Assembly: GCA_016934715.1 (NCBI GenBank)
Contig: JAFGSI010000028.1
Coordinates: forward strand, 124,001-188,000
From: Anaerolineales bacterium
Lineage (GTDB): Bacteria > Chloroflexota > Anaerolineae > Anaerolineales > Villigracilaceae
DNA: 64,000 bases
Direction: 5' to 3'
Shown: piece by piece, positions 1-64,000 of the stretch
Position numbering within the stretch: the first letter of the stretch is position 1
How the letters are laid out: each line of letters starts with the position of its first letter
The notes under the pieces: model-generated
The model's database searches: none
Told to the model about the DNA's origin: nothing
The model's input: the letters and a program-made list of their open reading frames with translations, nothing else
Program-made: the position numbers and the translations under genes

Positions 1-1887
1 TTCACCAGCGCTCGGGCTGCGCAGTAGTTCGAGCGTCTGGCTGCCATAAAGCCATGTGCTGAAGTCCTTGCTCCATTCGGTGTAGTTCTTGGCTTTTTCT
101 GCTTCGCCTGGCAATTTGGAAAACTGGGCGCCTGGGACCGGTTGTGTTTCGAGATCGTTGGTGGCAAATTCAGCCTGAATGGCTGCATCCCACTCGACGG
201 GGATCGCCTGATCGAGGATGGGTGTCATGGCCAGAATCGTTCGGGTCTCATCGAGCAGGCTCTTTGTGTCCGTAAAATGGATCTTGGCTGCCCCGAGCAA
301 CATGGGTTGATAAAGGATCCCATCGCCCTTTCCGCGTATCGGGATGAAGTACTGAGTCACCGCGGTATCCAGGGCGGGTCGCTCTGTGGCCGAGAGGACA
401 GCCGGATCGGTGGATGCAACCGATCCGGGTTGCCTGTGCTCGGCAGATATTTGAGCCGGGAGCAAGAGCGCACTTTTGACGGGATCCATGAGTTGTTTGA
501 TCTGTCCACGTGTGAGCGGGCCGCGAAGATAGGATAGGCACCAACGGGTCTGAAATATGACCGGAGCGTCTTCGTGGACATTGTTCATGAGAAACACACG
601 GCTGTCCAATCCAGACAAAAGCTGTTCCATTTTCTTAGGATCGAATTGGCTTCCCGACGCAATTGCAGCTCCCTCCAATCCATCCATCACCCTTTGTTTA
701 TCGCGGTCGGTTTGAAGACGCCCAATAAACCACGTGCCCGTGTTGGCAAGGCCCTTATAATCAAGGTCGACAGGATTCTGGGTCGCCAGGACGATCCCAA
801 CACCAAAAGCGCGTGCCTGTTTTAATAGCGTGAGCAGAGGCAACTTTGAGGGTGGGTTGGCCACCGGTGGGAAAAAACCAAAAATTTCATCGATGTATAC
901 CAGAGCGCGCAGGCTGGTGGTTCCTGGTTGGGTTCGCATCCAGCCCAGGACCTGGTTCAACAACATCGCCATGAAGAACATGCGCTCATTGTCTGCCAGA
1001 TGGGCAATCGAGAATATCGCTATCCGTGGTTTACCTTGAGCGGTGTGCAGGATCTGGTCAATATCGAGAGGCACGCCTTCTATCCAGGCGTTGAAACTGG
1101 GGGATGCCAGCATATTATTCAACGCCAGGACCAGGGTGAAACGCTCTTTGGCCGGATAGAAAGTCTCAAGGTCCAGCACGCCAACCTTGGTGATGGGCGG
1201 GTCCTGGATTTTCGCGATGAGCTCGGTCAGGTCAAGGTCTTTTCCCTGACTCCAGAGTTTCCCGATAATGGTGGACATCAGGATGTGTTCTCGGCTTTGC
1301 AGGGGGTCGGCCTGAATGTTCAACAGGCCCAGGAGGCTGGTCACGAGGGTATTGATGCGTTCCTGCAGCATCTCGCCATCATTGAGGATCTCGCCTGGTG
1401 GGACCGCAAATGATTTCAAGATCGAGACCGGAATCCCAGAATTGCTGCCAGGGGTGTAGATCACGAATTCGGCCGAATCTTTTAACTTTTGAATACGCTC
1501 CCCGCTTTCGCCCCAATCCCTGAGCCCTTTACTCCACAACTTGGCCTGTTGGTCAGCGAACTCCTGTTCGGACAACCCTTTTCGGCGCGCCTCGTCCGGG
1601 TTGATCCACGGCAGGAAACTGGCAGCATCCAACTGGGGAAAGGTCAGCAGGAGGTTGGTAAGATCACCCTTCGGATCGATCAGGATAGCCGGAATCGCAT
1701 CGATTGCGGCTTCTTCAATCAGGTTGATACATAAACCTGTTTTGCCGCTCCCGGTCATGCCAACACACACTGCATGAGTTACCAGGTCTCTCGAATCATA
1801 CAGAATGAGTTCATCCTTGGCCTTCTTGGTAACCATATCGTAGTTGCGCCCCAGATAGAAAACACCTAGCTTTTCGAAGTCTTCCAT
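1..1887 (-). CDS. HerA-like P-loop ATPase (partial, 3' end outside window)
   Basis: The reading frame is open from an ATG at 1887 to the window edge (629 codons), so the C-terminus is missing. A Walker A motif, GMTGSGKTG, lies at residues 43-51. A Walker B strand, ALVYIDEI, lies near residue 330, followed by a segment containing ATQNP typical of HerA/FtsK-like ATPases that scan for DNA or conjugation partners. The start is preceded by AAGGAGA at a good distance, and a possible -10 TACAAT lies at 1929-1934. The family includes DNA-processing HerA helicases and poorly characterised DUF87/DUF853-type ATPases. No nuclease (NurA-like) partner is visible on the side that can be seen, so the substrate is unknown. 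ATPase identity is firm; the specific role is not. Confidence 0.8.
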   Translation of the reverse strand, partial: MEDFEKLGVFYLGRNYDMVTKKAKDELILYDSRDLVTHAVCVGMTGSGKTGLCINLIEEAAIDAIPAILIDPKGDLTNLLLTFPQLDAASFLPWINPDEARRKGLSEQEFADQQAKLWSKGLRDWGESGERIQKLKDSAEFVIYTPGSNSGIPVSILKSFAVPPGEILNDGEMLQERINTLVTSLLGLLNIQADPLQSREHILMSTIIGKLWSQGKDLDLTELIAKIQDPPITKVGVLDLETFYPAKERFTLVLALNNMLASPSFNAWIEGVPLDIDQILHTAQGKPRIAIFSIAHLADNERMFFMAMLLNQVLGWMRTQPGTTSLRALVYIDEIFGFFPPVANPPSKLPLLTLLKQARAFGVGIVLATQNPVDLDYKGLANTGTWFIGRLQTDRDKQRVMDGLEGAAIASGSQFDPKKMEQLLSGLDSRVFLMNNVHEDAPVIFQTRWCLSYLRGPLTRGQIKQLMDPVKSALLLPAQISAEHRQPGSVASTDPAVLSATERPALDTAVTQYFIPIRGKGDGILYQPMLLGAAKIHFTDTKSLLDETRTILAMTPILDQAIPVEWDAAIQAEFATNDLETQPVPGAQFSKLPGEAEKAKNYTEWSKDFSTWLYGSQTLELLRSPSAGE

Positions 1888-2022
1888 GATCAATCTCTCC
1901 TTGAATCTTTTACCCAGAACACAGGCTAATTGTAATATATTCCGGGTGAATTGGAGAAAATCGAACAGAACCGGATTTCATGAAATCCCTCTGAGTCCTC
2001 TCTGTGGACGATTGCGTACGCA

Positions 2023-2051
2023 AAGACAGGCGGTCAGCGACCGCCTGTCTT
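2023..2051 (-). terminator. Hairpin terminator after the DUF4332 gene
   Basis: A perfect 13-bp stem (AAGACAGGCGGTC with its complement) closes a 3-nt loop 22 nt beyond the stop codon of the minus-strand gene ending at 2073. The stem ends in AAGA/TCTT, so it has a short U run on either strand. Confidence 0.7.
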
Positions 2052-2072
2052 GTCAGCGAGGTATCTTCCCGG

Positions 2073-2477
2073 TCAATATGAGATTTTGCGAGGCAATTTC
2101 TTGGCTTGTGCAATCCAGTCTTCGACCTGGCCGAGCGTGGGTAGCTTGCGGACCTTCTTCTTCGCTTTGTTGACCTCGACCATCTTGCCATGCAGATTCG
2201 GTGCGTTCCTCTGTGCCAGCTCGACAACGGTATCAACACCAGCATCTTCCAACAGATCCGAATATTCCGAACCGACCCCCTTGATTCGATACAGGTCGAC
2301 ATGATTGACCCATTCAAGTATCAGGGCATCACTGATGCCTGACTGCCCGGCGATTGTTTTCCGACCGGCAGGCGTAGCACCTTTCTCGAGTAGATCCCCC
2401 ATCGATCTTACGCCGGCATTTGCCAGTTTCTTGGCAGAAACCTCGCCGATACCTTCAATATCCACTAGTTTTGTCAT
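2073..2477 (-). CDS. DUF4332 family helix-hairpin-helix protein
   Basis: The gene encodes 134 residues. Two helix-hairpin-helix-like segments are visible: IEGIGEVSAKKLANAGV near residues 8-24 and IKGVGSEYSDLLEDAGV near residues 65-81. Both resemble the (HhH)2 fold that binds DNA non-specifically, and this arrangement defines the DUF4332 family. There is no catalytic motif, signal peptide or membrane segment, so it is probably cytosolic. The start is supported by AAGGAG seven bases upstream of the ATG. It is monocistronic, with a hairpin terminator behind it and a DAK2-like gene upstream in the same direction. Family assignment is good; the biological role is not established. Confidence 0.75.
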   Translation of the reverse strand: MTKLVDIEGIGEVSAKKLANAGVRSMGDLLEKGATPAGRKTIAGQSGISDALILEWVNHVDLYRIKGVGSEYSDLLEDAGVDTVVELAQRNAPNLHGKMVEVNKAKKKVRKLPTLGQVEDWIAQAKKLPRKISY

Positions 2478-2544
2478 GGTTGTCTCCTTTGTCTGTCGAT
2501 TGGGTGCGAATACGGTGCTGTATTATTTCCCAGGGGCCTTGCAG

Positions 2545-3189
2545 CTACTTTCGACCAATCGCCTGCAAGAGCGTGTTAATGACCAATGCGCCGGATTGGG
2601 AACGATGTGACGAATCTCCCATTGCGCTGTCCGAAACCAGGGCGTTAACCAGCGCTTCCAAATTGCTGCCGCCTTGCGACTTCGTGTTAAGAAAAGACAT
2701 GCCTGCGTTCAAAAGGTCGCCGACATCGATCCCCGCATCGGCTGGTTGGTTTTGAGCGGTCTGCGGCGTTGCTTGTCCTCCGCCGAGAAGCGTGCCGAGC
2801 AGGTCGCCGATGCCGCTCTGAGTCTGAGACGCAGTCTCCTGGCCTCCTCCCATGAGCGTCTGGATCAGCTTCAGGGCATTATCCGGGGTGACTTGTTTCT
2901 GGTTCTGGAATTCTGTGGCTGCCTTGGACAGGCCCTTGGCATATACCTGGGAAGATCCGCTCTTGCCCTGGCGCAATAATTGACTGGCGTAGGCCAGTTG
3001 ATCGGCAGGGGCTGCGTTCTTCTTTTCTCGCATCGCCTGCGAGATCACATTGAACACCTCAACCATATTGTCGCCATGATCATGGTTGTAGGTATCTGCC
3101 GCATTTAATTCATTGCGGTGATCGACGAGGTTTCCTGCGACCGATTGAAAAAGGTTCGCGAGATTGAGTGTTTTCGTTTGCCTGGCCAT
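2545..3189 (-). CDS. DAK2/DhaL-like domain protein
   Basis: This 214-residue protein carries, in its first 45 residues, a segment ending HDHGDNM that resembles the ADP/Mg-binding DGDHGxNM signature of the DhaL (DAK2) helical barrel domain. In dihydroxyacetone kinases that domain holds the nucleotide. The rest is helical, with Gly/Gln-rich repeats around residues 110-150 (two GGGQ segments) that are probably flexible linkers. The ATG at 3189 is preceded by CAGGAGAT; a longer open frame upstream has no usable signal. No DhaK partner is next to it, so a kinase role is doubtful and a stand-alone helical protein is equally possible. Confidence 0.55.
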   Translation of the reverse strand: MARQTKTLNLANLFQSVAGNLVDHRNELNAADTYNHDHGDNMVEVFNVISQAMREKKNAAPADQLAYASQLLRQGKSGSSQVYAKGLSKAATEFQNQKQVTPDNALKLIQTLMGGGQETASQTQSGIGDLLGTLLGGGQATPQTAQNQPADAGIDVGDLLNAGMSFLNTKSQGGSNLEALVNALVSDSAMGDSSHRSQSGALVINTLLQAIGRK

Positions 3190-3514
3190 GCGTATCTCCT
3201 GGATGGACCAAAATCTGCAGATGAACCGGGTGGTGGAACAGATTGACCGGAAATCAGGGCCCCGGTTCGCGCGGGTGACTGTTTGAAGATGAGCGGCCCT
3301 GGGCTCCTGCTTTTGGGGGTTGTATCTCGCTGCTGAACAGATCCCTTTGTTTTGGATCTTGAAGGAACAACAGCCTGGGCGTTTTTCGGGCCCGGGCTGT
3401 TGTTCCTTTGTCAGTGCTTCCAGCAAATCCAAGGATGGTCGCTGGTCTCAAGCGCGGCCTGTAACCCGGCGAAGGTAGCGTACATTGCGTGACGGTAGCA
3501 CGATCCCAAAGGGG
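3190..3514. other. Intergenic region with a long hairpin
   Basis: No convincing gene is seen in these 325 bases. Apart from the hairpin at 3364-3406, reported separately, nothing recognisable was found. Confidence 0.6.
3364..3406 (-). terminator. Long hairpin, probable terminator of the DUF3597 gene
   Basis: The arms GGAACAACAGCCTGGGC and GCCCGGGCTGTTGTTCC pair over 17 bp with a single mismatch around a 9-nt loop. The hairpin lies about 110 nt beyond the stop codon of the minus-strand gene ending at 3515. The U run is weak, so it could also be an RNA-stabilising structure. Confidence 0.55.
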
Positions 3515-3946
3515 CTAATCCAGGAGTTCCCGCGGAATATTGCCGCCATTCGCGGCGAGTTTTTGCATCACGGTCTTGTGCAGCCAGACATTCATGCGGG
3601 CCGAATCGCCCATGTTCTCAGGTGGGCATCCGAGTTCAACCGCCAGTTCCTTGCGGGCTTCAAGGCTGCTGTCGATGCCCAGAAGAGTCAACAGGTCAAC
3701 GATCGAGACTTTCCAGTTGAGTTCCCTTCCACCCTTGGCGGCAAGGGCTTCGAGTTTGCCAACCACATCGACCATGGGAATGGCCCTGGCCGCAACGGGT
3801 TTTGGAGCGACGGAAGGCTTCACAGAGGGAATCCCTCTTGCGGTGGGAGTCTTGGCAGCCGGGATACCCTTGGACGTTGGGGCCTTTGCAGCCTCGGGTT
3901 CCTTCTTCATACCAAGCTTATCGAGAATCTTGCTGAAAATGCTCAT
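3515..3946 (-). CDS. DUF3597 domain protein
   Basis: The gene encodes 143 residues. The N-terminus (MSIFSKILDKLGM) is followed by a low-complexity Ala/Pro/Lys linker with repeated GIP units at residues 20-57. A compact helical domain from about residue 58 to the end contains WKVSIVDLLTLLGID and ENMGDSARMNVWLHK, which match the DUF3597 family (a LysM-adjacent helical domain in other bacteria). There is no signal peptide or membrane segment. The start has GAAGAGGAG upstream, and a TATAAT box lies at 3997-4002, so it probably has its own promoter. Function is unknown for the family. Confidence 0.75.
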   Translation of the reverse strand: MSIFSKILDKLGMKKEPEAAKAPTSKGIPAAKTPTARGIPSVKPSVAPKPVAARAIPMVDVVGKLEALAAKGGRELNWKVSIVDLLTLLGIDSSLEARKELAVELGCPPENMGDSARMNVWLHKTVMQKLAANGGNIPRELLD

Positions 3947-3996
3947 GTTAACTCCTCTTCCAATTTGGTGGACACGGTGTAGAAACTCTCTTTAGT

Positions 3997-4002
3997 ATTA
4001 TA
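3997..4002 (-). promoter_or_regulatory. -10 box of the DUF3597 gene
   Basis: A perfect TATAAT on the minus strand lies 50 nt upstream of the start codon. No good -35 hexamer is visible at 16-18 bp. Confidence 0.5.
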
Positions 4003-4112
4003 CGCCAAAATGAGCGATAGGATGTGGGTGATGCATGATTCATATAAAAATCTTACTTTTTTTCAGGTTGAGGCGATTGTCGACGATTACAGCAAATGCA
4101 CACGGATGAAAA

Positions 4113-5120
4113 TCAATCCGGGATATTGCTGAAAGGGAAGGGTGCATTCGGGTCAATGCCAAGGATGCGCGCCATTTGTTCACTGCTGCGATCCGTGAAA
4201 AACTCAGCCCAGAGGGGAAAGTGGTCCGACATTTGATAAGACATTTCTGAAGGATTTTTGTCTTTGAATACCGCACTGGTGAAATCGATCGTTCCGGCGC
4301 GACCGCTGGCGGTCAAATTCATTTCCCCCATGAACCACGCAATTTGGTCGTAGAATTTCGCTTTAGCGCCGTAGGTGGTCTTGTGATTTAATAGCTCGGA
4401 TGGCACCACCAACCCGGTTTTGATAAATGCCTGGAAAAGCGGGTTTTCCCCTCGATCGTCAATGTTGAAATCTCCCAAAACGATCAGGTTCGTTTCTTCC
4501 CCGACCGTTCTGGCCCTCTCCCGTATCTCGCTGGCGATGTACTCGGCCAGCGCGCTGAGTTCGGGAAGCCGCGTCTCGGGCGTTTCGCCGTATTTGATAT
4601 GTGCGGTCAGCAGCGTGAAATGCTCTGTTCCGGTTCGAAATCCAACCAGATAGGGAGTCCGGTCGAATTGTTGTGCTGGACTTCCGTCGGAGGTCGGCGG
4701 GATGACAATTTCACCTGTCAGCCCAGAAGGTTGCGCGCGGCGCTTGTCGTAGAGGAACGCCAATCTCTCGGCGTTCCCCTTCGGGCCTGCAGATACATCG
4801 CTGATGATCATCCCCCAGTTCGGACCCAGGTGTTTTTCGAGGAGCATGCGTATCCCGGACGTGTCCCTTCTTACCTCCTGGATGGCAACCACATCAAAGC
4901 AGCGAATGATTTCCGAGATATAGACCAGCGCGCGAAGATTGCGTTGGGAAGAATCAGGACTCTCGTTCCATTCAGTTCTCAGCCGTCCAAAGTTTCTTAT
5001 GTTCCAGGTCCCAATCAAAAGATTGTGGTTCAAGGTTTTCGCAGGAAGTTGAGACTCGTTGATTCTGCGGCGAAGCCGGATGACGTCCTCGACGATCAGG
5101 CGCTGGTAATTGGAGTCCAT
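4113..5120 (-). CDS. Endonuclease/exonuclease/phosphatase family protein
   Basis: This 335-residue protein has the order of motifs of the Mg-dependent EEP fold: GTWNIRNFG (Asn40), VAIQEVR (metal ligand Glu82), a TAH histidine near residue 174, LGDFNIDD (Asp217) and SDHFPLW (Asp299-His300). All catalytic residues of a DNase I-like phosphodiesterase are present. It lacks a signal peptide, so a cytosolic nuclease or phosphatase is likely. AAAGGA precedes the ATG at about nine bases. The gene stands alone. The substrate (DNA, RNA or phospho-compound) cannot be read from the sequence. Confidence 0.85.
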   Translation of the reverse strand: MDSNYQRLIVEDVIRLRRRINESQLPAKTLNHNLLIGTWNIRNFGRLRTEWNESPDSSQRNLRALVYISEIIRCFDVVAIQEVRRDTSGIRMLLEKHLGPNWGMIISDVSAGPKGNAERLAFLYDKRRAQPSGLTGEIVIPPTSDGSPAQQFDRTPYLVGFRTGTEHFTLLTAHIKYGETPETRLPELSALAEYIASEIRERARTVGEETNLIVLGDFNIDDRGENPLFQAFIKTGLVVPSELLNHKTTYGAKAKFYDQIAWFMGEMNLTASGRAGTIDFTSAVFKDKNPSEMSYQMSDHFPLWAEFFTDRSSEQMARILGIDPNAPFPFSNIPD

Positions 5121-5363
5121 GGCTTATAATCCTTTGGAGATCGCTGGTGGACGGAAAAGGGGTCTCTCTCTATTTACTACGGCAACGAACATCCCGGGCG
5201 GGCATTGGCACATCCTGGTTGTGCGGATGAGAGGTGGAAAACCCTGGTTGGCCAAGGGTCCGTTCCCAGGACCTCTTTCGCATACCCTCCCGATTGCGTT
5301 TGGCGAGCAGGCCTTCCGGGCAGGCAGTCCAATACGGCGCATTCCCGGCAGGCTGCCCGGGGT

Positions 5364-5730
5364 TCAGGACAGACCTTTGCCGAAAAGGATCAACGAGAGA
5401 GCGGCACCCTGGAGGGCGAAGAACAGGGACCCGGCGGCCGAATCTTCGCTGACCGGGCTGAATTGGTCGATGTCGGCGGCGATGGAGTCCCCGGCGGCGA
5501 TCATCATGGTCAGGCCTCCAGGGAAGATGCCGGTCGCCAGCAGGACCAACCGCGGGGATTGGACGTTTGATGATCCGGGCGGCGTGCTCTGAACGGATGT
5601 GCCGGACTGGCGTCTCAGCCTCCGGCCAGGAGAGGTTCGCTGTGTGGCACAGAGCCCAGAGGATCTCGTCGGGATTGGATCCTCGGCTCAGGTGGGCCAG
5701 AATTTCCTCGTACAATGCTTCCCTGTCCAT
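5364..5730 (-). pseudogene. Frameshifted small membrane protein
   Basis: The first 57 or so codons from the ATG at 5730 encode a helical, acidic domain (start MDREALYEEILAHL). They then run into an Arg/Pro-rich frame that looks like an out-of-frame shadow. The +1 frame continues with two hydrophobic stretches (LVLLATGIFPGGLTMMIAAG and SLFFALQGAALSLILFGKG) and stops at 5364. Removing one base from the GGGG run at 5554-5557 (CCCC on the coding strand) joins the two into one protein of about 122 residues ending in two membrane helices. This is either a recent inactivating insertion or a sequencing/assembly error in a homopolymer. The product is not recognised. Confidence 0.6.
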
Positions 5731-5738
5731 GATTCCCA

Positions 5739-5744
5739 ATTATA
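5739..5744 (-). promoter_or_regulatory. -10 box placed for a leaderless transcript
   Basis: TATAAT on the minus strand ends 8 nt before the ATG at 5730. Transcription would begin at or within a base or two of the start codon. No Shine-Dalgarno sequence is present and the -35 region is weak. Confidence 0.55.
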
Positions 5745-5804
5745 GCGGGGTTGGCGGTTTTGATGTACACTTCACTGGAATTCGTGTTCGGGAAAGGAGC
5801 AGCG

Positions 5805-6524
5805 ATGACCGAACTTCTTTACCAGACGGACAGTTATTTGCAGGAGTTCGAAGCGACCCTTCTGGCCGTTGACCCGGAGAACCGCGCCGTGGTCTTCGAC
5901 CGGACAGCCTTCTACCCAGGCGGAGGGGGCCAGCCCTGCGATCTGGGCTCCCTGACCGTTGGCGGCACAGCCTTCCCGATTGAGAAGGTCAAGAGGCAGA
6001 GCGAGGATGTGCTTCACTTCCTCGGCGGGCTGGTTTCGCTGCCGGAGTCCGGAGCGACCGCTCACGCGACCCTGAACTGGGAGCGCCGCTATCAATTGAT
6101 GCGCACCCATACGGCCATGCATATCCTGTGTGGGGTGGTCTTTCGCGATTACGGAGCTCTGGTCACCGGCGGGGACATGGAGCCGCTCCGGGGGCGCATG
6201 GATTTCGAGTTCGAACACCTGCAGAAGGAGCTGGTTCGGGACATCGAGGCGGCCATTAATGCCGAGATTGCCGCCGGCCATGAGGTCCGGACCGCCATCC
6301 TGCCGCGGGAAGAGGCCTTCCGGATCCCAGACCTGATCCGCACCAAGATCAACCTCTTGCCGGAGAGCATCTCCCTGGTCCGGACGGTTGAGATCGTCGG
6401 TCTTGACTTGCAGGCTGATGGCGGGACCCATGTCCATAATACGGTTGAGGTCGGGCAGGTACGCGTGGTAGACTATAAGAGCAAAGGTGCGATCAACAAG
6501 CGGATCTACATCGAGGTGGTGTGA
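5805..6524 (+). CDS. alaX: Alanyl-tRNA editing protein, AlaX family
   Basis: The 239-residue protein matches the free-standing editing domain of alanyl-tRNA synthetase, which hydrolyses mischarged Ser-tRNA(Ala) or Gly-tRNA(Ala). The N-terminal barrel contains RTAFYPGGGGQP (residues 33-44). The zinc site includes HTAMH (His102, His106) and GGTHVHNT (His209). The cysteine often found before GGTH is Asp here. The ATG at 5805 has AAAGGAG just upstream; an earlier in-frame start at 5751 has no such signal and is unlikely. The next gene begins within 3 nt of the stop, so the two are probably cotranscribed. Confidence 0.88.
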   Translation: MTELLYQTDSYLQEFEATLLAVDPENRAVVFDRTAFYPGGGGQPCDLGSLTVGGTAFPIEKVKRQSEDVLHFLGGLVSLPESGATAHATLNWERRYQLMRTHTAMHILCGVVFRDYGALVTGGDMEPLRGRMDFEFEHLQKELVRDIEAAINAEIAAGHEVRTAILPREEAFRIPDLIRTKINLLPESISLVRTVEIVGLDLQADGGTHVHNTVEVGQVRVVDYKSKGAINKRIYIEVV

Positions 6525-6526
6525 AG

Positions 6527-7495
6527 ATGAAAAAGAAAACTCTCGGAAGGACCGGTTTGCAGGTTTCCTCGCTCTGCTTGGGTACGATGCAGTTCGGCTG
6601 GACGGCGGACGAAGCGATGTCGTCGCGCATCCTGTCGGCGGCGGTCGAGGCGGGGATCAATTTTATCGACACGGCTGACATCTACTCTCGCTGGGCCGAC
6701 GCTAACCCGGGTGGCGTGGCCGAGCAGATCGTTGGCCGCTGGTTGCACCAGGGCGGCATCAAGCGGGAGGATCTGGTCATTGCCAGCAAGGTGCGCGGCA
6801 ACATGGGCGGCGGACCTGAAGACGAGGGGCTGTCGAAGAAGCACATCCTGAAATCGGTCGAGAATTCGCTGCGCCGCCTGCAGACCGACTACCTGGACTT
6901 GTACCAGGCGCACTGGCCCGACGACTCCACCCCGATTGAGGAGACCCTGGCGGCCTTTGATGAACTGGTCAAGCAGGGCAAGGTGCTCCACATCGGAGCC
7001 TCAAACTATGCCGCCTGGCAGTTGATGCAGGCCCTGTGGGCGGCTGACCGGACCGGGCTGGCCCGCTTCGAATGCCTCCAACCGCATTACAATCTGCTCC
7101 ACCGCGAAGAGTTCGAGCGCGAGCTGGCGGCTGTCTGCCGGACCTACCAGATCGCGGTCATCCCCTACAGCCCGCTGGCCGGCGGTTTCCTGACCGGAAA
7201 GTACCGCCGCAACCTGCTCCCCAACAGTGCCCGGGCTGACAGTGCCAGACGCTACTTCACTGAGCGCAATTGGGACCTGCTCGATCGGATGGATACCCTG
7301 GCGCGCGAAAAGAACGCCACAGTTTCGCAGGTCGCCCTGGCCTGGTTGCTTGCCAATCCGCTCATAACCAGCCCGATCATCGGGGCGAACTCGCTCGAGC
7401 AGCTCGACGACAACCTGGGCGCTGTGGCCGTGCGCCTGACGGCGGCCGAAACGACCTCCCTGGATGAAGCGACCACCTGGAAGGAAAAAGAGTAG
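6527..7495 (+). CDS. Aldo/keto reductase
   Basis: The 322-residue product is an NADPH-dependent oxidoreductase with the (beta/alpha)8 AKR fold. The catalytic tetrad can be read in order: Asp and Tyr in FIDTADIYSRW, Lys in VIASKVRGN and His in LYQAHWPDD. The late cofactor-binding segment is SPIIGANSLEQL. It resembles the YajO/Tas-like general reductases of uncertain carbonyl substrate. A GTG at 6521 overlaps the alaX stop codon, but the ATG at 6527 is better placed behind AGGTGG. It is the second gene of a plus-strand run with alaX. Confidence 0.88.
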   Translation: MKKKTLGRTGLQVSSLCLGTMQFGWTADEAMSSRILSAAVEAGINFIDTADIYSRWADANPGGVAEQIVGRWLHQGGIKREDLVIASKVRGNMGGGPEDEGLSKKHILKSVENSLRRLQTDYLDLYQAHWPDDSTPIEETLAAFDELVKQGKVLHIGASNYAAWQLMQALWAADRTGLARFECLQPHYNLLHREEFERELAAVCRTYQIAVIPYSPLAGGFLTGKYRRNLLPNSARADSARRYFTERNWDLLDRMDTLAREKNATVSQVALAWLLANPLITSPIIGANSLEQLDDNLGAVAVRLTAAETTSLDEATTWKEKE

Positions 7496-7594
7496 AGTTC
7501 TCCTGTGCTGGACAAGGATGGGTGCGGAGGTCTTGTGACAACCTGCATGCCTACCCTGGATTGAGATTTCAGGCAAGGAGTACCGCTCCCACAG

Positions 7595-8470
7595 ATGAAG
7601 ACGCGCCTGAAAGCCGACCTTGCCCTCCTGCTGGCGGCCATTGTCTGGGGGATGGCCTTCGTCGCCCAGCGCAGTGCTGCCCTGCTGCAGGGTGGCTTTG
7701 CTTTCAATGGGCTGCGCTTCCTGCTGGGGGCGCTGGTCCTGCTGCCATTTTCCGGATTGCGCTGGCGATCCGGGTGGAAGGAATTCCGCTTGGCGGTCCT
7801 GGCCGGGATGCTCCTGTTCATCGCCAGCGCCTTCCAGCAGTACGGGGTCCACTATACGACCGCGGGCAATGCCGGTTTCCTGACCAGCCTGTACGTGGTC
7901 CTGGTGCCGGTCTTGTTGGTTTTGGGCTGGCGCGAGCGGCCGGGCTGGATCTCTTGGGTGGCAGTGGTGCTGGCCGTGGCCGGGGCCTTCCTGCTCAGCA
8001 CAGGGGGCAGGTTCGAGGTCCGGGTGGGGGATGGGCTTGAGCTGAGCGGGGCAGTCTTTTGGGCTCTGCATGTCATTGTGGTCGGGCGCTACGCCAGCCG
8101 GATCGACTCGCTGACCTTTGCTGCCAGCCAGTTCGGCGTCTGTGCCCTCCTGAATCTCATTGTCAGCCTCCTGGCCGAGCAGGCCGGGCCGGGTGATCTT
8201 TTTGCCATGCGCTGGGCGATCCTGTATACAGGCATCTTCTCGATCGGCCTGGGCTTCACCCTCCAGGTGATGGCCCAGAAGCACACCCCTTCGACGGATG
8301 CAGCCTTGATCATGAGCCTGGAGTCGGTTGTGGCCGTGATTTCGGGCTGGCTGCTTCTGGGGGAGGAACTGCGGCCTATCCAGATCCTTGGATGCGGGTT
8401 TATACTCATGGGAGTGTTGATGACCCAGTTGGGCACTGGGGCCCTTGTGGCAGGAAAGGAGCATGAATGA
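7595..8470 (+). CDS. DMT-superfamily transporter, two EamA domains
   Basis: The 291-residue protein has about ten hydrophobic helices arranged as two EamA repeats. The first repeat starts LALLLAAIVWGMAFVAQ and the second begins near residue 145. The late SLESVVAVISGWLLLGE motif is typical of drug/metabolite exporters. An AAGGAG lies 14 nt before the ATG, which is rather far. The stop codon overlaps the start of a small membrane protein gene. The transported compound is unknown. Confidence 0.85.
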   Translation: MKTRLKADLALLLAAIVWGMAFVAQRSAALLQGGFAFNGLRFLLGALVLLPFSGLRWRSGWKEFRLAVLAGMLLFIASAFQQYGVHYTTAGNAGFLTSLYVVLVPVLLVLGWRERPGWISWVAVVLAVAGAFLLSTGGRFEVRVGDGLELSGAVFWALHVIVVGRYASRIDSLTFAASQFGVCALLNLIVSLLAEQAGPGDLFAMRWAILYTGIFSIGLGFTLQVMAQKHTPSTDAALIMSLESVVAVISGWLLLGEELRPIQILGCGFILMGVLMTQLGTGALVAGKEHE

Positions 8471-8616
8471 GAATCGGAGTCGTGGAACTGATCATCATTG
8501 TCGGCGTATGCGGTTGCATGTTGACCCTGGCCGCGGGGGCCGCATTCCTGGTGTTTATCCTGCAGCGGAAACACAACCAGTCACCCGCCGCGAAGGATGG
8601 GCAATATGACAGCTAA
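8467..8616 (+). CDS. Small single-pass membrane protein, 49 residues
   Basis: This short gene starts at an ATG that overlaps the stop of the EamA transporter gene (ATGA-type overlap). Its own end overlaps the start of the lipid kinase gene. It encodes one membrane helix at residues 5-32 (VVELIIIVGVCGCMLTLAAG and onward) followed by a basic, hydrophilic tail. The tight coupling on both sides argues that it is translated. No family is recognised. It may be a partner of the transporter or of the kinase, but nothing in the sequence proves this. Confidence 0.6.
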   Translation: MRIGVVELIIIVGVCGCMLTLAAGAAFLVFILQRKHNQSPAAKDGQYDS

Positions 8617-9523
8617 AGTGATCCTCAACCCCTACTCCAACCGCTGGAATGCCGAGAAACGCTGGCCGGATGCTTCTATAGCGTTGAACGACGCCGGCGT
8701 GGACTTCGAACTGGTGGTATCCGAACGGCATGGCCACACGATCGAACTGGCCGAACAGGCCGCCCGTCAGGGGTTTTCGCCCATCATCGCTGCCGGAGGG
8801 GATGGGACGATCGGCGAGGTGGTCAACGGGTTGGCGCGGGCAGCGGTCTCTGAAGCCACACGGCTCGGTCCGCTGGGAATCCTCCCGCTCGGTTCGGCTA
8901 ACGACCTGGTGGCCAACCTGGGCCTGTCAACCGACCTGCGGAGCGCCGCCCAGGTGATCGCCGCTGGCCAGACCCGGGTCATCGACATCTGCCGGGTCAA
9001 CGAGCTGTATTTCGTCAACAACTCAGCCATGGGGCTCGAACCCTATGTAACCTTGATCCAGCAGCGCATCACCTGGATCAAGGGCATCCCGCGGTATATG
9101 GTCGCTGCGCTGCGGGGCGTGCTGGACAAGCCGCGCTGGAATGTCAAGATTGAATGGGATGATGGCCGGTTCGAGGGTCCGGTGCTGCTGGTCACGGTCG
9201 GGAACGGACCGCGGACCGGGGGCGTGTTCTTTATGGCCCCGCACGCCAGCCTGACGGATGGCAAGATGACCTTCGTCTACGGTTTCCGCGACCGGCGGCG
9301 GGACATCCTGCGCCTGCTTCCGCTGACAATGCGCCCGGGGGAGGGCAGCTACGTCGAGACCGATGGGATCTTCGAGCATGAGGCCACCTGGATCCGTATT
9401 CAGGTCGAGACACCCGCTCCGGCCCACACCGACGGAGAGATCTTCTCGGAAGGCATCCAGGAACTGGAATACCGCATCCAGCCCGGGCGGCTGGCGGTGC
9501 TGGCTTCTGAAGGAAACGTGTAG
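8606..9523 (+). CDS. Diacylglycerol/sphingosine-type lipid kinase
   Basis: The 305-residue protein belongs to the DAGK_cat (YegS/BmrU) family of lipid kinases. An N-terminal ILNPYSNRW segment is followed by the nucleotide-binding AAGGDGTIGEVVNGL motif near residues 63-77 and by PLGSANDLVANL. The last domain is the usual beta-sandwich, with the conserved HTDGE segment near residue 275. It would phosphorylate a membrane lipid at the cytosolic face. The ATG at 8606 has AAGGA eight bases upstream and overlaps the small membrane protein gene. A second paralogue lies at 20341-21273. Confidence 0.87.
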   Translation: MTAKVILNPYSNRWNAEKRWPDASIALNDAGVDFELVVSERHGHTIELAEQAARQGFSPIIAAGGDGTIGEVVNGLARAAVSEATRLGPLGILPLGSANDLVANLGLSTDLRSAAQVIAAGQTRVIDICRVNELYFVNNSAMGLEPYVTLIQQRITWIKGIPRYMVAALRGVLDKPRWNVKIEWDDGRFEGPVLLVTVGNGPRTGGVFFMAPHASLTDGKMTFVYGFRDRRRDILRLLPLTMRPGEGSYVETDGIFEHEATWIRIQVETPAPAHTDGEIFSEGIQELEYRIQPGRLAVLASEGNV

Positions 9524-9642
9524 CCCGATGCCGAACTTTGCCTGATTTTATCGTTGGACCCCGCCAGGCATTGGCAGGGCGTGAGCAGGTAGGGGCGTGC
9601 AACCCGGGTGGGGATGACCCCCTCCCGGACCGCGAATCAGAA

Positions 9643-9665
9643 AAGGCCCAGGAATGGGCCTTTTT
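9643..9665 (+). terminator. Bidirectional rho-independent terminator
   Basis: AAGGCCCA-ggaa-TGGGCCTT is followed by a T run on the plus strand and preceded by an A run, so it can end both the lipid kinase transcript and the minus-strand tRNA transcript. Confidence 0.8.
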
Positions 9666-9741
9666 GGTGGGCGCGGAGGGACTCGAACCCCCGACCTCAT
9701 CAATGTGAGTGATGCGCTCTAACCGACTGAGCTACGCGCCC
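9665..9741 (-). tRNA. tRNA-Val (anticodon CAC), CCA encoded
   Basis: On the minus strand the gene begins GGGCGCG and ends CGCGCCC plus ACCA, forming a 7-bp acceptor stem with an encoded CCA end. The D arm (GCTC...GAGC), the anticodon stem CATCA/TGATG with loop CTCACAT (anticodon CAC, reading GUG) and the T arm with GTTCGAGTC are all present. No intron is seen. Confidence 0.93.
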
Positions 9742-9753
9742 GGAGTGACCGGG

Positions 9754-9782
9754 ATTATAGTCGAGGTACCACCCTTTGACAA
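9754..9782 (-). promoter_or_regulatory. Promoter of tRNA-Val
   Basis: TTGTCA at 9777-9782 and a perfect TATAAT at 9754-9759 are separated by 17 bp. The -10 box lies 12 nt upstream of the mature 5' end. This is one of the best housekeeping-type promoters in the window. Confidence 0.8.
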
Positions 9783-9796
9783 GTGTCGATTTCCGT

Positions 9797-11005
9797 TTAC
9801 GGCGGGGGCAGGAAATTCCAGGGGTTAACCTTGCCATACTGCGACGACATGATCTCGAAGTGCAGGTGCGGCCCCGACGAGTTGCCGGTCGAGCCAAGCG
9901 AGCCAATCACCTGTCCCTGGCCAACGCTCTCGCCGCAGACCACGTTAATCCCGTTCAAGTGGGCGTAGAGGGTCTGGAAGTTGTTGCCGTGGTCGATCAA
10001 GATCAGGTTGCCGTAGCCGTAGTCGTTCCACCCGGCATAGACGATCACGCCGGCATCTGAGGCGTAGACACCTTCTCCCAGTGTGCCATGCAGGTCGATC
10101 CCGTAATGGTTCGTGTCAGGGGAGTAGTCGTAGCCGGAGAGGAAGTGACTGTTGGTCGGCCAGATGAAAACGCCGTAGCCGATCGCCCCGCCCGAGACCG
10201 GGGAACAGGCTCCGGCTCCCATGACACGCGCCACAGCCGGATTCTCGCGCGTCACACCGATCGGGGCGCTCCAGGAGATGAATTCGCGCTCACCGCCCGG
10301 GATGATCAACCAGGTCCCGGGTTCGATGTTCGGGTTGGCAAGGTCACCGATCGCCTCCGGGTCGAGGTAGTTGCCGGGGAAGTTGACGATGACCTCCGCC
10401 TCGACGTGGAAGAAGGTCGCCACGCCAGTCAGGGTCTCGCCGCCCTGCCATTCGTAATAGGTTCCATCGATCGGCAGGATGTTCAGTTCCATCCCGACGC
10501 TCAGGCGGTGCGGGTCGTCGCGCAGGGTGTAGGGATTGCCCCACAGGATCGTCTGGGGTCTCAAGCCGTACTTGTCGGCGATCCCGAAGACCGTGTCGCC
10601 GGGCTGGACCTCGTAGGTGACCACATCCAGGCGCGGTCGGGTGGGGATGGTGGTGTGCGGAATGGCCGAGCGAGCGATTCCTTCGAGTTCAGCTGAGATC
10701 GACATTGGGATCGACTCGGCGGAGATGGCTGGAGTGACGACCCTCTCCGGCCCACCCGCTCCGGCTGGGGTTGCGCCTAAAACGACGGACTGGTAGAAGG
10801 TCCGCAGGAGCAGGACGACAGCGACGATGACGAGGACCGCCAGGACATTGGTCCCGATGCGCGTGGTCATCTCACCCAGGCCGAACTGGGTCAGGGCTTC
10901 GAGCAGTCTGGCGATGCGGTTGGGTCGCGAGGGCGCGTCATCCTCCGCCTCGTCGGCAGCCTCCTTGACAGACACGGTCTCATCCTCAAAGGGTTCGTTG
11001 GTCAT
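9797..11005 (-). CDS. Membrane-anchored LysM / M23 peptidase
   Basis: The 402-residue protein starts with a charged cytosolic tail, then one membrane helix near residues 52-72 (NVLAVLVIVAVVLLL). A LysM domain (YEVQPGDTVFGIADKYG, about residues 130-175) binds peptidoglycan, and a second LysM-like segment follows. The C-terminal M23 (LytM) metallopeptidase domain has HYGIDLHG and HLHFEI, giving the zinc ligands and catalytic His. It probably cleaves or remodels cell-wall peptide bridges outside the membrane. The ATG at 11005 is chosen because a strong promoter places the transcription start right at it; an upstream TTG lies inside that promoter. Confidence 0.85.
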   Translation of the reverse strand: MTNEPFEDETVSVKEAADEAEDDAPSRPNRIARLLEALTQFGLGEMTTRIGTNVLAVLVIVAVVLLLRTFYQSVVLGATPAGAGGPERVVTPAISAESIPMSISAELEGIARSAIPHTTIPTRPRLDVVTYEVQPGDTVFGIADKYGLRPQTILWGNPYTLRDDPHRLSVGMELNILPIDGTYYEWQGGETLTGVATFFHVEAEVIVNFPGNYLDPEAIGDLANPNIEPGTWLIIPGGEREFISWSAPIGVTRENPAVARVMGAGACSPVSGGAIGYGVFIWPTNSHFLSGYDYSPDTNHYGIDLHGTLGEGVYASDAGVIVYAGWNDYGYGNLILIDHGNNFQTLYAHLNGINVVCGESVGQGQVIGSLGSTGNSSGPHLHFEIMSSQYGKVNPWNFLPPP

Positions 11006-11012
11006 GATCGGC

Positions 11013-11041
11013 ATCATATCACGGCCGAAAATGACCGTCAA
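11013..11041 (-). promoter_or_regulatory. Promoter giving a leaderless peptidase mRNA
   Basis: TTGACG at 11036-11041 and TATGAT at 11013-11018 are 17 bp apart, with TG one base before the -10 box (an extended -10). The -10 box ends 7 nt before the ATG, so the expected first transcribed base is the A of the start codon. No Shine-Dalgarno sequence is present. Confidence 0.7.
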
Positions 11042-11060
11042 GCGAAGGATTAAGGCCGGA

Positions 11061-12317
11061 TTAGGACAAATGGGTCAGCAGAATTGGCTTGCGGGTGTGG
11101 ATGGCGATCACTGCCAGCAGGCACAGGATTCCGCAGACCAGGGCCGCGCGCGGAACTCCCTGGCTCTGTGCCAGCCAGCCGACGAACAGGCTCCCGAAAG
11201 GGGCCACGCCCTGGATGGCCCACAGGTAGATGCTGAAGACTCTCCCGCGGAGCGCATCGGGAACATCGATCTGGATCAGGGTGTTCATCATGGCCAGCTG
11301 GGTGATCAGGGCCCAGCCCAGCAGACCGATCAGACCCAGGGTACCAGCCAGGTTGCGGGTCAGGGCGATCAGCAGCAAGGCGCTGGCAAAGACGACCTCG
11401 CCGATCACCAGCAGCAGCCCTTTTCTTTTCAGGTTGCTGAAGGTCGAGATGATCAACGAGGCCATCAATGCCCCGATGCCCTGGGCCATGTACAGGGCGC
11501 TGTTGCGGGCCTTGATGATCGTCTCTGTGTCGCCGGCTTGGGCCAGGACGTCGCGCGCCAGGGCCGGGATTTGCTGGCTGAAGGGGAAGCCGAAGAAGCC
11601 TACCAGCGCGGCTAGCAGGATGATCATCCCTACGGTGGCATTGGTCAGTACGTATTTCTGGCCTTGCATGAATTGGGCCAGCATGGTCTCGCGGCGGTCG
11701 CCGAAGGCGGAGGCTGCCTTGTAGGGAGTTCGCACGAACAGCAGGCCGATGATGACGAACAGAAAGCTGGTTCCGTTCAGAAGGAAAGCCCAACCCTCGC
11801 CCTGGTTCTCGACCATGACGAGCACCACGGCTCCCAGGGTCGGTCCCAGGACACGTCCCAGGTTGAAGATCGTAGTCTGCAATGCGATGGCGTTGGGGAG
11901 GGCCGGTTTGCCGACCAGTTCGACGAGCATAGACTGGCGGGCGGTGATCTCGATTGCTGTGGCCGAGCCGAGCAGGAAGGCCAGGGAGGCGATGTGCCAG
12001 ATCTGGATGTGGCCGCTCAGGGTCAGGATTCCCAGCAGGAAGGCCTGAATCATCATGACGCTCTGCAGGAGGATGACCGCCTTGCGCTTGTCCAGGCGTT
12101 CGACCAGCACCCCGCCGGGCAGGGCCAGCAGCAGGGTCGGCAGGGTGGTGGCAAAGCCGATCAGGCCCAGGTCGAACGGACTGCCGGTCAGGCGGTAGGC
12201 CAGGTAGGGCAGGATGGTATTCTGCATCCAGGTGCCGATCACCGAGATGAACTGACCGACCCAGAAGATGAGGAAGTCGCGTGAGGCGAGGGCGGGGAAG
12301 CGATTTGTGATGTGCAC
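11061..12317 (-). CDS. MFS transporter (EntS/MFS_3-like exporter)
   Basis: The 418-residue protein has about 12 membrane helices and motifs of the major facilitator subfamily that includes the enterobactin exporter EntS: FLIFWVGQFISVIGTWMQN at the first helix, ALPGGVLVERLDKRKAV in the loop after helix 2, and DALRGRVFSIYLWA late in the protein. It probably exports a small molecule by proton antiport. The start is a GTG at 12317, 10 nt after the stop of the SRAP gene. The longer upstream frame overlaps that gene and is not believable. The two genes are likely cotranscribed. Confidence 0.83.
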   Translation of the reverse strand: MHITNRFPALASRDFLIFWVGQFISVIGTWMQNTILPYLAYRLTGSPFDLGLIGFATTLPTLLLALPGGVLVERLDKRKAVILLQSVMMIQAFLLGILTLSGHIQIWHIASLAFLLGSATAIEITARQSMLVELVGKPALPNAIALQTTIFNLGRVLGPTLGAVVLVMVENQGEGWAFLLNGTSFLFVIIGLLFVRTPYKAASAFGDRRETMLAQFMQGQKYVLTNATVGMIILLAALVGFFGFPFSQQIPALARDVLAQAGDTETIIKARNSALYMAQGIGALMASLIISTFSNLKRKGLLLVIGEVVFASALLLIALTRNLAGTLGLIGLLGWALITQLAMMNTLIQIDVPDALRGRVFSIYLWAIQGVAPFGSLFVGWLAQSQGVPRAALVCGILCLLAVIAIHTRKPILLTHLS

Positions 12318-12327
12318 GGCAGAGGAT

Positions 12328-12996
12328 TCAGGCCGGCTGGACCACGGCGGGGAGGTCGTTGGCCGGGCTGTTGACCAGCGTGGAGATAGGGAAAGCCTCC
12401 ATCTCGGAGGCCGGGTAGGGGACGAGCAGGGGTTGCAGGTCGGAGGCCAGGGCCGGGGCTGGGTCAATCCATTTCGTATAGCCGCAATCATTCAAGATGA
12501 CTGGCATCCGGTTGTGGATCGGGGCCAGCAGCGCGTTGGGTGCGGTGGTGACGATCGTGGCCGAATTGATCTCCGAGCCATCCGGCGACTGCCAGTGTTC
12601 CCATAGCCCGGCGAGCGCGAACGGCTTGCGGTTCTTGAGGCGGATCAGGTGCGGTATCTTGGTCTTGGTTCCGGGTCGGGCCTGCCATTCGAAGAAGGCG
12701 TCGGCGAAAATCAGGCAGCGGCGGTACTTGTAGGCTGCCCGGTAGGCAGGTTTCTCGGCCAGGGTCTCCGATCGGGCGTTGATCATTCTATTTCCGATGG
12801 CCGGATCCTTGGCCCAGGAGGGGATCAGCCCCCAGGTGAAGAAATCAGCCCGGTTGGTCCCGTCATTGGGCAGGGCCAGGATCGGCTGGGTGGGGGCGAT
12901 GTTGAAGCGCGGCCCAAACCCGGTTGGGAAGGCGAACTCGGGGAAAGCCTCAGCCAGGTCGGAAGGGTCGATTGTCAGGGCAAAGCGTCCACACAT
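12328..12996 (-). CDS. SOS response-associated peptidase (SRAP/YedK/HMCES family)
   Basis: The 222-residue product begins MCGRF. The cysteine at position 2, exposed after methionine removal, is the residue that forms a thiazolidine crosslink with abasic sites in single-stranded DNA in YedK/HMCES. The supporting Glu (ADAFFEW) and His (PIHNRMPVIL) motifs are present, as is the usual GLIPSWAKD segment. It therefore should protect abasic sites at replication forks. GAGGT precedes the ATG. No SOS box was recognised upstream. Confidence 0.9.
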   Translation of the reverse strand: MCGRFALTIDPSDLAEAFPEFAFPTGFGPRFNIAPTQPILALPNDGTNRADFFTWGLIPSWAKDPAIGNRMINARSETLAEKPAYRAAYKYRRCLIFADAFFEWQARPGTKTKIPHLIRLKNRKPFALAGLWEHWQSPDGSEINSATIVTTAPNALLAPIHNRMPVILNDCGYTKWIDPAPALASDLQPLLVPYPASEMEAFPISTLVNSPANDLPAVVQPA

Positions 12997-13017
12997 GGGG
13001 AACCTCGATTCAGGAAC

Positions 13018-13434
13018 TCAGCAGGTCAATGAATCCGCGGTCAGCGCGTCCGGCCTAACAAGGGCAACGATCCGCTCGAACTGATTATGGGTGGAGAAGA
13101 ACCTGGACAGCACGATCCGCTCCTCGGAAGTGCTGGTCAGCGCAAAGGTCATTACGGTTTGGCTGACCTGGTGGATTTCCGTAAACGCCAACGAGCGGCG
13201 TGTGAAGGCGAATTCGCCCGGCCTGCGGATCGTCTGGCCCTGGACCGTAACGGCATGGAAGAGATTCAAGAGCACGATTCCCAGACCAATAAGAATGGCA
13301 AAGAGCACGCTGCCGAGCACATCCTGCAGGTGGGTGCCGGTGCGTAACAGGCCTACAGGAACCATGATGGGAAGCGGGGCGAGGGGGAGGCAGAGTCTGG
13401 AAAGGGAGGGTCGGATGGTTATGGAAGATGGCAT
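13018..13434 (-). CDS. Small membrane protein, possibly PH-like
   Basis: This 138-residue protein has two hydrophobic stretches (around residues 17-30 and 40-58) followed by a mostly beta-strand segment containing LAFTEIHQVSQTVMTFALTS and ERIVLSRFF. This resembles the bacterial PH domains found behind two membrane helices, but the match is only by appearance. It starts 8 nt after the stop of selB and is probably in the same transcript, though no good ribosome-binding site is visible. Function is unknown. Confidence 0.5.
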   Translation of the reverse strand: MPSSITIRPSLSRLCLPLAPLPIMVPVGLLRTGTHLQDVLGSVLFAILIGLGIVLLNLFHAVTVQGQTIRRPGEFAFTRRSLAFTEIHQVSQTVMTFALTSTSEERIVLSRFFSTHNQFERIVALVRPDALTADSLTC

Positions 13435-13442
13435 GGGAAGAT

Positions 13443-15329
13443 TCAGCGATTCGGGGATCCATGCTCCCTGAGCTTGCGGGAATCTCCATCGCGCACTGTC
13501 AGGCCGGTGGTGTCCAGGTGCTCGAGCAGGGCCTGGACGTACTTGCGGCTGGTGTTCAACAGATCGCGCACTTTGGCCAGGGTGATCTGTCCGTCGGCCA
13601 GAAGAACCGAGCGGATCTTGTCCACCATCACCTCGTAATCCGCTTTGCGGAAGACGATCTCAGTCGAGACGGACACCAGCTCGTCCAGGTCGACCAGGGC
13701 AGCAAAGACCTCCTCGCCGACCTCGGCCTGGCACTCCTTGATCGACGGCGGCCCGTAAGGTGCGGCGGCAAATTTGGCCAGCAGGCCGCGGATGGCGGCC
13801 TGTTGCTGCGGGGTGAAGGCGATCACATGCTCCGGCAGGGCAACCAGAGTTTTGTTTTCGTTCACGATCTTCTCGGCCGCCATTTTGCTCAAGAGCGCGT
13901 TGAACAGCCGCGGCTGGACTTTCAGCCGGCTCTTAAGTTCTTCACGCGGGATGCCGCGTCGCAGCGGGTTGTTGTGGTGATAGGCGGACAAAAGAGTGGT
14001 CACATTTTCACGTAGTGCCGACCATTGGCTGGCGGCTACCAGCAGGTCGTCGAGTGAGATCAGTTGGCCGGCAGAGAGCACTTCCTGGATGGTAGTCTCT
14101 GCAGTGGTAGAATCCAGGCGGGAGCGCTCAACCAGTTCCTGACGGGTTGTTGGGCCGAGGCCCAGGCTGGCTTGCAGAAGGACTTCCTTGGGGGTGCCAC
14201 GGGCGGTCGCCTCCAGGCCGGCGATCACGGCCTGGTCGAAGCGCTTGTGGCGCCGCCTGGGATAGGGGTCGACGATGGCTCCCCCGCCGAGGGTCTCGCC
14301 CGGGGATGGGCGGCGCAGGATATAGCGGTCGCCGCGCACGGCCACTACCGGGTTGCGCAGTTCAAGCTGCAACCAGCCTTCGGCGCCGGGCTGGAGGGCT
14401 TCCGTACCAAGCAGGCGCACATTGGCGACGGTTTCGGCTGCCCCGACAAAGAGCTTGACCTCGGTATCGTGGCGTAAGGGATTGCTGGCGCCGGGCAGCA
14501 GGCGGAAACGCACATCGAGACGCCGGGAGGAGCGGTACTCCCCGGGATGGATCACCACTTCGCCGCGCCGGACCTCGTCCACGTCCACGCCTGACATGTT
14601 GACTGCGGTACGGGAGCCGGGAACGGCGGAATCCTCTTTTTTCTTGTGGGTCTGAAGGCCGCGGATGCGCCCTTTCTGACCGGAAGGCAGGATCTCGACC
14701 TCGTCGCCGACCGACAGGTGCCCGTCTGAGAGGGTCCCGGTGACGACAGTGCCGAACCCGGCGATCGAGAAGACCCGGTCGACGGGCAGGCGCGGTCGGC
14801 CCAGGTCGGGACGGGCAGGCTGGTCTTGCAGCAGCAGGCTGAGAGTCCGCAGCAGGTCCGGGAAGCCATCCTGGGTGCGGGATGAGACCCTGCAGACAGG
14901 TGCCTCCTGCAGGATGGTCCCGGCCAGGACCTGGCGCACATCCGCCTCGACCAAGTCCAGCCAGGCGGGGTCATCAATCAGGTCGATCTTGGTCAGGACG
15001 ACAATCCCAGCAGGGATCTGCAATAGGTCGAGGATCGCCAGGTGCTCACGAGTCTGGGGCATGACGCCCTCGTCGGCAGCGATGACCAGCAGGGCAGCGT
15101 CGATCCCGCCGATGCCGGAGAGCATATTCTCGATGAAGTCACGATGGCCGGGCACATCGACGATCCCGATATCTTCACCTTCAGGAAGAGTCAGCCAGGC
15201 GAAACCGAGATCGATGGTCATCTGGCGCTCCTGCTCTTCCTTGAGACGATCGGGGTGGATTCCGGTCAGGGCGGCAATCAGGGTCGACTTGCCGTGGTCA
15301 ACATGGCCGGCAGTTCCGATTACGCGCAT
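13443..15329 (-). CDS. selB: Selenocysteine-specific elongation factor SelB
   Basis: The 628-residue protein delivers Sec-tRNA to UGA codons with a SECIS element. The GTPase motifs are clear: GHVDHGKST (G1, residues 7-15), DVPGHRDF (G3) and TKIDLI (G4). EF-Tu-like domains 2 and 3 follow. The region from about residue 370 to the end forms the tandem winged helices that bind mRNA; the last ends near KVRDLLNTSRKYVQALLEHL. It implies that the organism makes selenoproteins, but selA, selD and tRNA-Sec are not in this window. GAGGT lies upstream of the ATG. Confidence 0.9.
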   Translation of the reverse strand: MRVIGTAGHVDHGKSTLIAALTGIHPDRLKEEQERQMTIDLGFAWLTLPEGEDIGIVDVPGHRDFIENMLSGIGGIDAALLVIAADEGVMPQTREHLAILDLLQIPAGIVVLTKIDLIDDPAWLDLVEADVRQVLAGTILQEAPVCRVSSRTQDGFPDLLRTLSLLLQDQPARPDLGRPRLPVDRVFSIAGFGTVVTGTLSDGHLSVGDEVEILPSGQKGRIRGLQTHKKKEDSAVPGSRTAVNMSGVDVDEVRRGEVVIHPGEYRSSRRLDVRFRLLPGASNPLRHDTEVKLFVGAAETVANVRLLGTEALQPGAEGWLQLELRNPVVAVRGDRYILRRPSPGETLGGGAIVDPYPRRRHKRFDQAVIAGLEATARGTPKEVLLQASLGLGPTTRQELVERSRLDSTTAETTIQEVLSAGQLISLDDLLVAASQWSALRENVTTLLSAYHHNNPLRRGIPREELKSRLKVQPRLFNALLSKMAAEKIVNENKTLVALPEHVIAFTPQQQAAIRGLLAKFAAAPYGPPSIKECQAEVGEEVFAALVDLDELVSVSTEIVFRKADYEVMVDKIRSVLLADGQITLAKVRDLLNTSRKYVQALLEHLDTTGLTVRDGDSRKLREHGSPNR

Positions 15330-15384
15330 TGGACCTCGCGTTTTTTCATTCGGGCGAGCCAGTTGATCCGCCCGTGCATCGCTC

Positions 15385-16563
15385 TTATTTCGTGCTCCCC
15401 ATGATGCGGTCGTAGGCTGAGAGCAGTTCGTGGATCTGGGCCAGGATGGCCTGGAGCATCTGCTCCATGGCCTCCTTCGTCTGCTGTAATACGTCCTGAT
15501 GGGTCTGGGTCAGGTCTTCAAGGCCGGTGACACGCTCGTCGATCTTTCCGACGTTGCCGAGGGTATCCTTGCGGGCTTCTTCCTGTGCCAGGGTGTAGCC
15601 GGTCCAGCGCTTCTGGTCGTCGGATTTGAAGGTGACCCATTCCTGGCGGAAGCGGTCTTCCGCCAGGCGCTGCATCTCTGTGATCTCGTTGATGCGGCGT
15701 TCGAATTTCTGGGTGATTTCCTCGTACGTCTCCTGGGCACGCTTGACCGCCCGCTGGGCAGAGTCCCAGGACTGGAGTTGGGTATCGATCAACTCGGCCT
15801 GCTTCTGCAGGGCGACAAAGCGTACTTCCCAGTCCTTCCAGGCCCGGTCACGTTCAACCTGGGTGCGAGTCTGGGTTTCGACGAAGGTGGTTTGAATCTG
15901 GCGGCGTTCGGCCTCGCCGGCGATCAGTTCGTTGAGACGGGTCTCCAGCCGGCGGATGCTGTCGTTGAAGAGGTCGGTCTTCTCACGCAGTTCATCCGAA
16001 CGCTTGCGGGCGGCGTTGATCTCCCCTTGCAGATCGGCGACTCGTTTGCTTTCCTGTCGCCGGGCTTCGTCGAGGGTCTGGATATTGCGCTGGGCAGCAT
16101 CTACCGTGCCAACCATCTCTTTCATCCTGGTTTCCCATTCGCTGAGCTGGCGGCTGCGGCGAACATCTTCTTCGATACGGCCTTTGTCTTCGCGCAGGAG
16201 TTCGGCAACCGCTTCCTTGAGCTTAGCCAATTCATCCAGCTTCTTATCGATACCGCTGAATTGGATCTGGTAGCGCTTGTCGATTTCTTTTTGGGCTTCT
16301 GCCTGGCGCTTTTCGAAGGCCTGCAAGGTTTTGGCGAAATCGGTGCGCTGTTGGGCCAGCACCCCGTCCAATTCTTCAATGCGGCCCTTGGTGGTCGTGT
16401 GCTGGGAGGAGGCAGTGTCCAACACCTTGATTCTCTTGTTGGCCTGTTTGAGCTCACCATCCAAGGCGGCGAGGCGCTCCTCGAGGGCTGTGATGGTTAT
16501 TTTGTCCTTCCGCCGTTCTTCGTCCAGCCAGTCAATGCGTTTTATGATTTGCTCGAATTCCAT
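15385..16563 (-). CDS. Long coiled-coil protein
   Basis: The 392-residue product is almost entirely predicted helix, with continuous heptads rich in Glu, Lys, Arg and Gln. There is no membrane segment, signal peptide or catalytic motif. The ATG at 16563 is preceded by GGAGG; an earlier in-frame start lacks a signal. A TATAAT box lies at 16592-16597. It could be a structural or scaffold protein. A similar coiled-coil region is found in the truncated gene at the right end of the window. Confidence 0.65.
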   Translation of the reverse strand: MEFEQIIKRIDWLDEERRKDKITITALEERLAALDGELKQANKRIKVLDTASSQHTTTKGRIEELDGVLAQQRTDFAKTLQAFEKRQAEAQKEIDKRYQIQFSGIDKKLDELAKLKEAVAELLREDKGRIEEDVRRSRQLSEWETRMKEMVGTVDAAQRNIQTLDEARRQESKRVADLQGEINAARKRSDELREKTDLFNDSIRRLETRLNELIAGEAERRQIQTTFVETQTRTQVERDRAWKDWEVRFVALQKQAELIDTQLQSWDSAQRAVKRAQETYEEITQKFERRINEITEMQRLAEDRFRQEWVTFKSDDQKRWTGYTLAQEEARKDTLGNVGKIDERVTGLEDLTQTHQDVLQQTKEAMEQMLQAILAQIHELLSAYDRIMGSTK

Positions 16564-16591
16564 CTCAATCCTCCGCGGCGTTGTTGCGTTG

Positions 16592-16597
16592 ATTATA
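16592..16597 (-). promoter_or_regulatory. -10 box of the coiled-coil gene
   Basis: A perfect TATAAT on the minus strand lies 28 nt upstream of the start codon, leaving room for a short leader with the GGAGG ribosome-binding site. The -35 candidate (TTTTCC at 17 bp) is poor. Confidence 0.5.
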
Positions 16598-16675
16598 CTG
16601 CTTTTGGTCTGCAAGGAAAAAGTAGTGAGGCCGCTGTCCGGGTTACCTCTATGCGCATGATGGGCAGCCGGGGAA

Positions 16676-18073
16676 TCAGAATCCCAGGTGCTCGAAATAG
16701 CCGGGCAATCTTGCCAACAGGGGGATGGTCCATTGCGGGAAATTCCCCAGGCCGACGAGCAGCAGCCAACCGGCGACCAGGAAGATGCGCTGCGGCCAGG
16801 TTTCGCGGATCCCCCAGGCGGTCCCTTCGGGGGCAGCCATCAGGGCTGCCAGGCTGCGAATGGCACCTACGATCAGCCCGGCACAGCCGAGCAGGACCCA
16901 CAGGGCGGGTCCCGGGGAAGATTGTGCCAGCCCTTCCCAGACAGCCTGGTGGGTCGGGAAGGAAGCCAGCATCGGGAACCCGGCTAACGATAACTGAGCC
17001 AGGATGATCCCGGCAACAGCGAACGGCCAGGCCCGCCCCACTCCTTTGACCGCCGAGAAGGTCAGGGTCGGGGCCAGCTCCTTCAAGATCGAGAGGGACA
17101 TGGCCCAGATCCCCAGTGCCAGCATGCGCGGGATGAGCAGAAGAAAGAACAGATCGATCCCGGCGGCCCCGCCCAGGCTGAGGGCCAGGAGAGAGAAACC
17201 GATCTCTACGATGACCGCGTACCCCAGCATGCGTCCCAAGTGATTCTGGAAGGCGGCCAGCAACCCGCCGGAAGCGACCATCAAGGTCCCGGCCAGGGTC
17301 AGGATATTGACCAGCGCCGGCGTGGTGCGCAGCCAGGTATACCGGTCAACGAAGCCGGCTCCGAAGAGCAGGGCCGAGGTGGTGAACATCCACAGAACGA
17401 AGCCGATTGCATATGGCATGGCCTCCCGAGTCAGAAGAGGAATCCAGGTGTGAAAGGGGAAGATTCCCAGCAAGAAGAGGAATCCCAATCCCAGCAGGAT
17501 CCCGGCCCGGAGAACAAGCGCCAGGTTGCCGGGGTCCGCTTCGATCCCGGCCAGCAGCCATCCAGAGAACAGGATGAATGGCATCGCCATGGTCTGGAAG
17601 ATCAGGAAGCGGATCAGCCCGCGTCCGGGCCTCTGATCAGGCGCTAGCAACAGCGGCGTGGCCAGCAGGACCGCGATCTCGATCAGCAGGGCGGCATACA
17701 GGAACGGTTCGACAGCCAGGGCGGCAACGACCAGTCCGGTGATGATCAACCCAAGCGGGACGAGGCGTTGGGCGACCTTCAATGTGGCCGAGGCTGCAAA
17801 CCAGAAACACAGCGAAATGTAGATGAGGGCCAGAAGCGGTTGGTCTGTGGCAGTCAGGACCAGTTGCCGGCCGAGAACATCGAACGTCTCGGTCAGTTTG
17901 AAGATCCGCGCTCCCAGGGTGAAGGTGGCCTCGATCGGCAGCACCCAGGCGGCCAGCGCCAGCAGGAAGGCCAGGCTGCTGCCGACGAAGGCGGCCCAGC
18001 GCTCGTTGCGCACGAAGATCAAGATCACTCCCAGAAGCATGGGGAACAGGATCCACACCAGCGGCGCGCTCAC
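16676..18073 (-). CDS. Complex I/Mrp-like antiporter subunit (NuoN/MrpD-like)
   Basis: This 465-residue protein has about 14 membrane helices and belongs to the proton-conducting antiporter family (PF00361 type). The region around LLIEIAVLLATPLLL keeps the Glu expected in helix 5. GIFPFHTWIPLLTREAMPYA matches the conserved PFHxWxP loop after helix 7, but the Lys usually found shortly before this loop is not seen by eye. Its start overlaps the stop of the upstream gene by 4 nt. It is the last of three coupled genes. No quinone- or NADH-binding subunit accompanies it. Confidence 0.75.
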   Translation of the reverse strand: MSAPLVWILFPMLLGVILIFVRNERWAAFVGSSLAFLLALAAWVLPIEATFTLGARIFKLTETFDVLGRQLVLTATDQPLLALIYISLCFWFAASATLKVAQRLVPLGLIITGLVVAALAVEPFLYAALLIEIAVLLATPLLLAPDQRPGRGLIRFLIFQTMAMPFILFSGWLLAGIEADPGNLALVLRAGILLGLGFLFLLGIFPFHTWIPLLTREAMPYAIGFVLWMFTTSALLFGAGFVDRYTWLRTTPALVNILTLAGTLMVASGGLLAAFQNHLGRMLGYAVIVEIGFSLLALSLGGAAGIDLFFLLLIPRMLALGIWAMSLSILKELAPTLTFSAVKGVGRAWPFAVAGIILAQLSLAGFPMLASFPTHQAVWEGLAQSSPGPALWVLLGCAGLIVGAIRSLAALMAAPEGTAWGIRETWPQRIFLVAGWLLLVGLGNFPQWTIPLLARLPGYFEHLGF

Positions 18074-18651
18074 TTGGCCTCCTGGCTGGTTTCTGCGGTG
18101 AGCATGTAGGCCCCCGCCAGAGCCAGACCCAGATTGACCACTGCGAGGGCTGCAGTGACCAGGGACGCATTCTCAACTGCGGCGTAGATGATCTCAAAGC
18201 CGGCCAGGGCTGTCAGCAGGCCGATGATCACCCGCAATGGTTGCGCGGAAATCCCGAGATGGAGTATCCCCATCGAGATCAGCAGCAATCCTCCCCAGGC
18301 GACCGGGAAACTCAATCCCAGCCATCCTGCCAGGCGACTGGCCATCGCCAGCGAGATCAACACGGCGAGACCGGCCGCGAAGGAGCGGAAGAGCCGCCCC
18401 TGCGGCCAGGAGGACTCGGCCGGGGACTGGAGGGAGGAATTCACCATTGTCATCCCGAGGGCGGCGCAAGCCATCCAGCCGGTGACCAGTTTGACCGACG
18501 CGGCGGCGATTGGCCAGCTGGCATGCACCAGCCAGAAGACGCCCACGTATTGGACGGCCAGGATCCCCAGGTTCCAGCGCCAGTCACGGCTGAGCAGAAT
18601 CCCGAACGCGGCGGCCAGGAGAAGAAGGGTTGCAATCCAGTTGAGTATCAT
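18070..18651 (-). CDS. NuoK/MrpC-like small membrane subunit (long form)
   Basis: The 193-residue protein has six or so membrane helices. The C-terminal half (SMGILHLGISAQPLRVIIGL then AGFEIIYAAVEN) resembles the NuoK/MrpC/HyfE family, with an acidic residue in the middle of a helix (FEII). The N-terminal half adds about 100 residues not seen in plain NuoK, closer to HyfE-type long forms. It starts 7 nt after the upstream gene and overlaps the downstream one, so the three are translated as a unit. Confidence 0.65.
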   Translation of the reverse strand: MILNWIATLLLLAAAFGILLSRDWRWNLGILAVQYVGVFWLVHASWPIAAASVKLVTGWMACAALGMTMVNSSLQSPAESSWPQGRLFRSFAAGLAVLISLAMASRLAGWLGLSFPVAWGGLLLISMGILHLGISAQPLRVIIGLLTALAGFEIIYAAVENASLVTAALAVVNLGLALAGAYMLTAETSQEAK

Positions 18652-18658
18652 AAACCTT

Positions 18659-20215
18659 TTAATGAAATCCGGATGAAAACAGGGTCAGCAGCAGGACAAG
18701 AACGACCAGCGACCACAGGATGCCGCCATCCCCCTCCAGGGTGTTGGTGATGACGTTGCTGGCCCGGCTGATCAGGCGGAATCCGGCCCACAAGAATCGG
18801 TAGAGCCAGTTCAGACGCAGGATGTCAGCCCAGCGGCCCCCGCTGCCTGCTGCTCCGCCCCGGACCTGCATCCGGTCTGCCAGGACAACCAGCCCGGCGG
18901 CCAGCCCGAGCGTGAGCAGCGCCACCCACCAGATCCCGATCAATTCTGCCCCGCTCCAACCCCAGATGCCCAGCATGATCAGGGGGCCGATCAAAAGCGC
19001 CAGACCGAAGAGGTAGGGTATCTGGATCCAGCGCTGCTGTGATTCGAAACTGGTTTCCCCGGGGTGCAGGGCATGGCGGATGCAGCCGGCCAGCAGGAGC
19101 GCATGGGCTGGCAGGTAGGGGAGCATCAGCAGGCCCAGGGTGGTCGACCCGCTATGCCAGCCGCTGGCAGTGGCAGTAAAGGGCAGGGCCGAAACACCCA
19201 GCAAGCCCAGGGCCAGCAGCCAGAGCAGGACACGCTGGCGGGCAGAATACAGGAACAGGATCCCGCCGCCCAATATCAGCGCGGACCCCCAGGCGACGCT
19301 GCCGATCGGGTTGGCGCGCAGGCTGGCGGCGATTGCCAGGGAGGCCATTCCCAGAACCCAGAAGGGGCGCCCGGTCAGCTCGTCGGAGGCTCGCAGCCAC
19401 ATCCAGCCGGTGTATACGGCCCCGACCGCAACCAGCAGGGTCAGAATGGAGGTCAGGGGAGTGTCAATCGCACTGGGCGAGATGCGGGCCAGCAAAGCCA
19501 GGCTGGAGGCCGCTGCGACCAGCCGCAGGGAGGTGCCGAAACCGCGCCGGACAGTCGTCTCCTGTTGATAGGGCAGGTGTAGCGGCAGGATGCCCAGCCG
19601 CAGGCCGGAGGCGATCAGCAGCCACAGGCCGACTTCGGCCGGGACGGAGGTGAAATCCATGGAAATCCCGGCAGCAATGCTGTGCATACCAGCCCACAGA
19701 ACCAGGGCTGTTCCAGCCAGGCGAGCGGAAAATGCGACGATCACCCCTTCGGTCTGGCTTTCGCCGTTGGTGGACCGGATCATGGTGATCAACTCGGCCA
19801 GGTCGATGGCCGCCCAAACCAGCACCAGGGTCAGAGGGTTCTCGGCGGCCACAGCCAGGATGCCCAAGGCGGACAGTAGGAAGGCCCCCGCCCAGGCCAT
19901 CGGGTTCGGCTCGATGCGCACGACGGCCGTCCAGACCACTGCCGCGCTGAGCACGGTCAGGGCCAGTGCATACGGCCAGGAGAGACCATCTGCGATCCAG
20001 GCCGGGGAGGTACGGAAGATCGCCTCCGGCTGCCAGGCGGGCAGTTGGTAGATTTGAGGAAAATCGATTCTCCAGAGGAAAACGCCTGCGATCGCCAGCA
20101 GGGATCCGATGGCCGCAATCAGCCAGATATGCCTGAAATTCGGCCGGGTGATCCGGATGATCAGCAAGAGCAGGGCGTTCAGAAGCAGGATTATGACCGG
20201 GGTCAGGATGAGCAT
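18659..20215 (-). CDS. Complex I/Mrp-like antiporter subunit (NuoL/MrpA-like)
   Basis: This is a 518-residue protein with about 14 membrane helices. The helix-5 region ENPLTLVLVWAAIDLAELI aligns with the NuoL helix that normally carries a Glu after Trp; here that place is Ala, with Asp and Glu three to six residues later. The segment GILPLHLPYQQE replaces the PFHTWLP loop and is preceded by Arg where Lys is usual. A long amphipathic C-terminal segment ends in a final helix. A TAAAAT box lies 12 nt before the ATG and there is no Shine-Dalgarno sequence, so the leader is at most a few bases. It is the first gene of the module. Confidence 0.7.
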   Translation of the reverse strand: MLILTPVIILLLNALLLLIIRITRPNFRHIWLIAAIGSLLAIAGVFLWRIDFPQIYQLPAWQPEAIFRTSPAWIADGLSWPYALALTVLSAAVVWTAVVRIEPNPMAWAGAFLLSALGILAVAAENPLTLVLVWAAIDLAELITMIRSTNGESQTEGVIVAFSARLAGTALVLWAGMHSIAAGISMDFTSVPAEVGLWLLIASGLRLGILPLHLPYQQETTVRRGFGTSLRLVAAASSLALLARISPSAIDTPLTSILTLLVAVGAVYTGWMWLRASDELTGRPFWVLGMASLAIAASLRANPIGSVAWGSALILGGGILFLYSARQRVLLWLLALGLLGVSALPFTATASGWHSGSTTLGLLMLPYLPAHALLLAGCIRHALHPGETSFESQQRWIQIPYLFGLALLIGPLIMLGIWGWSGAELIGIWWVALLTLGLAAGLVVLADRMQVRGGAAGSGGRWADILRLNWLYRFLWAGFRLISRASNVITNTLEGDGGILWSLVVLVLLLTLFSSGFH

Positions 20216-20340
20216 GGCAACGGGGCTATTTTATCAGAAACGCTGTTTCATGGCGAAAATTCTCGTTCCCAGAGTCCAGTGTTTATTCGGCCAACAAGCA
20301 GTAAAATAGGGCATCATATCCTTTCAGGAGAAACTGCGCC

Positions 20341-21273
20341 ATGCTTCGATACCTGCTCATCGTCAATCCGACTTCTGGTCGGGGCTTTGCCGGGCGTTCG
20401 CTGCCCGAGATCGAACAGGAGATGAAAAAGTACACCCTGGATTACAAACTGATCCTGACCGAACGTCCCTGGCATGCTGCCGACCTGGCCGAGCAGGGTG
20501 CCCGCGAGGGCTATGATGTGGTGGTAGTGGCCAGCGGTGATGGGACTGCCAATGAAGTACTCAACGGGTTGATGCGCGCCCGCCAGGCTGGCTTCGACAA
20601 GGTTGCCATGGGCATCCTGGCTGTTGGCACCGGCAATGACTTCGCTTACGGTATGGGTGTCCCGGGTGGGGTGGAGGTTGGCTGCCGGATCCTGGCGGAC
20701 GACTACCGCCGGCGTACCGATGTCGGGCTGCTGAAGGGCGGTGATTACCCTGATGGCCGCTATTTCGGCAACGGTGTTGGGGTCGGGTTCGACGCCGCCA
20801 CCGGTTTCGTAGCTGCCCGTATCCGCTGGATGCGAGGCTTGCTGCTCTATCTGATCGCGGCCATTGAAACGATCTTTATCTACTACAAGGCCCCCTCTGT
20901 GCGCCTGACTTACGATGATCAGGAGATGATCCTATCGTCGCTGATGATATCGATAATGAACGGGCGCCGGATGGGCGGCGGCTTCTTCTTCGCTCCCGAG
21001 GGAGATCCAGCCGATGGCATCTTTGACTTGTGCATTGCCCGGGCGGTCAAGCAACTGCGTGTCTTCACGCTTATTCCCTATTTCATGAAGGGCACCCAGG
21101 CCACCCAGAGGGAAGTCACCATGGGGCAGGCTCGCAAGGTCACCGTGAGCGCCCTGGAAGGGACCCTGCCGGTCCATTGCGATGGCGAAACGGTCTGCCA
21201 CACGGGCAGCCAGATCAGTGTTGAACTCCTGGCTGGCCAGATCGAATTCATCACCCAACGTCCGGAAGCATGA
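20341..21273 (+). CDS. Diacylglycerol/sphingosine-type lipid kinase (second copy)
   Basis: The 310-residue protein is a DAGK_cat family lipid kinase. It has LLIVNPTSGRG at the N-terminus, VVVASGDGTANEVLNGLM around residues 60-77 and LAVGTGNDFAYGMGV, all forming the nucleotide site. The C-terminal domain ends with the conserved VHCDGE segment. AGGAGA lies nine bases before the ATG. The stop overlaps the start of plsC by 4 nt. Pairing with an acyltransferase suggests phosphatidic-acid or phospholipid synthesis or recycling. Confidence 0.88.
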   Translation: MLRYLLIVNPTSGRGFAGRSLPEIEQEMKKYTLDYKLILTERPWHAADLAEQGAREGYDVVVVASGDGTANEVLNGLMRARQAGFDKVAMGILAVGTGNDFAYGMGVPGGVEVGCRILADDYRRRTDVGLLKGGDYPDGRYFGNGVGVGFDAATGFVAARIRWMRGLLLYLIAAIETIFIYYKAPSVRLTYDDQEMILSSLMISIMNGRRMGGGFFFAPEGDPADGIFDLCIARAVKQLRVFTLIPYFMKGTQATQREVTMGQARKVTVSALEGTLPVHCDGETVCHTGSQISVELLAGQIEFITQRPEA

Positions 21274-21944
21274 AAAATCCGTTCCACACCGCAACCTGCT
21301 GGCTGGTCCGTACCGGAACGAATGTGATCTGCCGGATCGATGGCCAGTCGCTGGCGAACGTCCCGTCGCGCGGCCCTCTGATCGTCGTTTCCAATCACAT
21401 CGGTTCAATCGAGGTTCCGCTCATCTATGCGCATCTGCAGCCGCGGCGGATGATCGGCCTGGCCAAGGTTGAGACCTGGGACAATCCCTTCATGGGCTGG
21501 CTCTTTGACCTGTGGGAGGCCATCCCGGTCCGGCGCGGCGAAGCGGACCTGGATGCTGTCCGGCGCTGCCTCGAGGTGCTCGCCGTTGGCGATATCCTGG
21601 CCGTGGCTCCGGAGGGGACGCGCTCGCGGGATGGCCGCCTGCTGCGCGCCCAGGCTGGGGTGGTGACTCTGGCCCTGCGTTCAGAGGCGCCAATCCTGCC
21701 GATCGCCCACTGGGGGGCTGAACGGTTCGGCACCAATCTGCGCCGGCTGGCGCGCACCGACTTCCACGTGCGTGTCGGGCGGCCGTTCAGCCTGCGGACC
21801 AACGGTGTGCAGGTTACGCGGGAAGTCCGCCAGCAAATGGTCGATGAGGTCATGGGCCAGGTGGCTGCGCTGATGCCGGAAGCCTACCGGGGTGAATATG
21901 CCGGCTGGGCGCTGCAGCCCCCACGCTATCTCGAATTTCAATAA
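21270..21944 (+). CDS. plsC: 1-acylglycerol-3-phosphate acyltransferase family (PlsC)
   Basis: The 224-residue protein has the LPLAT acyltransferase motifs: SNHIGSIEVP (block I), PVRRGEAD (block II) and VAPEGTRSRDG (block III). Block I reads H-X4-E rather than the usual H-X4-D, a conservative change at the catalytic acid. The first helix is weakly hydrophobic and could hold the protein at the membrane. It would transfer an acyl chain onto lysophosphatidic acid or a related acceptor. It is translationally coupled to the lipid kinase upstream. Confidence 0.83.
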   Translation: MKNPFHTATCWLVRTGTNVICRIDGQSLANVPSRGPLIVVSNHIGSIEVPLIYAHLQPRRMIGLAKVETWDNPFMGWLFDLWEAIPVRRGEADLDAVRRCLEVLAVGDILAVAPEGTRSRDGRLLRAQAGVVTLALRSEAPILPIAHWGAERFGTNLRRLARTDFHVRVGRPFSLRTNGVQVTREVRQQMVDEVMGQVAALMPEAYRGEYAGWALQPPRYLEFQ

Positions 21945-21955
21945 TTCATGGTTTT

Positions 21956-21999
21956 GAAAGAAATCTGTCCATGGTTTTTGCCATGGACAGATTTCTTTC
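21956..21999. terminator. Perfect 19-bp hairpin between convergent genes
   Basis: GAAAGAAATCTGTCCATGG pairs exactly with its complement around a 6-nt loop. It separates plsC (plus) from the class II aldolase (minus, ending at 22015) and probably serves both transcripts. Confidence 0.75.
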
Positions 22000-22014
22000 G
22001 CTTGTGGTCCTGGA

Positions 22015-22698
22015 TCACTTATTGGCAAAGAGAACTGCCCGAACCTGTTTCAGCCGGTCCAGCGCCTCGGTCGGGATGCGCTCCACGTGCCCCAGCATCT
22101 GCGCTCGCCAGAAGACCTCGGCCACGTGCTCGATCCGCTCGAGGTGGGTCAGGGCGGTCTCCAGGTCTGGGCCGACGGTCAACGAACCATGTTGACGCAG
22201 AAGCAGGGCGTCGTGGTCGCGGATCAGGTCGCGGATCACGTCGGCGTCCTCGCTCGAAGAGGGGGTGGCGTAGGCCGTTATCGGTACGTCGCCCAGGGCC
22301 AGCAGAACCTCGGGCAGGACATCGACCGGGAAGGACTGTCCGGCCACGGTCAGGGCAGTCGCGAAGACCGGGTGGGCGTGCAAGATGGCGCCCACATCTG
22401 CCCGCTGGCGGTAGACCTCGAGATGCATGGGCGTTTCGGAGGTTGGCTCCAGTTTGCGGCGCGGGTGGACCTTGAGCACGTTCCCCTCCAGGTCGAGCAC
22501 CAGCAGGTCGTAGGGGTCGAGGCGGCCCTTGCATACTCCCGAGGGCGTGATCAGGAGGCGTTCTTCGCCCAGGCGGACAGAGAGGTTGCCATCGTTGGCG
22601 GTCAGCAGGTGCCGCTCGTAGGCGATCCGCCCGCACGCCACGATTGCCAGGCGCAGATCGTATTCGGTGGCCAGGGAGGAGAATCGGATATGGTTCAT
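22015..22698 (-). CDS. Class II aldolase/adducin family protein
   Basis: The 227-residue protein resembles L-fuculose-1-phosphate and L-ribulose-5-phosphate aldolases/epimerases. It has TANDGNLSVRLG, the substrate phosphate-binding region ITPSGVCKGRL, Glu in the PTSETPMHLEVY segment and the zinc histidines HAHP (about residue 110) with a later RQHGSL. It would cleave or epimerise a phosphorylated sugar, or act as a related aldolase. The ATG at 22698 is favoured because a TATAAT ends six bases upstream; no Shine-Dalgarno sequence exists. Confidence 0.85.
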   Translation of the reverse strand: MNHIRFSSLATEYDLRLAIVACGRIAYERHLLTANDGNLSVRLGEERLLITPSGVCKGRLDPYDLLVLDLEGNVLKVHPRRKLEPTSETPMHLEVYRQRADVGAILHAHPVFATALTVAGQSFPVDVLPEVLLALGDVPITAYATPSSSEDADVIRDLIRDHDALLLRQHGSLTVGPDLETALTHLERIEHVAEVFWRAQMLGHVERIPTEALDRLKQVRAVLFANK

Positions 22699-22704
22699 GG
22701 GGAG

Positions 22705-22713
22705 ATTATAGCA
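22705..22713 (-). promoter_or_regulatory. Extended -10 promoter for a leaderless aldolase mRNA
   Basis: The minus strand reads TGCTATAAT, an extended -10 element, with TATAAT (22705-22710) ending 6 nt before the ATG. The -35 region is weak, as expected for extended -10 promoters. The transcript should start at about the start codon. Confidence 0.65.
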
Positions 22714-22761
22714 GGATAATTCGGACACCCGTGGTAAAATTTCTGCCCGGAGTATAAAGCG

Positions 22762-22953
22762 ATGGTCAAACTGGTCCTGCGCAAAGACGAATTCGAAGTC
22801 CGACACGGCATGACGCTCGAGGCGGCACTCAAGAAGTGCGGCATCCTGCCCGAGTCGGTCGTTGCCATTCGGGAGGGCGAGATGATCACTGAGGACGAGA
22901 TCATCAAGGATGGTGAAACCATCCGGCTGGTGGCAGTCATCTCGGGTGGATAA
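22762..22953 (+). CDS. MoaD/ThiS-like sulfur carrier, probable TtuB
   Basis: The 63-residue beta-grasp protein ends in Gly-Gly (LVAVISGG), the tail that is adenylated and thiocarboxylated in ThiS, MoaD and TtuB. It sits directly before a TtuA-like tRNA thiotransferase, so it is most likely the sulfur donor for that enzyme rather than for thiamine or molybdopterin. CGGAG precedes the ATG at about nine bases, and a TAAAAT -10-like box lies at 22735-22740. The activating E1-like enzyme (TtuC/MoeB) is not in the window. Confidence 0.78.
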   Translation: MVKLVLRKDEFEVRHGMTLEAALKKCGILPESVVAIREGEMITEDEIIKDGETIRLVAVISGG

Positions 22954-23000
22954 GGGATTTTTCTGTGTGACCTGGTCCTGCTTCGCGGAAAAACCAGAAT

Positions 23001-23942
23001 ATGAAATGTCGTAAATGCGGCGGCAAGGCCGTCATCAACATGCCTCAGCATCACCTCGGGTTGTGCAAGGATGATTACCTCGCCTGGCTGCCCGAGCAGA
23101 CCGGTCGTTTCATCGAGAAGTACGCCATGTTCGGCCGCGAGGAGAAGGTCCTGGTGGCTGTCTCGGGCGGCAAGGACTCATTGGCCCTGTGGGAGATCCT
23201 GCACCGGCTGGGGTACCAGGCGGACGGCCTGTACCTGTGCCTGGGGATCGATGGCGGGATTGCATACTCGTCCGAGTCCCAGCGCCTGACCGAGCAATTT
23301 GCTGCCGCGCGCGGCCTGCAGTTGCATATCGTCAACGTCGAGGCAGAGACTGGCAGGACGATCCCCGAACTGGCCCGCTTGAGCCTGCGTGGACGCAGCA
23401 AGCCCTGTTCGGTCTGCGGGTTGGTCAAACGTCACGAAATGAACCGAGTCGCCCGCGACCTGGGCTACAATGTGCTGGCTACTGGCCATAACCTGGACGA
23501 CGAGGCGGCGGTCCTGTTTGGCAACACCCTGACCTGGTCGAGGGAGTACCTGCTGCGCCAGGGTCCGGTCCTGCCCGCGATCCCCGGTCTGGCGCGCAAG
23601 GTCAAGCCGCTGTGCCGTTTCTATGAGCGCGAGATGGCCGCTTATGCCCTGCTGCGCGGCATCGAGTACATCTACGAGGAATGCCCGCATGCCCTCGGGT
23701 CGACATCGACGTATTATAAAGAAGTCCTTAACCGGATGGAGCATGAGCGTCCCGGGGTGAAATTGCGTTTCTACCTGGCGTTCCTGGATGCGCACAAGTC
23801 AGGTCTGTTCGCCAGGCAGGAGGATGTGCAGCCGTCGCTCAATCCCTGTCCGGGGTGCGGCCAGCCGACATCCGCGCCGGGGCTGTGTTCATTCTGCCGA
23901 TTGAAGGAGAAGGTGCGATCTTCCGGGGAGGCTGGGCTGTGA
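23001..23942 (+). CDS. ttuA: TtuA-like tRNA 2-thiolation enzyme
   Basis: The 313-residue protein belongs to the TtcA/TtuA superfamily. An N-terminal zinc finger (CRKCGGKA, then LC) is followed by the ATP PP-loop SGGKDS (residues 55-60). CSVCGLVKR supplies iron-sulfur cysteines, ATGHNLDDEA follows, and a C-terminal zinc finger is built from CPGCG and CSFC. In Thermus and archaea TtuA makes 2-thio-ribothymidine at tRNA position 54 with TtuB as sulfur donor, and a TtuB-like gene lies 47 nt upstream. The Shine-Dalgarno sequence is weak. The stop overlaps the next gene. Confidence 0.82.
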   Translation: MKCRKCGGKAVINMPQHHLGLCKDDYLAWLPEQTGRFIEKYAMFGREEKVLVAVSGGKDSLALWEILHRLGYQADGLYLCLGIDGGIAYSSESQRLTEQFAAARGLQLHIVNVEAETGRTIPELARLSLRGRSKPCSVCGLVKRHEMNRVARDLGYNVLATGHNLDDEAAVLFGNTLTWSREYLLRQGPVLPAIPGLARKVKPLCRFYEREMAAYALLRGIEYIYEECPHALGSTSTYYKEVLNRMEHERPGVKLRFYLAFLDAHKSGLFARQEDVQPSLNPCPGCGQPTSAPGLCSFCRLKEKVRSSGEAGL

Positions 23943-24643
23943 AACGCTATCGCTATTTTGATCTGATCATGGTCGTCTTCGTCACGGTCCTGGTGGTCAG
24001 CAACATTGCCTCGTCAGCCAAGATCATCGACTGGGGCTTGCGCCTGTTCGGGGTACCACTGGCCTTCGACGCTGGGACACTGCTCTTTCCAATCAGTTAC
24101 ATCTTCGGCGATATCCTGACCGAAGTCTACGGCTACCGGGCTTCCCGACGAGTGATCTGGGCCGGGTTCTTTTGTCTGGCATTGACCGCGGGCGTCTTCG
24201 CTCTGGTGCGGATCCTGCCGGGCGAGGCCACCTGGCAGACCTACGCCGGTGATGGAGCCTACCTGGCCATCCTGGGTGGCATGTCGACGGGCGGGATTGT
24301 GCTGGGCAGCCTGGCTGGCTACTGGGCAGGGGAGTTCTCGAACTCGTTCGTCCTGGCGAAGATGAAGGTCTTGACCCGCGGCCGCTGGCTGTGGGCGCGC
24401 ACGATCGGCAGCACGCTGATCGGGCAGGTGGTCGATACGGTGGTCTTTGTGGCGCTCGCGTCGCTCTTCGGGGTATTCCCGTGGAGTTTATTCCTGACCC
24501 TGACTGTGACCAACTACCTCTTCAAGGTGGGGATCGAGGCGCTGATGACGCCGCTCACCTATTTGATCGTGCGCAGCCTGAAGAAGGCCGAGCAGGAAGA
24601 TGTCTACGACCGGGATACAGATTTTAACCCCTTCCTGCTCTGA
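23939..24643 (+). CDS. VUT family queuosine-precursor transporter (YhhQ-like)
   Basis: The 234-residue protein has six to seven membrane helices. It carries the features of the vitamin-uptake transporter family PF02592: FPISYIFGDILTEVYGYRASRRVIW near residues 50-75 and, later, the RTIGSTLIGQVVDTVVFV helix. It is expected to import 7-cyano- or 7-aminomethyl-7-deazaguanine for queuosine synthesis. The GTG at 23939 overlaps the ttuA stop (GTGA) and follows GGGAGG, which decides the start against an upstream ATG inside ttuA. Coupling to ttuA makes a small tRNA-modification unit. Confidence 0.8.
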   Translation: MKRYRYFDLIMVVFVTVLVVSNIASSAKIIDWGLRLFGVPLAFDAGTLLFPISYIFGDILTEVYGYRASRRVIWAGFFCLALTAGVFALVRILPGEATWQTYAGDGAYLAILGGMSTGGIVLGSLAGYWAGEFSNSFVLAKMKVLTRGRWLWARTIGSTLIGQVVDTVVFVALASLFGVFPWSLFLTLTVTNYLFKVGIEALMTPLTYLIVRSLKKAEQEDVYDRDTDFNPFLL

Positions 24644-24754
24644 CTCTCGGTTCTCCGAAATCTGTTCGGCGTTGTACGCTGCCGCCCGACTCCTGCGGCG
24701 GACGCGGGCGGGAGGTGTCCCGATTGTCGAAGCAAGGGGTCCCGGGGTCGAGCT

Positions 24755-24790
24755 AAAAAAAGCAACGGCTGGATCGAAATCCGGCCGTTG
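24755..24790 (-). terminator. Rho-independent terminator of the EamA gene
   Basis: On the minus strand a 12-bp stem (arms CAACGGCCGGAT and its partner, one G-U pair) is followed by a run of seven T. It begins 6 nt past the stop codon at 24796. The stem can also stop the opposing ttuA/VUT transcript. Confidence 0.85.
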
Positions 24791-24795
24791 TTCGA

Positions 24796-25722
24796 TCAGG
24801 TCGGTTCTTCCTGTCCGGGAGGCCTGGCCGCGGCGGCCTCTCGCTGGCGGGCGATGTTGATGACGATCACCGAGCCGATGATGATCGCCGCAGCGGACAG
24901 CACCCGGGCATCAAGTGTTTCCTGGGCCAGCCAATTGCCCAACAGGATCGCCACCAGTGGATTGACGTAAGCATAGGTCGAGACCAGTGAGATCGGCGCA
25001 TGGCGCAGCAGCCAGGTATAGGCTACGAAACCGCCCAACGAGCCAAAGATGATCAGGTACAGCAGTCCCAGCCAGGAACGGGAGGTCACGGTTTCGAGAG
25101 CGAAACCGGTCCATTCCCCGCTGATCAGGCTGACAAGGACCAGGCCGCCGCAGCCGGCCAGCATCTGCATCCCGGTGCTGAGCAAGGGCGAGCGGGGCAG
25201 ATCGGCGGCGCGGCTGTAGATCGAACCAACCGACCACAGGAAGGCGGCCATGAGGACTGCCCCGATGCCAGCCAGGTCATAGTTCCCTTTTCCGAGCAGA
25301 ATGTTCTGCGGACCGACCAGCAGAACGATCCCGGCGAAGCCGGTCAGCAGACCTGCGATCGCCATCCAGCGTGGGCGTCTGTGGCTGACCAGGAGCGCAT
25401 CGAGCAGGACCAGCCAGATTGGTGTGGTACCGACCAGGATGGCGGCGATCCCTGAGTCAACCCGCTGCTCGGCCCACGAGACCAGCCCGTTGCCTCCCAG
25501 CAGGAGCAGCAGGCCGACGATGGCTGTTGCCCGCCATTGCCGCGGGGTGGGGCCCGGATCTCCGGCCAGGAGACGCCAGGTCACCAGGAGCAACCCGGGA
25601 ACCAGGAAGCGCGTCCCGGCCATCAGGAAAGGCGGCAGGGTCTCCACCGCGAATCGGATGGCGAGGTAGGTAGAGCCCCAGATGAGGTACAGGGCCAACA
25701 AGGCGATGGCAATACGAAGTCT
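24796..25722 (-). CDS. DMT-superfamily exporter (RhaT/YedA-like, two EamA domains)
   Basis: The 308-residue protein has ten membrane helices in two EamA repeats. It opens with LYLIWGSTYLAIRFAVETLP, the signature of the YedA/RarD-like exporters, and the second repeat begins near residue 150. The GTG at 25722 is chosen because AGAAGGA lies about eight bases upstream and a promoter lies in front of it. The in-frame GTG at 25767 would fall inside that promoter. It is a lone gene with its own terminator. The substrate is unknown (amino acids or metabolites in relatives). Confidence 0.82.
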   Translation of the reverse strand, partial: RLRIAIALLALYLIWGSTYLAIRFAVETLPPFLMAGTRFLVPGLLLVTWRLLAGDPGPTPRQWRATAIVGLLLLLGGNGLVSWAEQRVDSGIAAILVGTTPIWLVLLDALLVSHRRPRWMAIAGLLTGFAGIVLLVGPQNILLGKGNYDLAGIGAVLMAAFLWSVGSIYSRAADLPRSPLLSTGMQMLAGCGGLVLVSLISGEWTGFALETVTSRSWLGLLYLIIFGSLGGFVAYTWLLRHAPISLVSTYAYVNPLVAILLGNWLAQETLDARVLSAAAIIIGSVIVINIARQREAAAARPPGQEEPT

Positions 25723-25754
25723 CACGTTGGAAGTCCTTCTTGCAGGGATGGCCA

Positions 25755-25783
25755 ATTGTATGCCCACGCTGCGCGTAGCACAA
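25755..25783 (-). promoter_or_regulatory. Promoter of the EamA exporter gene
   Basis: TTGTGC (25778-25783) and TACAAT (25755-25760) are exactly 17 bp apart. The leader of about 25 nt contains the AAGGA ribosome-binding site. Confidence 0.65.
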
Positions 25784-25835
25784 CCCGGAACTTGCGAAGT
25801 TGGGGTTTCATCGAGCAGAAACGAAGCGGGCCAAG

Positions 25836-25875
25836 AAAAGGTGAGTCTGACGGCTTTTCGTCAGACTCACCTTTT
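25836..25875 (-). terminator. Perfect hairpin terminator after pepF
   Basis: AAAAGGTGAGTCTGACG pairs with its exact complement (17 bp) around a 6-nt loop and ends in TTTT on both strands. It lies about 20 nt beyond the stop codon of the oligoendopeptidase gene. Confidence 0.85.
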
Positions 25876-25893
25876 CGAAAATGCTCCGAATCT

Positions 25894-27702
25894 CTAGCCG
25901 ACCAGGCCCTCCAAGCGGTCTACCAGGCCGGACAGGACCTCGAAGGCGCGTTCGACCGGCTCGGTGGTGGTCAGGTCGACGCCGGCCTTTTTCAGGGCCT
26001 CGAGCGGGTAGACCGAGCCGCCCGCCCGGAGAAAGTCCAGGTAGCGGCCGGCAGCCCCCGGATCCCCGGCGTTGATGGCGTGGGCCAGGGCATGGGCTCC
26101 GGAAATGCCGGTAGCATACTGGTAGACGTAGAAGTTCATGTACATGTGCAGGAACTGGGCCCAGGTGATCCCAATGCGATCACGTTCGAAGATCACCTCA
26201 TCCCCATAGCCTTCTTTGAAAAGATCGGCGGCCGTGCCGATCATCACCTCGGCGGAGAGCGGAGCGCCCTTCTCGGCCCGGGTGTGCATCTCCAATTCGA
26301 AGCGCGCCAGGGTCGGCATGATGAAAAAGTAACGGTGGTAGTTCGACATTGCCTCTTCGATCAAGGCGATCTGGAAGTCGCGCCCGGTCTGGGTGCGGAG
26401 CAGGTGCTCGCGCACCATGGCCTGGTTGAAATTCGAAGCCACCTCGGCCACGAACAGTCCGTAGCGGGCATAGATGGTGGGCTGGGCCTGGCAGGTGTAG
26501 TAGGTATGCAGTGAGTGGCCGAGTTCGTGGGCCAGGGTGCTCAGGCTGTACAGGTCGTCGGCGTAGGACATCATGATGAACGGGTTCATGCCGGGTCCGC
26601 CGCTGGAGAAGGCCCCGTCGCGCTTTCCCTTGTTGCGGGCCCGGTCGACCCAGCGCTCCTGCTGGCAGCCCTTGCGCAGGGCGGCGACGTATTCCTCGCC
26701 CAGTGGAGCCATGCCCTCGCAGATCCAGTCGACGGCCCGATCGAAGGGCACGACCGGCGTATCGGTGGACAGGGGCGCCTTGATGTCGTAGACGTGGAAC
26801 TGGTCGTAGCCGAGGGCCTTGCCGCGCAGACGCCAGTAGCGGTGCCAGGTGGGCAGGTTTTGCTGGAAGACTTCGATCAGGTTGTGGAAGACCTCGACCG
26901 GGATGTGGTTAGGTTCCAGGGAGGCCTGCAGGCAGGTCTCGTAACGACGGGTGTGCATGCGGAAGACATCCTGCTTGATCGCGGCGGTGAGGGCGGCGGC
27001 GTAGGTATTCTTGAAGGCCAGGTAGCTATCGCTGTAGTTCTCCCAGGCCGTGCGCCGGACCTCGCGGTCGGCATGGGTGATCAGCGAGCCCATACTGGCC
27101 TGGCCGACCTCCAGTTCCGCCCCGTCGGAGGCGATGGCGGGTCTAAAGGTCAGGTCGGCACTGTTGAGCGCCGAGTAGACTGCGAACGGACCCGAGAAAG
27201 GATCTCCGGCCAGGGCCAGGACCTCCTCGACTTCGCCCGAGCGAACGTGCTGGCGGGCCTTTTCCAGCCGGTCGACGTAGTGGGCGAAAAAGCCCAGTTC
27301 GGGAGTGGCGGTGATCCAGGCGTGCAGGGTTGTGAAGCCGATCTCGACCAGTTCAGGGTCGAAGAAGGCGAGCGTTGCCCCGTAGCGGGCACCGATGCTG
27401 CGCGCTTGGCCAACCCGCGCTGCAGCATCCTGATCGTTGGTATCGACGGAGTAGGCATTGCTGGCATAGGTCATGATCTTGCCCATCAGGATGCTGGTCG
27501 GCTCCAGTTCGCGGAGGTAGGCCAGCAGTGTCTGGGGGCCTTCCTTGAGGCGGCCCTGGTAGGCCGATAGTCCGGTCAGCAATTGGGTCAATTCCTGGCA
27601 GGCGGCCTCCCAGTCGGTGGGGGTCGGGAAGATGGATTCGAGGTCCCAGGTCTGTTCGCGCAGGACCTGCTTGCGGGTGGGCAGGGTGGTCGATTCCGTC
27701 AT
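25894..27702 (-). CDS. pepF: Oligoendopeptidase F (M3 family)
   Basis: The 602-residue protein is an M3-family zinc metallopeptidase that degrades peptides of roughly 7-17 residues in the cytosol. The catalytic motif LAHELGHSLHTYY contains HELGH near residue 385, and a downstream Glu in LFVAEVASNFNQ completes the zinc site. The length fits the PepF family (about 600). The ATG at 27702 is preceded by GGAGAAAACA. An ATG at 27714 and an earlier frame lack a ribosome-binding site. It is apparently monocistronic, between two hairpins. Confidence 0.92.
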   Translation of the reverse strand: MTESTTLPTRKQVLREQTWDLESIFPTPTDWEAACQELTQLLTGLSAYQGRLKEGPQTLLAYLRELEPTSILMGKIMTYASNAYSVDTNDQDAAARVGQARSIGARYGATLAFFDPELVEIGFTTLHAWITATPELGFFAHYVDRLEKARQHVRSGEVEEVLALAGDPFSGPFAVYSALNSADLTFRPAIASDGAELEVGQASMGSLITHADREVRRTAWENYSDSYLAFKNTYAAALTAAIKQDVFRMHTRRYETCLQASLEPNHIPVEVFHNLIEVFQQNLPTWHRYWRLRGKALGYDQFHVYDIKAPLSTDTPVVPFDRAVDWICEGMAPLGEEYVAALRKGCQQERWVDRARNKGKRDGAFSSGGPGMNPFIMMSYADDLYSLSTLAHELGHSLHTYYTCQAQPTIYARYGLFVAEVASNFNQAMVREHLLRTQTGRDFQIALIEEAMSNYHRYFFIMPTLARFELEMHTRAEKGAPLSAEVMIGTAADLFKEGYGDEVIFERDRIGITWAQFLHMYMNFYVYQYATGISGAHALAHAINAGDPGAAGRYLDFLRAGGSVYPLEALKKAGVDLTTTEPVERAFEVLSGLVDRLEGLVG

Positions 27703-28033
27703 TGTTTTCTCCATATTTCTGTCTGGGACCCCCATTTTAGCAGAAATATTCGACCGGCACTCATCAAGTGCCGGTCGAATTCCTTTAAACGCGTACCCCG
27801 CCATGCCGTGTGCTGCGAGGTTCTGAACCTGCTTTCGCAGGTAGGCTCCTACCCGGCAGCTTCGCCTTGGCTCAGGCCTATCGCGTCACTGTCGCGAGAT
27901 CGGGGCCCTTACAGTGGGTGTTGGCTCAGAACGGTGAGTGCAGCATCACGTGCACAGCAGGGCACTGTGCTTATACCATAAACTCAAGGGCATGTGTAGG
28001 GAAAGATGAGAAATCTGGTGATCATCGTTCGGC
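27703..28033. other. Intergenic region with several short dyads
   Basis: No gene is seen in these 331 bases. Besides the hairpin at 27748-27780, they hold CCTGC-tttc-GCAGG (27828-27841) next to the palindrome GTAGGCTCCTAC (27841-27852), and GCACAG/CTGTGC (27952-27970). Clustered small dyads like these resemble repetitive extragenic elements, but only one copy is in the window. Confidence 0.45.
27748..27780 (-). terminator. Hairpin between asnS and pepF
   Basis: ATTCGACCGGCACT pairs exactly with AGTGCCGGTCGAAT around a 5-nt loop. It probably ends the upstream transcript or insulates pepF. A T run is absent on the minus strand. Confidence 0.5.
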
Positions 28034-29377
28034 CTAAGGATAAACTCGCTTGATCGTGCGCGGGTAGGGGATTGCCTCGCGGATATGTTCAATCCCGCAC
28101 AGCCAGGCCACGGTCCGCTCGACGCCCATGCCGAATCCGGAATGGGGCACCGAGCCGTACTTGCGCAGGTCGAGGTACCACTGGAAGGCTTGCTCAGGCA
28201 GGTCGTGTTCGTGGATGCGCTGCAGGAGCAGGTCGTGGTCGAACATACGCTCCGACCCGCCGATGATCTCACCGTAGCCCTCCGGGGCGAGCAGGTCGAC
28301 GCTCTTGCAGACCTCCGGCCGGCCGGGCCAGGGCTCCATATAGAAGGCTTTGACCTGAGTCGGATAGCCGTAGACGAAGACTGGCTTCTCATACAGGTTG
28401 GTCAGGGCGGTTTCGTGCGGCGAGCCGAAGTCCATACCCCATTCGAACTTGAGCAGTTCCTTCTTCTCGGGGTCGGTCTCGGCCTGGTAGAGCTCCTGGA
28501 TCTTGCTGGTGGCATCATCATAGGAAAGGCGTGGGAAGGGCGGCTCGATCTTCTCCAGCCAGCTGAGGTCGCGCTCCAGGGACTTCAGCTCGGGCATGCG
28601 CTCACGATAGACCCGCTTGACAATGTGGGTGACGAGCTGCTCTTCGACCTCCATCAGCTGATCCAGGTCGCAGAAGGCGATCTCGGGCTCGACCATCCAG
28701 AACTCGGTCAGGTGCCGGCGGGTCTTTGATTTCTCAGCCCGAAAGGTCGGGCCGAAGCAGTAGACCTTGCCGAAGGCCATAATGTTGGCTTCATTGTAAA
28801 GCTGCCCGGACTGGGCCAGGTAGGCCTTGCCCTCGTCGAAGTATTCGGTCTCGAAAAGGGTGGTGGTCCCCTCGCAGGCGGCCGGGGTCAGGATGGGGGT
28901 GTCCATGTTGATGTAGCCGTTGGTGTCGAGCCACTCGCGGATGGCGGCGATGACCGTGGCGCGCACACGCAGGATCGCCCACTGGCTGGGCATGCGGATC
29001 CACAGGTGGCGGTGGTCGAGGGCGAAGTCGGGTCCGTGCTCCTTGAGCGCCATCGGGTAATCCTCGCTGGCGGTCTGGAACATTTGGACCTGCTTGATGC
29101 CGACCTCGTACCCGCCCGGAATACCCGGGGCGCGACGGTCGGCGCGCACCAGGCCGGTAATCACTAGCGACGATTCCTGCGGCAGGCGAACGAGCTGGTC
29201 GAAGATCGCCTCAGTCATGTCGCCCTTGAAGGCCACGCACTGGACGAAGCCCGTGCCGTCGCGCACCAGCAGGAAGACCAGCTTGCCTTTGTCGGTGCGA
29301 TTGTAGACCCAGCCCTGGACGGTGACTTCCTGGCCGTCGTATTTGGCGATGTCTTCTACGCGAATGATCGGGGTCAT
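28034..29377 (-). CDS. asnS: Asparaginyl-tRNA synthetase
   Basis: The 447-residue class II synthetase attaches Asn to tRNA(Asn). An N-terminal OB-fold anticodon-binding domain ([20 protein letters not shown], about residues 14-100) is followed by the catalytic domain with class II motif 2 ([19 protein letters not shown]) and motif 3 ([15 protein letters not shown]) near the C-terminus. GAGG lies upstream of the ATG. Its partner aspS lies 45 nt upstream on the same strand. A dedicated AsnRS suggests that Asn-tRNA is not made only by transamidation. Confidence 0.95.
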
Positions 29378-29400
29378 GGTTGCCTCTTTTCCTCGGAATA

Positions 29401-29416
29401 GGGCGGCCGGCCGCCC
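29401..29416. repeat. 16-bp perfect palindrome between aspS and asnS
   Basis: GGGCGGCCGGCCGCCC is self-complementary over 16 bp and lies in the 45-nt gap between the two synthetase genes. As RNA it would form a GC-rich stem with a tiny loop. It may be a processing or pausing site. Confidence 0.6.
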
Positions 29417-29422
29417 CTGCTA

Positions 29423-31189
29423 TTATAAATCCAACTTGATATGCAATTCCTTGAGTTGCTTCTCGTCGGCATAGGAGGGGGCGTCAGCCATCACGTCGCG
29501 AGCGCCGGAGTTCTTGGGGAAGGCGATCACCTCACGGATATTGGGCTCGTCGGCCAGCAGCATGACCAGCCGGTCGATGCCGGGGGCTATCCCGCCGTGG
29601 GGCGGGGCGCCGTATTCGAAGGCTTCCAGCATGTGGCCGAATTTGTATTGGGCTTCTTCTTCTTCGATCCCGAGCAGGTGGAAGACCTTGGACTGGATGT
29701 CGCGGCGGTGGATCCGGATCGAGCCGGAGGCCATCTCGTAGCCGTTACAGACCATGTCGTAGGCGTCCGACAGGATCGAACCCGGGTCAGTGTCGAAGCG
29801 GTCGAGGTGATCCATGCGCGGCATGGTGAACGCATGGTGGGCAGCATCCCACTTCTTGTCTTCCTCCTGCCATTCAAACATTGGGAAGTCGACCACCCAG
29901 ACGAAGGCCATCACATCCTTATCGGCCAGGTGGAGGGCATCCCGGAAGCGGTTGCGCAGGGCCCCCAGCACCTTGTGGACGATCCTGGGGGTGTCGGCGA
30001 CGAACAGGAGCAGGTCGCCTGTTTGAGCGCCGGTCCGTTTCTGGAGTTCGGTGATCTCGGCCTCGGCGATGTGTTTGGCGCCTGAGCCTTTCGGCCCCTC
30101 GGCCGCCAGCCCCAGGCTGACCAGTCCCTTGGCGCCAAGTTCCTTGACATACTCGGTCAATTTGTCAAGCTCGCGGCGGGTGTACTCGGCACAGCCCGGG
30201 GCGACGATGCATTTGATCATCCCGCCATCGGAGAGGGCGCTCCGGAAGACGGCGAAATCGCTGTTGGTGAAAAGATCACCGACGTCGGTGAGTTCCATTC
30301 CGAAGCGCAGGTCGGGTTTATCGACCCCGAAGCGGGACACGGCTTCTGCGTGGGTCAGTTTTGGCCAGGGTGCGGCGAGCAGCTTCTTGTGAGGGGCCAC
30401 GGCCGAGATCAGGGCGGTATAGAGCTCCTCGATCAGTGCCAGAACGTCGTCGCGTTCGACGAAAGACATCTCCAGATCGAGTTGGGTGAACTCGGGCTGG
30501 CGGTCACCGCGCTGATCTTCGTCACGGAAACAGCGGGCGATCTGGAAGTAGCGGTCCATGCCGGCCACCATCAGCAGCTGTTTGAGCTGCTGGGGGGACT
30601 GGGGCAGGGCGTAGAATTGCCCCGGGTAGACACGCGACGGGACCAGGTAGTCGCGGGCCCCCTCAGGCGTGGTCTTGAACAGGACCGGGGTCTCGATCTC
30701 GATGAAGCCGCGCTCGCTCAGGTACTTGCGCATGAAAAGCACGACCTCATGGCGCAAGAGGATGTTGCGCTTCATGCGTTCACGCCTCAGGTCGAGGTAG
30801 CGGTACTTGAGGCGCGTGTTTTCATCGGCCTCTTCGTTTTCGGTGCTGACCATGAATGGCAGGGTCTTGGCCGGGTTGAGCACGACCATCTGACTGGCGA
30901 CGATCTCGATCGCCCCGGTGGCCATGCGGGGATTCTCGTTCCCTTCCGGGCGCTGACGGACCCTGCCGCTGATCTGCAGGACCCACTCAAAGCGCACATC
31001 TGTGACCAGGTCGAGAACCTCCTGCGGCAGGTCAGGATTGATCACTGTCTGGGTTACCCCATACCGGTCACGCAGGTCGATGAAGACCACCCCGCCGTGG
31101 TCGCGGCGCCGGTGGACCCAGCCGGCCAGGGTTACTTCCTGGCCGATGTGTTCCTGACGCAGTTCCCCGCAAGTGTGTGTTTTATACAT
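29423..31189 (-). CDS. aspS: Aspartyl-tRNA synthetase (bacterial type with GAD insert)
   Basis: The 588-residue class II synthetase has the bacterial layout: N-terminal OB fold ([20 protein letters not shown]), catalytic domain with flipping-loop and motif 2 residues ([19 protein letters not shown]), an inserted GAD-like domain near residues 290-420 and motif 3 ([13 protein letters not shown]) near residue 525. AGGAGGTGG precedes the ATG. A long leader with a strong hairpin precedes it. Specificity (Asp only, or Asp/Asn) cannot be settled by eye, but the presence of AsnRS favours the discriminating type. Confidence 0.95.
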
Positions 31190-31304
31190 ACGCCACCTCC
31201 TAGTGCTCCATGGATGACCCGAAGTTCACGAATTTTCTAGATCTCGTTTGCCATCGGCTTCCCATCGCTTCGAAGTCTTCGTGCCCTTCGCGGATAGTCT
31301 GTAC

Positions 31305-31346
31305 AAAACAAATCGCCCTCCGCTGCTGCGTTGGGCGATTTGTTTT
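31305..31346 (-). promoter_or_regulatory. Perfect hairpin in the aspS leader (attenuator-like)
   Basis: AAAACAAATCGCCC pairs with GGGCGATTTGTTTT (14 bp, perfect) around a 14-nt loop. On the minus strand it ends in TTTTG and has the look of a terminator. It lies about 115 nt upstream of the aspS start. Confidence 0.55.
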
Positions 31347-31461
31347 CGACATGGCGTGCTATCTTCGCAGGCTTCGCCCAACGCTCCGGGAGGGATCGTT
31401 ATTATCATTTGCGTAAATATTGGCGAAGCGGAGGATAGTCATTCTGGCCTCGGATTGGCCA

Positions 31462-31470
31462 ATTATAGCA
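31462..31470 (-). promoter_or_regulatory. Extended -10 promoter of aspS
   Basis: The minus strand reads TGCTATAAT, an extended -10 element. A -35-like TCGACA lies 19 bp further upstream. It is the only good promoter seen between this point and aspS. Confidence 0.5.
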
Positions 31471-31502
31471 TAAAGACCGGCTTGCGTGTCGACAACTTGC
31501 TG

Positions 31503-31531
31503 TTGACCTCGTCCTTGATTGTGTGTAGAAT
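31503..31531 (+). promoter_or_regulatory. Promoter giving a leaderless or nearly leaderless mRNA
   Basis: TTGACC (31503-31508) and TAGAAT (31526-31531) are 17 bp apart. The -10 box ends 9 nt before the ATG at 31541, so the leader would be at most 2-3 nt. No Shine-Dalgarno sequence is present. Confidence 0.7.
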
Positions 31532-31540
31532 ACCTCCAGC

Positions 31541-32800
31541 ATGTCCCGTATCCTGCGGATCGTCGTTGCAATAGCGCTTGCCTGTCTCGCCCTTTCAATC
31601 CTGGGTGGGCTGATTTGGGCCAATACTGTCTATGCCCGCCAGAATCCGGGAGAGAAGGCATTTCTGATCCCCTGGCTGGCTGGACGGACCTTCCTGTCGT
31701 ACGGCGAGAGCCCTTACGGGGAGCCGGCTTCCCAGCGTGCCCAGGTGATCTATTACGGACGCCTGGCGGAGGCCGGTGAGGACCCGCTCAGGCTGTATCT
31801 GCCTTTCTACATCGAGTTGGGCTATCTCCCTTTTTCTTTGATCCCTGATTATGCCCTGGCGCGCGGCCTGTTCACGCTGGTAATTGAAATTGCGCTCATC
31901 GGACTGGCCATCCTGAGCCTGCGCCTGACGGGCTGGCGCCCCGGTCGCCTGCTCCTGCCGTTCTTCTTTCTGCTATTTTTACTATGGCCGCCAGTGCTGC
32001 GCCTGCTTCTGGACGCAAAGCCGGTGATTTTCGCAGCCCTGGCCGCGGCCGGGGTTCTGGCAACCCTGCGTGCCGAGCAGGATGAGGTCGCCGGCGGGTT
32101 ACTGGTCCTGGTCGCTTGCCAGCCGGATATCGCCGCCGTCTTTCTGCTTTTCATCGTCTGGTGGATCGCTTATTCTCACCGCTGGCGGGTGATCTGGGGT
32201 TTCTTGATGGTTGTGGTGGTCCTGTCGGCATTCGCCTTTTTCCTCCTGCCAGACTGGTTCATGCCGTTCTTGCGCGGCTTATATTCTCTCGTGCGCCACA
32301 ATCCTGGTTTGAGTCCGGGGCGGATCATGGCTGACTGGTGGCCGGCGATCGGCACCCGCCTGGGCTGGCTGTTGACGGCCGGGCTGGCTGTTGTCCTGTT
32401 CCTCGAATGGCGGTTCGCCCGTGACAAAAGCTGGCGCCACTTCTTGTGGACGGTCTGCCTGACTCTGGCCGTTTCCCCGTTGATCGGTATCCCGATCTCC
32501 CTCGACTATTATGCCTTCCTGATGCTCCCGCTGACCCTGCTGCTGGCATTGTTCAACGAGCGCTGGGGCCGACCGCGCGGCTGGGGAGTCGGCGGATACG
32601 TGATGATCCTGCTGTTGGCCCTGTTCTGGAGCTGGTTCTCTCTTCTGGACGCTTTCGATGCCTTTGCGGCACTGCCGGCGACCCTCTTCCTGATCTTCCC
32701 GTTCTTCCTGTTGGTCGGTTTGTACTGGGTCCGCTGGTGGGCGATTCGTCCGCCGCGCACCTGGCTGGAAATGGCCGAGGCGGAGATCGGAAAGTCATGA
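31541..32800 (+). CDS. Polytopic membrane protein, GT87/DUF2029-like
   Basis: The 419-residue protein has about 11 membrane helices and a first extracytoplasmic loop with FLSYGESPYGEPASQRAQ. This matches the pattern of DUF2029/GT87 polyprenyl-phosphate mannosyltransferase-like proteins, in which such a loop carries acidic catalytic residues. It may transfer a sugar from a lipid-linked donor at the outer face of the membrane. It is the first of three membrane genes joined by overlaps. Family assignment is by layout and is moderate only. Confidence 0.55.
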   Translation: MSRILRIVVAIALACLALSILGGLIWANTVYARQNPGEKAFLIPWLAGRTFLSYGESPYGEPASQRAQVIYYGRLAEAGEDPLRLYLPFYIELGYLPFSLIPDYALARGLFTLVIEIALIGLAILSLRLTGWRPGRLLLPFFFLLFLLWPPVLRLLLDAKPVIFAALAAAGVLATLRAEQDEVAGGLLVLVACQPDIAAVFLLFIVWWIAYSHRWRVIWGFLMVVVVLSAFAFFLLPDWFMPFLRGLYSLVRHNPGLSPGRIMADWWPAIGTRLGWLLTAGLAVVLFLEWRFARDKSWRHFLWTVCLTLAVSPLIGIPISLDYYAFLMLPLTLLLALFNERWGRPRGWGVGGYVMILLLALFWSWFSLLDAFDAFAALPATLFLIFPFFLLVGLYWVRWWAIRPPRTWLEMAEAEIGKS

Positions 32801-34380
32801 CCTGGCGGCGTTACGTCCTGCTGGCGGTCCTGGGACTGCTCGTCACGTCCGGTGTGGCTGCCTTCCAGTCCGCCTCCGGTTACATGGACGCGGACTATTA
32901 TTTTGCAGGTGGGATCCAGCTCGTCTCCGGTAACGGGTTCAGCGAGCCGTATATCTGGAACTACCTGGATGACCCATCCGGGGTACCACATCCCTCGCAT
33001 GCTTACTGGATGCCCCTGGCCTCCCTGCTCGCTGCAGCCGGGATGGCTCTTGCTGGAATGCGAACCTGGGCCGCGGCCCGGATCGGATTTCTGGTAGTCG
33101 CTGCCAGCCTGCCCCCGCTGGCAGCAGCACTTTCTTACTCCCTGACCTCCCGGCGCGACCACGCGACCCTGGCCGGGCTGCTGGCCGTCTTTTCAGCCTT
33201 TTATCTGCCATACCTTCCGGTTACAGACACATTTGGTCTCTACATGCTCCTGGGAGGCCTTGTTTTCCTGGTTGCGGGCAGCCGGCACCTGGATGGCAAT
33301 GATAGGGCCGGCCTGCTGGGCATCCTGGCCGGACTGATGCATCTGGCACGCGCCGATGGCCTGCTCTGGCTGGGGATCGCCATGGCGGTCGTGTTCCTCA
33401 TGCGCCCGGCTTCGTTCTCTCATCGCCTGACATTCAAGTTCGTTTTGGTACCAGCCCTGTTTGTACTTGGCGGCTACTTGCTGGTGATGCTGCCCTGGTT
33501 CTCCCGCAATTATTTGGCCTTTGGGGGGGTGTTGTCTCCCGGGAGTTCGCGGGTCCTCTGGCTGACGGATTACAACCAGCTGTTCGCGTATCCCGCCGAT
33601 CGATTGACATTCAGGCTCTGGTGGGATTCGGGGATCGCTGCCATCGCGGAGGTTCGCCTTTGGGCGCTGCGATTCAACCTGGCCAATGCGCTCTCGGTCC
33701 AGGGAAGCATTTTCCTTCTGCCGCTGATCCTGGTGGGATTCTGGGAGCGGCGGGCTGACCGGCGCGTCCAGCTGGCAGGGCTGGCATGGGTGGCGCTCCT
33801 GCTCTTTATGACCCTGGTCTTTCCTTTTGCCGGGGCGCGGGGCGGTTTCTTCCATGCCGGAGCAGCCCTGCAGGTGGTCTGGTGGGCACTGGTCCCGCCT
33901 GGCCTGGAGCGGGTCGTCGCCTGGGCCCGGCGCCTGCGTAACTGGCCGGAGAACGGACGCGCCGAGCAAGTCTTTTCGATCCTGCTCGTCGGGCTGGGCG
34001 TCCTGTTGAGCGCGGCGATCGTCTTCGGGAAGGTCATCGGTCCGGCAGGCGGTGAACAGGCCTGGGGGCGGGAGGCGGCGCTGTACGGCCGGGTTGACGC
34101 CTTTCTGATCTCGGAGGGCAAGTCCGGGGAAGATGTGGTCATGGCTGCCAATCCGCCCGGTTTCTACCTGGCTTCCGGAAACCCGGCGGTTGCCGTTCCC
34201 GACGGTGACCTGGGCACCCTGCAGGCGGTTGCAGCTCGTTTTAATGTGCGCTATGTGCTTCTGGAGAGGAATTCGACCCCGGATGGTCTGCTGGACGTCT
34301 TCGAGAATCCCACCCGGCAGGCTGGTTTGACCTATCTGGGCGAGATCGAGGAGGTGCGCATCTTTGCCGTTACGCCCTGA
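32797..34380 (+). CDS. Polytopic membrane protein, GT-C-like
   Basis: The 527-residue protein begins with a membrane helix, then a loop containing SGYMDADYYFAGG, where the Asp pair resembles the acidic motif in the first loop of GT-C glycosyltransferases. Around ten more helices follow, and a soluble C-terminal domain starts near residue 425 (VDAFLISEGKSGEDVVMAAN). The ATG at 32797 overlaps the upstream stop (ATGA). A much longer open frame upstream is a shadow of the previous gene. Its acceptor and donor are unknown; surface polysaccharide or protein glycosylation is plausible. Confidence 0.6.
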   Translation: MTWRRYVLLAVLGLLVTSGVAAFQSASGYMDADYYFAGGIQLVSGNGFSEPYIWNYLDDPSGVPHPSHAYWMPLASLLAAAGMALAGMRTWAAARIGFLVVAASLPPLAAALSYSLTSRRDHATLAGLLAVFSAFYLPYLPVTDTFGLYMLLGGLVFLVAGSRHLDGNDRAGLLGILAGLMHLARADGLLWLGIAMAVVFLMRPASFSHRLTFKFVLVPALFVLGGYLLVMLPWFSRNYLAFGGVLSPGSSRVLWLTDYNQLFAYPADRLTFRLWWDSGIAAIAEVRLWALRFNLANALSVQGSIFLLPLILVGFWERRADRRVQLAGLAWVALLLFMTLVFPFAGARGGFFHAGAALQVVWWALVPPGLERVVAWARRLRNWPENGRAEQVFSILLVGLGVLLSAAIVFGKVIGPAGGEQAWGREAALYGRVDAFLISEGKSGEDVVMAANPPGFYLASGNPAVAVPDGDLGTLQAVAARFNVRYVLLERNSTPDGLLDVFENPTRQAGLTYLGEIEEVRIFAVTP

Positions 34381-35842
34381 TCGACGTTTGCCTCACTGGA
34401 TCTGGACTCTGGGCGCGGCGGCGCTCCTGTCCCTCGGCGGTTACCTGCTTGCCAGCCGCTTTTATTACGGCATTGGCTTTCCTCTCGACGACGCCTGGAT
34501 CCACCAGACCTATGCCCGCAACCTGGCTGCCAGTGGAGAATGGGCCTTCCTGCCCGGCCGGACCTCCGGCGGTTCGACCGCGCCGCTCTGGACTGCACTG
34601 CTGGCGCCCGGACACCTGTTTGGACTGGGCCCCCACGGTTGGACATTCCTTCTCGGGCTGCTGGCCCTGTGGGGACTGGCAGTCCTGGGCGAGAAAGCCA
34701 TCCGTGATTGGGTGCCGATGTACCGGCCGCGGCTCCCCTGGATGGGGGTCGCCCTGGCACTGGAGTGGCACCTGGTCTGGGCGGCCGGGTCGGGGATGGA
34801 AACCCTGCTGCATGCGCTGCTGGTCACGCTCGTGCTGGTCATGGTCGCCTCGGGCACGCGCTGCCATCTCGCGACCGGGCTGCTGATCGGATTGACTGTC
34901 TGGGTCCGCCCGGATGGGATCACGCTGCTCGGTCCGGCTCTGCTCGGGGCGCTGCTGATCGAAACGACCTGGAGCAGGCGTCTGCGGGCCCTGAGCGGGA
35001 CCAGTCTTGGTTTCGGCGCCTTGTTCGTCCTCTATCTGCTCTTCAACCTGGCCTTGAGCGGTTCTCCCTGGCCGACTACGTTCTATGCCAAGCAGGCAGA
35101 ATATGCCGTCTTGCTCCAGACGCCATTCGGAACCCGTCTGGCAGGCGAGGCGCTCCAGTTCCTGGTTGGCGTGGGGATTGCTGTGTTGCCGGGATTCGTG
35201 CTGATCCTGATCTCGTTTGGGCGCCAGCGCTTGTGGCGGATGCTACTCCCGGCTGTGTGGCTGGTGGGTTATCTGGGCCTGTATGCCATGCGCCTGCCGG
35301 TAACATACCAGCATGGGCGCTATCTCATCCCGGCCATGGCGATCTACTTCCTCCTGGGACTGTCGGGCCTGATCGAAGTCTCGGAGCGAAAACTGCCTGG
35401 CTCCCTGTGGATGGTGCAGGTTGCCTGGAAGGGGATCACCGGGTTGTTGTTAATCCTCTTCTGGGGACGCGGGGCATTCGCCTATGCCCAGGACGTGGCG
35501 GTGATCGAATCTGAGATGGTGCAGACAGCACGCTGGGTGGCTGATAACCTGCCGGCTGAAGCGTTGATCGCCGCCCACGACATCGGTGCACTGGGCTATT
35601 ATGGAGAACATGAAATCGTGGATCTGGCCGGGTTGATCTCGCCGGAAGTCATCCCGTTCCTTCGCGACGAGGACCAGCTGGCCGCCTATCTGGACGGACG
35701 TGGTGCTGATGTGCTGGTGGCTTTCCCGGGCTGGTACCCGGTCCTGACCCGTGATCTCGTCCCGCTCTATGTGACCGGTGCACTCCATGCCCCGGCCATG
35801 GGCCAGGCCAACATGACCGTTTATCGTTGGGTGCAGCCCTGA
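34364..35842 (+). CDS. Polytopic membrane protein, GT-C-like
   Basis: The 492-residue protein resembles its upstream neighbour: one helix, then FPLDDAWIHQTYARNLA, an Asp-Asp motif typical of GT39/ArnT-like GT-C enzymes, then about ten helices and a C-terminal domain with AAHDIGALGYYGEHEIVDL. The start is a TTG at 34364, which overlaps the upstream gene by 17 nt. The choice is supported by a near-perfect GAGGAGGTG seven bases before it, and there is no ATG nearby. It ends the three-gene set and is followed by a promoter for the response regulator. Confidence 0.62.
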   Translation: MPLRPDRRLPHWIWTLGAAALLSLGGYLLASRFYYGIGFPLDDAWIHQTYARNLAASGEWAFLPGRTSGGSTAPLWTALLAPGHLFGLGPHGWTFLLGLLALWGLAVLGEKAIRDWVPMYRPRLPWMGVALALEWHLVWAAGSGMETLLHALLVTLVLVMVASGTRCHLATGLLIGLTVWVRPDGITLLGPALLGALLIETTWSRRLRALSGTSLGFGALFVLYLLFNLALSGSPWPTTFYAKQAEYAVLLQTPFGTRLAGEALQFLVGVGIAVLPGFVLILISFGRQRLWRMLLPAVWLVGYLGLYAMRLPVTYQHGRYLIPAMAIYFLLGLSGLIEVSERKLPGSLWMVQVAWKGITGLLLILFWGRGAFAYAQDVAVIESEMVQTARWVADNLPAEALIAAHDIGALGYYGEHEIVDLAGLISPEVIPFLRDEDQLAAYLDGRGADVLVAFPGWYPVLTRDLVPLYVTGALHAPAMGQANMTVYRWVQP

Positions 35843-35859
35843 TTTGGCATAATTTCAAA

Positions 35860-35888
35860 TTGATTGCATAGATGACCTGTGCTATACT
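35860..35888 (+). promoter_or_regulatory. Promoter of the two-component/Flp region
   Basis: TTGATT (35860-35865) and TATACT (35883-35888) are 17 bp apart. They are followed by a short leader with GAGG before the ATG at 35910. Confidence 0.65.
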
Positions 35889-35909
35889 CAGTGAGATAAC
35901 GAGGTGGTC

Positions 35910-36617
35910 ATGGAAGATCCATTTGAGGAAATCACGATTGTCGTAGTAGATGATCACCCGCTGTTCCGTCAGGGTGTCGCTGATGCGCTGACGCTCGAAC
36001 TTGGCTTTAAGATCATCGGCCAGGCATCCAGCGGGGATGAGGCCCTGGCCCAGATCCGTGCCCTGCGTCCGGATGTGGCTGTGGTGGACATCAACCTGCC
36101 GGGCATGAATGGCCAGCAGGTGACGCACCAGGTCGTGCAGGAGAAATTGCCCACCCGGATTGTTCTGCTGACGGCATATGATGATCGCGAGCAGATCTTG
36201 CATGCCGCCTGGGCAGGTGCGGCGGCATATTGTTCGAAGGATGTTGATCCCGCCAGTCTGATCCGGGCGATCCACGAGGTGGTGCTGGGGAAGTATGTGA
36301 TCGAGGATCAGGTGTTCACCCGCCGGGAACTGGAGCGCTGGTTGGAACGCCAGATGGAAAAGGCGCGTCATCTTTACAGCGAGCCGGGCAGCCCTTTCCA
36401 TCCACTTTCCGAACGGGAAATGGAAGTACTTTCCTGTGTGGTGCACGGGATGAGCAACAAGGAGATCGCTATTTCGCTGGGGATCAGTCATCAGACGGTG
36501 AAGAATCACGTTACCTCCATTCTTCGGAAATTCGGGGTTGAAGATCGTACGCAGGCCGTTGTGTATGCGCTCAAGCGCGGCTGGGTAAAGCTGAATGACC
36601 AGGAACCAAAGGAGTAG
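35910..36617 (+). CDS. NarL/DegU-type response regulator
   Basis: The 235-residue protein has a receiver domain at residues 8-125 with acidic pocket VVDDH (Asp14, Asp15) and phosphoacceptor Asp60 in VVDINLPGMNG. A LuxR-type HTH domain at residues 168-228 contains LSEREMEVLSCVVHGMSNKE and HQTVKNHVTSIL. It is a transcription factor controlled by the kinase encoded 9 nt downstream. Its position just before the Flp pilin gene suggests that it regulates the pilus locus, but no target sites were identified. A GTG two codons upstream is a possible alternative start. Confidence 0.9.
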   Translation: MEDPFEEITIVVVDDHPLFRQGVADALTLELGFKIIGQASSGDEALAQIRALRPDVAVVDINLPGMNGQQVTHQVVQEKLPTRIVLLTAYDDREQILHAAWAGAAAYCSKDVDPASLIRAIHEVVLGKYVIEDQVFTRRELERWLERQMEKARHLYSEPGSPFHPLSEREMEVLSCVVHGMSNKEIAISLGISHQTVKNHVTSILRKFGVEDRTQAVVYALKRGWVKLNDQEPKE

Positions 36618-36626
36618 GAGAACATT

Positions 36627-37679
36627 ATGGCGGCTGTTGCTGATGAAGCCAGGCTAAGCGCACCGGCAGAGGACCCCAGGCAAAGCATCCAGAGTGAACT
36701 CGATGAGACCAATCGGGCTCTGAAAGAGGTCACGTTGATGATCGATCAGAGTCGCGTCGAGGTGGGGAAGCTGACACAGCGCAACGCGGCCATCACAGCT
36801 CACCTGCAACAGGTTCAGATGCAACAGGACAAGGTCTCCGCTCAGGATATCCGCATGGCCTATGACTCGGCGTTGGACGCCCAGCAGCGCCTGTTCGTGA
36901 TGCGCGGTCAGCTGGAGAAGCTGCAGAGTGACCAGGCGCACCTCGACCGGTATAAAGCCGTCCTGGAGCGCTTGTTGGAGCAGTTGAATTCGGGCGCGAC
37001 CGGAGGGATGACAACCGCCAAAGGAGGCACAGGTGAACTGGCCAGCGTGGAGATGCTGGTCAACGCCCAGGAGGCCGAACGGCAGCGTTTGTCGCGGCAG
37101 ATGCACGACGGACCTGCTCAGGCAATGTCGAATTTCATCCTGCAGACCGAGATTGCCATGCGCCTGCTGGACGTGGACCCGGAGCAGGCTAAGGGCGAAT
37201 TGGGCAATCTGAAAGCCGCGGCCATGGGTACGTTCCAGAAGGTCCGCAACTTTATTTTCGAGTTGCGCCCAATGATGCTGGATGATCTCGGTTTGATCCC
37301 CACCATCCGCCGTTATGCCGACACATTTAAAGAGCAGTCGGGCCTGGACGTCAATGTCACTGTTTCAGGGAATGAACGCCGGCTGGAGCCTTACCTTGAG
37401 GTCATGGTATTTCGGGCAATGCAGGAGCTGCTGGGCAATGCTTCCCGCCACAGCCAGGCTACGCTTGTCAAGGTACAGGTGGACGTTGGTGAGAGCTCGA
37501 TCAAGATGTCCGTGGACGACAATGGAAAGGGCTTTGAGATTGATCTGCTGGAGAAAGACGGCAGTTTGGGCCTGAAACTGATCAAAGAGCGTGTCGAGAT
37601 GCTTGGCGGAACCTTCGAAATTGATAGCGCTTCTGGCAAGGGAGCCAGAGTTGCTTTCTCAGTCCCGATTCGGGGATAA
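36627..37679 (+). CDS. DegS-like soluble histidine kinase
   Basis: The 350-residue protein has no membrane helix. An N-terminal coiled coil (residues 20-120) is followed by a HisKA_3 dimerisation domain with RLSRQMHDGPAQAM (phosphoacceptor His160) and an HATPase_c domain with QELLGNASRHSQA, VDDNGKGF and GSLGLKLIKERV. This architecture matches DegS, a cytosolic sensor that partners DegU. It should phosphorylate the response regulator encoded immediately upstream. The input signal is unknown. Confidence 0.9.
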   Translation: MAAVADEARLSAPAEDPRQSIQSELDETNRALKEVTLMIDQSRVEVGKLTQRNAAITAHLQQVQMQQDKVSAQDIRMAYDSALDAQQRLFVMRGQLEKLQSDQAHLDRYKAVLERLLEQLNSGATGGMTTAKGGTGELASVEMLVNAQEAERQRLSRQMHDGPAQAMSNFILQTEIAMRLLDVDPEQAKGELGNLKAAAMGTFQKVRNFIFELRPMMLDDLGLIPTIRRYADTFKEQSGLDVNVTVSGNERRLEPYLEVMVFRAMQELLGNASRHSQATLVKVQVDVGESSIKMSVDDNGKGFEIDLLEKDGSLGLKLIKERVEMLGGTFEIDSASGKGARVAFSVPIRG

Positions 37680-37719
37680 AGAACCAACATTATTGTAAAG
37701 TGTCTGCAACGGTTTTTTC

Positions 37720-37748
37720 TTGTTTTTTGGATGCGGTCGGTATATAAT
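37720..37748 (+). promoter_or_regulatory. Promoter of the Flp pilin gene
   Basis: TTGTTT (37720-37725) and TATAAT (37743-37748) are 17 bp apart. The leader of about 50 nt contains a small CCAGA...TCTGG dyad and a strong AAGGAAGGAGGTG ribosome-binding site. Confidence 0.75.
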
Positions 37749-37807
37749 AAATGTGTCTCCAGAATGGCCTCTGGGGAACTCCAAAAAAGGAAGGAGGTGA
37801 AACCACC

Positions 37808-37960
37808 ATGTTGTTTGCCCCTAAGGAAAAAGGCCAGGGTTTGGTTGAGTATGCGCTGATTCTTGTTTTGGTTGCTGTCGTTGTGATTGCTGTTTTGCTC
37901 ATTCTCGGCCCGATCATTGGCAACGTCTTCAGCAAGATCAACTCGAATCTGAGCAAATGA
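37808..37960 (+). CDS. flp: Flp-type pilin
   Basis: The 50-residue prepilin starts MLFAPKEKGQGLVEYALIL. The Gly before QGLVEYALIL marks the prepilin peptidase site, with the Glu and Tyr typical of Flp pilins. One hydrophobic helix follows (VLVAVVVIAVLLILGPI), then a short polar tail. It is the subunit of the Tad pilus encoded downstream. A strong promoter and ribosome-binding site, and a terminator right behind the gene, suggest much higher expression than the assembly genes. No prepilin peptidase gene is in the window. Confidence 0.9.
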   Translation: MLFAPKEKGQGLVEYALILVLVAVVVIAVLLILGPIIGNVFSKINSNLSK

Positions 37961-37979
37961 TGCTCTATCAGATTGGGAG

Positions 37980-38011
37980 AGTGGGACTCTGATTCAGAGT
38001 CCCACTTTTTA
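37980..38011 (+). terminator. Strong rho-independent terminator after flp
   Basis: AGTGGGACTCTG-att-CAGAGTCCCACT is followed by TTTTT. It lies 20 nt after the pilin stop codon and isolates the pilin transcript from cpaB. Confidence 0.92.
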
Positions 38012-38132
38012 TATGCTCCCGCTCAGCAAGCCAGGCCACTCTTGCGCATCACTTACGGGTAAGTGGTAAGCGTTTGACTTTTACTGTATAATCATAATTG
38101 AATTTTCGAAAATCGATAGCAAGGAGAAGCCT

Positions 38133-39245
38133 ATGCGCCGCGGAAGACTTGTGATTTACCTGGTGTTGATCGTGGTTGCTGTTGTCATCTTCGCCGTTCT
38201 GTACTTCCTCCTCCGAGGCGGCCTGGGTGGTGCCCAATCGGACGCGACCCCGACCCCTGAGATCCGCTATGTTGACATCGTGACTGCCGCGCAATACATC
38301 TACCCCGGCACGCCGATCACCGAAGAAATGCTTGGCACCATGCAGATTCCGGAAGGCACTTACATCGAGGGAGTCTTCACGGATAAGCTGAGCGTGGTCG
38401 GGCAGTATGCCCAGTATCCGATTGCGCAAGGAATTCCGATCACCACGGCAATGGTTTCTCTGACCCCCGGCGACGTCAATCTACCAGGTTCGGCCTGGTC
38501 GCCTTTCATTCCACAAGGATTGACCGCAATTTCGGTGCCAATCACACGCCTGTCATCGGTGGCTTACGGCATCCGCGATGGCGATTATGTCAATGTCCTT
38601 GTAACTCTGCTGGTCGTTGACGTGGATTCGGCCTATCAGACTGCAACACCGAACACCACGGCTGTAGTCTCGGGGGCGGCATATCCACTCGAGGGCCCTC
38701 CCATGCTGACGATTGGTGTGAGTCCGACTGGGCCGTATGGGCGGGCGGAACTGGTCGACCAGCTGCAGGAGGTGGTTTACATTATCCCCTCTGAAACACA
38801 GCGGCCCAGGTTGGTCTCGCAGCTGATCATGCAGCGAGTCCAGGTCTTGCATGTCGGGACATTCCCACTGCCGGGCGAGCCCACATCAGAACTGCTGATG
38901 GCCCCCGAACCGGGTACGGAGCCCACGGCTGCGTCCCAACCAGCGGAGGGGGAAGAGCCGGTGCAGGTCGTGCGGCCGGATCTCATCACACTGATGGTCG
39001 CGCCACAAGATGCCGTCACCCTCAATTACCTCATCTTCAGCGGTGCTCAGATCACGCTGACGCTGCGCAATCCCAACGATGTGGATTTGTATCCGGCGAC
39101 GAATTCTGCCACGCTCGAGTATTTGATGAGCCAGTACAATATCTCGATTCCGGCCAAAGTGCCGTATGCGGTCGAGCCGCGGATCGATCAGTTGATCCAG
39201 CCTTACCTGCCCAACGATTCGACCTATGTCCAGCCGTCCGAATAG
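38133..39245 (+). CDS. cpaB: CpaB/RcpC-like pilus assembly protein
   Basis: The 370-residue protein has an N-terminal membrane anchor (residues 6-28), then a SAF/CpaB region (VDIVTAAQYIYPGTPITEEML, around residues 48-70) and a larger domain with ITRLSSVAYGIRDGDYVNVL near residue 150. This is the RcpC/CpaB outer pilus component layout. A linker rich in Glu, Pro and Thr lies at 255-285. A TATAAT box lies about 40 nt before AAGGAGAA and the ATG. It starts the assembly gene set cpaB-cpaE-cpaF-tadB-tadC. Confidence 0.8.
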   Translation: MRRGRLVIYLVLIVVAVVIFAVLYFLLRGGLGGAQSDATPTPEIRYVDIVTAAQYIYPGTPITEEMLGTMQIPEGTYIEGVFTDKLSVVGQYAQYPIAQGIPITTAMVSLTPGDVNLPGSAWSPFIPQGLTAISVPITRLSSVAYGIRDGDYVNVLVTLLVVDVDSAYQTATPNTTAVVSGAAYPLEGPPMLTIGVSPTGPYGRAELVDQLQEVVYIIPSETQRPRLVSQLIMQRVQVLHVGTFPLPGEPTSELLMAPEPGTEPTAASQPAEGEEPVQVVRPDLITLMVAPQDAVTLNYLIFSGAQITLTLRNPNDVDLYPATNSATLEYLMSQYNISIPAKVPYAVEPRIDQLIQPYLPNDSTYVQPSE

Positions 39246-39319
39246 ATCGCCGGAGGACCGGTCGCAGGAAGTGTACGTTTCTACCGGGGTTTGGAATCAC
39301 TCGTTGATGGAGACATCGC

Positions 39320-40561
39320 ATGGCCGATGGTGATAAGGTCAAAGTTTTGATCGTAGACGACATTGCCGATACGCGCGAAAATATCCGCAAGCTGTTACAG
39401 TTTGAATCGGACATTGAAGTGGTCGGTGTTGCCCGAACCGGTCGTGAAGCGATCCAGATGACCCAGGAACTTGTGCCAGACGTGGTCTTGATGGACATCA
39501 ATATGCCTGACATGGATGGCATTACGGCCACAGAAACCATTCGGCAGAAGCTCCCGCATGTCAAAGTGGTCATTCTCTCTGTTCAGGGCGACCAGAACTA
39601 CATGCGGCGGGCCATGCTGGTGGGGGCAAGTGACTTCCTGACCAAACCACCAATGGCTGACGAAATGACGGCTGCCATTCGACGGGCGGGAGCAATGGCC
39701 CGTGAAGAAAAATCAAGGAGCGGCCAGGTTTCTTCTGCTCCAACAGCGGGAGCGCCTCAGGTGTTGACGGCTCACCCGGCCTCCCGCGGCAAGATCATCA
39801 TGGTATACAGCCCAAAGGGCGGGGCAGGAAGTACGACCCTGGCGGTCAATCTGGCGCTCGCGTTTCACAATGAAGACACACGCGCTGTCCTGGTCGATAC
39901 GAACTTGCAGTTTGGGGATGTTGCGGTTTTTCTGAACGAACAGGGCAAGAACACCATCGTCGACCTGGCGCCACGGGTTGGCGAACTGGACCCGGAAATT
40001 GTCGAAGAGGTCATGATCAAGCACGCCGCCTCCGGGATGCATGTTCTGGCAGCTCCCTCGCGCCCGGAGCAGGCCGAGGAAGTCAAAGCAAACCAGCTGT
40101 TGGAATTGCTCGCTTATCTGCGCCAATTATATGCCTATGTCGTCGTGGATACGTCTTCGTATCTCAACGATATCACTCTGGCAGTCCTGGATATATGCGA
40201 CGTAGTTGTTCTGATCACGACCCAGGATATCCCCTCCATCAAGGATGGCCGCCTTTTCCTGGACCTGCTCTCAACCCTGGGGATGTCTACCGACAAGGTG
40301 GCTTTTGTGATGAATCGCTATGACCGGCGCATCGCGATTACGCCAGAGAAGGTCGGCGAGAATCTCAAGCAAGAAGTGGTTGCCGTCATCCCGCTTGATG
40401 AGCGAGTCGTGATCCCTTCGGTGAATCGGGGTGTCCCGTTTGTCATTGATAATAAAACCCAACCCGCAGCGCGCGGCGTGTTCACGTTGGCAGAGGCGTT
40501 GCGCTCACGACTGCTGTCGCTGGAACCTGAAGAGTCCGGCCGGGGGGGGAAGCATGCTTGA
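39320..40561 (+). CDS. cpaE: CpaE/TadZ-like receiver-ATPase fusion
   Basis: The 413-residue protein has an N-terminal receiver domain (VDD at residues 13-15; phosphoacceptor Asp in LMDINMPDMDG) and, from about residue 155, a ParA/MinD-type ATPase. Its deviant Walker A reads SPKGGAGSTT, lacking the usual second Lys (GKT), as in many TadZ/CpaE proteins. The receiver looks complete, so phosphorylation could control pilus localisation. CpaE proteins place the Tad machine at the pole. A short gap (24 nt) separates it from cpaF. Confidence 0.88.
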   Translation: MADGDKVKVLIVDDIADTRENIRKLLQFESDIEVVGVARTGREAIQMTQELVPDVVLMDINMPDMDGITATETIRQKLPHVKVVILSVQGDQNYMRRAMLVGASDFLTKPPMADEMTAAIRRAGAMAREEKSRSGQVSSAPTAGAPQVLTAHPASRGKIIMVYSPKGGAGSTTLAVNLALAFHNEDTRAVLVDTNLQFGDVAVFLNEQGKNTIVDLAPRVGELDPEIVEEVMIKHAASGMHVLAAPSRPEQAEEVKANQLLELLAYLRQLYAYVVVDTSSYLNDITLAVLDICDVVVLITTQDIPSIKDGRLFLDLLSTLGMSTDKVAFVMNRYDRRIAITPEKVGENLKQEVVAVIPLDERVVIPSVNRGVPFVIDNKTQPAARGVFTLAEALRSRLLSLEPEESGRGGKHA

Positions 40562-40585
40562 GGCGCTCACTTTTAGGAGGTATCC

Positions 40586-42004
40586 ATGTCTTTATTGAAA
40601 CGGATCGAGCAGGGGCAGGGCGGGCAGCCGAGCGAACCGGCCCAGGCGGGCGAAGCCCCGCCTGCGAGTGATAGTTCGCGCCTCTCATCATTACAGGCCA
40701 GGCGGGTGAGCGCTCCCAGCACTGCACCTCAGGCAGGGACTTACTTCGACCTGAAGACACGAGTCCAGAACAAGCTCCTGGCTGAACTGGACCCCTCGAT
40801 GGACATCACCCGGACAGACGAAGTGCGCCGCACGATTCAGGATTTGTTCGAACAAATCCTGTCGGAGGAAAACATCGTCCTTTCCCGTCCGGAGCGGGCG
40901 CGGCTCTTCGAACAAATCGCGGCTGAAATTTTGGGCTTTGGGCCATTGCAGCCGTTGCTTGAAGACGAGTCCGTTACGGAAATCATGGTCAATGGCGCCA
41001 AGAACATTTACATCGAGCGCAAAGGCAAGATCCATCGTGTGCCGGTCACCTTTGAAAGCAATGAACATGTGATGCGGATCATCGATCGGATCGTGGCTCC
41101 GCTCGGCCGCCGTATCGATGAATCCAGCCCGTATGTGGACGCCCGTCTCCCGGACGGCTCGCGTGTGAACGCGGTGATTCCTCCAATCTCGCTGGTCGGT
41201 CCGACATTGACCATCCGAAAATTCTCGAAGAACCCGATCACGATCGAACAATTGATCCAGTACGGCTCGATCTCGGCGGAGGCGATCCAGTTCGTCAAAG
41301 CGGCCGTGGAAGCCAGGTTAAACGTCATCATTTCGGGAGGCACGGGCTCGGGCAAGACAACCCTTCTCAACATCTTATCGAGCTTTATCCCCGGTGACGA
41401 GCGGATCATCACGATCGAGAACGCGGCCGAGCTTCAACTTCGCCAGGACCATGTCGTCACGCTCGAGTCGCGTCCTCCCAACATTGAAGGTCGCGGCGAG
41501 ATCACCATCCGGCAGCTGGTGATCAATTCCCTGCGTATGCGCCCGGACCGGATTATTGTCGGCGAGATCCGTGACGAGGCCGCCCTGGACATGTTGCAGG
41601 CGATGAATACCGGCCATGACGGGTCGATGACCACCTGCCACTCGAACTCGCCGCGCGATACCCTTTCCCGCCTGGAGACGATGACCATGATGGCCGGCAT
41701 GGACCTGCCCGTACGGGCGATCCGCGAGCAGGTGGCTGCGGCGATCGACCTGGTGGTTCACCAGGAACGCATTCGGGATGGGTCACGCAAAGTTGTGAGC
41801 GTCACCGAGGTGAGCGGCATGGAAGGGGATGTCATCACGATGACGGAGATCTTCGCCTTCGAGCAGACCGGATTTGAGAATGGTCAGGTGATTGGTCGCC
41901 TGCGCCCCACCGGGTTGCGTCCCAAGTTCATGGATAAAATTGAGGCAGCCGGCATTCATCTCCCGCCTACGATCTTTGGCGTGGGTGAACGACGGCGTTA
42001 TTAG
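40586..42004 (+). CDS. cpaF: Tad secretion ATPase CpaF/TadA
   Basis: The 472-residue hexameric ATPase powers pilin polymerisation. After a variable N-terminal tail come EIMVNGAKNIYIERKGKI, the Walker A motif ISGGTGSGKTTLLN near residue 253, an Asp box region, ELQLRQDHVVTLESRPPN, the GEIRDEAALDMLQAMNTGHD Walker B/Asp-box stretch and a late His box with TTCHSNSP. All motifs of a type II/IV secretion ATPase are present. AGGAGG lies before the ATG. It is followed directly by the inner-membrane proteins tadB and tadC. Confidence 0.93.
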   Translation: MSLLKRIEQGQGGQPSEPAQAGEAPPASDSSRLSSLQARRVSAPSTAPQAGTYFDLKTRVQNKLLAELDPSMDITRTDEVRRTIQDLFEQILSEENIVLSRPERARLFEQIAAEILGFGPLQPLLEDESVTEIMVNGAKNIYIERKGKIHRVPVTFESNEHVMRIIDRIVAPLGRRIDESSPYVDARLPDGSRVNAVIPPISLVGPTLTIRKFSKNPITIEQLIQYGSISAEAIQFVKAAVEARLNVIISGGTGSGKTTLLNILSSFIPGDERIITIENAAELQLRQDHVVTLESRPPNIEGRGEITIRQLVINSLRMRPDRIIVGEIRDEAALDMLQAMNTGHDGSMTTCHSNSPRDTLSRLETMTMMAGMDLPVRAIREQVAAAIDLVVHQERIRDGSRKVVSVTEVSGMEGDVITMTEIFAFEQTGFENGQVIGRLRPTGLRPKFMDKIEAAGIHLPPTIFGVGERRRY

Positions 42005-42044
42005 GCTTTCTGCAGGATGATCAGCTGAGACAGGCGCACCCATT

Positions 42045-43007
42045 ATGGCTCCCACTACGATCCTTTTGATTGCTGGCGGCATAGTCATTGCCGCACTGGT
42101 TATTGGAGTGGTGGTTACGGCAACCAGCCGGCGCACCGACCTTGACGACCGTTTGGGCAAGTATCTGGAAGAGGAATCGCCGGCGGACGCGAAGAAGCGC
42201 GACACATCGGCGCTGACTGATTGGGTCAACAAAAGTGTTGCCAAATCAACGTTTGGTGAGCGCATTGGGCGCGACCTTGCCCGGGCAGACCTGAAATTCA
42301 AGCCGGGTGAATATATCGCGCTAGAGGTGATCGTCATCGTTGTGCTGGCCGCGGTCGCGTATCTCGTTGGCGGACGGCTTGCGATCTCGGCCTCGATTGG
42401 TGGGGTGGTTGGCTCATTTCTCCCCAGGGCGTACGTGAAGCGCGAGCAGGGAAAGCGTCTGGTCCGATTTAATGATCAGTTGCCGGATATGCTGAACCTG
42501 ATGGTCAATGGTCTGCGGGCTGGCTTCTCGACCCTGCAGGCAATGGAAGCGGTCAGTAGAGAGATGCCGGCCCCCATATGCGATGAGTTTCATCGCGTTG
42601 TCCAAGAGATGCAACTCGGTATTCCAATGGAGAAGGCTCTTGACAATATGCAACGCCGCATCCCCAGCGAAGACCTGGACTTCGTCATCACGGCCATCAA
42701 TGTACAGCGCGAGGTGGGCGGCAATCTTGCTGAGATCCTGGACGTGATCACATACACGATCCGGGAGCGCATCCGTATCAAGGGCGAGATCCGGGTCCTG
42801 ACCTCGCAAGTGATGTATTCCGGCCGCCTTCTTGCCATGATGCCGATCGGCTTGTTGTGTATCTTGTGGTTCTTGAACCGCGATTATGTCATGGAATTCT
42901 TTACACCGGAGAATGCGGTCTGCGGTGGAGCTGCCCTGGGCCTCGCCGGTATCTTGATCATCATCGGTTATTTCACAATGACCCGCATCGCCAATATCGA
43001 GGTGTGA
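42045..43007 (+). CDS. tadB: Tad pilus inner-membrane platform protein TadB
   Basis: The 320-residue protein has an N-terminal helix, two helices near residues 87-125 and a T2SSF domain (VNGLRAGFSTLQAMEAVSRE through NVQREVGGNLAEILDVI), followed by two C-terminal helices. It is the GspF-like platform on which CpaF acts. The length fits TadB. The stop is one base from the tadC start codon, so the two are translationally coupled. Confidence 0.88.
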   Translation: MAPTTILLIAGGIVIAALVIGVVVTATSRRTDLDDRLGKYLEEESPADAKKRDTSALTDWVNKSVAKSTFGERIGRDLARADLKFKPGEYIALEVIVIVVLAAVAYLVGGRLAISASIGGVVGSFLPRAYVKREQGKRLVRFNDQLPDMLNLMVNGLRAGFSTLQAMEAVSREMPAPICDEFHRVVQEMQLGIPMEKALDNMQRRIPSEDLDFVITAINVQREVGGNLAEILDVITYTIRERIRIKGEIRVLTSQVMYSGRLLAMMPIGLLCILWFLNRDYVMEFFTPENAVCGGAALGLAGILIIIGYFTMTRIANIEV

Positions 43008-43008
43008 A

Positions 43009-43968
43009 ATGTCCTCCACGATTGTGACCGTGATCGTTATCATTGTTCTGCTGATCGTATTCGTCGGCGCGGGCGGACTGGTGGTCGCTGGGATTCGGCG
43101 CTCGAAAGTGGACGAAGATCCCTTGTCCGCCCGGCTGATCGAATTCAGCCAGCGCGGTGAGGCGGCGTCCTTGGAGGAAATCGAGTTATCACAGCCTTTC
43201 GTCGACCGGGTTATCTACCCCATGATGGTGAAGATCGGCGAGATGTCTTCCAAGATCACCCCCCAGCATGTGATCGAGCAAACTGCCAGGAACCTGGAAT
43301 TGGCCGGAAACCCGGGTCGCATGGAGGCCACAGCCTTCCTTTCTCTCCGGATCATTTTGATGGGTGTACTGGGAGGCTTGTTCCTTTTGATCTCGTTGGT
43401 CTCCAGCACCTGGCCTCCGGGACGAGAGTTTCTCGTCACGATTGTGCTCGCCGCGCTGGGGTACTTTCTGCCCGCATTATGGTTGCGGAGCAAGATCGAT
43501 CGCCGGCAGAGGTCGATCCGCAAGGCCATGCCGGATGCTCTTGACCTGTTGACGATCTGCGTCGAGGCCGGCCTGGGCCTTGATGCTGCGATGTCCAAGA
43601 TCAACGAGAAATGGGAAAATGACCTGGCTCTGGCGTTCGGCCGGACGATCCGGGAAATCCAGCTTGGCAAACTGCGACGTGAAGCCTTGAAGGATATGTC
43701 GGACCGGGTTGGCATTCCTGAGATGACCAGCTTCATCGCCGCAGTCATTCAAAGTGAGCAGCTTGGTGTGAGCATGGCCAAGGTGTTGCGCATCCAGTCG
43801 GACCAGATGCGCATGAAACGCCGCCAGCGGGCCGAGGAAGAAGCGCACAAAGCGCCGATCAAGATGCTGCTGCCGATGGGCGTGTTCATCTTCCCCACGA
43901 TCATGATCGTGCTGCTTACCCCGGCGGGTTTGCGTCTTTGGAAGACCTTCAGCGGGCTGGGGTTCTGA
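43009..43968 (+). CDS. tadC: Tad pilus inner-membrane platform protein TadC
   Basis: The 319-residue protein has an N-terminal helix (residues 4-26), two central helices and a T2SSF domain (CVEAGLGLDAAMSKINEKWE; SEQLGVSMAKVLRIQSDQMR), then KAPIKMLLPMGVFIFPTIMIVLL, the usual TadC C-terminal motif. It forms the second half of the platform with TadB. This is the last gene of the Tad locus here; TadD-G, pseudopilins and the peptidase are not present. Confidence 0.88.
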   Translation: MSSTIVTVIVIIVLLIVFVGAGGLVVAGIRRSKVDEDPLSARLIEFSQRGEAASLEEIELSQPFVDRVIYPMMVKIGEMSSKITPQHVIEQTARNLELAGNPGRMEATAFLSLRIILMGVLGGLFLLISLVSSTWPPGREFLVTIVLAALGYFLPALWLRSKIDRRQRSIRKAMPDALDLLTICVEAGLGLDAAMSKINEKWENDLALAFGRTIREIQLGKLRREALKDMSDRVGIPEMTSFIAAVIQSEQLGVSMAKVLRIQSDQMRMKRRQRAEEEAHKAPIKMLLPMGVFIFPTIMIVLLTPAGLRLWKTFSGLGF

Positions 43969-44389
43969 TCAAAGCGGTTGTATCCTTGCGAGATCATTCA
44001 AGCGGCGGGTCACCGGGAAGGCTGAATTGGCTGTATCCACCCATTGGAGGGGGATGCGATCGTGTGTGCAGCCGCTGGTGTTCTGGTCGCAGGGCGCCTC
44101 TTCTGGCCAGGCCCGAGCCCATGCGTGGGGCGTTCTCGCAGAGCAAATCGAGCCGCAGCCTGCCCCAGGGAGAAGCCCCGGGGAATCCGGCGGCTGTTTT
44201 TTCCCGCGTATCGGGCCGGCGCATTGAACGGGTCCTGTTGGTCGCCATGAACCGGGCGGGTCCTGTCCGTCTGGGTCCAAGCACGGCCTCTGGGATAAGG
44301 TTGCCCTCCCAAGCCACGCCGCCAGGCGGCCGGAGAGTGTCCCTTTTGTGTTCGTTGCTCGCCTTAACCACTTTTCTCAGGAGGTGCCT
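43969..44389. other. Intergenic region before hpf
   Basis: These 421 GC-rich bases contain many open frames on both strands but none with a recognisable product or start signal. The Tad transcript probably ends at the hairpin at 44151-44202. The rest should hold the hpf promoter, but no convincing -35/-10 pair was found. Confidence 0.5.
44151..44202 (+). terminator. Probable terminator of the Tad operon
   Basis: AGCCGC (44151-44156) pairs with GCGGCT (44190-44195). Between them is an inner CCCC/GGGG stem, and a run of six T follows at 44197-44202. The stem is imperfect. Confidence 0.55.
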
Positions 44390-44950
44390 GTGGCAGATCG
44401 AATCGAGGTTTTCACTCGCAACATAGACCTGGCAAAGAAGGTCCAGGAGACCATTCAAAAAAAGGTCTCCAAATTGAATCGCTACCTCAAAAATATCGAT
44501 GATACACGCGTGGATATCACTTATGCCAAATCCGCCCGCAGCGCCAAGGATAAATTCGTTGCCCAGATCACGATCCGCGGTCGGGGATTCATCCTTCGTA
44601 CCGAAGAGCGCTCGGATGAAGTCCTGACTGCTTTTGATACGGCTCTGGACAAGATGCAACGCCAGATCGAGCGCTTCAAGGGGAAACGCCGTCGTGGGCG
44701 GAGCGAGGCGCGTCTGGCAGTTGAGGAAGGCGCAGTTGCACTTGAGCCCGACGCTTCTGAGACTACCGCCATTGCTCGCCGCAAGACTTTTGAGTTGACA
44801 CCGATGACCGAAATCGAAGCGATCGAGCAGATGCAGCTCCTCGGTCACGACAATTTCTTCATATTTTACAATGCCGAAACCGGAACGACGAGTGTCCTCT
44901 ACCGCCGTCGAGATGGCAGCTATGGCTTAATCGAGCCAAGACTGGGTTGA
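44390..44950 (+). CDS. hpf: Long-form ribosome hibernation promoting factor
   Basis: The 186-residue protein has an N-terminal S30AE domain (IEVFTRNIDLAKKVQETIQ through DKMQRQIERFKGKRRR, residues 4-100) that sits in the 30S decoding region. A C-terminal domain (FELTPMTEIEAIEQMQLLGH, from about residue 128) dimerises 70S ribosomes into 100S particles. The GTG at 44390 follows AGGAGG with ideal spacing. An earlier in-frame start at 44348 has no ribosome-binding site. A strong terminator follows the gene. Confidence 0.9.
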   Translation: MADRIEVFTRNIDLAKKVQETIQKKVSKLNRYLKNIDDTRVDITYAKSARSAKDKFVAQITIRGRGFILRTEERSDEVLTAFDTALDKMQRQIERFKGKRRRGRSEARLAVEEGAVALEPDASETTAIARRKTFELTPMTEIEAIEQMQLLGHDNFFIFYNAETGTTSVLYRRRDGSYGLIEPRLG

Positions 44951-44969
44951 TCTTTTCGGACCACAAGTG

Positions 44970-45002
44970 CTGGCCCGGAAGAACCTTCTGGGCCAGTTTT
45001 TT
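44970..45002 (+). terminator. Strong terminator directly before folE
   Basis: CTGGCCCGGAAG-aac-CTTCTGGGCCAG (12-bp stem with one G-U pair) is followed by TTTTTT. It ends only 8 nt before the folE start codon. Confidence 0.85.
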
Positions 45003-45010
45003 GGTGAAGC

Positions 45011-45646
45011 ATGGATCGAATCGATTACGACGATTCCCTGACCGATGAAACAATCGCCGAAAGCGGGATTGAAACCGAGGCAGTGCAGGATGCGGTCCGG
45101 CAGCTGCTGTCGGCGATTGGCGAAAACCCCGAGCGGGAGGGCTTGAAGCGCACACCCGAGCGGATTGCCCGGATGTATGCAGAATTGCTCTCCGGTTATC
45201 ATCTTGACCCGGCTGTGCTGGTCAACGATGCTCTCTTTGAAGTCAAATACGATGAAATGGTGATCGTGCGCGATATCGAATTTTACAGTCTGTGCGAACA
45301 CCACCTGTTGCCTTTTGTCGGCCGCGCCCATGTGGCGTATATTCCGAATGGCAAGGTGCTTGGGCTCTCGAAGATCCCGCGTGTGGTGGACATGTACGCC
45401 CGCCGGCTGCAGGTCCAGGAGCGCCTGACCCGCCAGATCGCCGATTTTATCTCGCATCTGCTCAAGCCGCAGGGGGTGGCGGTGGTCGTGGAGGCACTTC
45501 ACCTGTGCATGTCCATGCGCGGCGTCCAAAAGCACAACGCCCGCATGACCACCTCAGCCATGCACGGAGCCTTTCGGGCCAACCTGGCCACCCGCCAGGA
45601 ATTCCTCGAAAATATCTCCCGCAACCTCTCGCCCATGCAGTTCTGA
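45011..45646 (+). CDS. folE: GTP cyclohydrolase I
   Basis: The 211-residue enzyme converts GTP to 7,8-dihydroneopterin triphosphate, the first step of folate synthesis (and of queuosine synthesis in many bacteria). Zinc ligands are seen in [11 protein letters not shown] (Cys, His) and [10 protein letters not shown] (Cys). [20 protein letters not shown] lies at the N-terminal helix. Length and motifs fit type IA. It begins 8 nt after the T run of a strong terminator and has only a weak GGTGA ribosome-binding site. FolB is encoded convergently just downstream. Confidence 0.93.
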
Positions 45647-45654
45647 GCGGGTAG

Positions 45655-46002
45655 TTAACGCTCGATTTCCACCCCGACGGAACCCGTTCGCGGCACCGCC
45701 CCGGGTTTCTCCACCCGGACTCGCACCCTGCGAACCCCTGATCGGTGGAGGCACAAATCGGCTATGTCCTCCGCCAGGGCTTCGACCGTGAACCGCTGGA
45801 CGCGTTTGACCAGGGCGCTCACCTCCCGGGTGAGTGCGTCGTAGTCGATGCAGTCTGCGATGTCGTCACTGCGGGCGGCGCGGCGGGTGGCGGTGGTAAG
45901 CTCGATGTTGATCACCACTTCCTGGGGGGCCTGGCGTTCCCAGGCGTGGACCCCGATGATGCATCCCTCGCGCAGATCTGATATCAGGATCTTGTCGGTC
46001 AT
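45655..46002 (-). CDS. folB: Dihydroneopterin aldolase
   Basis: The 115-residue protein is a FolB-type aldolase that cleaves dihydroneopterin to 6-hydroxymethyl-dihydropterin in folate synthesis. Visible motifs are ISDLREGCIIGVHAWERQAP at the N-terminus, CIDYDALTREV and FTVEALAEDIADLCL with the conserved Glu. It converges on folE with 8 nt between stop codons and overlaps the start of the upstream Lgt-like gene stop by 4 nt. Confidence 0.88.
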   Translation of the reverse strand: MTDKILISDLREGCIIGVHAWERQAPQEVVINIELTTATRRAARSDDIADCIDYDALTREVSALVKRVQRFTVEALAEDIADLCLHRSGVRRVRVRVEKPGAVPRTGSVGVEIER

Positions 46003-46733
46003 CGCTTATCCGTTGCGCTCAGTCGAAATTCCAAGTAATACAGGCATACGGCCAACACCAGCCAGGCGAGTGCCTGAACCAGCCGCAGGCCTCCAAAGAT
46101 CAGCTGACTGTCGCCGCGGAAGGCTTCCAGCAGCAGGCGTGCCGCCGCGCTGAGAGCGATAAAACGGACGAAAAGCCGGCCGGGGGAATCCATCTGCCGG
46201 AACTGCTTCCAGAGCACTGCCAGAATGGCCAGGGCCGTCAGGACTTCGTAAATCTGGCTGGGATGGCGCGTCGCACCCCGCAGTTCCACTCCCCAGGGCA
46301 GGGTGGTCGGCGCGCCGAAGGCCAGACCCGAGGCGGCGTGCGACAATCCGAGTGCCACGGCGAAGACCGCCAGCCCTGGTGTCAGGGCATCCAGGGCCGT
46401 CAGCAGGACCAGTCCTTTGCGTTGCCCGTAGACCAGGGCCGCCAGCAGCCCGATTCCCACGCCCCCCCATGGGTCAAGCAGGCTCCGGTCGAGCGAGATC
46501 AGGCTGGCTGGCGCCTGGCGGAAGATCGCCAGGTGCTGCAGGACAAAGGAGAGTCGTGCTCCCACAACCCCGGCCAGCAGCCCGATCAGCGCCAGGTTCA
46601 CCAGCGGGTCGGCCTTGAGGCCGCGGCGGGAGGCGGTCTTCTCGACCAGGGTCAGGCCGAGATAGATTCCCAGCAGCAGTGTCAGACCGGGGATCTGGAT
46701 GGCCAGCGGGCCGACACGCAGGATCGGCAGCAT
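45999..46733 (-). CDS. Prolipoprotein diacylglyceryl transferase-like protein
   Basis: The 244-residue membrane protein has about seven helices. The motif HPSQIYEVLTA corresponds to the Lgt signature HPTQLYE, and GLLAGVVGARLSFVLQH matches the Lgt region around its conserved Arg. The central DPWGGVGIGLLAALVY replaces the usual GGMSxHGGxxG loop, in which the essential His is expected and is not seen. It may be an Lgt paralogue with altered chemistry. It is coupled to the TlpA-like gene upstream (1-nt overlap). Confidence 0.68.
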   Translation of the reverse strand: MLPILRVGPLAIQIPGLTLLLGIYLGLTLVEKTASRRGLKADPLVNLALIGLLAGVVGARLSFVLQHLAIFRQAPASLISLDRSLLDPWGGVGIGLLAALVYGQRKGLVLLTALDALTPGLAVFAVALGLSHAASGLAFGAPTTLPWGVELRGATRHPSQIYEVLTALAILAVLWKQFRQMDSPGRLFVRFIALSAAARLLLEAFRGDSQLIFGGLRLVQALAWLVLAVCLYYLEFRLSATDKR

Positions 46734-47284
46734 CAGGGTGCCTCCTGCAACAAGTCTTCAATGCGCGCCCGCAGGGCGGCCTCGGCCATTGGCCCGCCGA
46801 TCACCACCTCGGCGATGCCGCCGTCCGGGCGGACGAAGAAGGTCGTCGGCAGGGAGCGGATCTCATACAGGCGGTTGGCGCCGTTGTCGAGGTCGAGGGC
46901 AACCAGAAAGGACAGCTCGTGATCGGTGACGAATTCGTGTACGGCGTCCAGACTGTCCTGGCTGGTCGCGTTGACCCCCAGGATGATCACGCCACGCCCA
47001 TCGTATGCCTCGTGGACGGCCTGCAGGGCAGGCATTTCTGCCCGGCAGGGTGGGCACCAGGTGGCCCAGAAATTGACCACCACCACCTGGCCGCGCAGAT
47101 CCGAAAGTCGGACCTGCCCTCCGTCCAGGGTCTCGAGACGGAAGTCGGGCGCCAGGAAGCCAGCCTGTGGGGCAGGGACCAGGCCGGAGGGCGTCGCGGG
47201 CAGTTCGGTCCGGCTGAGGAAGATCCAGACCAGGCCGGCGAGCAGGAGGAGGGTAAGCAAGAATCGTCTTTGGACCGGTTGCAT
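46733..47284 (-). CDS. TlpA/ResA-like membrane-anchored thioredoxin
   Basis: The 183-residue protein has a signal anchor (residues 7-23) and an extracytoplasmic thioredoxin domain with FWATWCPPCRAEM (redox CPPC) and the cis-Pro region SLPTTFFVRPDG. It is expected to reduce disulfides outside the membrane, for instance in apocytochrome c maturation, which fits the cytochromes encoded further right. It has no Shine-Dalgarno sequence, and TAGAAC lies 13 nt before the ATG. Confidence 0.87.
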   Translation of the reverse strand: MQPVQRRFLLTLLLLAGLVWIFLSRTELPATPSGLVPAPQAGFLAPDFRLETLDGGQVRLSDLRGQVVVVNFWATWCPPCRAEMPALQAVHEAYDGRGVIILGVNATSQDSLDAVHEFVTDHELSFLVALDLDNGANRLYEIRSLPTTFFVRPDGGIAEVVIGGPMAEAALRARIEDLLQEAP

Positions 47285-47307
47285 TGGAATCGTTTTTGTT
47301 CTAAACT
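47279..47307 (+). promoter_or_regulatory. Possible promoter of the DUF429 gene
   Basis: TTGCAT (47279-47284) and TAAACT (47302-47307) are 17 bp apart on the plus strand, about 45 nt before the ATG at 47353. Confidence 0.45.
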
Positions 47308-47352
47308 AGTAACTGGTAGTGGGCAGTTTACCACACAACCCTGGTGGTTTCC

Positions 47353-48114
47353 ATGTCGCATCTAAACCCTGTCTGCGTAGGTATTGATCCGACTGCCGGG
47401 AGGCAGCCTTTTACCTGGTCGGTCCTCGATCCGGACTGCCATCTGCTCTCCATGGCAGCCGGCGAACTGGAGGACGTGCTGGCCCTGCTGGCAGGGATGC
47501 CTTCAGCCTTCGTGGCGGTCAATGCCCCGCCGCGCCCCAACCAGGGGCTGGTGAAACGCCGGCCGCCAGGGAGCCAGGCGGCCGGTGCGGCTCGCGGGGC
47601 CGACATGCGCCTGGCTGAATACGAGCTGCGCCGGCGAGGCATCGCCGTCTCCCCGACCCCGGTCCGGGCGGAACTTTCCCCGGCCTGGATGCAGACTGGC
47701 TATGAGCTCTACCGCCAGATGGGTCAGCTCGGTTTCAAGCCATGCCCGACGAAAAATGCCGAACGCCAGGTCCTCGAAACCCACCCGCATGCCGCCTTCT
47801 GCGCTTTGCTCGGGATCCTGCCGCTAGCCAAACCAACCCTGGAAGGTCGGCTGCAGCGCCAGTTGGTACTCTGCGAAGCGCGCATGGGAATTCGTGATCC
47901 GATGGAATTCTTTGAAGAGATCACTCGTCACAAGTTGCTCAAGGGGGTCCTGCCAATGGAGTTCATTTATGCATCGGAAGAACTGGATGCTCTGGTGGCA
48001 GCTTACACGGCCTGGATGGCGGGCAATTCTCCGGAGGCGGTGACCCGCATCGGGGATGCCCGGGAGGGGCAGGTGACCCTGCCTGTGAAGGAGATTTTGG
48101 AAAAATACAGCTAG
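47353..48114 (+). CDS. DUF429 domain protein
   Basis: The 253-residue protein begins with an RNase-H-like strand (CVGIDPTAGRQPFTWSVLD) and contains CPTKNAERQVLETHPHAAF, typical of the DUF429 family, whose members are predicted nucleases of the RNase H fold. The acidic residues Asp (GIDPT), Glu (LETHPH) and a late Asp (ELDALVAAYTAWM) could form an active site. A GTG at 47344 is an alternative start. The stop codon TAG lies within the left end of a small inverted-repeat element, so the last residues may come from the insertion. Confidence 0.75.
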   Translation: MSHLNPVCVGIDPTAGRQPFTWSVLDPDCHLLSMAAGELEDVLALLAGMPSAFVAVNAPPRPNQGLVKRRPPGSQAAGAARGADMRLAEYELRRRGIAVSPTPVRAELSPAWMQTGYELYRQMGQLGFKPCPTKNAERQVLETHPHAAFCALLGILPLAKPTLEGRLQRQLVLCEARMGIRDPMEFFEEITRHKLLKGVLPMEFIYASEELDALVAAYTAWMAGNSPEAVTRIGDAREGQVTLPVKEILEKYS

Positions 48115-48257
48115 CAGGCTGTCGGCGTAAAGCAGGCAATCCCAATTCTTGGCTGTTTTTTGCCGCCAAGTGGGGCGCAAGCCGGCGTTTTCGGTCTAAT
48201 TTCACAGCAGCAGGGGAGCCTTCTGGGCGAATTAAGAGTTCTCTGGCAGGCTGCTAG
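48111..48257. mobile_element. 147-bp MITE-like element with imperfect terminal inverted repeats
   Basis: The left end reads CTAGCAGGCTGTCGGCG. The right end, read on the minus strand, is CTAGCAGCCTGCCAGAG. The right end of an IS1182-like remnant at 50434 reads CTAGCAGCTTGTCGGAG on the minus strand, which fits the shared pattern CTAGCAGCYTGYCRGAG. The element has no gene. Because CTAG is palindromic it is unclear whether it is target duplication or part of the repeat. Confidence 0.6.
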
Positions 48258-48321
48258 TCGTACAGGATCATAAGGCAATCGAACATTTTCTCCGCGAATC
48301 GAAAGAAGAAAGGAGCCGCGA

Positions 48322-49104
48322 TTGATCAGTGATCTACTGCACGGGATCGCCATGGAAGAGAACATACCCGTTCTTGGCTTCGGCCCGGCCTCAGCAATGG
48401 CCGACGAGCGGCCCGGCCACCGTCCCGACGATCTACTTCCAGGTGCGCAGAGCCTGGTCTGCTTTGGTCTCCCGGTGCCGCGCGGCGTGTATCAGATGCC
48501 AGCCTATGGACTGGAAACCACCTGGCGCTCCCAAAATCTACACTACCGCCGGCTGGATACTCTATCCCTGCGCTTTACGGCGCTGCTGGAGGAAAGTGGG
48601 GCCAAGGCGGTTCCCATCTACGGCTGCATGCCTCTTGGGATGGATCATAAAGGCATGATCGTCGGCTACCTCAACCAGGTCCGGATGGGCGAAGTGACCG
48701 GGATCGGCGTGATTGGCAGGAACGGCCTGCTGTTGAATTCCCGCTATGGTTCCCGATTGATGCTGGGCGGTGTGCTCACCACTGTGGTCCTGCCCGCGCG
48801 GCGCTATCCCGAAAATGAAGAGCCCGGCTGTCCGCCCGACTGTCGAATCTGCGTGGACGCCTGCCCGGTTGGTGCCATCCTGCCCGATCGAAAGCAGGTC
48901 AGAATCATGGGCTGCCTGCAACACACAGCCCGGACCCACGCTATGTCGAGGCTTAAATTCCTGCTGCTCAGGGCTTTTGACCCCCGGGCAGCCGCGAATT
49001 ACATGAGCCGGACATCCTTCGACGAAAACACGTTCCATGTCTGCTCGAAATGTGTCGCTCTGTGTCCCTACGGCGAGTCGGGCAAAGATGATCTCGATCC
49101 TTGA
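48322..49104 (+). CDS. Double 4Fe-4S cluster protein, epoxyqueuosine-reductase-like
   Basis: The 260-residue protein has two 4Fe-4S clusters: CPPDCRICVDACPVGAI (about residues 173-189) and MGCLQH with CSKCVALCPYG near the C-terminus. The N-terminal half resembles the flavin/cobalamin-less part of QueG-like or reductive-dehalogenase-like proteins but lacks a recognisable cobalamin motif. The start is a TTG at 48322, chosen because AAGGAG lies six bases before it. It may transfer electrons in a reductase. The substrate is unknown, and queuosine synthesis is only one possibility. Confidence 0.7.
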   Translation: MISDLLHGIAMEENIPVLGFGPASAMADERPGHRPDDLLPGAQSLVCFGLPVPRGVYQMPAYGLETTWRSQNLHYRRLDTLSLRFTALLEESGAKAVPIYGCMPLGMDHKGMIVGYLNQVRMGEVTGIGVIGRNGLLLNSRYGSRLMLGGVLTTVVLPARRYPENEEPGCPPDCRICVDACPVGAILPDRKQVRIMGCLQHTARTHAMSRLKFLLLRAFDPRAAANYMSRTSFDENTFHVCSKCVALCPYGESGKDDLDP

Positions 49105-49123
49105 TTGAAAGGATACATCTGCG

Positions 49124-49855
49124 GTGGATAAGTCAAACCCTCAGACTGACGGCTCCATCTGGAATCCGCTTTTTAAGATCGGGGCGATCGCTCCCCTTGT
49201 AACCCTTGCCGTTTACCTGACCCAATCCCTGTCCTACGCCTTCGGGCCAGCGATTCCCGCGACCCAGACAGAGTGGTTTGCGGTGTACCAGCAAAACAAA
49301 CTGCTTGGGCTCCTGTATCTGAATGCCTTCGACACCTTCTCGATCGCCATCCTGGGTTTGATGTTCCTGGCAGTCTTCGTGGCGCTCAAAGATATCCACC
49401 CCACGACTATGGCGCTCGCGGCCTTCTTCGCGTTCCTGGGAATCAGCGTGTTCGTCACAACGCGGGCTTTCATGGTTTCGGCGTTTGTCTCGCTCAACGC
49501 GCGCTATGCAGCCGCTACCAGCGATGTGCTCAGGGGAGAGTTGATCGCTGCCGGGCAGGCGATCCTTTCCCCGGCCCGGGCGACACCCGAAACGATCGGC
49601 TTCCTGTTCCTGGCAGTCGCCGGACTGCTCATCTCCCTCGTGATGCGGCGGAGCCAGATTTTTGGAGGCGGGGTTTTCTATGTGGGGATTCTGGGATGCG
49701 TTCTCACTTTTGCCGATCAGATCAGCCTGGTCCTGGCTCCCTCCCTGGCCAGGATGCTCATGCCGGTCAATGGTTTCCTTTGGCTGGTCTGGTGGCTGCT
49801 GATCAGCCGCGGCCTGTTCAGGTTGGCGAAGAACTCCGCCCATGCCCGAGTGTGA
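49124..49855 (+). CDS. Multi-pass membrane protein, DUF4386-like
   Basis: The 243-residue protein has six to seven helices (near residues 17-35, 60-85, 95-115, 160-178, 185-205 and 215-232). The segment LLGLLYLNAFDTFSIAILGL resembles the DUF4386 family. The start is a GTG at 49124, 19 nt after the previous gene, with AAAGGA upstream. It may be cotranscribed with the 4Fe-4S protein gene. No function is indicated. Confidence 0.6.
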   Translation: MDKSNPQTDGSIWNPLFKIGAIAPLVTLAVYLTQSLSYAFGPAIPATQTEWFAVYQQNKLLGLLYLNAFDTFSIAILGLMFLAVFVALKDIHPTTMALAAFFAFLGISVFVTTRAFMVSAFVSLNARYAAATSDVLRGELIAAGQAILSPARATPETIGFLFLAVAGLLISLVMRRSQIFGGGVFYVGILGCVLTFADQISLVLAPSLARMLMPVNGFLWLVWWLLISRGLFRLAKNSAHARV

Positions 49856-49936
49856 AAGATCCAGATTTGCTCCGGATTACGGCCATAATTCATGCAACGC
49901 AATCACGGCCAGATGGATAGAAATCCGGAAATCAGC

Positions 49937-50142
49937 ATGTCCAATCACCTGGCAACGAAATTCAAACGACCCTCTCCTCCCCCCCCGGTGGGGCAAACGT
50001 CCACACCTGATCCAAAACCTGGACGCAGGCCTGCAGGCGGGCCGCTAGATCGCACTCGCCTCGGCGCCGGTCGGCTTCGGCAAGACCACCTTCGTCGGCG
50101 AATGGGTCGGCGGAATGGACCCGGCAGACGACGATCCAGGAC
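49937..50142 (+). pseudogene. N-terminal remnant of a MalT/LuxR-type ATP-dependent regulator
   Basis: The ATG at 49937 opens a frame (MSNHLATKFKRPSPPP) typical of MalT-like regulators. The matching continuation GKRPHLIQNLDAGLQAGR is in another frame, so the C8 run at 49979-49986 carries an indel. That frame then meets TAG (50046-50048) where Lys is usual. Beyond it comes IALASAPVGFGKTTFVGEW, a Walker A motif, and GGMDPADDDPGRF. Homology is lost at about 50142, where transposase-like sequence begins. The gene is dead: one frameshift, one nonsense codon and loss of the rest. Confidence 0.75.
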
Positions 50143-50434
50143 GTTTTTTTCGTAGGAATCATCAAGAAAATTCTGGGATTCCGCCAGTTCTTTCTGCGCG
50201 GTCTGTGGGTCGCCGTCGGTGAGTGGTGTTTGGTATGTCTGGCATTCAATCTCAAACGAATGCACACCCTGTACCTTGTCCTGGGGCTGGTTTCGCAGCC
50301 GGAAACAGCCAGTAAGGGAAGTGCAGCCCTTGAAACATGCCTTTTTACGCCCATTGGGCCATATTCAGCGTCCGGCCCAACCCGGCAGGTCCGTTTTTGA
50401 AGCACGAACGCTTTTCTCTCCGACAAGCTGCTAG
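50143..50434 (+). mobile_element. 3' remnant of an IS1182-like transposase gene with its right end
   Basis: The frame ending at TGA 50398-50400 encodes GIIKKILGFRQFFLRGLWVA and then VGEWCLVCLAFNLKRMHTL. This resembles the C-terminal end of IS1182-family DDE transposases (GFRQFLLRGLEKVxGEW...LVCxAxNLxR). The rest of the gene and the left end are missing. The right end, minus-strand CTAGCAGCTTGTCGG at 50420-50434, matches the ends of the 147-bp element at 48111-48257. Confidence 0.65.
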
Positions 50435-50449
50435 CAGTTCTCGGAACAG

Positions 50450-50472
50450 GCAGCCGCTCTCGGCTGCTTTTT
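50450..50472 (+). terminator. Rho-independent terminator upstream of the ArsR-type gene
   Basis: GCAGCCG-ctct... pairs with CGGCTGC and is followed by TTTTT. It may be the original terminator of the broken regulator gene and now shields the operon from read-through. Confidence 0.75.
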
Positions 50473-50488
50473 CTCACACGGGATGACA

Positions 50489-50538
50489 TTGTGCGAAATG
50501 TCACGTGACAAAGGACACTATTGTGGCGCTTATCACAA
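50489..50538 (+). promoter_or_regulatory. Two CRP/FNR-family-like sites, 32 bp apart
   Basis: TTGTGC-gaaatg-TCACGT (50489-50506) and TTGTGG-cgctta-TCACAA (50521-50538) both follow the CRP pattern TGTGA-N6-TCACA. The second site deviates by one base in the outer TTGTGA/TCACAA form. Their centres are 32 bp apart, about three helical turns, so two dimers would lie on the same DNA face. The first overlaps a 12-bp perfect palindrome TGTCACGTGACA (50499-50510). Confidence 0.6.
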
Positions 50539-50541
50539 GGG

Positions 50542-50578
50542 TATCATAAGGATGATAGATATGCGGTTATCCGAATAA
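50542..50578 (+). promoter_or_regulatory. Operator-like dyads before the ArsR-type gene
   Basis: TATCAT-aagg-ATGATA (50542-50557) and TTAT-ccga-ATAA (50567-50578) are perfect inverted repeats. They lie just before AAGGTG and the ATG at 50591, where an ArsR-type repressor would be expected to bind its own promoter. Confidence 0.5.
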
Positions 50579-50590
50579 GGTGATGTAGCG

Positions 50591-50926
50591 ATGCTGTCTC
50601 AGACTCTCATACAGGAAATCACGCAACTGCACGCTGATTTCTGCTCGGCCCTGGCCGATTCGACCCGGCTCGTCCTGCTGTATGCCTTGGCAGATGAACC
50701 GCGCAATGTATCTGAACTGACCCGGGAACTGAATCTCCCGCAGCCGACGATCTCGCGCCATCTCAAGATCCTGCGCGACCGTGGCATGGTGGTTGCCATG
50801 CGAAGGGGGATGGCGGTACAGTATTCACTGGCTGACCCGCGCTTCATTGATGCGCTTGATATCCTGCGCACGCTCATGCGTGAGCGTATTCAATACCGCG
50901 CCAGCCTGATCGTGGAACCTGAATAG
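50591..50926 (+). CDS. ArsR-family transcriptional regulator
   Basis: The 111-residue winged-helix protein has the ArsR fold: FCSALADSTRLVLLYALADE, then a recognition helix in NLPQPTISRHLKILRDRGMV and a beta wing with MRRGMAVQYSLAD. Only one cysteine (Cys18) is present, so it lacks the two-cysteine site of sulfide/persulfide sensors such as BigR or SqrR and the metal site of ArsR/SmtB. It heads the cytochrome operon and probably controls it. AAGGTG lies upstream of the ATG. The inducer is unknown. Confidence 0.87.
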   Translation: MLSQTLIQEITQLHADFCSALADSTRLVLLYALADEPRNVSELTRELNLPQPTISRHLKILRDRGMVVAMRRGMAVQYSLADPRFIDALDILRTLMRERIQYRASLIVEPE

Positions 50927-50948
50927 CGCTCATACAACCTAAGTCGTC

Positions 50949-51024
50949 GTGTAAGAATAACCTCCCTGCTTTTGCGGCATTTATGGACAAAAAGTGATTG
51001 GAAAAACGGAAGTTATTCGTACAC
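50949..51024 (+). promoter_or_regulatory. 17-bp inverted repeat between regulator and octaheme cytochrome gene
   Basis: GTGTAAGAATAACCTCC (50949-50965) and GGAAGTTATTCGTACAC (51008-51024) are inverted repeats matching at 15 of 17 positions, 42 nt apart. Each arm holds a (C/A)GAATAA core that also occurs in the dyad at 50567-50578 before the regulator gene. They are either two operator copies or a long stem-loop in the mRNA just ahead of the ribosome-binding site. Confidence 0.55.
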
Positions 51025-51043
51025 AAGTCCTAAGGAGCAGGGC

Positions 51044-52486
51044 ATGAAGAAAATCAAGTCGTTTTGGATCCTCGGCGCAGTTGGAATCCTGCTGATCGTG
51101 TTGGTGCCGGTCATCTCCTTTTGGCCGCGCCCGACTGCAGTGTCCGGTGACCCCTGGGCCAATGTTCCCCAGCATCCGGTCCATACCAGCCACGCTGACA
51201 TCGTTCAGGGCCCGTTTGAGACGCCCCAGGATGTAACGCGTGCTTGCCTGGAGTGTCATCCCGAGGCGGCCAGTGACGTGATGATGACCACTCACTGGAC
51301 CTGGGAGAGTCAGCCCTTCGAGGTCTCCTGGCGCGATGAGCCGGTGACGATTGGCAAGATCAACCAGATCAACAACTTTTGTATCAGCGCCCAGGGTAAC
51401 CAGCACCAGTGCATGACCTGCCACATTGGCTACGCCTGGAGCGATGAGACCCCCTATGACTTCACCGAGCAGGCCAATGTGGATTGCCTGGTCTGTCATG
51501 CAGACATGGGCATTTATGCCAAGGGCACTTACGGCAACCCGGCCGAAGGAGTGGACTTGCTGGCTGCCGCCCAGAGCGTGCGAGCCCCGACCCGCGAGAA
51601 CTGCGGTTCATGCCATTTCAACGGCGGCGGCGGCAACAATGTCAAGCACGGCGATCTGGCCGAATCCCTGTACTTTCCCGATCAGGAGGTCGACGTCCAT
51701 ATGGGCGGCAATGATTTCCTGTGCACGGACTGCCATGTGACCCAGAATCATGAGATCCTCGGCCGGCTGGTGGTCGACAATGTCACAATCGACCCATCCG
51801 AACAGGTGGCCTGCGCCACTTGCCACACCGGCACGGTCCACACCGACGAACGATTGACCGCCCACGTCCAGTCGGTCGCCTGTCAGACCTGTCATATCCC
51901 GACCATCGCCCTGGACGAGCCGACCAAGACCTACTGGGACTGGTCAACCGCCGGCCTGGATCGGCCCGAAGAGCACTTCACCTATCTGCGCATCAAGGGT
52001 ACATTCATCTATGAACAGAATCTGATGCCGACCTATTTGTGGTTCAACGGCAACCTGGATTACCGCTACCTGCTTGGCGACCTGATCGATTTCGATGGGC
52101 CGACGTTCATAAACGTGCCGTCGGGGAACATCCATGACCCGACAGCGCTGATCTTCCCGTTCAAGGTTCACGTGGCCAACCAGCCGTACGACACCCAGTA
52201 TGGCTACCTGCTGGCCCCGATCACCTCCGGGCCGAACGGCTATTGGACCAATTTCGACTGGGATAATGCCTTTCGCCTTTCCGAGCCGATCACCGGGCTG
52301 GCATACAGCGGGCATTATGATTTCACCGAAACCTGGATGTTCTGGCCCAGCACTCACATGGTCCAGCCGGCTGATCGGGCGCTGCAGTGCGACGATTGTC
52401 ATGGCGAGAATGGCCGCCTAGACTGGATCGCCCTGGGCTATCCCGGCGATCCGATCGAATGGGGCGGCCGCTTCCAGCGGCCTTAA
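51044..52486 (+). CDS. Octaheme c-type cytochrome, tetrathionate-reductase family (OTR-like)
   Basis: The 480-residue protein has an N-terminal membrane anchor (residues 7-27) and eight CxxCH heme motifs: CLECH, CMTCH, CLVCH, CGSCH, CTDCH, CATCH, CQTCH and CDDCH. Segments such as MMTTHWTWE, NVDCLVCHADMG and NCGSCHFNGGGGNNVKHGD match the octaheme tetrathionate reductase family. OTR of Shewanella reduces tetrathionate, nitrite and hydroxylamine in vitro. It acts outside the cell membrane. AAGGAG precedes the ATG at 51044. The gene ends 11 nt before the cytochrome b fusion gene, its likely electron donor. Confidence 0.88.
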   Translation: MKKIKSFWILGAVGILLIVLVPVISFWPRPTAVSGDPWANVPQHPVHTSHADIVQGPFETPQDVTRACLECHPEAASDVMMTTHWTWESQPFEVSWRDEPVTIGKINQINNFCISAQGNQHQCMTCHIGYAWSDETPYDFTEQANVDCLVCHADMGIYAKGTYGNPAEGVDLLAAAQSVRAPTRENCGSCHFNGGGGNNVKHGDLAESLYFPDQEVDVHMGGNDFLCTDCHVTQNHEILGRLVVDNVTIDPSEQVACATCHTGTVHTDERLTAHVQSVACQTCHIPTIALDEPTKTYWDWSTAGLDRPEEHFTYLRIKGTFIYEQNLMPTYLWFNGNLDYRYLLGDLIDFDGPTFINVPSGNIHDPTALIFPFKVHVANQPYDTQYGYLLAPITSGPNGYWTNFDWDNAFRLSEPITGLAYSGHYDFTETWMFWPSTHMVQPADRALQCDDCHGENGRLDWIALGYPGDPIEWGGRFQRP

Positions 52487-52497
52487 GGAGAGGGCAG

Positions 52498-55299
52498 ATG
52501 ACCGATCTCATAAAACCCCTGAACCTGCGGACCAGGATGCTTGCTGTGGGCCTCCTGCTGGCACTGCTGGCCGTCGGGATGGGGATCCGCCTGGCCGCGG
52601 CGCGCGAGACCGGGGCCCCGACTGAGGCGATCTCGCCGCTTCACCCGACCTTCGCCTTGCTCGATCCTGAGGGGATCAATGTTCTGGAAAGTGCCGGCCC
52701 GGTCTCGACCATGCAGACCTGTGGCCAGTGCCACGACACGCTCTTCATCGTCGAACACAGCTACCATGCTGACCTGGGTTTGAGCGACATCCTGACGGGA
52801 ACGCAGGTTGAAGGGCAGGCCTGGGATTCCAGCACCGGCCGCTACGGCCAGTGGGATCCGCTGACCTACCGCTACCTCTCCGGGTCCGGCGATGAGCGTT
52901 TCGACCTGGGCACGCCCGAATGGGTGATGCTCTTTGGTGCCCGCCATGTCGGCGGCGGGCCGGCGACCACCTCCCGGATCGGTGTCCCGCTGGTTGACCT
53001 ATTTGTGCAGGCAAGTAATCCCGACTCGGCCGTCTTGGATCCCGAGACCGGCCTGCCGGTTGCCTGGGACTGGGAAGCCTCCGGCGTGATCGAGATGAAC
53101 TGCTTCCTGTGCCACATGGCAGCCCCGGACAACGCCGCCCGGACTGCCGAGATCGAGGCCGGCAACTTCGCCTGGGCCAATACCGCCACTCTGAATGGGA
53201 TGGGGCTGTTAAACCAGGACGGGGTTGGCGTCTATGCTTGGAACCCGGCGGCCTTCGACGGCGAAGGTGAGCTGCTCCAGGAGTACGTTGCCATCCAGGA
53301 TCCAACCAATGCCAACTGTGCCCAGTGCCACGGTGTGGTCCATACCGATGCGAATGTGCTTATCCTGCCTGTCTGCGGCGACCTGTCCTATCCGCAAACA
53401 GCCACCACCGGCCAGGTGATCGGGCCCGGGCGGATCCTCAATTCGGGCGTCAATCTATCCAACAAAGAGGAACTGGCTTTTGCCTGGGACATCCACGCCG
53501 AGCGCCAGGTGCAGTGCACCGATTGCCACTACTCGCTGAACAACCCGGTCTTTTATCAAGCCTCGGCCGTAAACCGGCCGGCGCACCTGCTCTTTGATCC
53601 GCGCAGGCTCGAGATCGGCGAGTACCTCGAGAGGCCTGACCACAATTTCGCCCGCGGCCAGAGCGCCCAATTCAATGTAGCTCCTGACCTCAAGGGCACC
53701 ATGCGGCGCTGTGACTCCTGCCACGAGGCCGTGGACACCCATGCTGGCTGGCTGCCGTACGCCGCGCGGCACATGGCTACCGTAGCCTGCGAAACCTGTC
53801 ACATCCCGCAGCTCTACGCTCCGGCAATCCGCTCCTACGACTGGACCGTTCTGACGGCTGACGACCAGCCGCTCACCTCCTGCCGCGGTGTGGAAGGCGC
53901 CGGTGACCCGGTGACCGACCTGGTCACCGGCTTCCAGCCGGTCTTGCTGCAGCGAACCAATGTCGACGGCGACACCCTGCTCGCCCCCTATAACTTGATC
54001 ACCGCCTGGTTCTGGGTCTATGAAGACGCCCATGGGAACACCCGCCCGGTCCGGATCGTGGACCTGGAGGCGGCCTGGCGGCCGGACGGAGCCTACCCAT
54101 CCGAGGTTCTGGTAGCTTTCGACGCCAACGGCGACGGCCGCCTTTCGGAGGCCGAACTGGTGATCGATACCCCCGAGAAGGAAGCCTTGATCGCCGGACG
54201 CCTGGAAGCGATTGGCCTGCGGGATCCGCGCATCGTCGGTGAGGTCTACCCCTACAGCATCAACCACAACGTGGTCGGAGGCGAGCAGGCGCTCGATGAC
54301 TGTGAGACCTGCCACAGCGCCGATTCAAGACTGGCTCAGCCGATCATCCTGGCGGGTTATGCCCCTGGTGGCGTGGCGCCCGAATTCGTTGCGGACACCA
54401 ATGTCCCACTGGCCGGGGAAGTGTATGCTGACGACGACGGGGCCCTGTACTACCAGCCCGATCCACAGGCCGAGAGCCGTTACATCTTCGGTCACAGCAA
54501 CGTGGCCTGGGTGGACCGGGTCGGCGGACTGCTCTTCGTGGGCGTGCTGATCGCCGTTGGCGGGCACAGCGGGCTGCGGGCATGGAATGCCATGCGGATG
54601 AAGGACGCGGTCAAGGCCAGGTTCAAGCGGACCTACATGTACCAGGCATATGAACGCATCTGGCACTGGTTGCAGACCGTGGTTATTGTCCTGCTGCTCT
54701 TTACCGGTCTGGTCATTCACCGTCCCGAGCTTTTCGGTATCTTCTCGTTCGCCGGGATGGTGGTGATGCACAATGTCCTGGCGGTGTTACTGGCGATCAA
54801 TGCTTTCCTGTCGCTGTTCTATCACCTGGCCAGCGGAGAGATCAAGCAGTTCATCCCGCGACCGCGCGGCTTCTTCGACAACGCGATCGTACAGGCCAAG
54901 TATTATCTTGGCGGGATCTTCAGGCGCGCGCCGCATCCATTCGAGAAGACTCCCGAACGTAGGATGAACCCGCTCCAGCAGATGACCTATCTTGTGATTC
55001 TGAATGTGCTCCTGCCGCTCCAGGGTCTGACTGGCATTCTGATGTGGGGCGTCCAGAAGTGGCCACAGTACGCCCGTTTCCTGGGCGGCCTGCCGGGCCT
55101 GGCCCCCTTCCACACCCTGATTGCCTGGACCTTCGCGGCCTTTATCGTCGCCCACGTCTACCTGACCACCACCGGCGGCCCTCAACCGCTCGACAGCATC
55201 AAGGCCATGGTGACCGGTTGGGAAGAGATTGAAGTCCATGAAGTCCCTGAGGAAGAAAAGAAACCTGTGCGCAAGCCCAAAACGGAGGAGAAAAAATGA
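52498..55299 (+). CDS. Heptaheme cytochrome c / EF-hand / cytochrome b fusion protein
   Basis: The 933-residue protein begins with a membrane anchor (residues 13-33). A large extracytoplasmic domain carries seven CxxCH motifs: CGQCH, CFLCH, CAQCH, CTDCH, CDSCH, CETCH and a second CETCH near residue 605. An EF-hand calcium loop, DANGDGRLSEAE, lies near residue 540. From about residue 675 come five membrane helices resembling b561/PhsC-type cytochrome b, with candidate heme His in IWHWLQT, VVMHNVL, LFYHLAS and PFHTLIAW. The charged tail is rich in Lys and Glu. It probably oxidises quinol in the membrane and passes electrons to the octaheme partner. Confidence 0.82.
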   Translation: MTDLIKPLNLRTRMLAVGLLLALLAVGMGIRLAAARETGAPTEAISPLHPTFALLDPEGINVLESAGPVSTMQTCGQCHDTLFIVEHSYHADLGLSDILTGTQVEGQAWDSSTGRYGQWDPLTYRYLSGSGDERFDLGTPEWVMLFGARHVGGGPATTSRIGVPLVDLFVQASNPDSAVLDPETGLPVAWDWEASGVIEMNCFLCHMAAPDNAARTAEIEAGNFAWANTATLNGMGLLNQDGVGVYAWNPAAFDGEGELLQEYVAIQDPTNANCAQCHGVVHTDANVLILPVCGDLSYPQTATTGQVIGPGRILNSGVNLSNKEELAFAWDIHAERQVQCTDCHYSLNNPVFYQASAVNRPAHLLFDPRRLEIGEYLERPDHNFARGQSAQFNVAPDLKGTMRRCDSCHEAVDTHAGWLPYAARHMATVACETCHIPQLYAPAIRSYDWTVLTADDQPLTSCRGVEGAGDPVTDLVTGFQPVLLQRTNVDGDTLLAPYNLITAWFWVYEDAHGNTRPVRIVDLEAAWRPDGAYPSEVLVAFDANGDGRLSEAELVIDTPEKEALIAGRLEAIGLRDPRIVGEVYPYSINHNVVGGEQALDDCETCHSADSRLAQPIILAGYAPGGVAPEFVADTNVPLAGEVYADDDGALYYQPDPQAESRYIFGHSNVAWVDRVGGLLFVGVLIAVGGHSGLRAWNAMRMKDAVKARFKRTYMYQAYERIWHWLQTVVIVLLLFTGLVIHRPELFGIFSFAGMVVMHNVLAVLLAINAFLSLFYHLASGEIKQFIPRPRGFFDNAIVQAKYYLGGIFRRAPHPFEKTPERRMNPLQQMTYLVILNVLLPLQGLTGILMWGVQKWPQYARFLGGLPGLAPFHTLIAWTFAAFIVAHVYLTTTGGPQPLDSIKAMVTGWEEIEVHEVPEEEKKPVRKPKTEEKK

Positions 55300-55853
55300 C
55301 GACCGCGGCTCCTGAAAAACAGAAACACGGCCTGTTCAACCGGCCCGCGAAACCCTATGTGCATCCTTACGTCGGGGGGGCGCTGCTCGGACTGGTCCTG
55401 TTCCTGGCCTTCCTGATCACGCGCAACGGCCTGGGCGCCTCGGGCGGGCTGAACCGCCTGATCGCGGCCGGAGAGGACATGATCGTCCCCGGTCACATTG
55501 ATCAGACCCCCTACCTGCTCAAGCTGGCTGGTGGCGATCGGAATCCGCTCGACGACTGGAGCGTGCCGGTGGTCATCGGTGCGATCGTTGGGGGGGCGGT
55601 TTCCGGGCTGATCTTCGGCCGCTTCAAGCCAGAACTGAACAAGGGTCCCAGGGTCTCGAACCGCACCCGCCTGATCATGGCTTTTCTGGGCGGGGCGATC
55701 ATGGCCTACGGGGCGCGCATGGCGCGCGGCTGTACCTCTGGTCAGGCCCTCTCGGGCGGGGCGGTGCTTTCCGCCGGCTCCTGGGCGCTGATGATGTGTA
55801 TCTTTGCTGGCGCCTACGCCCTGGCCTATTTCTTGCGCAAGTTCTGGAACTAA
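55296..55853 (+). CDS. YeeE/YedE family sulfur transport protein, first half
   Basis: The 185-residue membrane protein has four helices and the family motif RGCTSGQALSGGAVLSAGSW near residue 150, with the conserved Cys involved in sulfur-species transfer in TsuA (YeeE). Between helices 1 and 2 lies a long polar loop. It overlaps the upstream cytochrome gene by 4 nt and is followed by the second half, so the two together should form one transporter of thiosulfate or a related sulfur compound. Confidence 0.83.
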   Translation: MTTAAPEKQKHGLFNRPAKPYVHPYVGGALLGLVLFLAFLITRNGLGASGGLNRLIAAGEDMIVPGHIDQTPYLLKLAGGDRNPLDDWSVPVVIGAIVGGAVSGLIFGRFKPELNKGPRVSNRTRLIMAFLGGAIMAYGARMARGCTSGQALSGGAVLSAGSWALMMCIFAGAYALAYFLRKFWN

Positions 55854-55864
55854 GGAGGCCCGCG

Positions 55865-57151
55865 ATGACGATCTTCCCTCTGCAGCAATTTGTCAGCCAG
55901 GCGCTCTCCGAAAACTGGTGGACCTACCTGGTCTTCGGCCTGATCGGCTTTTTCTTTGGCTTCGCGCTCGAGATCTCCGGCTTCGGCAACTCCAAGAAAC
56001 TGGCCGCCCAGTTCTACTTCAAAGACCTGACCGTGCTCAAGGTCATGTTCGGCGCGATCGTCACAGCCATGGTGTTGATCTTCCTGTCCTCGGCCATGGG
56101 CATTCTGGACTTCAGCCTGGTCTATGTTCCCGAGACCTATCTTTGGCCGGGCATTGTCGGCGGCGTCATCATGGGCATCGGTTTCATTACTGGCGGGTTC
56201 TGCCCGGGCACTTCGCTCGTCTCGGCAGCCACGCTTAAGATCGACGGCATTTTCTTCGCCCTGGGTGTGTTATTCGGCATCTGGGGCTTTGGCGAGACGG
56301 TCGATCTCTACTGGAACTGGTGGAACACCAACAGTTACTATGGCCGCCTGACCCTGATGGACGTCTTCCATCTCCCGACCGGGGTGGTCGTTCTGCTGGT
56401 GGTCTTGATGGCCCTGTTCATGTTCTGGGGAGGGGAGCAGCTCGAACGCATCATCGGCAAGCGCGACCTGCAGAAGGAACCCCGCCAGCGGGTCTTCGGC
56501 GCTGCGGCGCTGCTCGTAGTGGCCCTGGCGGTCCTGGTCATCGGCCAGCCAACTACGGCCGACAAGTATGCCCGCTTGATGCTGACCCGCGAGATCGAAG
56601 GCGAGAAGGTCCAGATGCCGGCTGAGGAAATATTGTCCGGTCGCTATGTCCAGATCCATCCCGGTGAGCTGCTCGACAACCTGGCCGATTATCGGCTGCG
56701 TGTGGTTATGCTCGACGTGCGCGACGAAGCCGATTACAACCTGTTTCACATTCGCGGTGCCCAGCATGTGCCTCTGGTGGATGTCCCCGGGCGGGTGCCC
56801 GGGCTCATCTCCCAAACGACGGCCACACCCAATACGATCATCGTGGTGATGTCGAACGATGAGGATGCCGCCACGGATGCCTGGCGCGCCCTGGTGGCCG
56901 AAGGCATCCCCAATGTCTACATCCTGGAGGGCGGGCTCAACAACTGGATCGCGATCTTCGGACATGACGATCCGGACATCACCCCGACCCCCGGGCCGGT
57001 GGCGGACGACGATCTGCGCTACACCTTCCCGGCCGCCCTGGGTGACCGCTACGATGCCGCGCGTCCCAATCCGCACGAGTGGGAACTTGAGTATACCCCG
57101 CGCATCCAACTCCAGCGCCGGCGCAGCCCCTCCGGCGGAGGCTGTGGATAG
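55865..57151 (+). CDS. YeeE/YedE second half fused to a rhodanese-like domain
   Basis: The 428-residue protein starts with YeeE/YedE helices including FGFALEISGFGNSKKLAAQF and GFITGGFCPGTSLVSAATLK (conserved Cys). More helices follow to about residue 235. Residues 275-365 form a rhodanese-like domain (VVMLDVRDEADYNLFHIRGA; VYILEGGLNNW). At the usual catalytic-cysteine loop the sequence reads VVMSNDEDAATD, so the active Cys is absent. The protein ends SGGGCG, placing a lone Cys at the flexible C-terminus. AAGGAGG precedes the ATG. It closes the operon. Confidence 0.82.
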   Translation: MTIFPLQQFVSQALSENWWTYLVFGLIGFFFGFALEISGFGNSKKLAAQFYFKDLTVLKVMFGAIVTAMVLIFLSSAMGILDFSLVYVPETYLWPGIVGGVIMGIGFITGGFCPGTSLVSAATLKIDGIFFALGVLFGIWGFGETVDLYWNWWNTNSYYGRLTLMDVFHLPTGVVVLLVVLMALFMFWGGEQLERIIGKRDLQKEPRQRVFGAAALLVVALAVLVIGQPTTADKYARLMLTREIEGEKVQMPAEEILSGRYVQIHPGELLDNLADYRLRVVMLDVRDEADYNLFHIRGAQHVPLVDVPGRVPGLISQTTATPNTIIVVMSNDEDAATDAWRALVAEGIPNVYILEGGLNNWIAIFGHDDPDITPTPGPVADDDLRYTFPAALGDRYDAARPNPHEWELEYTPRIQLQRRRSPSGGGCG

Positions 57152-57182
57152 TTCGATCTGAGCCGCTACGAAGAACTGGATC

Positions 57183-57212
57183 CCTCCCCCAGGTTGGAAG
57201 CCCTGGGGGAGG
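57183..57212. terminator. Hairpin between convergent transcripts
   Basis: CCTCCCCCAGG pairs exactly with CCTGGGGGAGG around an 8-nt loop. It lies between the end of the cytochrome/YeeE operon and the convergent lipoprotein gene. There is no clear T run. Confidence 0.6.
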
Positions 57213-57238
57213 TTCGTCGGGTTACATTCTCGTCCTTG

Positions 57239-57742
57239 TTATGGCCAACTCAGTTCAACAGGATCGTTTCCAGGCCAATAAAGGACGAATGTCGATGCAG
57301 TCGATGGCGTTGTGAACCCAATCATTAGCTCCCCCTGGGCAATACAACAAAATCCACGAAAGGTATTCGACAGGTCATTACCGGTTACGTACACCCCTTC
57401 CGTATCTTCCAATAATCCTTCACCACCCTGGTAATTACCGTCGACAGATTCCAGCCAGAGAATCAAGAGCTGATATCCGTCCTCCGGTGCCCAATCCAGC
57501 AATGAAGATTGGAAACCGTATCTTGTGATTCTCACTGTTCCTCTTTCAGAACGAAGTACGATCGGCTCTTGGGTATTTGTAGGGGCAGGTGTTCTGGTGC
57601 TGGTTGGTGAGGGTATTGTCGTGGGCGCTGATCTGGGTGTTGCGGGAATGGTTGGGCTAGAGTTTTCAGCGGAGCTGCAATTCGTCAATGCCATCCATAG
57701 GAAAAGGATGAGAATCGGCATCACAACAGAATTCCTCTGCAT
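57239..57742 (-). CDS. Putative lipoprotein
   Basis: The 167-residue protein begins with a hydrophobic signal (MPILILFLWMALTNC) with a lipobox-like Cys22, though Asn at -1 is unusual. A Thr/Pro/Ser-rich linker (residues 29-55) follows, then a beta-rich domain of about 110 residues ending in SWP. It is probably anchored outside the membrane. AGGAGG lies before the ATG at 57742; the open frame extends further upstream without a signal. No family is recognised. The neighbour upstream is also a surface protein. Confidence 0.6.
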   Translation of the reverse strand: MQRNSVVMPILILFLWMALTNCSSAENSSPTIPATPRSAPTTIPSPTSTRTPAPTNTQEPIVLRSERGTVRITRYGFQSSLLDWAPEDGYQLLILWLESVDGNYQGGEGLLEDTEGVYVTGNDLSNTFRGFCCIAQGELMIGFTTPSTASTFVLYWPGNDPVELSWP

Positions 57743-57863
57743 CGTTTCCTCCTGTGCCATTTCGGCCTTCACCGGACATCGACCGGTGATAATCGTTCCG
57801 TGTCTACCACGAACCCAACCTGCCTGGATTCTCCACCAGAATCGGTTGCCATGGGCATCCTTT

Positions 57864-60800
57864 TCATGGAGATCTCGGTGAAAGCAGGTCAAGAGTGCCG
57901 CACGTCCATGATACGGATGCCGGCGCTGAAAAGAGAGAGGTATTCCCGGTAGGGTCGGTGACTGTTGTCGTGATCCCCAGGCCGGCCGGAAGGCATGGCC
58001 GCCCGAACAAAAAAGCGCCCGTGTCATCAGCAACCCGGCTATCCAGGTAATAGCGGCCTTCATCGCCGGCATCCGCAAACAACTCGACAGTACAGCCCGC
58101 ACAAGTTGTGCCCGAGATGCCTTGCGTGGGATCTGTTCCCAGCCTCGGCGGGGTCAATTGCCCGTTGCCGACTCCTGTCAAAACAATACCCGCGCCATCA
58201 TTGGAGTAAATGCTGTTCCGGCGGATTGTATTGCGAAGGCCATCCACCACCTCCAGGCCGTTCGAGCGGTTGTGTGCCACCGTGTTGCCCTGGATAAAAT
58301 TGATGCCCGTACCAGTGATCACAATGCCTGGTCCCGCATTGCCGAGCTGGATCGCTCCTCCTTGAGCGGTGCCGATCAGGTTGGCGAGCAGGAAACTTGA
58401 CGTCGAGCCGCTATTCAGGCTTATTCCTGGTCCTCCGTTGGCGGCAACAACGTTCCCCCGAACGACCGTTTCGCCGGCCGAGACAACCAAACCTTCATTC
58501 TGGTTGCCCAGGGCGCCCAGGCCTGATCCATCCGTGCCGATCAGGTTGCCCAGCACCAGATTTCCCACCGCATTCGAGCCGATGATCGACACCCCGATTG
58601 AATTGCCGCTGATCAGGTTGCCCTCTCCAGGTTGAGTCCCCCCGATGCGGTTAAAACTGGCTCCACCGAATCCAGCGCGCACACCGCCGTCATCGTTCGG
58701 GATAGACTGCGTGCCGCCGGCATCTGTGCCCAGCCGGTTGCCGATGATGATGTTGTAATCGCTTCCCTGATCTGAAATCCCCACCCCGACATCGCTGTTG
58801 CCGCTCGAGACGTTTGCCTGAACGAGGTTGGCGGCGGCGGCCAGCTCCATGGTGATGCCATTTCCGCGATTGCCCAGATCCCTGGTTCCCGTAACGTCGG
58901 TACCCACATAATTCCCGACCACCCAGTTGCGGCTGGTTCCCGATCCCATCATGGCAACGCCGGCGTAATAATTGTCGCAGATGATGTTACGCTGCCAATC
59001 CTCCAGCCCGCCGACCGTGTTGTCATGTGCTCCCCCATGGAGGAACAAACCGATATTTTCATTTCCCCAGGCGCTGGTGCCCGTCATGTCGGTGCCGATC
59101 AGGTTGCCGACAATCCAATTTCCGGAAGCCTCCTCACCCGCCACCATAATACCCATGTTACGATTGCCGCTGATCAGGTTGCCTTGCCCGATCGGTCCGG
59201 CCCCCTCGCCGCGGTCCCCGCCGATCGTGTTGTTTCGCCCCATCACCAGGATCGCTGAATGGGGGAAGCCGGTCAATTGTAAACCGCGCACGGTATTCCC
59301 ATTCGATGTAAGTGACAGGCCGTTGTCTCCTTCTTCAAGCTCACTGCCGTCGAGGATGACCCCTGCATTGCTCGCATCCAGAGTCACATTCCCGGGGAAG
59401 TGAGGTAACGGGGAAAGCAGCATGATCGCCACCGGATTTTCAGGCGGGAAAGTGGTGGGTGAAAAGTCGATGACGGTGCCACTTCTGGCATCCTGCAGAC
59501 AAGCCCGCACCGTTCCCGGACCGCTGTCGGCCGCGGAAGTAACCGTGCAGTTCGGTGCGGCTGCAGCAGCCCGGCCGGGCGGGCGTGAGGGTTCTCTGGA
59601 TTCGAAGAAGGAAGTCGTCCAACGGCCAACCGGAGGATCGTCAGGGATGGAAGCAAACCCTGCGGTATTGTTGGGCGTGAATTCAACCGAGAGAAGCTGG
59701 ACGGCAGGCATTTCGGGCAAGGAACCATGGCTCGGGGGTTCCCCATCCGCCGCGGGGGCCAGGATGACCAGACCGTTTGGACCATCCGCCAGGAAGACGT
59801 AATCATCACTGGTGACAACCCCGTGTGCTATTCCGATTGTGTCGAAACCACCGGTCAGCACGGGTTCGGTCGGGTCCGACACATCTGCCGTCTCCAATCC
59901 CTGGCCGGAGACCGCCAGGTAAGCGGTATTCCCCGTCACTGCGACGTCGTACAGTTCGCCCGGCGTGAAGACGTGCCCGAGGCCCCTGGGATGTGTCGGG
60001 TCGCTCACGTCGACTGTTCGCAGGATGTTATACTCCGCCAGATACGCGATGTTCCCCACCACAACGACATCCTGCGCGAAACTCCATTCGGTGGTGGATT
60101 GGCCCAACAGGGTTGGACTTGAGGGGTCCGACACATCGACCATCTTCAAGCCAGCGAACGAGGAGGCTACATAGGCAACGTCGCCGATGACCGACACGCC
60201 GACTGCTTCATGGCCATCTGCCGCCATCAGCTCGATCCGTGAAAGGAGGGCAGGGTGTAGCGGGTCGGCGACGCTGACCAGCTGAAGCCCGATCTCGTCG
60301 ACCAGATAAGCAATTCCATCCGTCACTTCAAGATCGCGGTACGCACCGTTCGGGAAAGGGGAAGGAAAAAGGGCGACGAGGGTGGGGTTGGCGAGGTTGG
60401 AAATGTCCACCACGCGCATCTCGCAACCGCCCGCCCGTCCGGCGAGATTCGCCACGTAGGCGAAATTCCCAACAACCTGCACGGCCAGCGCAAATCCGTG
60501 CGTGTCATAGGTGCCCACTTCAAGCGGGTGGGCGGCATCGGTGACATCCATGATCCGCAGCCCGTTATTTCCAGCCGCAACGTAGGAAAACTGCCCGGCA
60601 ACAACTACGCGGACTGCGTTGCCCAGTGAGTTGTACAGCCCGACCTGGACCGGATTCGCCGGGTTGCTCACGTCTACCGCGCGCACACCAAAATTGCGAT
60701 CAGCGATGAAGGCCATGTTCCCGGCGACAGACACGCTCCCGGCATGGCCCAGGTCGGGAGCGTGGGCGCCCAAAGTGCGCAGGCTGGCCGGATCCGCCAC

Positions 60801-61643
60801 GTCGACGATCCGGATGCCCCCCGCTGCATCCGCCACGTAGACACGCGTGCCGGACAGAACCACTCCGACGGCCCAGCCGGGAGTGGCCAGGACACCGTCC
60901 AGGGTCGGTTCTGTCGGGTCGGCCACGTTGACGACCTGCAGCCCGTTCCAACCGTCGGCAACGTAAGCAACTGTGGCGTTGGCGGCCACTCCATAGGCAT
61001 AGCCGGGGGTATCGACGGCGCCGGATTCAACGGGGTGGTCTGGATCCACTACGTCCACTACCAGCACCCCTGCAATCCCAGCTGCGAGGTAGGCATACTG
61101 CCCGTTTACGGAAACCCCGTAAGCATGTTCTGTCGAATACGCCGAGCTGATAGGCAATGGTTGTTCCGGGTCACTTATGTCGACGATTGCCAGGCCATAC
61201 GGTCCATCGGCGAGATATGCAGTATGCCCAACAACGACCACGCCCTCCGCATATCCGGGTGAATCCCATGCTCCGATTTCCACCGGGTGGGCAGGATCGC
61301 TGATGTCCACCACCCGCAGCCCGGCACTCCCTGCCGCTACATAGGCCAGATCGCTGCTTACCGTCACGTCCTGGACGAAATCTGCGAACTGGGCCGTGCC
61401 GCCTATTGGTTGCATCACGGCTGGATCGAGTGCATCGATGGAAACAAGCCGCGGGCCGACACCTGCGTATACGTAGCGTCCCTGTGAGACGACACCTTGC
61501 ACCGGGCCGCCGAATTGGCCAAGCACCTGCCAATCGGGAGAAGAGGAGTCCTGGATTGTCCCATGCAGAAGTTTTCCCGGGGAAGTGAGCATTAGGCACG
61601 TCAAGGTTGTAATCAGATACTTCCATCCTGTATGGCGCAGCAT
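57864..61643 (-). CDS. Large LVIVD-repeat / parallel beta-helix surface protein
   Basis: The 1259-residue secreted protein has an N-terminal signal (residues 8-22). Residues 30-640 contain about 14 LVIVD-type repeats (for example LRVVDISDPAHPVEIG and LAIVDISDPEQPLP), which fold as a beta-propeller. After a linker, a CSLREA-like start (CTVTSAADSGPGTVRACLQD, about residue 680) leads into right-handed parallel beta-helix repeats with many N-T-I-G-G and G-N-L-I-S-G-N units to about residue 1150. A final beta domain ends in SPRSP with no sorting motif. GGAGG precedes the ATG. It may bind carbohydrate or other cells. Confidence 0.75.
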   Translation of the reverse strand: MLRHTGWKYLITTLTCLMLTSPGKLLHGTIQDSSSPDWQVLGQFGGPVQGVVSQGRYVYAGVGPRLVSIDALDPAVMQPIGGTAQFADFVQDVTVSSDLAYVAAGSAGLRVVDISDPAHPVEIGAWDSPGYAEGVVVVGHTAYLADGPYGLAIVDISDPEQPLPISSAYSTEHAYGVSVNGQYAYLAAGIAGVLVVDVVDPDHPVESGAVDTPGYAYGVAANATVAYVADGWNGLQVVNVADPTEPTLDGVLATPGWAVGVVLSGTRVYVADAAGGIRIVDVADPASLRTLGAHAPDLGHAGSVSVAGNMAFIADRNFGVRAVDVSNPANPVQVGLYNSLGNAVRVVVAGQFSYVAAGNNGLRIMDVTDAAHPLEVGTYDTHGFALAVQVVGNFAYVANLAGRAGGCEMRVVDISNLANPTLVALFPSPFPNGAYRDLEVTDGIAYLVDEIGLQLVSVADPLHPALLSRIELMAADGHEAVGVSVIGDVAYVASSFAGLKMVDVSDPSSPTLLGQSTTEWSFAQDVVVVGNIAYLAEYNILRTVDVSDPTHPRGLGHVFTPGELYDVAVTGNTAYLAVSGQGLETADVSDPTEPVLTGGFDTIGIAHGVVTSDDYVFLADGPNGLVILAPAADGEPPSHGSLPEMPAVQLLSVEFTPNNTAGFASIPDDPPVGRWTTSFFESREPSRPPGRAAAAAPNCTVTSAADSGPGTVRACLQDARSGTVIDFSPTTFPPENPVAIMLLSPLPHFPGNVTLDASNAGVILDGSELEEGDNGLSLTSNGNTVRGLQLTGFPHSAILVMGRNNTIGGDRGEGAGPIGQGNLISGNRNMGIMVAGEEASGNWIVGNLIGTDMTGTSAWGNENIGLFLHGGAHDNTVGGLEDWQRNIICDNYYAGVAMMGSGTSRNWVVGNYVGTDVTGTRDLGNRGNGITMELAAAANLVQANVSSGNSDVGVGISDQGSDYNIIIGNRLGTDAGGTQSIPNDDGGVRAGFGGASFNRIGGTQPGEGNLISGNSIGVSIIGSNAVGNLVLGNLIGTDGSGLGALGNQNEGLVVSAGETVVRGNVVAANGGPGISLNSGSTSSFLLANLIGTAQGGAIQLGNAGPGIVITGTGINFIQGNTVAHNRSNGLEVVDGLRNTIRRNSIYSNDGAGIVLTGVGNGQLTPPRLGTDPTQGISGTTCAGCTVELFADAGDEGRYYLDSRVADDTGAFLFGRPCLPAGLGITTTVTDPTGNTSLFSAPASVSWTCGTLDLLSPRSP

Positions 61644-61714
61644 GCAATTCCTCCATATGAAAAGTATAGATTGTCGAACAGTGGATTCCGCAGAGGGTGA
61701 TCTGGATGGCATGC

Positions 61715-61747
61715 CAGGCGTGACAGGCGTGACAGGCGTGACAGGCG
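61715..61747. repeat. 9-bp tandem repeat upstream of the surface protein
   Basis: CAGGCGTGA is repeated three times and followed by CAGGCG. It lies about 70 bp upstream of the large surface protein gene, a position where slippage could change promoter spacing. Confidence 0.75.
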
Positions 61748-62147
61748 CTAGACCAAGCGGTGAGAGAAATCCATGTCTATCGAGCAAACCACCATCGATC
61801 TCGGTTACTTATGGCGGCCGTCCACTGGAGCCGGAATCATGTAATCGGACACCCTTCATGGACGGCCTGCCGTTCAATATTCTGGCGCAGAAATTCCACT
61901 CAGGAAGTGTATCTACTCGCACGCTCTCGTCAGCCACTCTGTAAGCAGCTCGGCTGTCGAAGTAGATACCAGGCATTCGGCAGCTTCCTGCCAATCATTC
62001 TCTCGTGATTAACCCATTTTCGATGCGGCGGTGCGACGCCGGGATCTGTGCGGGGCTGTTGGGCAACCGGCAGTCTTGCCGCTGTGGAGGACGGTGGTCA
62101 ACCATTGTTCTTCTCTCACCCGACGACCAACATTTCAGGTTCGCGGC

Positions 62148-62177
62148 AAGATTCCCTGGGCTTTGCCCGGGAGTCTT
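62148..62177 (-). terminator. Terminator of the FRG-domain gene
   Basis: AAGATTCCCTGGGC and GCCCGGGAGTCTT form a 13-bp stem with mismatches around a 3-nt loop, 17 nt beyond the stop codon at 62194. Confidence 0.6.
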
Positions 62178-62193
62178 TCTGCGTGCAGGGTTG

Positions 62194-62940
62194 TCACCCC
62201 AATTCGTATTTTGTCCGCAGCCAGCGGGCCAGGCCATCCAGATCGGGGAACAACTTATATTCATCGATTCCGGCCTGTTCGAGGAAGAGCCCGGCATCGA
62301 GGATCGCAGACTTGGGCAGATCAACTTTCTTTACATACCTTGGCGTGATCACTTCGAGCGGCCGGATATCGTTCCCGTGAATTGTGTAATAGCCCTGTTG
62401 GGCCTGCATCCGTGCGTTTCTCCACGGGCAGGCCATTGCCAGCGGTAGTTCGAAAGGTCCGGTTTCTGTTCGGACGAAGTCCCGCACGAAATCGTATTCC
62501 CCCTGGATGTCGAAATTGATGATCGCCTTCTCGCCGCTTGCGGCGTGCGTGAGTCGGAAGGGGTTCAGGACCCAGATGCACGGATTGGGTGCATCCCCCA
62601 CGATCGCAAAGTAGATGGCCACGGCCAGGGATGTGGTCCAATCGAGCAGACGGGTCGGGATCCCATAGTGCCGCATTTCGGCAAGCAGTTCCCACGACGA
62701 TTTCGATCGGTCGATCAGAAAACCACCGCGGGTGACGAAATCCTCATAGAGGTCGTTTTCATATGCTGGGCCATTCGAGTATCGGAGAAGCGATGGCAAC
62801 AGTTGCCATTCTGAATTTGAATGGCCGCGGAAGAACGCCGATCCAGGCGTTTTCGAGCACCCCAGTCTGGTTTGGGCGTGCCTGACCTGGGCCAGGAACG
62901 CCAACCACTCCTGGCTGTAGATTTGTGTTAGCTCTTCCAT
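62194..62940 (-). CDS. FRG domain protein
   Basis: The 248-residue protein has the FRG signature: SAFFRGHSNSEWQLLPSLLR (about residues 34-53) and MRHYGIPTRLLDWTTSLAVA (about residues 89-108), followed by an aromatic-rich C-terminal part with QQGYYTIHG. FRG domains occur in proteins of unknown activity, and some lie in defence islands, but no defence partner is seen here. There is no membrane segment. No clear ribosome-binding site lies before the ATG at 62940. Codon use does not differ visibly from its neighbours. Confidence 0.78.
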   Translation of the reverse strand: MEELTQIYSQEWLAFLAQVRHAQTRLGCSKTPGSAFFRGHSNSEWQLLPSLLRYSNGPAYENDLYEDFVTRGGFLIDRSKSSWELLAEMRHYGIPTRLLDWTTSLAVAIYFAIVGDAPNPCIWVLNPFRLTHAASGEKAIINFDIQGEYDFVRDFVRTETGPFELPLAMACPWRNARMQAQQGYYTIHGNDIRPLEVITPRYVKKVDLPKSAILDAGLFLEQAGIDEYKLFPDLDGLARWLRTKYELG

Positions 62941-63024
62941 GAATACGATCCTGCCATTCGTCCTGGACGAGGCGCATCCAGAAAATAAAGGCCGGGTTGT
63001 GTTGGTCGATGGCTCCGGGTGTAC

Positions 63025-64000
63025 CTACAAGCGGATCACGTTGCCGCAGAACTTGCACTTGACCACGTCCTGGCCGCGCAGGATCACCTGGTCGAGGGCC
63101 CCGCCGCAGGCCGGGCACTGGCTGGGTACCGACTTGACCTTGTCAACCTCGGCCTGATCGATGGCCACCGCCCGGGTCGGGTCGAATTCCTTGGCCTTGG
63201 CGCGCTGGATCAGGGCCTGCCACTCGTCGCACAGCGCCCAGATGTGCACGTTGACGATTTCTCGCCCAGTGCCCGGGGCAAAGCGGATCTCGAGATGATC
63301 CTCGTTCTTGAGCAGGCCCTTCTTGCTGGTCACGATCTTCTCCACCTGGGTTACCGGGGCCTCCCACTGTAATTCCTGGACGGTCTCTTTCTCTGTTGCG
63401 ATAAAGAGCATCTTCTTGGTTGCCACCTTTTCCTTGCGCTCGAAAAGCAGGCGCTGGTCGGTCAGGAACAGGATGCCCTCGGGGTCGGTTTTCTGTTCCT
63501 CGCCGGTCTTGCACCAGACTGCTTTGACGGCCGCGATTCCTCCCTCGGTGGGTAGAAGTTGGAAGGAGGCTTCCGACAGATTCTTGAGCATGCGCTCGAT
63601 TTCATCCAATCGGCGGCTGACCCGGTAGACCTGGTTGTTGAACTGGTCATACATGCCCGAAATGGTGCGCTGGGCAGCTTCAGCTTTGCTTTCCAGGGTT
63701 TCGACATTGGTTTTCAGGCTGACCAGCAGCGGTTTGGCCCGGGCCGGGTTGCTTTTCAGGCTGGCTATTTGTGACATCTGTACCTCCAGCGGGCGGATGG
63801 CGTTCTGCAGGCTGGTGGCCTGGGTGTTGATCTGCTGCTGGATCGAGGGGTAGAGTTTCTGCCATTGGCGGACGAAATCGGCCGCCTGGTCTTTGAGTTC
63901 TTTCTCGAAGACGTAACCACGCTCGCGCAGGCTGGCGATCCGCTGTGCCATGCCGTTGACCTTGGTCTGCAGGTCCTCGACAGAATCGCGGGCGTCGCTC
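63025..64000 (-). CDS. Coiled-coil / PH-like / zinc-ribbon protein (partial, 5' end outside window)
   Basis: The frame is open to the window edge, so the N-terminus is missing; about 324 codons are present. A coiled coil (about the first 150 visible residues) is followed by a beta-rich segment with AAVKAVWCKTGEEQ and GILFLTDQRLLFERKE, which resembles GRAM/PH-type folds. The C-terminus is a zinc ribbon with CPACGG and CKFCGN. There is no membrane segment in the visible part. It may be a scaffold or stress protein. The product is not recognised beyond these domains. Confidence 0.65.
   Translation of the reverse strand, partial: SDARDSVEDLQTKVNGMAQRIASLRERGYVFEKELKDQAADFVRQWQKLYPSIQQQINTQATSLQNAIRPLEVQMSQIASLKSNPARAKPLLVSLKTNVETLESKAEAAQRTISGMYDQFNNQVYRVSRRLDEIERMLKNLSEASFQLLPTEGGIAAVKAVWCKTGEEQKTDPEGILFLTDQRLLFERKEKVATKKMLFIATEKETVQELQWEAPVTQVEKIVTSKKGLLKNEDHLEIRFAPGTGREIVNVHIWALCDEWQALIQRAKAKEFDPTRAVAIDQAEVDKVKSVPSQCPACGGALDQVILRGQDVVKCKFCGNVIRL

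Follow-up and report, generated by a model that had tools for sequence, protein, structure and literature searches.

What an octaheme cytochrome of the OTR family does next to the two halves of a YeeE-type transporter is the question raised by an operon of five genes in the window, the 64,000-nucleotide stretch of Anaerolineales DNA analysed here. The role of OTR in the cell is described as unsettled (2004 structure paper, cited in an excerpt of PMC11237559), and otr genes have already been published from Anaerolineae bins (excerpt of PMC7887784). All five genes lie on the forward (+) strand and encode an ArsR/SmtB-family regulator (50591-50926, 111 residues), an OTR-family octaheme cytochrome c (51044-52486, 480 residues), a fusion of a heptaheme cytochrome c with a PhsC/b561-type cytochrome b (52498-55299, 933 residues), a PmpA-like C-terminal half of YeeE (YeeE-A; 55296-55853, 185 residues) and the longer YeeE-B (55865-57151, 428 residues). 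Between arsR and otr lie 117 nt and between otr and the fusion 11 nt; the fusion and yeeA overlap by 4 nt, and 11 nt separate yeeA from yeeB. This gene set, including a rhodanese-like domain on the second YeeE half, had been put forward in a preliminary description of the DNA and is confirmed by profile scores and counts of CxxCH motifs. A literature search covering open-access excerpts, a scope that leaves absence from print unproven, found no description of exactly this set.

The four genes downstream of the regulator are tightly co-inherited. Among 400 Chloroflexota genomes searched, otr, the fusion, yeeA and yeeB occur together in all 15 that have an OTR above the family cut-off, and full-length YeeB is found in none of the remaining 385. 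One genome (G096) holds broken pieces of the fusion, yeeA and yeeB, with no OTR detected; YeeE and fusion genes of the window's type were not seen in two genomes with OTR-like matches below the cut-off (G106 and G397), save for a weak fusion match in G397. In a wider contig collection, which shares some genomes with the 400-genome set, the four genes stand in order at 69 of 80 loci, and at the other 11 the contig ends less than 3 kb after OTR. The search for the same gene order in other Chloroflexota that the preliminary description had called for thus finds the linkage kept in relatives, the opposite of the outcome that it had named as refuting. The 15 Chloroflexota stretches span 14.7-21 kb each and contain just one other open reading frame with at least three CxxCH motifs, a hexaheme one (L034). 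The betaproteobacterium Parasulfuritortus cantonensis LSR1 also carries otr, the fusion, yeeA and yeeB, the last with an SGGGCG tail, and has no arsR. According to the titles of their records, Anaerolineales with the operon come from groundwater, lake and wastewater assemblies. Suf genes, considered as a candidate functional link, are neighbours of OTR in Paracoccus and at some Anaerolineales loci; none was seen near the window.

The octaheme protein contains 8 CxxCH motifs, reaches 538.5 bits on TIGR04315, well over the cut-off of 375, and matches 1SP3 with an E-value of 3.2e-132, scores that exclude a chance match. Its start is taken as an ATG preceded by an RBS-like AAGGAG, a longer in-frame TTG start lying at 50972, and its hydrophobic N terminus may act as an anchor or signal. 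C113 (codon 51380-51382, +) and K201 (codon 51644-51646, +) align with Cys64 and Lys153 of 1SP3, which we take to be the active-site residues of OTR, and both are kept in 81 of 81 copies; in a second alignment they are kept in 92 of 93, the remaining one being gapped. The equivalent of 1SP3 Asp150, a further position with a role in OTR, is N198 in the window, Asn in 80 of the 81 copies and Asp in the G1188 copy, and it varies across the family alignment. The change of Asp150 to Asn was considered as a mark of carrier-linked OTRs and rejected, being true of the Chloroflexota set and failing in G1188 and some DUF302 rows (see below). A selenocysteine at the Cys64 position, an idea prompted by a review table that includes an OTR selenoprotein (excerpt of PMC13188914), was likewise discarded: the sole in-frame TGA seen (L265) is away from Cys64, between the parts that contain the fifth and seventh heme motifs, and could be an error.

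The adjoining fusion combines 7 CxxCH motifs, in all of which both cysteines are kept in 15 of 15 Chloroflexota copies, with a cytochrome b561 domain (PF01292, 85.1 bits). It scores below the cut-offs of the PhsC model PRK15006 (121 bits, cut-off 204) and of the methanogenesis heptaheme model TIGR04314 (58.9 bits, cut-off 250). The fusion is likely a quinol-linked electron carrier. Its structure model (pLDDT 49) was too poor to use and was left out of the fold search.

The two YeeE proteins together resemble one channel split over two genes. YeeE-A covers positions 160-309 of the 310 of PF04143, aligns to 6LEO 236-327 and contributes C146; the membrane part of YeeE-B (55865-56569, +), a PmpB-like N-terminal half, covers positions 4-200 and contributes C113, which is kept in 62 of 62 rows. 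The pair thus has one conserved membrane cysteine in each half, two in all rather than the three of TsuA, and YeeE-A reaches 44.2 bits against a cut-off of 400 and 26.4 against 645 on TsuA models, full-length cut-offs that a half protein could hardly reach. PmpA/PmpB (YedE1E2) are likewise two YeeE halves with one membrane cysteine each (excerpt of PMC11582611), and split YedE1E2 is reported as a zero-valent sulfur importer made of 14-kD proteins without an arm (excerpt of PMC10812762). The two-half layout argues better than the TsuA scores for the PmpA/PmpB type, and the 'thiosulfate-type transporters' of the preliminary description are less supported.

Behind its membrane part, YeeE-B shows a rhodanese fold (56660-56953, +; PF00581), modelled with pLDDT values of 71-93 and matched by Foldseek to rhodaneses. 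The catalytic cysteine expected of a rhodanese sulfurtransferase is missing: loop 320-336 contains none in any row of two alignments, one of 62 rows and one of 15 (of which one is cut by its contig), and none is present in the G1188 copy. The rhodanese-like domain noted earlier is therefore present, but it is not a plain one, since it has no active-site cysteine and an invariant cysteine tail follows it. Cysteine-less rhodanese-like domains are not unique to this protein, its best sequence match, Alr3790, also having no cysteine in the aligned loop; a YeeE-rhodanese match in Gemmatirosa, a record that has no annotation and offers no usable gene context, was set aside.

The C-terminal arm (57119-57151, +) ends in SGGGCG, with C427 encoded at 57143-57145. 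A terminal GGCG is present in 61 of 61 complete copies among 69 yeeB loci, excluding 7 cut by contig ends and L111, where yeeB has an in-frame stop, yet the tail beyond it still reads SGGGCG. In G1188, YeeB is identical at 185 of 409 positions, and its sole cysteines are C110 and C420, the latter in a tail reading ASGGCA. Residues 419-428 have pLDDT values below 50, and the tail is predicted to be disordered. Charge counts over six assumed helices weakly suggest that the arm lies outside the cytoplasm; the membrane part of the YeeE-B structure model is poor. In form, the arm resembles that of SoxY, a glycine-rich C-terminal cysteine tail that is flexible as judged by pLDDT; the SoxY domain PF13501 gives no match in YeeE-B up to an E-value of 1.

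The regulator scores above the general ArsR/SmtB model (NF033788, 77.9 bits, cut-off 55) and has a single conserved cysteine, C18 (15 of 15), instead of the two of persulfide-sensing BigR/SoxR-type proteins (NF040642, 40.6 bits against 155). The specific models TsoR (58.7 bits against 115) and CmtR (57.7 against 150) also remain below cut-off, and a relation to TsoR/TsoB was rejected on these scores. A candidate operator, ATGCGGTTATCCGAAT (50561-50576, +), lies 30 nt before the arsR start. Its pattern, AT.CG-N6-CG.AT, first read by eye from the window and then counted, precedes arsR in 45 of 85 regions (which include same-genome copies from two collections) versus 7 of 1060 random 270-bp pieces; the strict form is absent in 40 of the 85. 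Sister species have a PhsA-like molybdoenzyme together with a related split YeeE and an ArsR of up to 84% identity. Related YeeE N-halves without an adjoining OTR, two of them seen beside a molybdoenzyme, stop before any rhodanese domain or arm in all seven cases, and five of the seven have an in-frame TGA.

Cysteine-tailed proteins also touch OTR elsewhere. In Pseudomonadota genomes, the gene touching OTR encodes a DUF302 protein with a terminal GC at 6 loci and SoxY at 1, and a PF04143 protein of 412-415 residues lies near OTR at 2. All 9 such loci fall inside a second OTR clade of 16 rows, apart from that of the window; 7 of the 16 rows have none of these neighbours, and the 95 OTR rows outside both clades have none either. 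Outside the window's type, cysteine tails are found in 7 of 155 OTR-touching genes versus 6 of 1099 others (p 3.5e-4, the rows being related). The SoxY case is in genome G753, in whose order an OTR above the cut-off is found in 143 of 195 genomes; 40 hand-picked loci from this order show no DUF302 or SoxY neighbour. In a ten-row clade, OTR adjoins three other multiheme cytochromes (a pentaheme, an octaheme and a tetraheme), a setting suggestive of nitrogen chemistry there.

We propose that the operon encodes a quinol-linked extracytoplasmic sulfur redox complex at OTR, coupled to sulfur import by a cysteine-bearing tethered arm, a reading that has close to an even chance of being correct. Quinol electrons would enter the fusion through its cytochrome b and run along its seven c hemes to OTR, where the lysine-ligated heme and nearby Cys113 would cleave the sulfur-sulfur bond of a polythionate, thiosulfonate or persulfide. 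In place of rhodanese catalysis, the SGGGCG arm of YeeE-B would carry the sulfane sulfur and hand it to the channel of YeeE-A (C146) and YeeE-B (C113) for import, with the operon putatively under ArsR control. What is observed comprises the gene content and its conservation, the cysteine-less rhodanese, the invariant arm cysteine, the conserved OTR residues and, at a PhsA-like locus, a related regulator with a related operator; we infer the path of the electrons, the carrier role of the arm, the substrate, a reductive rather than oxidative direction, and import. What stands of the earlier interpretation is a conserved, co-inherited, membrane-linked redox and sulfur-transport unit, with its thiosulfate-type transporter the less supported part. 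A more tentative extension, which we find possible though doubtful, is that the natural OTR substrate in the window's clade may be protein-bound sulfur on the channel-tethered arm, reduced or oxidised there, after which the same arm would pass sulfane sulfur to the channel, making redox chemistry and membrane passage one handover; the second clade may have recruited DUF302-GGC and SoxY arms likewise.

Family membership and the retained C113 and K201 would also suit an ordinary free tetrathionate or polythionate reductase, the YeeE pair importing the freed sulfane sulfur and the arm serving assembly or docking. The OTR of T. dismutans, with its adjoining cytochrome b, is called a probable tetrathionate reductase (excerpt of PMC4911364), and the YedE1E2 proteins reported to import zero-valent sulfur have no arm (excerpt of PMC10812762). 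Such a reductase is nonetheless unlikely here, as it accounts neither for an invariant terminal cysteine in a protein whose rhodanese loop is free of cysteine nor for the unrelated cysteine-tailed proteins that touch OTR in the second clade. Should the chemistry instead run in the oxidative direction, OTR would oxidise arm-bound sulfane sulfur in a SoxCD-like manner and pass electrons to quinone. The prevalence of OTR in the order of G753 is in keeping with this, as is the SoxY gene adjoining otr in lucinid sulfur-oxidising symbionts (excerpt of PMC11237559); we consider it rather improbable, given a PhsC/b561-like cytochrome b and a related regulator at a PhsA/PsrA-like locus, although such enzymes may be reversible.

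Reduction of nitrite, hydroxylamine or NO, with the YeeE genes doing another job in the same regulon, draws on the in vitro activity of Shewanella OTR on nitrite and hydroxylamine (Atkinson 2007, cited in an excerpt of PMC4484225) and on the clade adjoining other multiheme cytochromes. It is distinctly improbable for the window's type, where, across the 15 Chloroflexota stretches, the L034 hexaheme is the only further frame with three or more CxxCH, and where the YeeE halves and OTR are inseparable. The general ArsR/SmtB score and the in-frame TGA of YeeE relatives at related loci could also point to a unit for selenium, arsenic or heavy-metal detoxification, which the sub-cut-off TsoR and CmtR scores and the single conserved cysteine make very improbable indeed.

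With its tight co-inheritance and invariant cysteine arm, the operon provides a concrete hypothesis of OTR function that is addressable by single point mutations. If true, this would be a carrier arm built onto the very sulfur channel that it serves, and protein-bound sulfur would join the possible substrates of multiheme enzymes. As a named strain with otr, fusion, yeeA and yeeB, Parasulfuritortus cantonensis LSR1 may offer a bench organism.

The window's OTR shares with that of Shewanella (1SP3, TIGR04315) the 8 CxxCH motifs, the Cys64/Lys153 equivalents and a score above the family cut-off, and three Shewanella-type rows (one at 876 bits to 1SP3) branch as its sister in the drawn tree; the Shewanella partners are a small cytochrome c and a DUF3373 protein, whereas here they are the heptaheme-cytochrome b fusion and the YeeE halves. 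In T. dismutans (TDIS_1882/1883) and Ignavibacteriae Ch128a, OTR adjoins a membrane cytochrome b, as here (excerpts of PMC4911364 and PMC7509429), but as a separate protein; in the window the cytochrome b shares one protein with the seven c hemes, and the YeeE halves come next. OTR with a neighbouring membrane cytochrome b was also seen at many Pseudomonadota loci in this analysis.

The PhsA/PsrA-like locus L313 (G028) has a split YeeE, an ArsR 84% identical to that of the OTR operon L032 and an identical 16-mer upstream; L312 (G377) is of the same type by gene layout and has no strict operator. At such loci, a molybdoenzyme, Fe-S and NrfD-like proteins replace OTR, and there is no arm. PmpA/PmpB (YedE1/YedE2) share the division into two halves and the single membrane cysteine of each half, one in the position of Cys91 and one in that of Cys293; the window's N-half additionally has an extra predicted helix, the cysteine-less rhodanese domain and the cysteine-tipped arm. 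SoxY, a swinging-arm carrier whose soxY-S3 gene adjoins otr in lucinid symbionts, has the same glycine-rich C-terminal cysteine tail and the same OTR neighbour; unlike it, YeeE-B has no SoxY domain, and its arm belongs to the channel protein.

ORF and family analysis of the window bears out the five genes of the preliminary description, all on the forward strand and within the span given there: an ArsR-type regulator as first gene (50591–50926), the octaheme cytochrome c of the tetrathionate reductase family (OTR, 51044–52486; eight CxxCH motifs), the heptaheme-cytochrome b fusion (52498–55299; seven CxxCH motifs and a b561-type membrane end), YeeE-A (55296–55853) and YeeE-B with its rhodanese-like domain (55865–57151). 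The gap is 117 nt after arsR and 11 nt between otr and the fusion; the fusion overlaps yeeA by 4 nt, and yeeB follows after another 11 nt. The window OTR scores 538.5 bits against TIGR04315 (cut-off 375) and matches 1SP3 (E 3.2e-132), an entry titled ‘cytochrome c, putative' that we take to be the Shewanella octaheme tetrathionate reductase. The membrane end of the fusion matches PF01292 (85.1 bits), and the fusion falls below cut-off for both PRK15006, thiosulfate reductase cytochrome b (121 bits, cut-off 204), and TIGR04314 (58.9 bits, cut-off 250). YeeE-A covers the C-terminal half of PF04143 and YeeE-B the N-terminal half. Two minus-strand ORFs lie nearby: a repetitive one of 1,307 aa directly beyond the operon (57864–61787), and another 3.3 kb away from it (46733–47284), whose WCPPCR motif suggests a secreted thioredoxin of the TlpA type.

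The operon is a real, strongly conserved unit assembled from known kinds of parts; what is new is that one half of the split channel, YeeE-B, bears a cysteine-tipped C-terminal arm and that this arm is linked with OTR. OTR exceeds the cut-off in 15 of 400 Chloroflexota genomes, including the window's own, and in none of 14 control genomes. When the gene order was sought in other Chloroflexota, as the preliminary description had proposed, the linkage proved to be kept throughout: otr, the fusion, yeeA and yeeB are adjacent in all 15 OTR-bearing genomes, with arsR heading the operon in 14 and lying at its opposite end in one, and a contig end truncating yeeB in one. A separate search of the 400 genomes for YeeB, whose listed genomes agree with the OTR search, recovered it in all 15 (contig-cut in G377), with no full YeeB and six partial matches among the remaining 385. 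One genome with a partial match (G096) holds fragments of the fusion, yeeA and yeeB with no OTR match (L311:8776–10484), as if the whole unit had decayed jointly. Of 410 confirmed OTR loci in the genome_contigs collection, the best 80 were examined, a choice that favours close relatives and includes some genomes of the 15-genome set. The fusion is present at 78 of them, arsR at 70 and yeeA plus yeeB at 69, in identical order in all 69; at all 11 loci without yeeA the contig stops less than 3 kb past OTR. Non-Chloroflexota members are Parasulfuritortus cantonensis, one Gallionellaceae MAG and one Planctomycetota MAG, the last with its copy on a possibly misbinned contig of 3.2 kb. Parasulfuritortus OTR is nested among Chloroflexota rows of the tree, which points to horizontal transfer, and a search of its phylum recovered a divergent operon copy (G1188). 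On a Paracoccus plasmid (L168, by annotation) and at Anaerolineales loci L032, L036, L038, L042 and L045 (Pfam applied to L032 only), OTR has genes for SUF-type iron-sulfur assembly in its vicinity.

The rhodanese-like domain previously attributed to YeeE-B stands as a fold, which the structure model predicts well, but its catalytic loop (320–336) carries a cysteine in none of 62 aligned rows. The aligned loop of Alr3790 likewise has none, so cysteine-less rhodanese-like domains occur elsewhere. The model (mean pLDDT 68, built on a 14-sequence alignment) is poor in the membrane part and predicts a disordered tail. The window's YeeE-B has two cysteines, one within the membrane part (C113) and one at the terminus (C427). 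All 61 complete genome_contigs copies end in SGGGCG (56), TGGGCG (3), TAGGCG (1) or TTGGCG (1), eight having been excluded from this count (seven contig-cut, and L111), and the GGCG terminus recurs in all 13 complete copies of the Chloroflexota 15-genome set. G1188 YeeB, identical to the window's at 185 of 409 positions, has C110 and C420 as sole cysteines and the tail ASGGCA. At L111 (6867–8119), an in-frame stop precedes an intact-looking SGGGCG tail. Assuming six membrane helices, with the short helix 114–122 re-entrant, YeeE-B carries six K+R in inside-facing loops versus two outside, a bias that argues weakly for a rhodanese domain and arm on the cytochrome side.

OTR was also sought in 369 genomes of the class of Parasulfuritortus, 195 of the order of G753 (which has SoxY beside OTR) and 398 of the phylum of Parasulfuritortus. 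Neighbourhoods comprised all 35 class matches over cut-off plus 2 below, 40 picked by hand among the matches listed for the order, and 40 of 56 places for the phylum; these 117 and 2 plasmid-borne loci make 119, of which 117 gave an OTR row. After removal of 4 rows (3 very long branches, 1 interrupted copy) and addition of 15 Chloroflexota, a 128-row tree was built by a quick method, unrooted and drawn at midpoint. The 17 rows of window-type OTR group together (support 99), adjoined by three Shewanella-type rows; a second group, of 16 rows (support 95), stands apart. Within this second group, a DUF302 protein ending in GC touches OTR at all six loci where such contact occurs (DUF302 assigned by Pfam at five, and at the sixth through 66% identity to one of these), SoxY touches OTR at one locus, and a 412–415 aa PF04143 protein, its halves apparently ordered YeeE-A, YeeE-B, lies near OTR at two, with SoxY four ORFs off at one of them. 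By this neighbourhood test, DUF302, SoxY and PF04143 neighbours are absent in 7 of the 16 rows and in all 95 rows outside both groups. Ten of these 95 cluster together (support 100), and near their OTR genes lie a pentaheme cytochrome and a second octaheme one, which at L172 match Cytochrome_C554 and PF13447 and are adjoined by a tetraheme ORF; these multiheme neighbours are presumably HAO-like and NapC-like. With the window's type excluded, glycine-rich cysteine tails occur in 7 of 155 same-strand OTR-touching genes versus 6 of 1,099 others (p 3.5e-4, a guide only as rows are related). In lucinid symbionts, soxY-S3 and soxZ are described as adjoining otr (PMC11237559), and in several sulfur oxidisers a DUF302 gene is described between soxA and soxB (PMC5248467). 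A small monoheme cytochrome c with a Cys-Gly or Cys-Ser end, which could be another arm, lies near OTR at L331, L333, L342, L177, L262, L334 and L327, loci of Shewanella-type rows and part of the DUF302/SoxY group; as background, Cys occupies one of the final two positions in 57 of 1,357 ORFs. In G816 (L265:5941–7533), an in-frame TGA, which may be selenocysteine, decay or error, interrupts OTR after the portion with heme motif 5 and before that with motif 7.

A sister locus with a related ArsR and no OTR occurs in G028 (L313) and G377 (L312), where ArsR, a triheme cytochrome, YeeE halves and a long Tat-type ORF are followed by Fe-S and NrfD-sized ORFs. Protein families were determined for L313 only: its molybdoenzyme scores 597 bits against PhsA (below the cut-off of 694), with 2VPW, named thiosulfate reductase, as best solved relative (E 6.6e-134), and the remaining proteins match Fer4 and NrfD families. 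L313 ArsR shares 84% identity with its counterpart in the OTR operon L032, a locus labelled with the same genus, and 63% with the window's ArsR; the 16-mer ATGCGTTTATGCGTAT is identical at L313 and L032, 32–33 nt upstream of arsR. The candidate operator AT.CG-N6-CG.AT precedes arsR in 45 of 85 regions, compared with 7 of 1,060 random pieces, and is absent upstream of L312 arsR even with one mismatch allowed. The YeeE N-halves of G028, G248, G297, G377, G318, G055 and G224 all stop before the rhodanese domain or arm, which suggests, with neighbours viewed in two of the seven, that the arm is tied to the OTR operon and not to split YeeE generally. At the Cys91-equivalent codon (G[YF]UPGT), related N-halves (L313:5400–5945, the same as L302; L303, L304, L305, L309, L307 and L308) have an in-frame TGA in five genomes and Cys in two. 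tRNA-Sec exceeds the cut-off in all 12 genomes searched and also in 5 of 14 controls. Judged from sequence, selenocysteine probably replaces the channel cysteine in the TGA-bearing N-halves.

Family knowledge suggests that electrons would pass from quinol through cytochrome b and the c hemes to OTR. Arm-bound sulfur might be either the substrate of OTR or the acceptor of its product, and would be imported by the channel. In the cytoplasm, sulfur could be received by a separate DsrE-TusA-YeeE-DsrE cluster of the window's genome (G000:C10, L208:5609–7728); a search of 10 genomes recovered TusA in 6, and it is therefore not a general requirement. The DsrE-TusA-YeeE-DsrE cluster is similar to YTD, a cluster reported from sulfur disproportionators (PMC13047784). 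The YedE1E2 split pair, 59% identical to PmpA/PmpB, is described as importing, not exporting, zero-valent sulfur, in a process that requires both cysteines (PMC10812762). The window's YeeE-A and YeeE-B are like PmpA/PmpB and YedE1E2 in consisting of two PF04143 halves, a likeness of layout.
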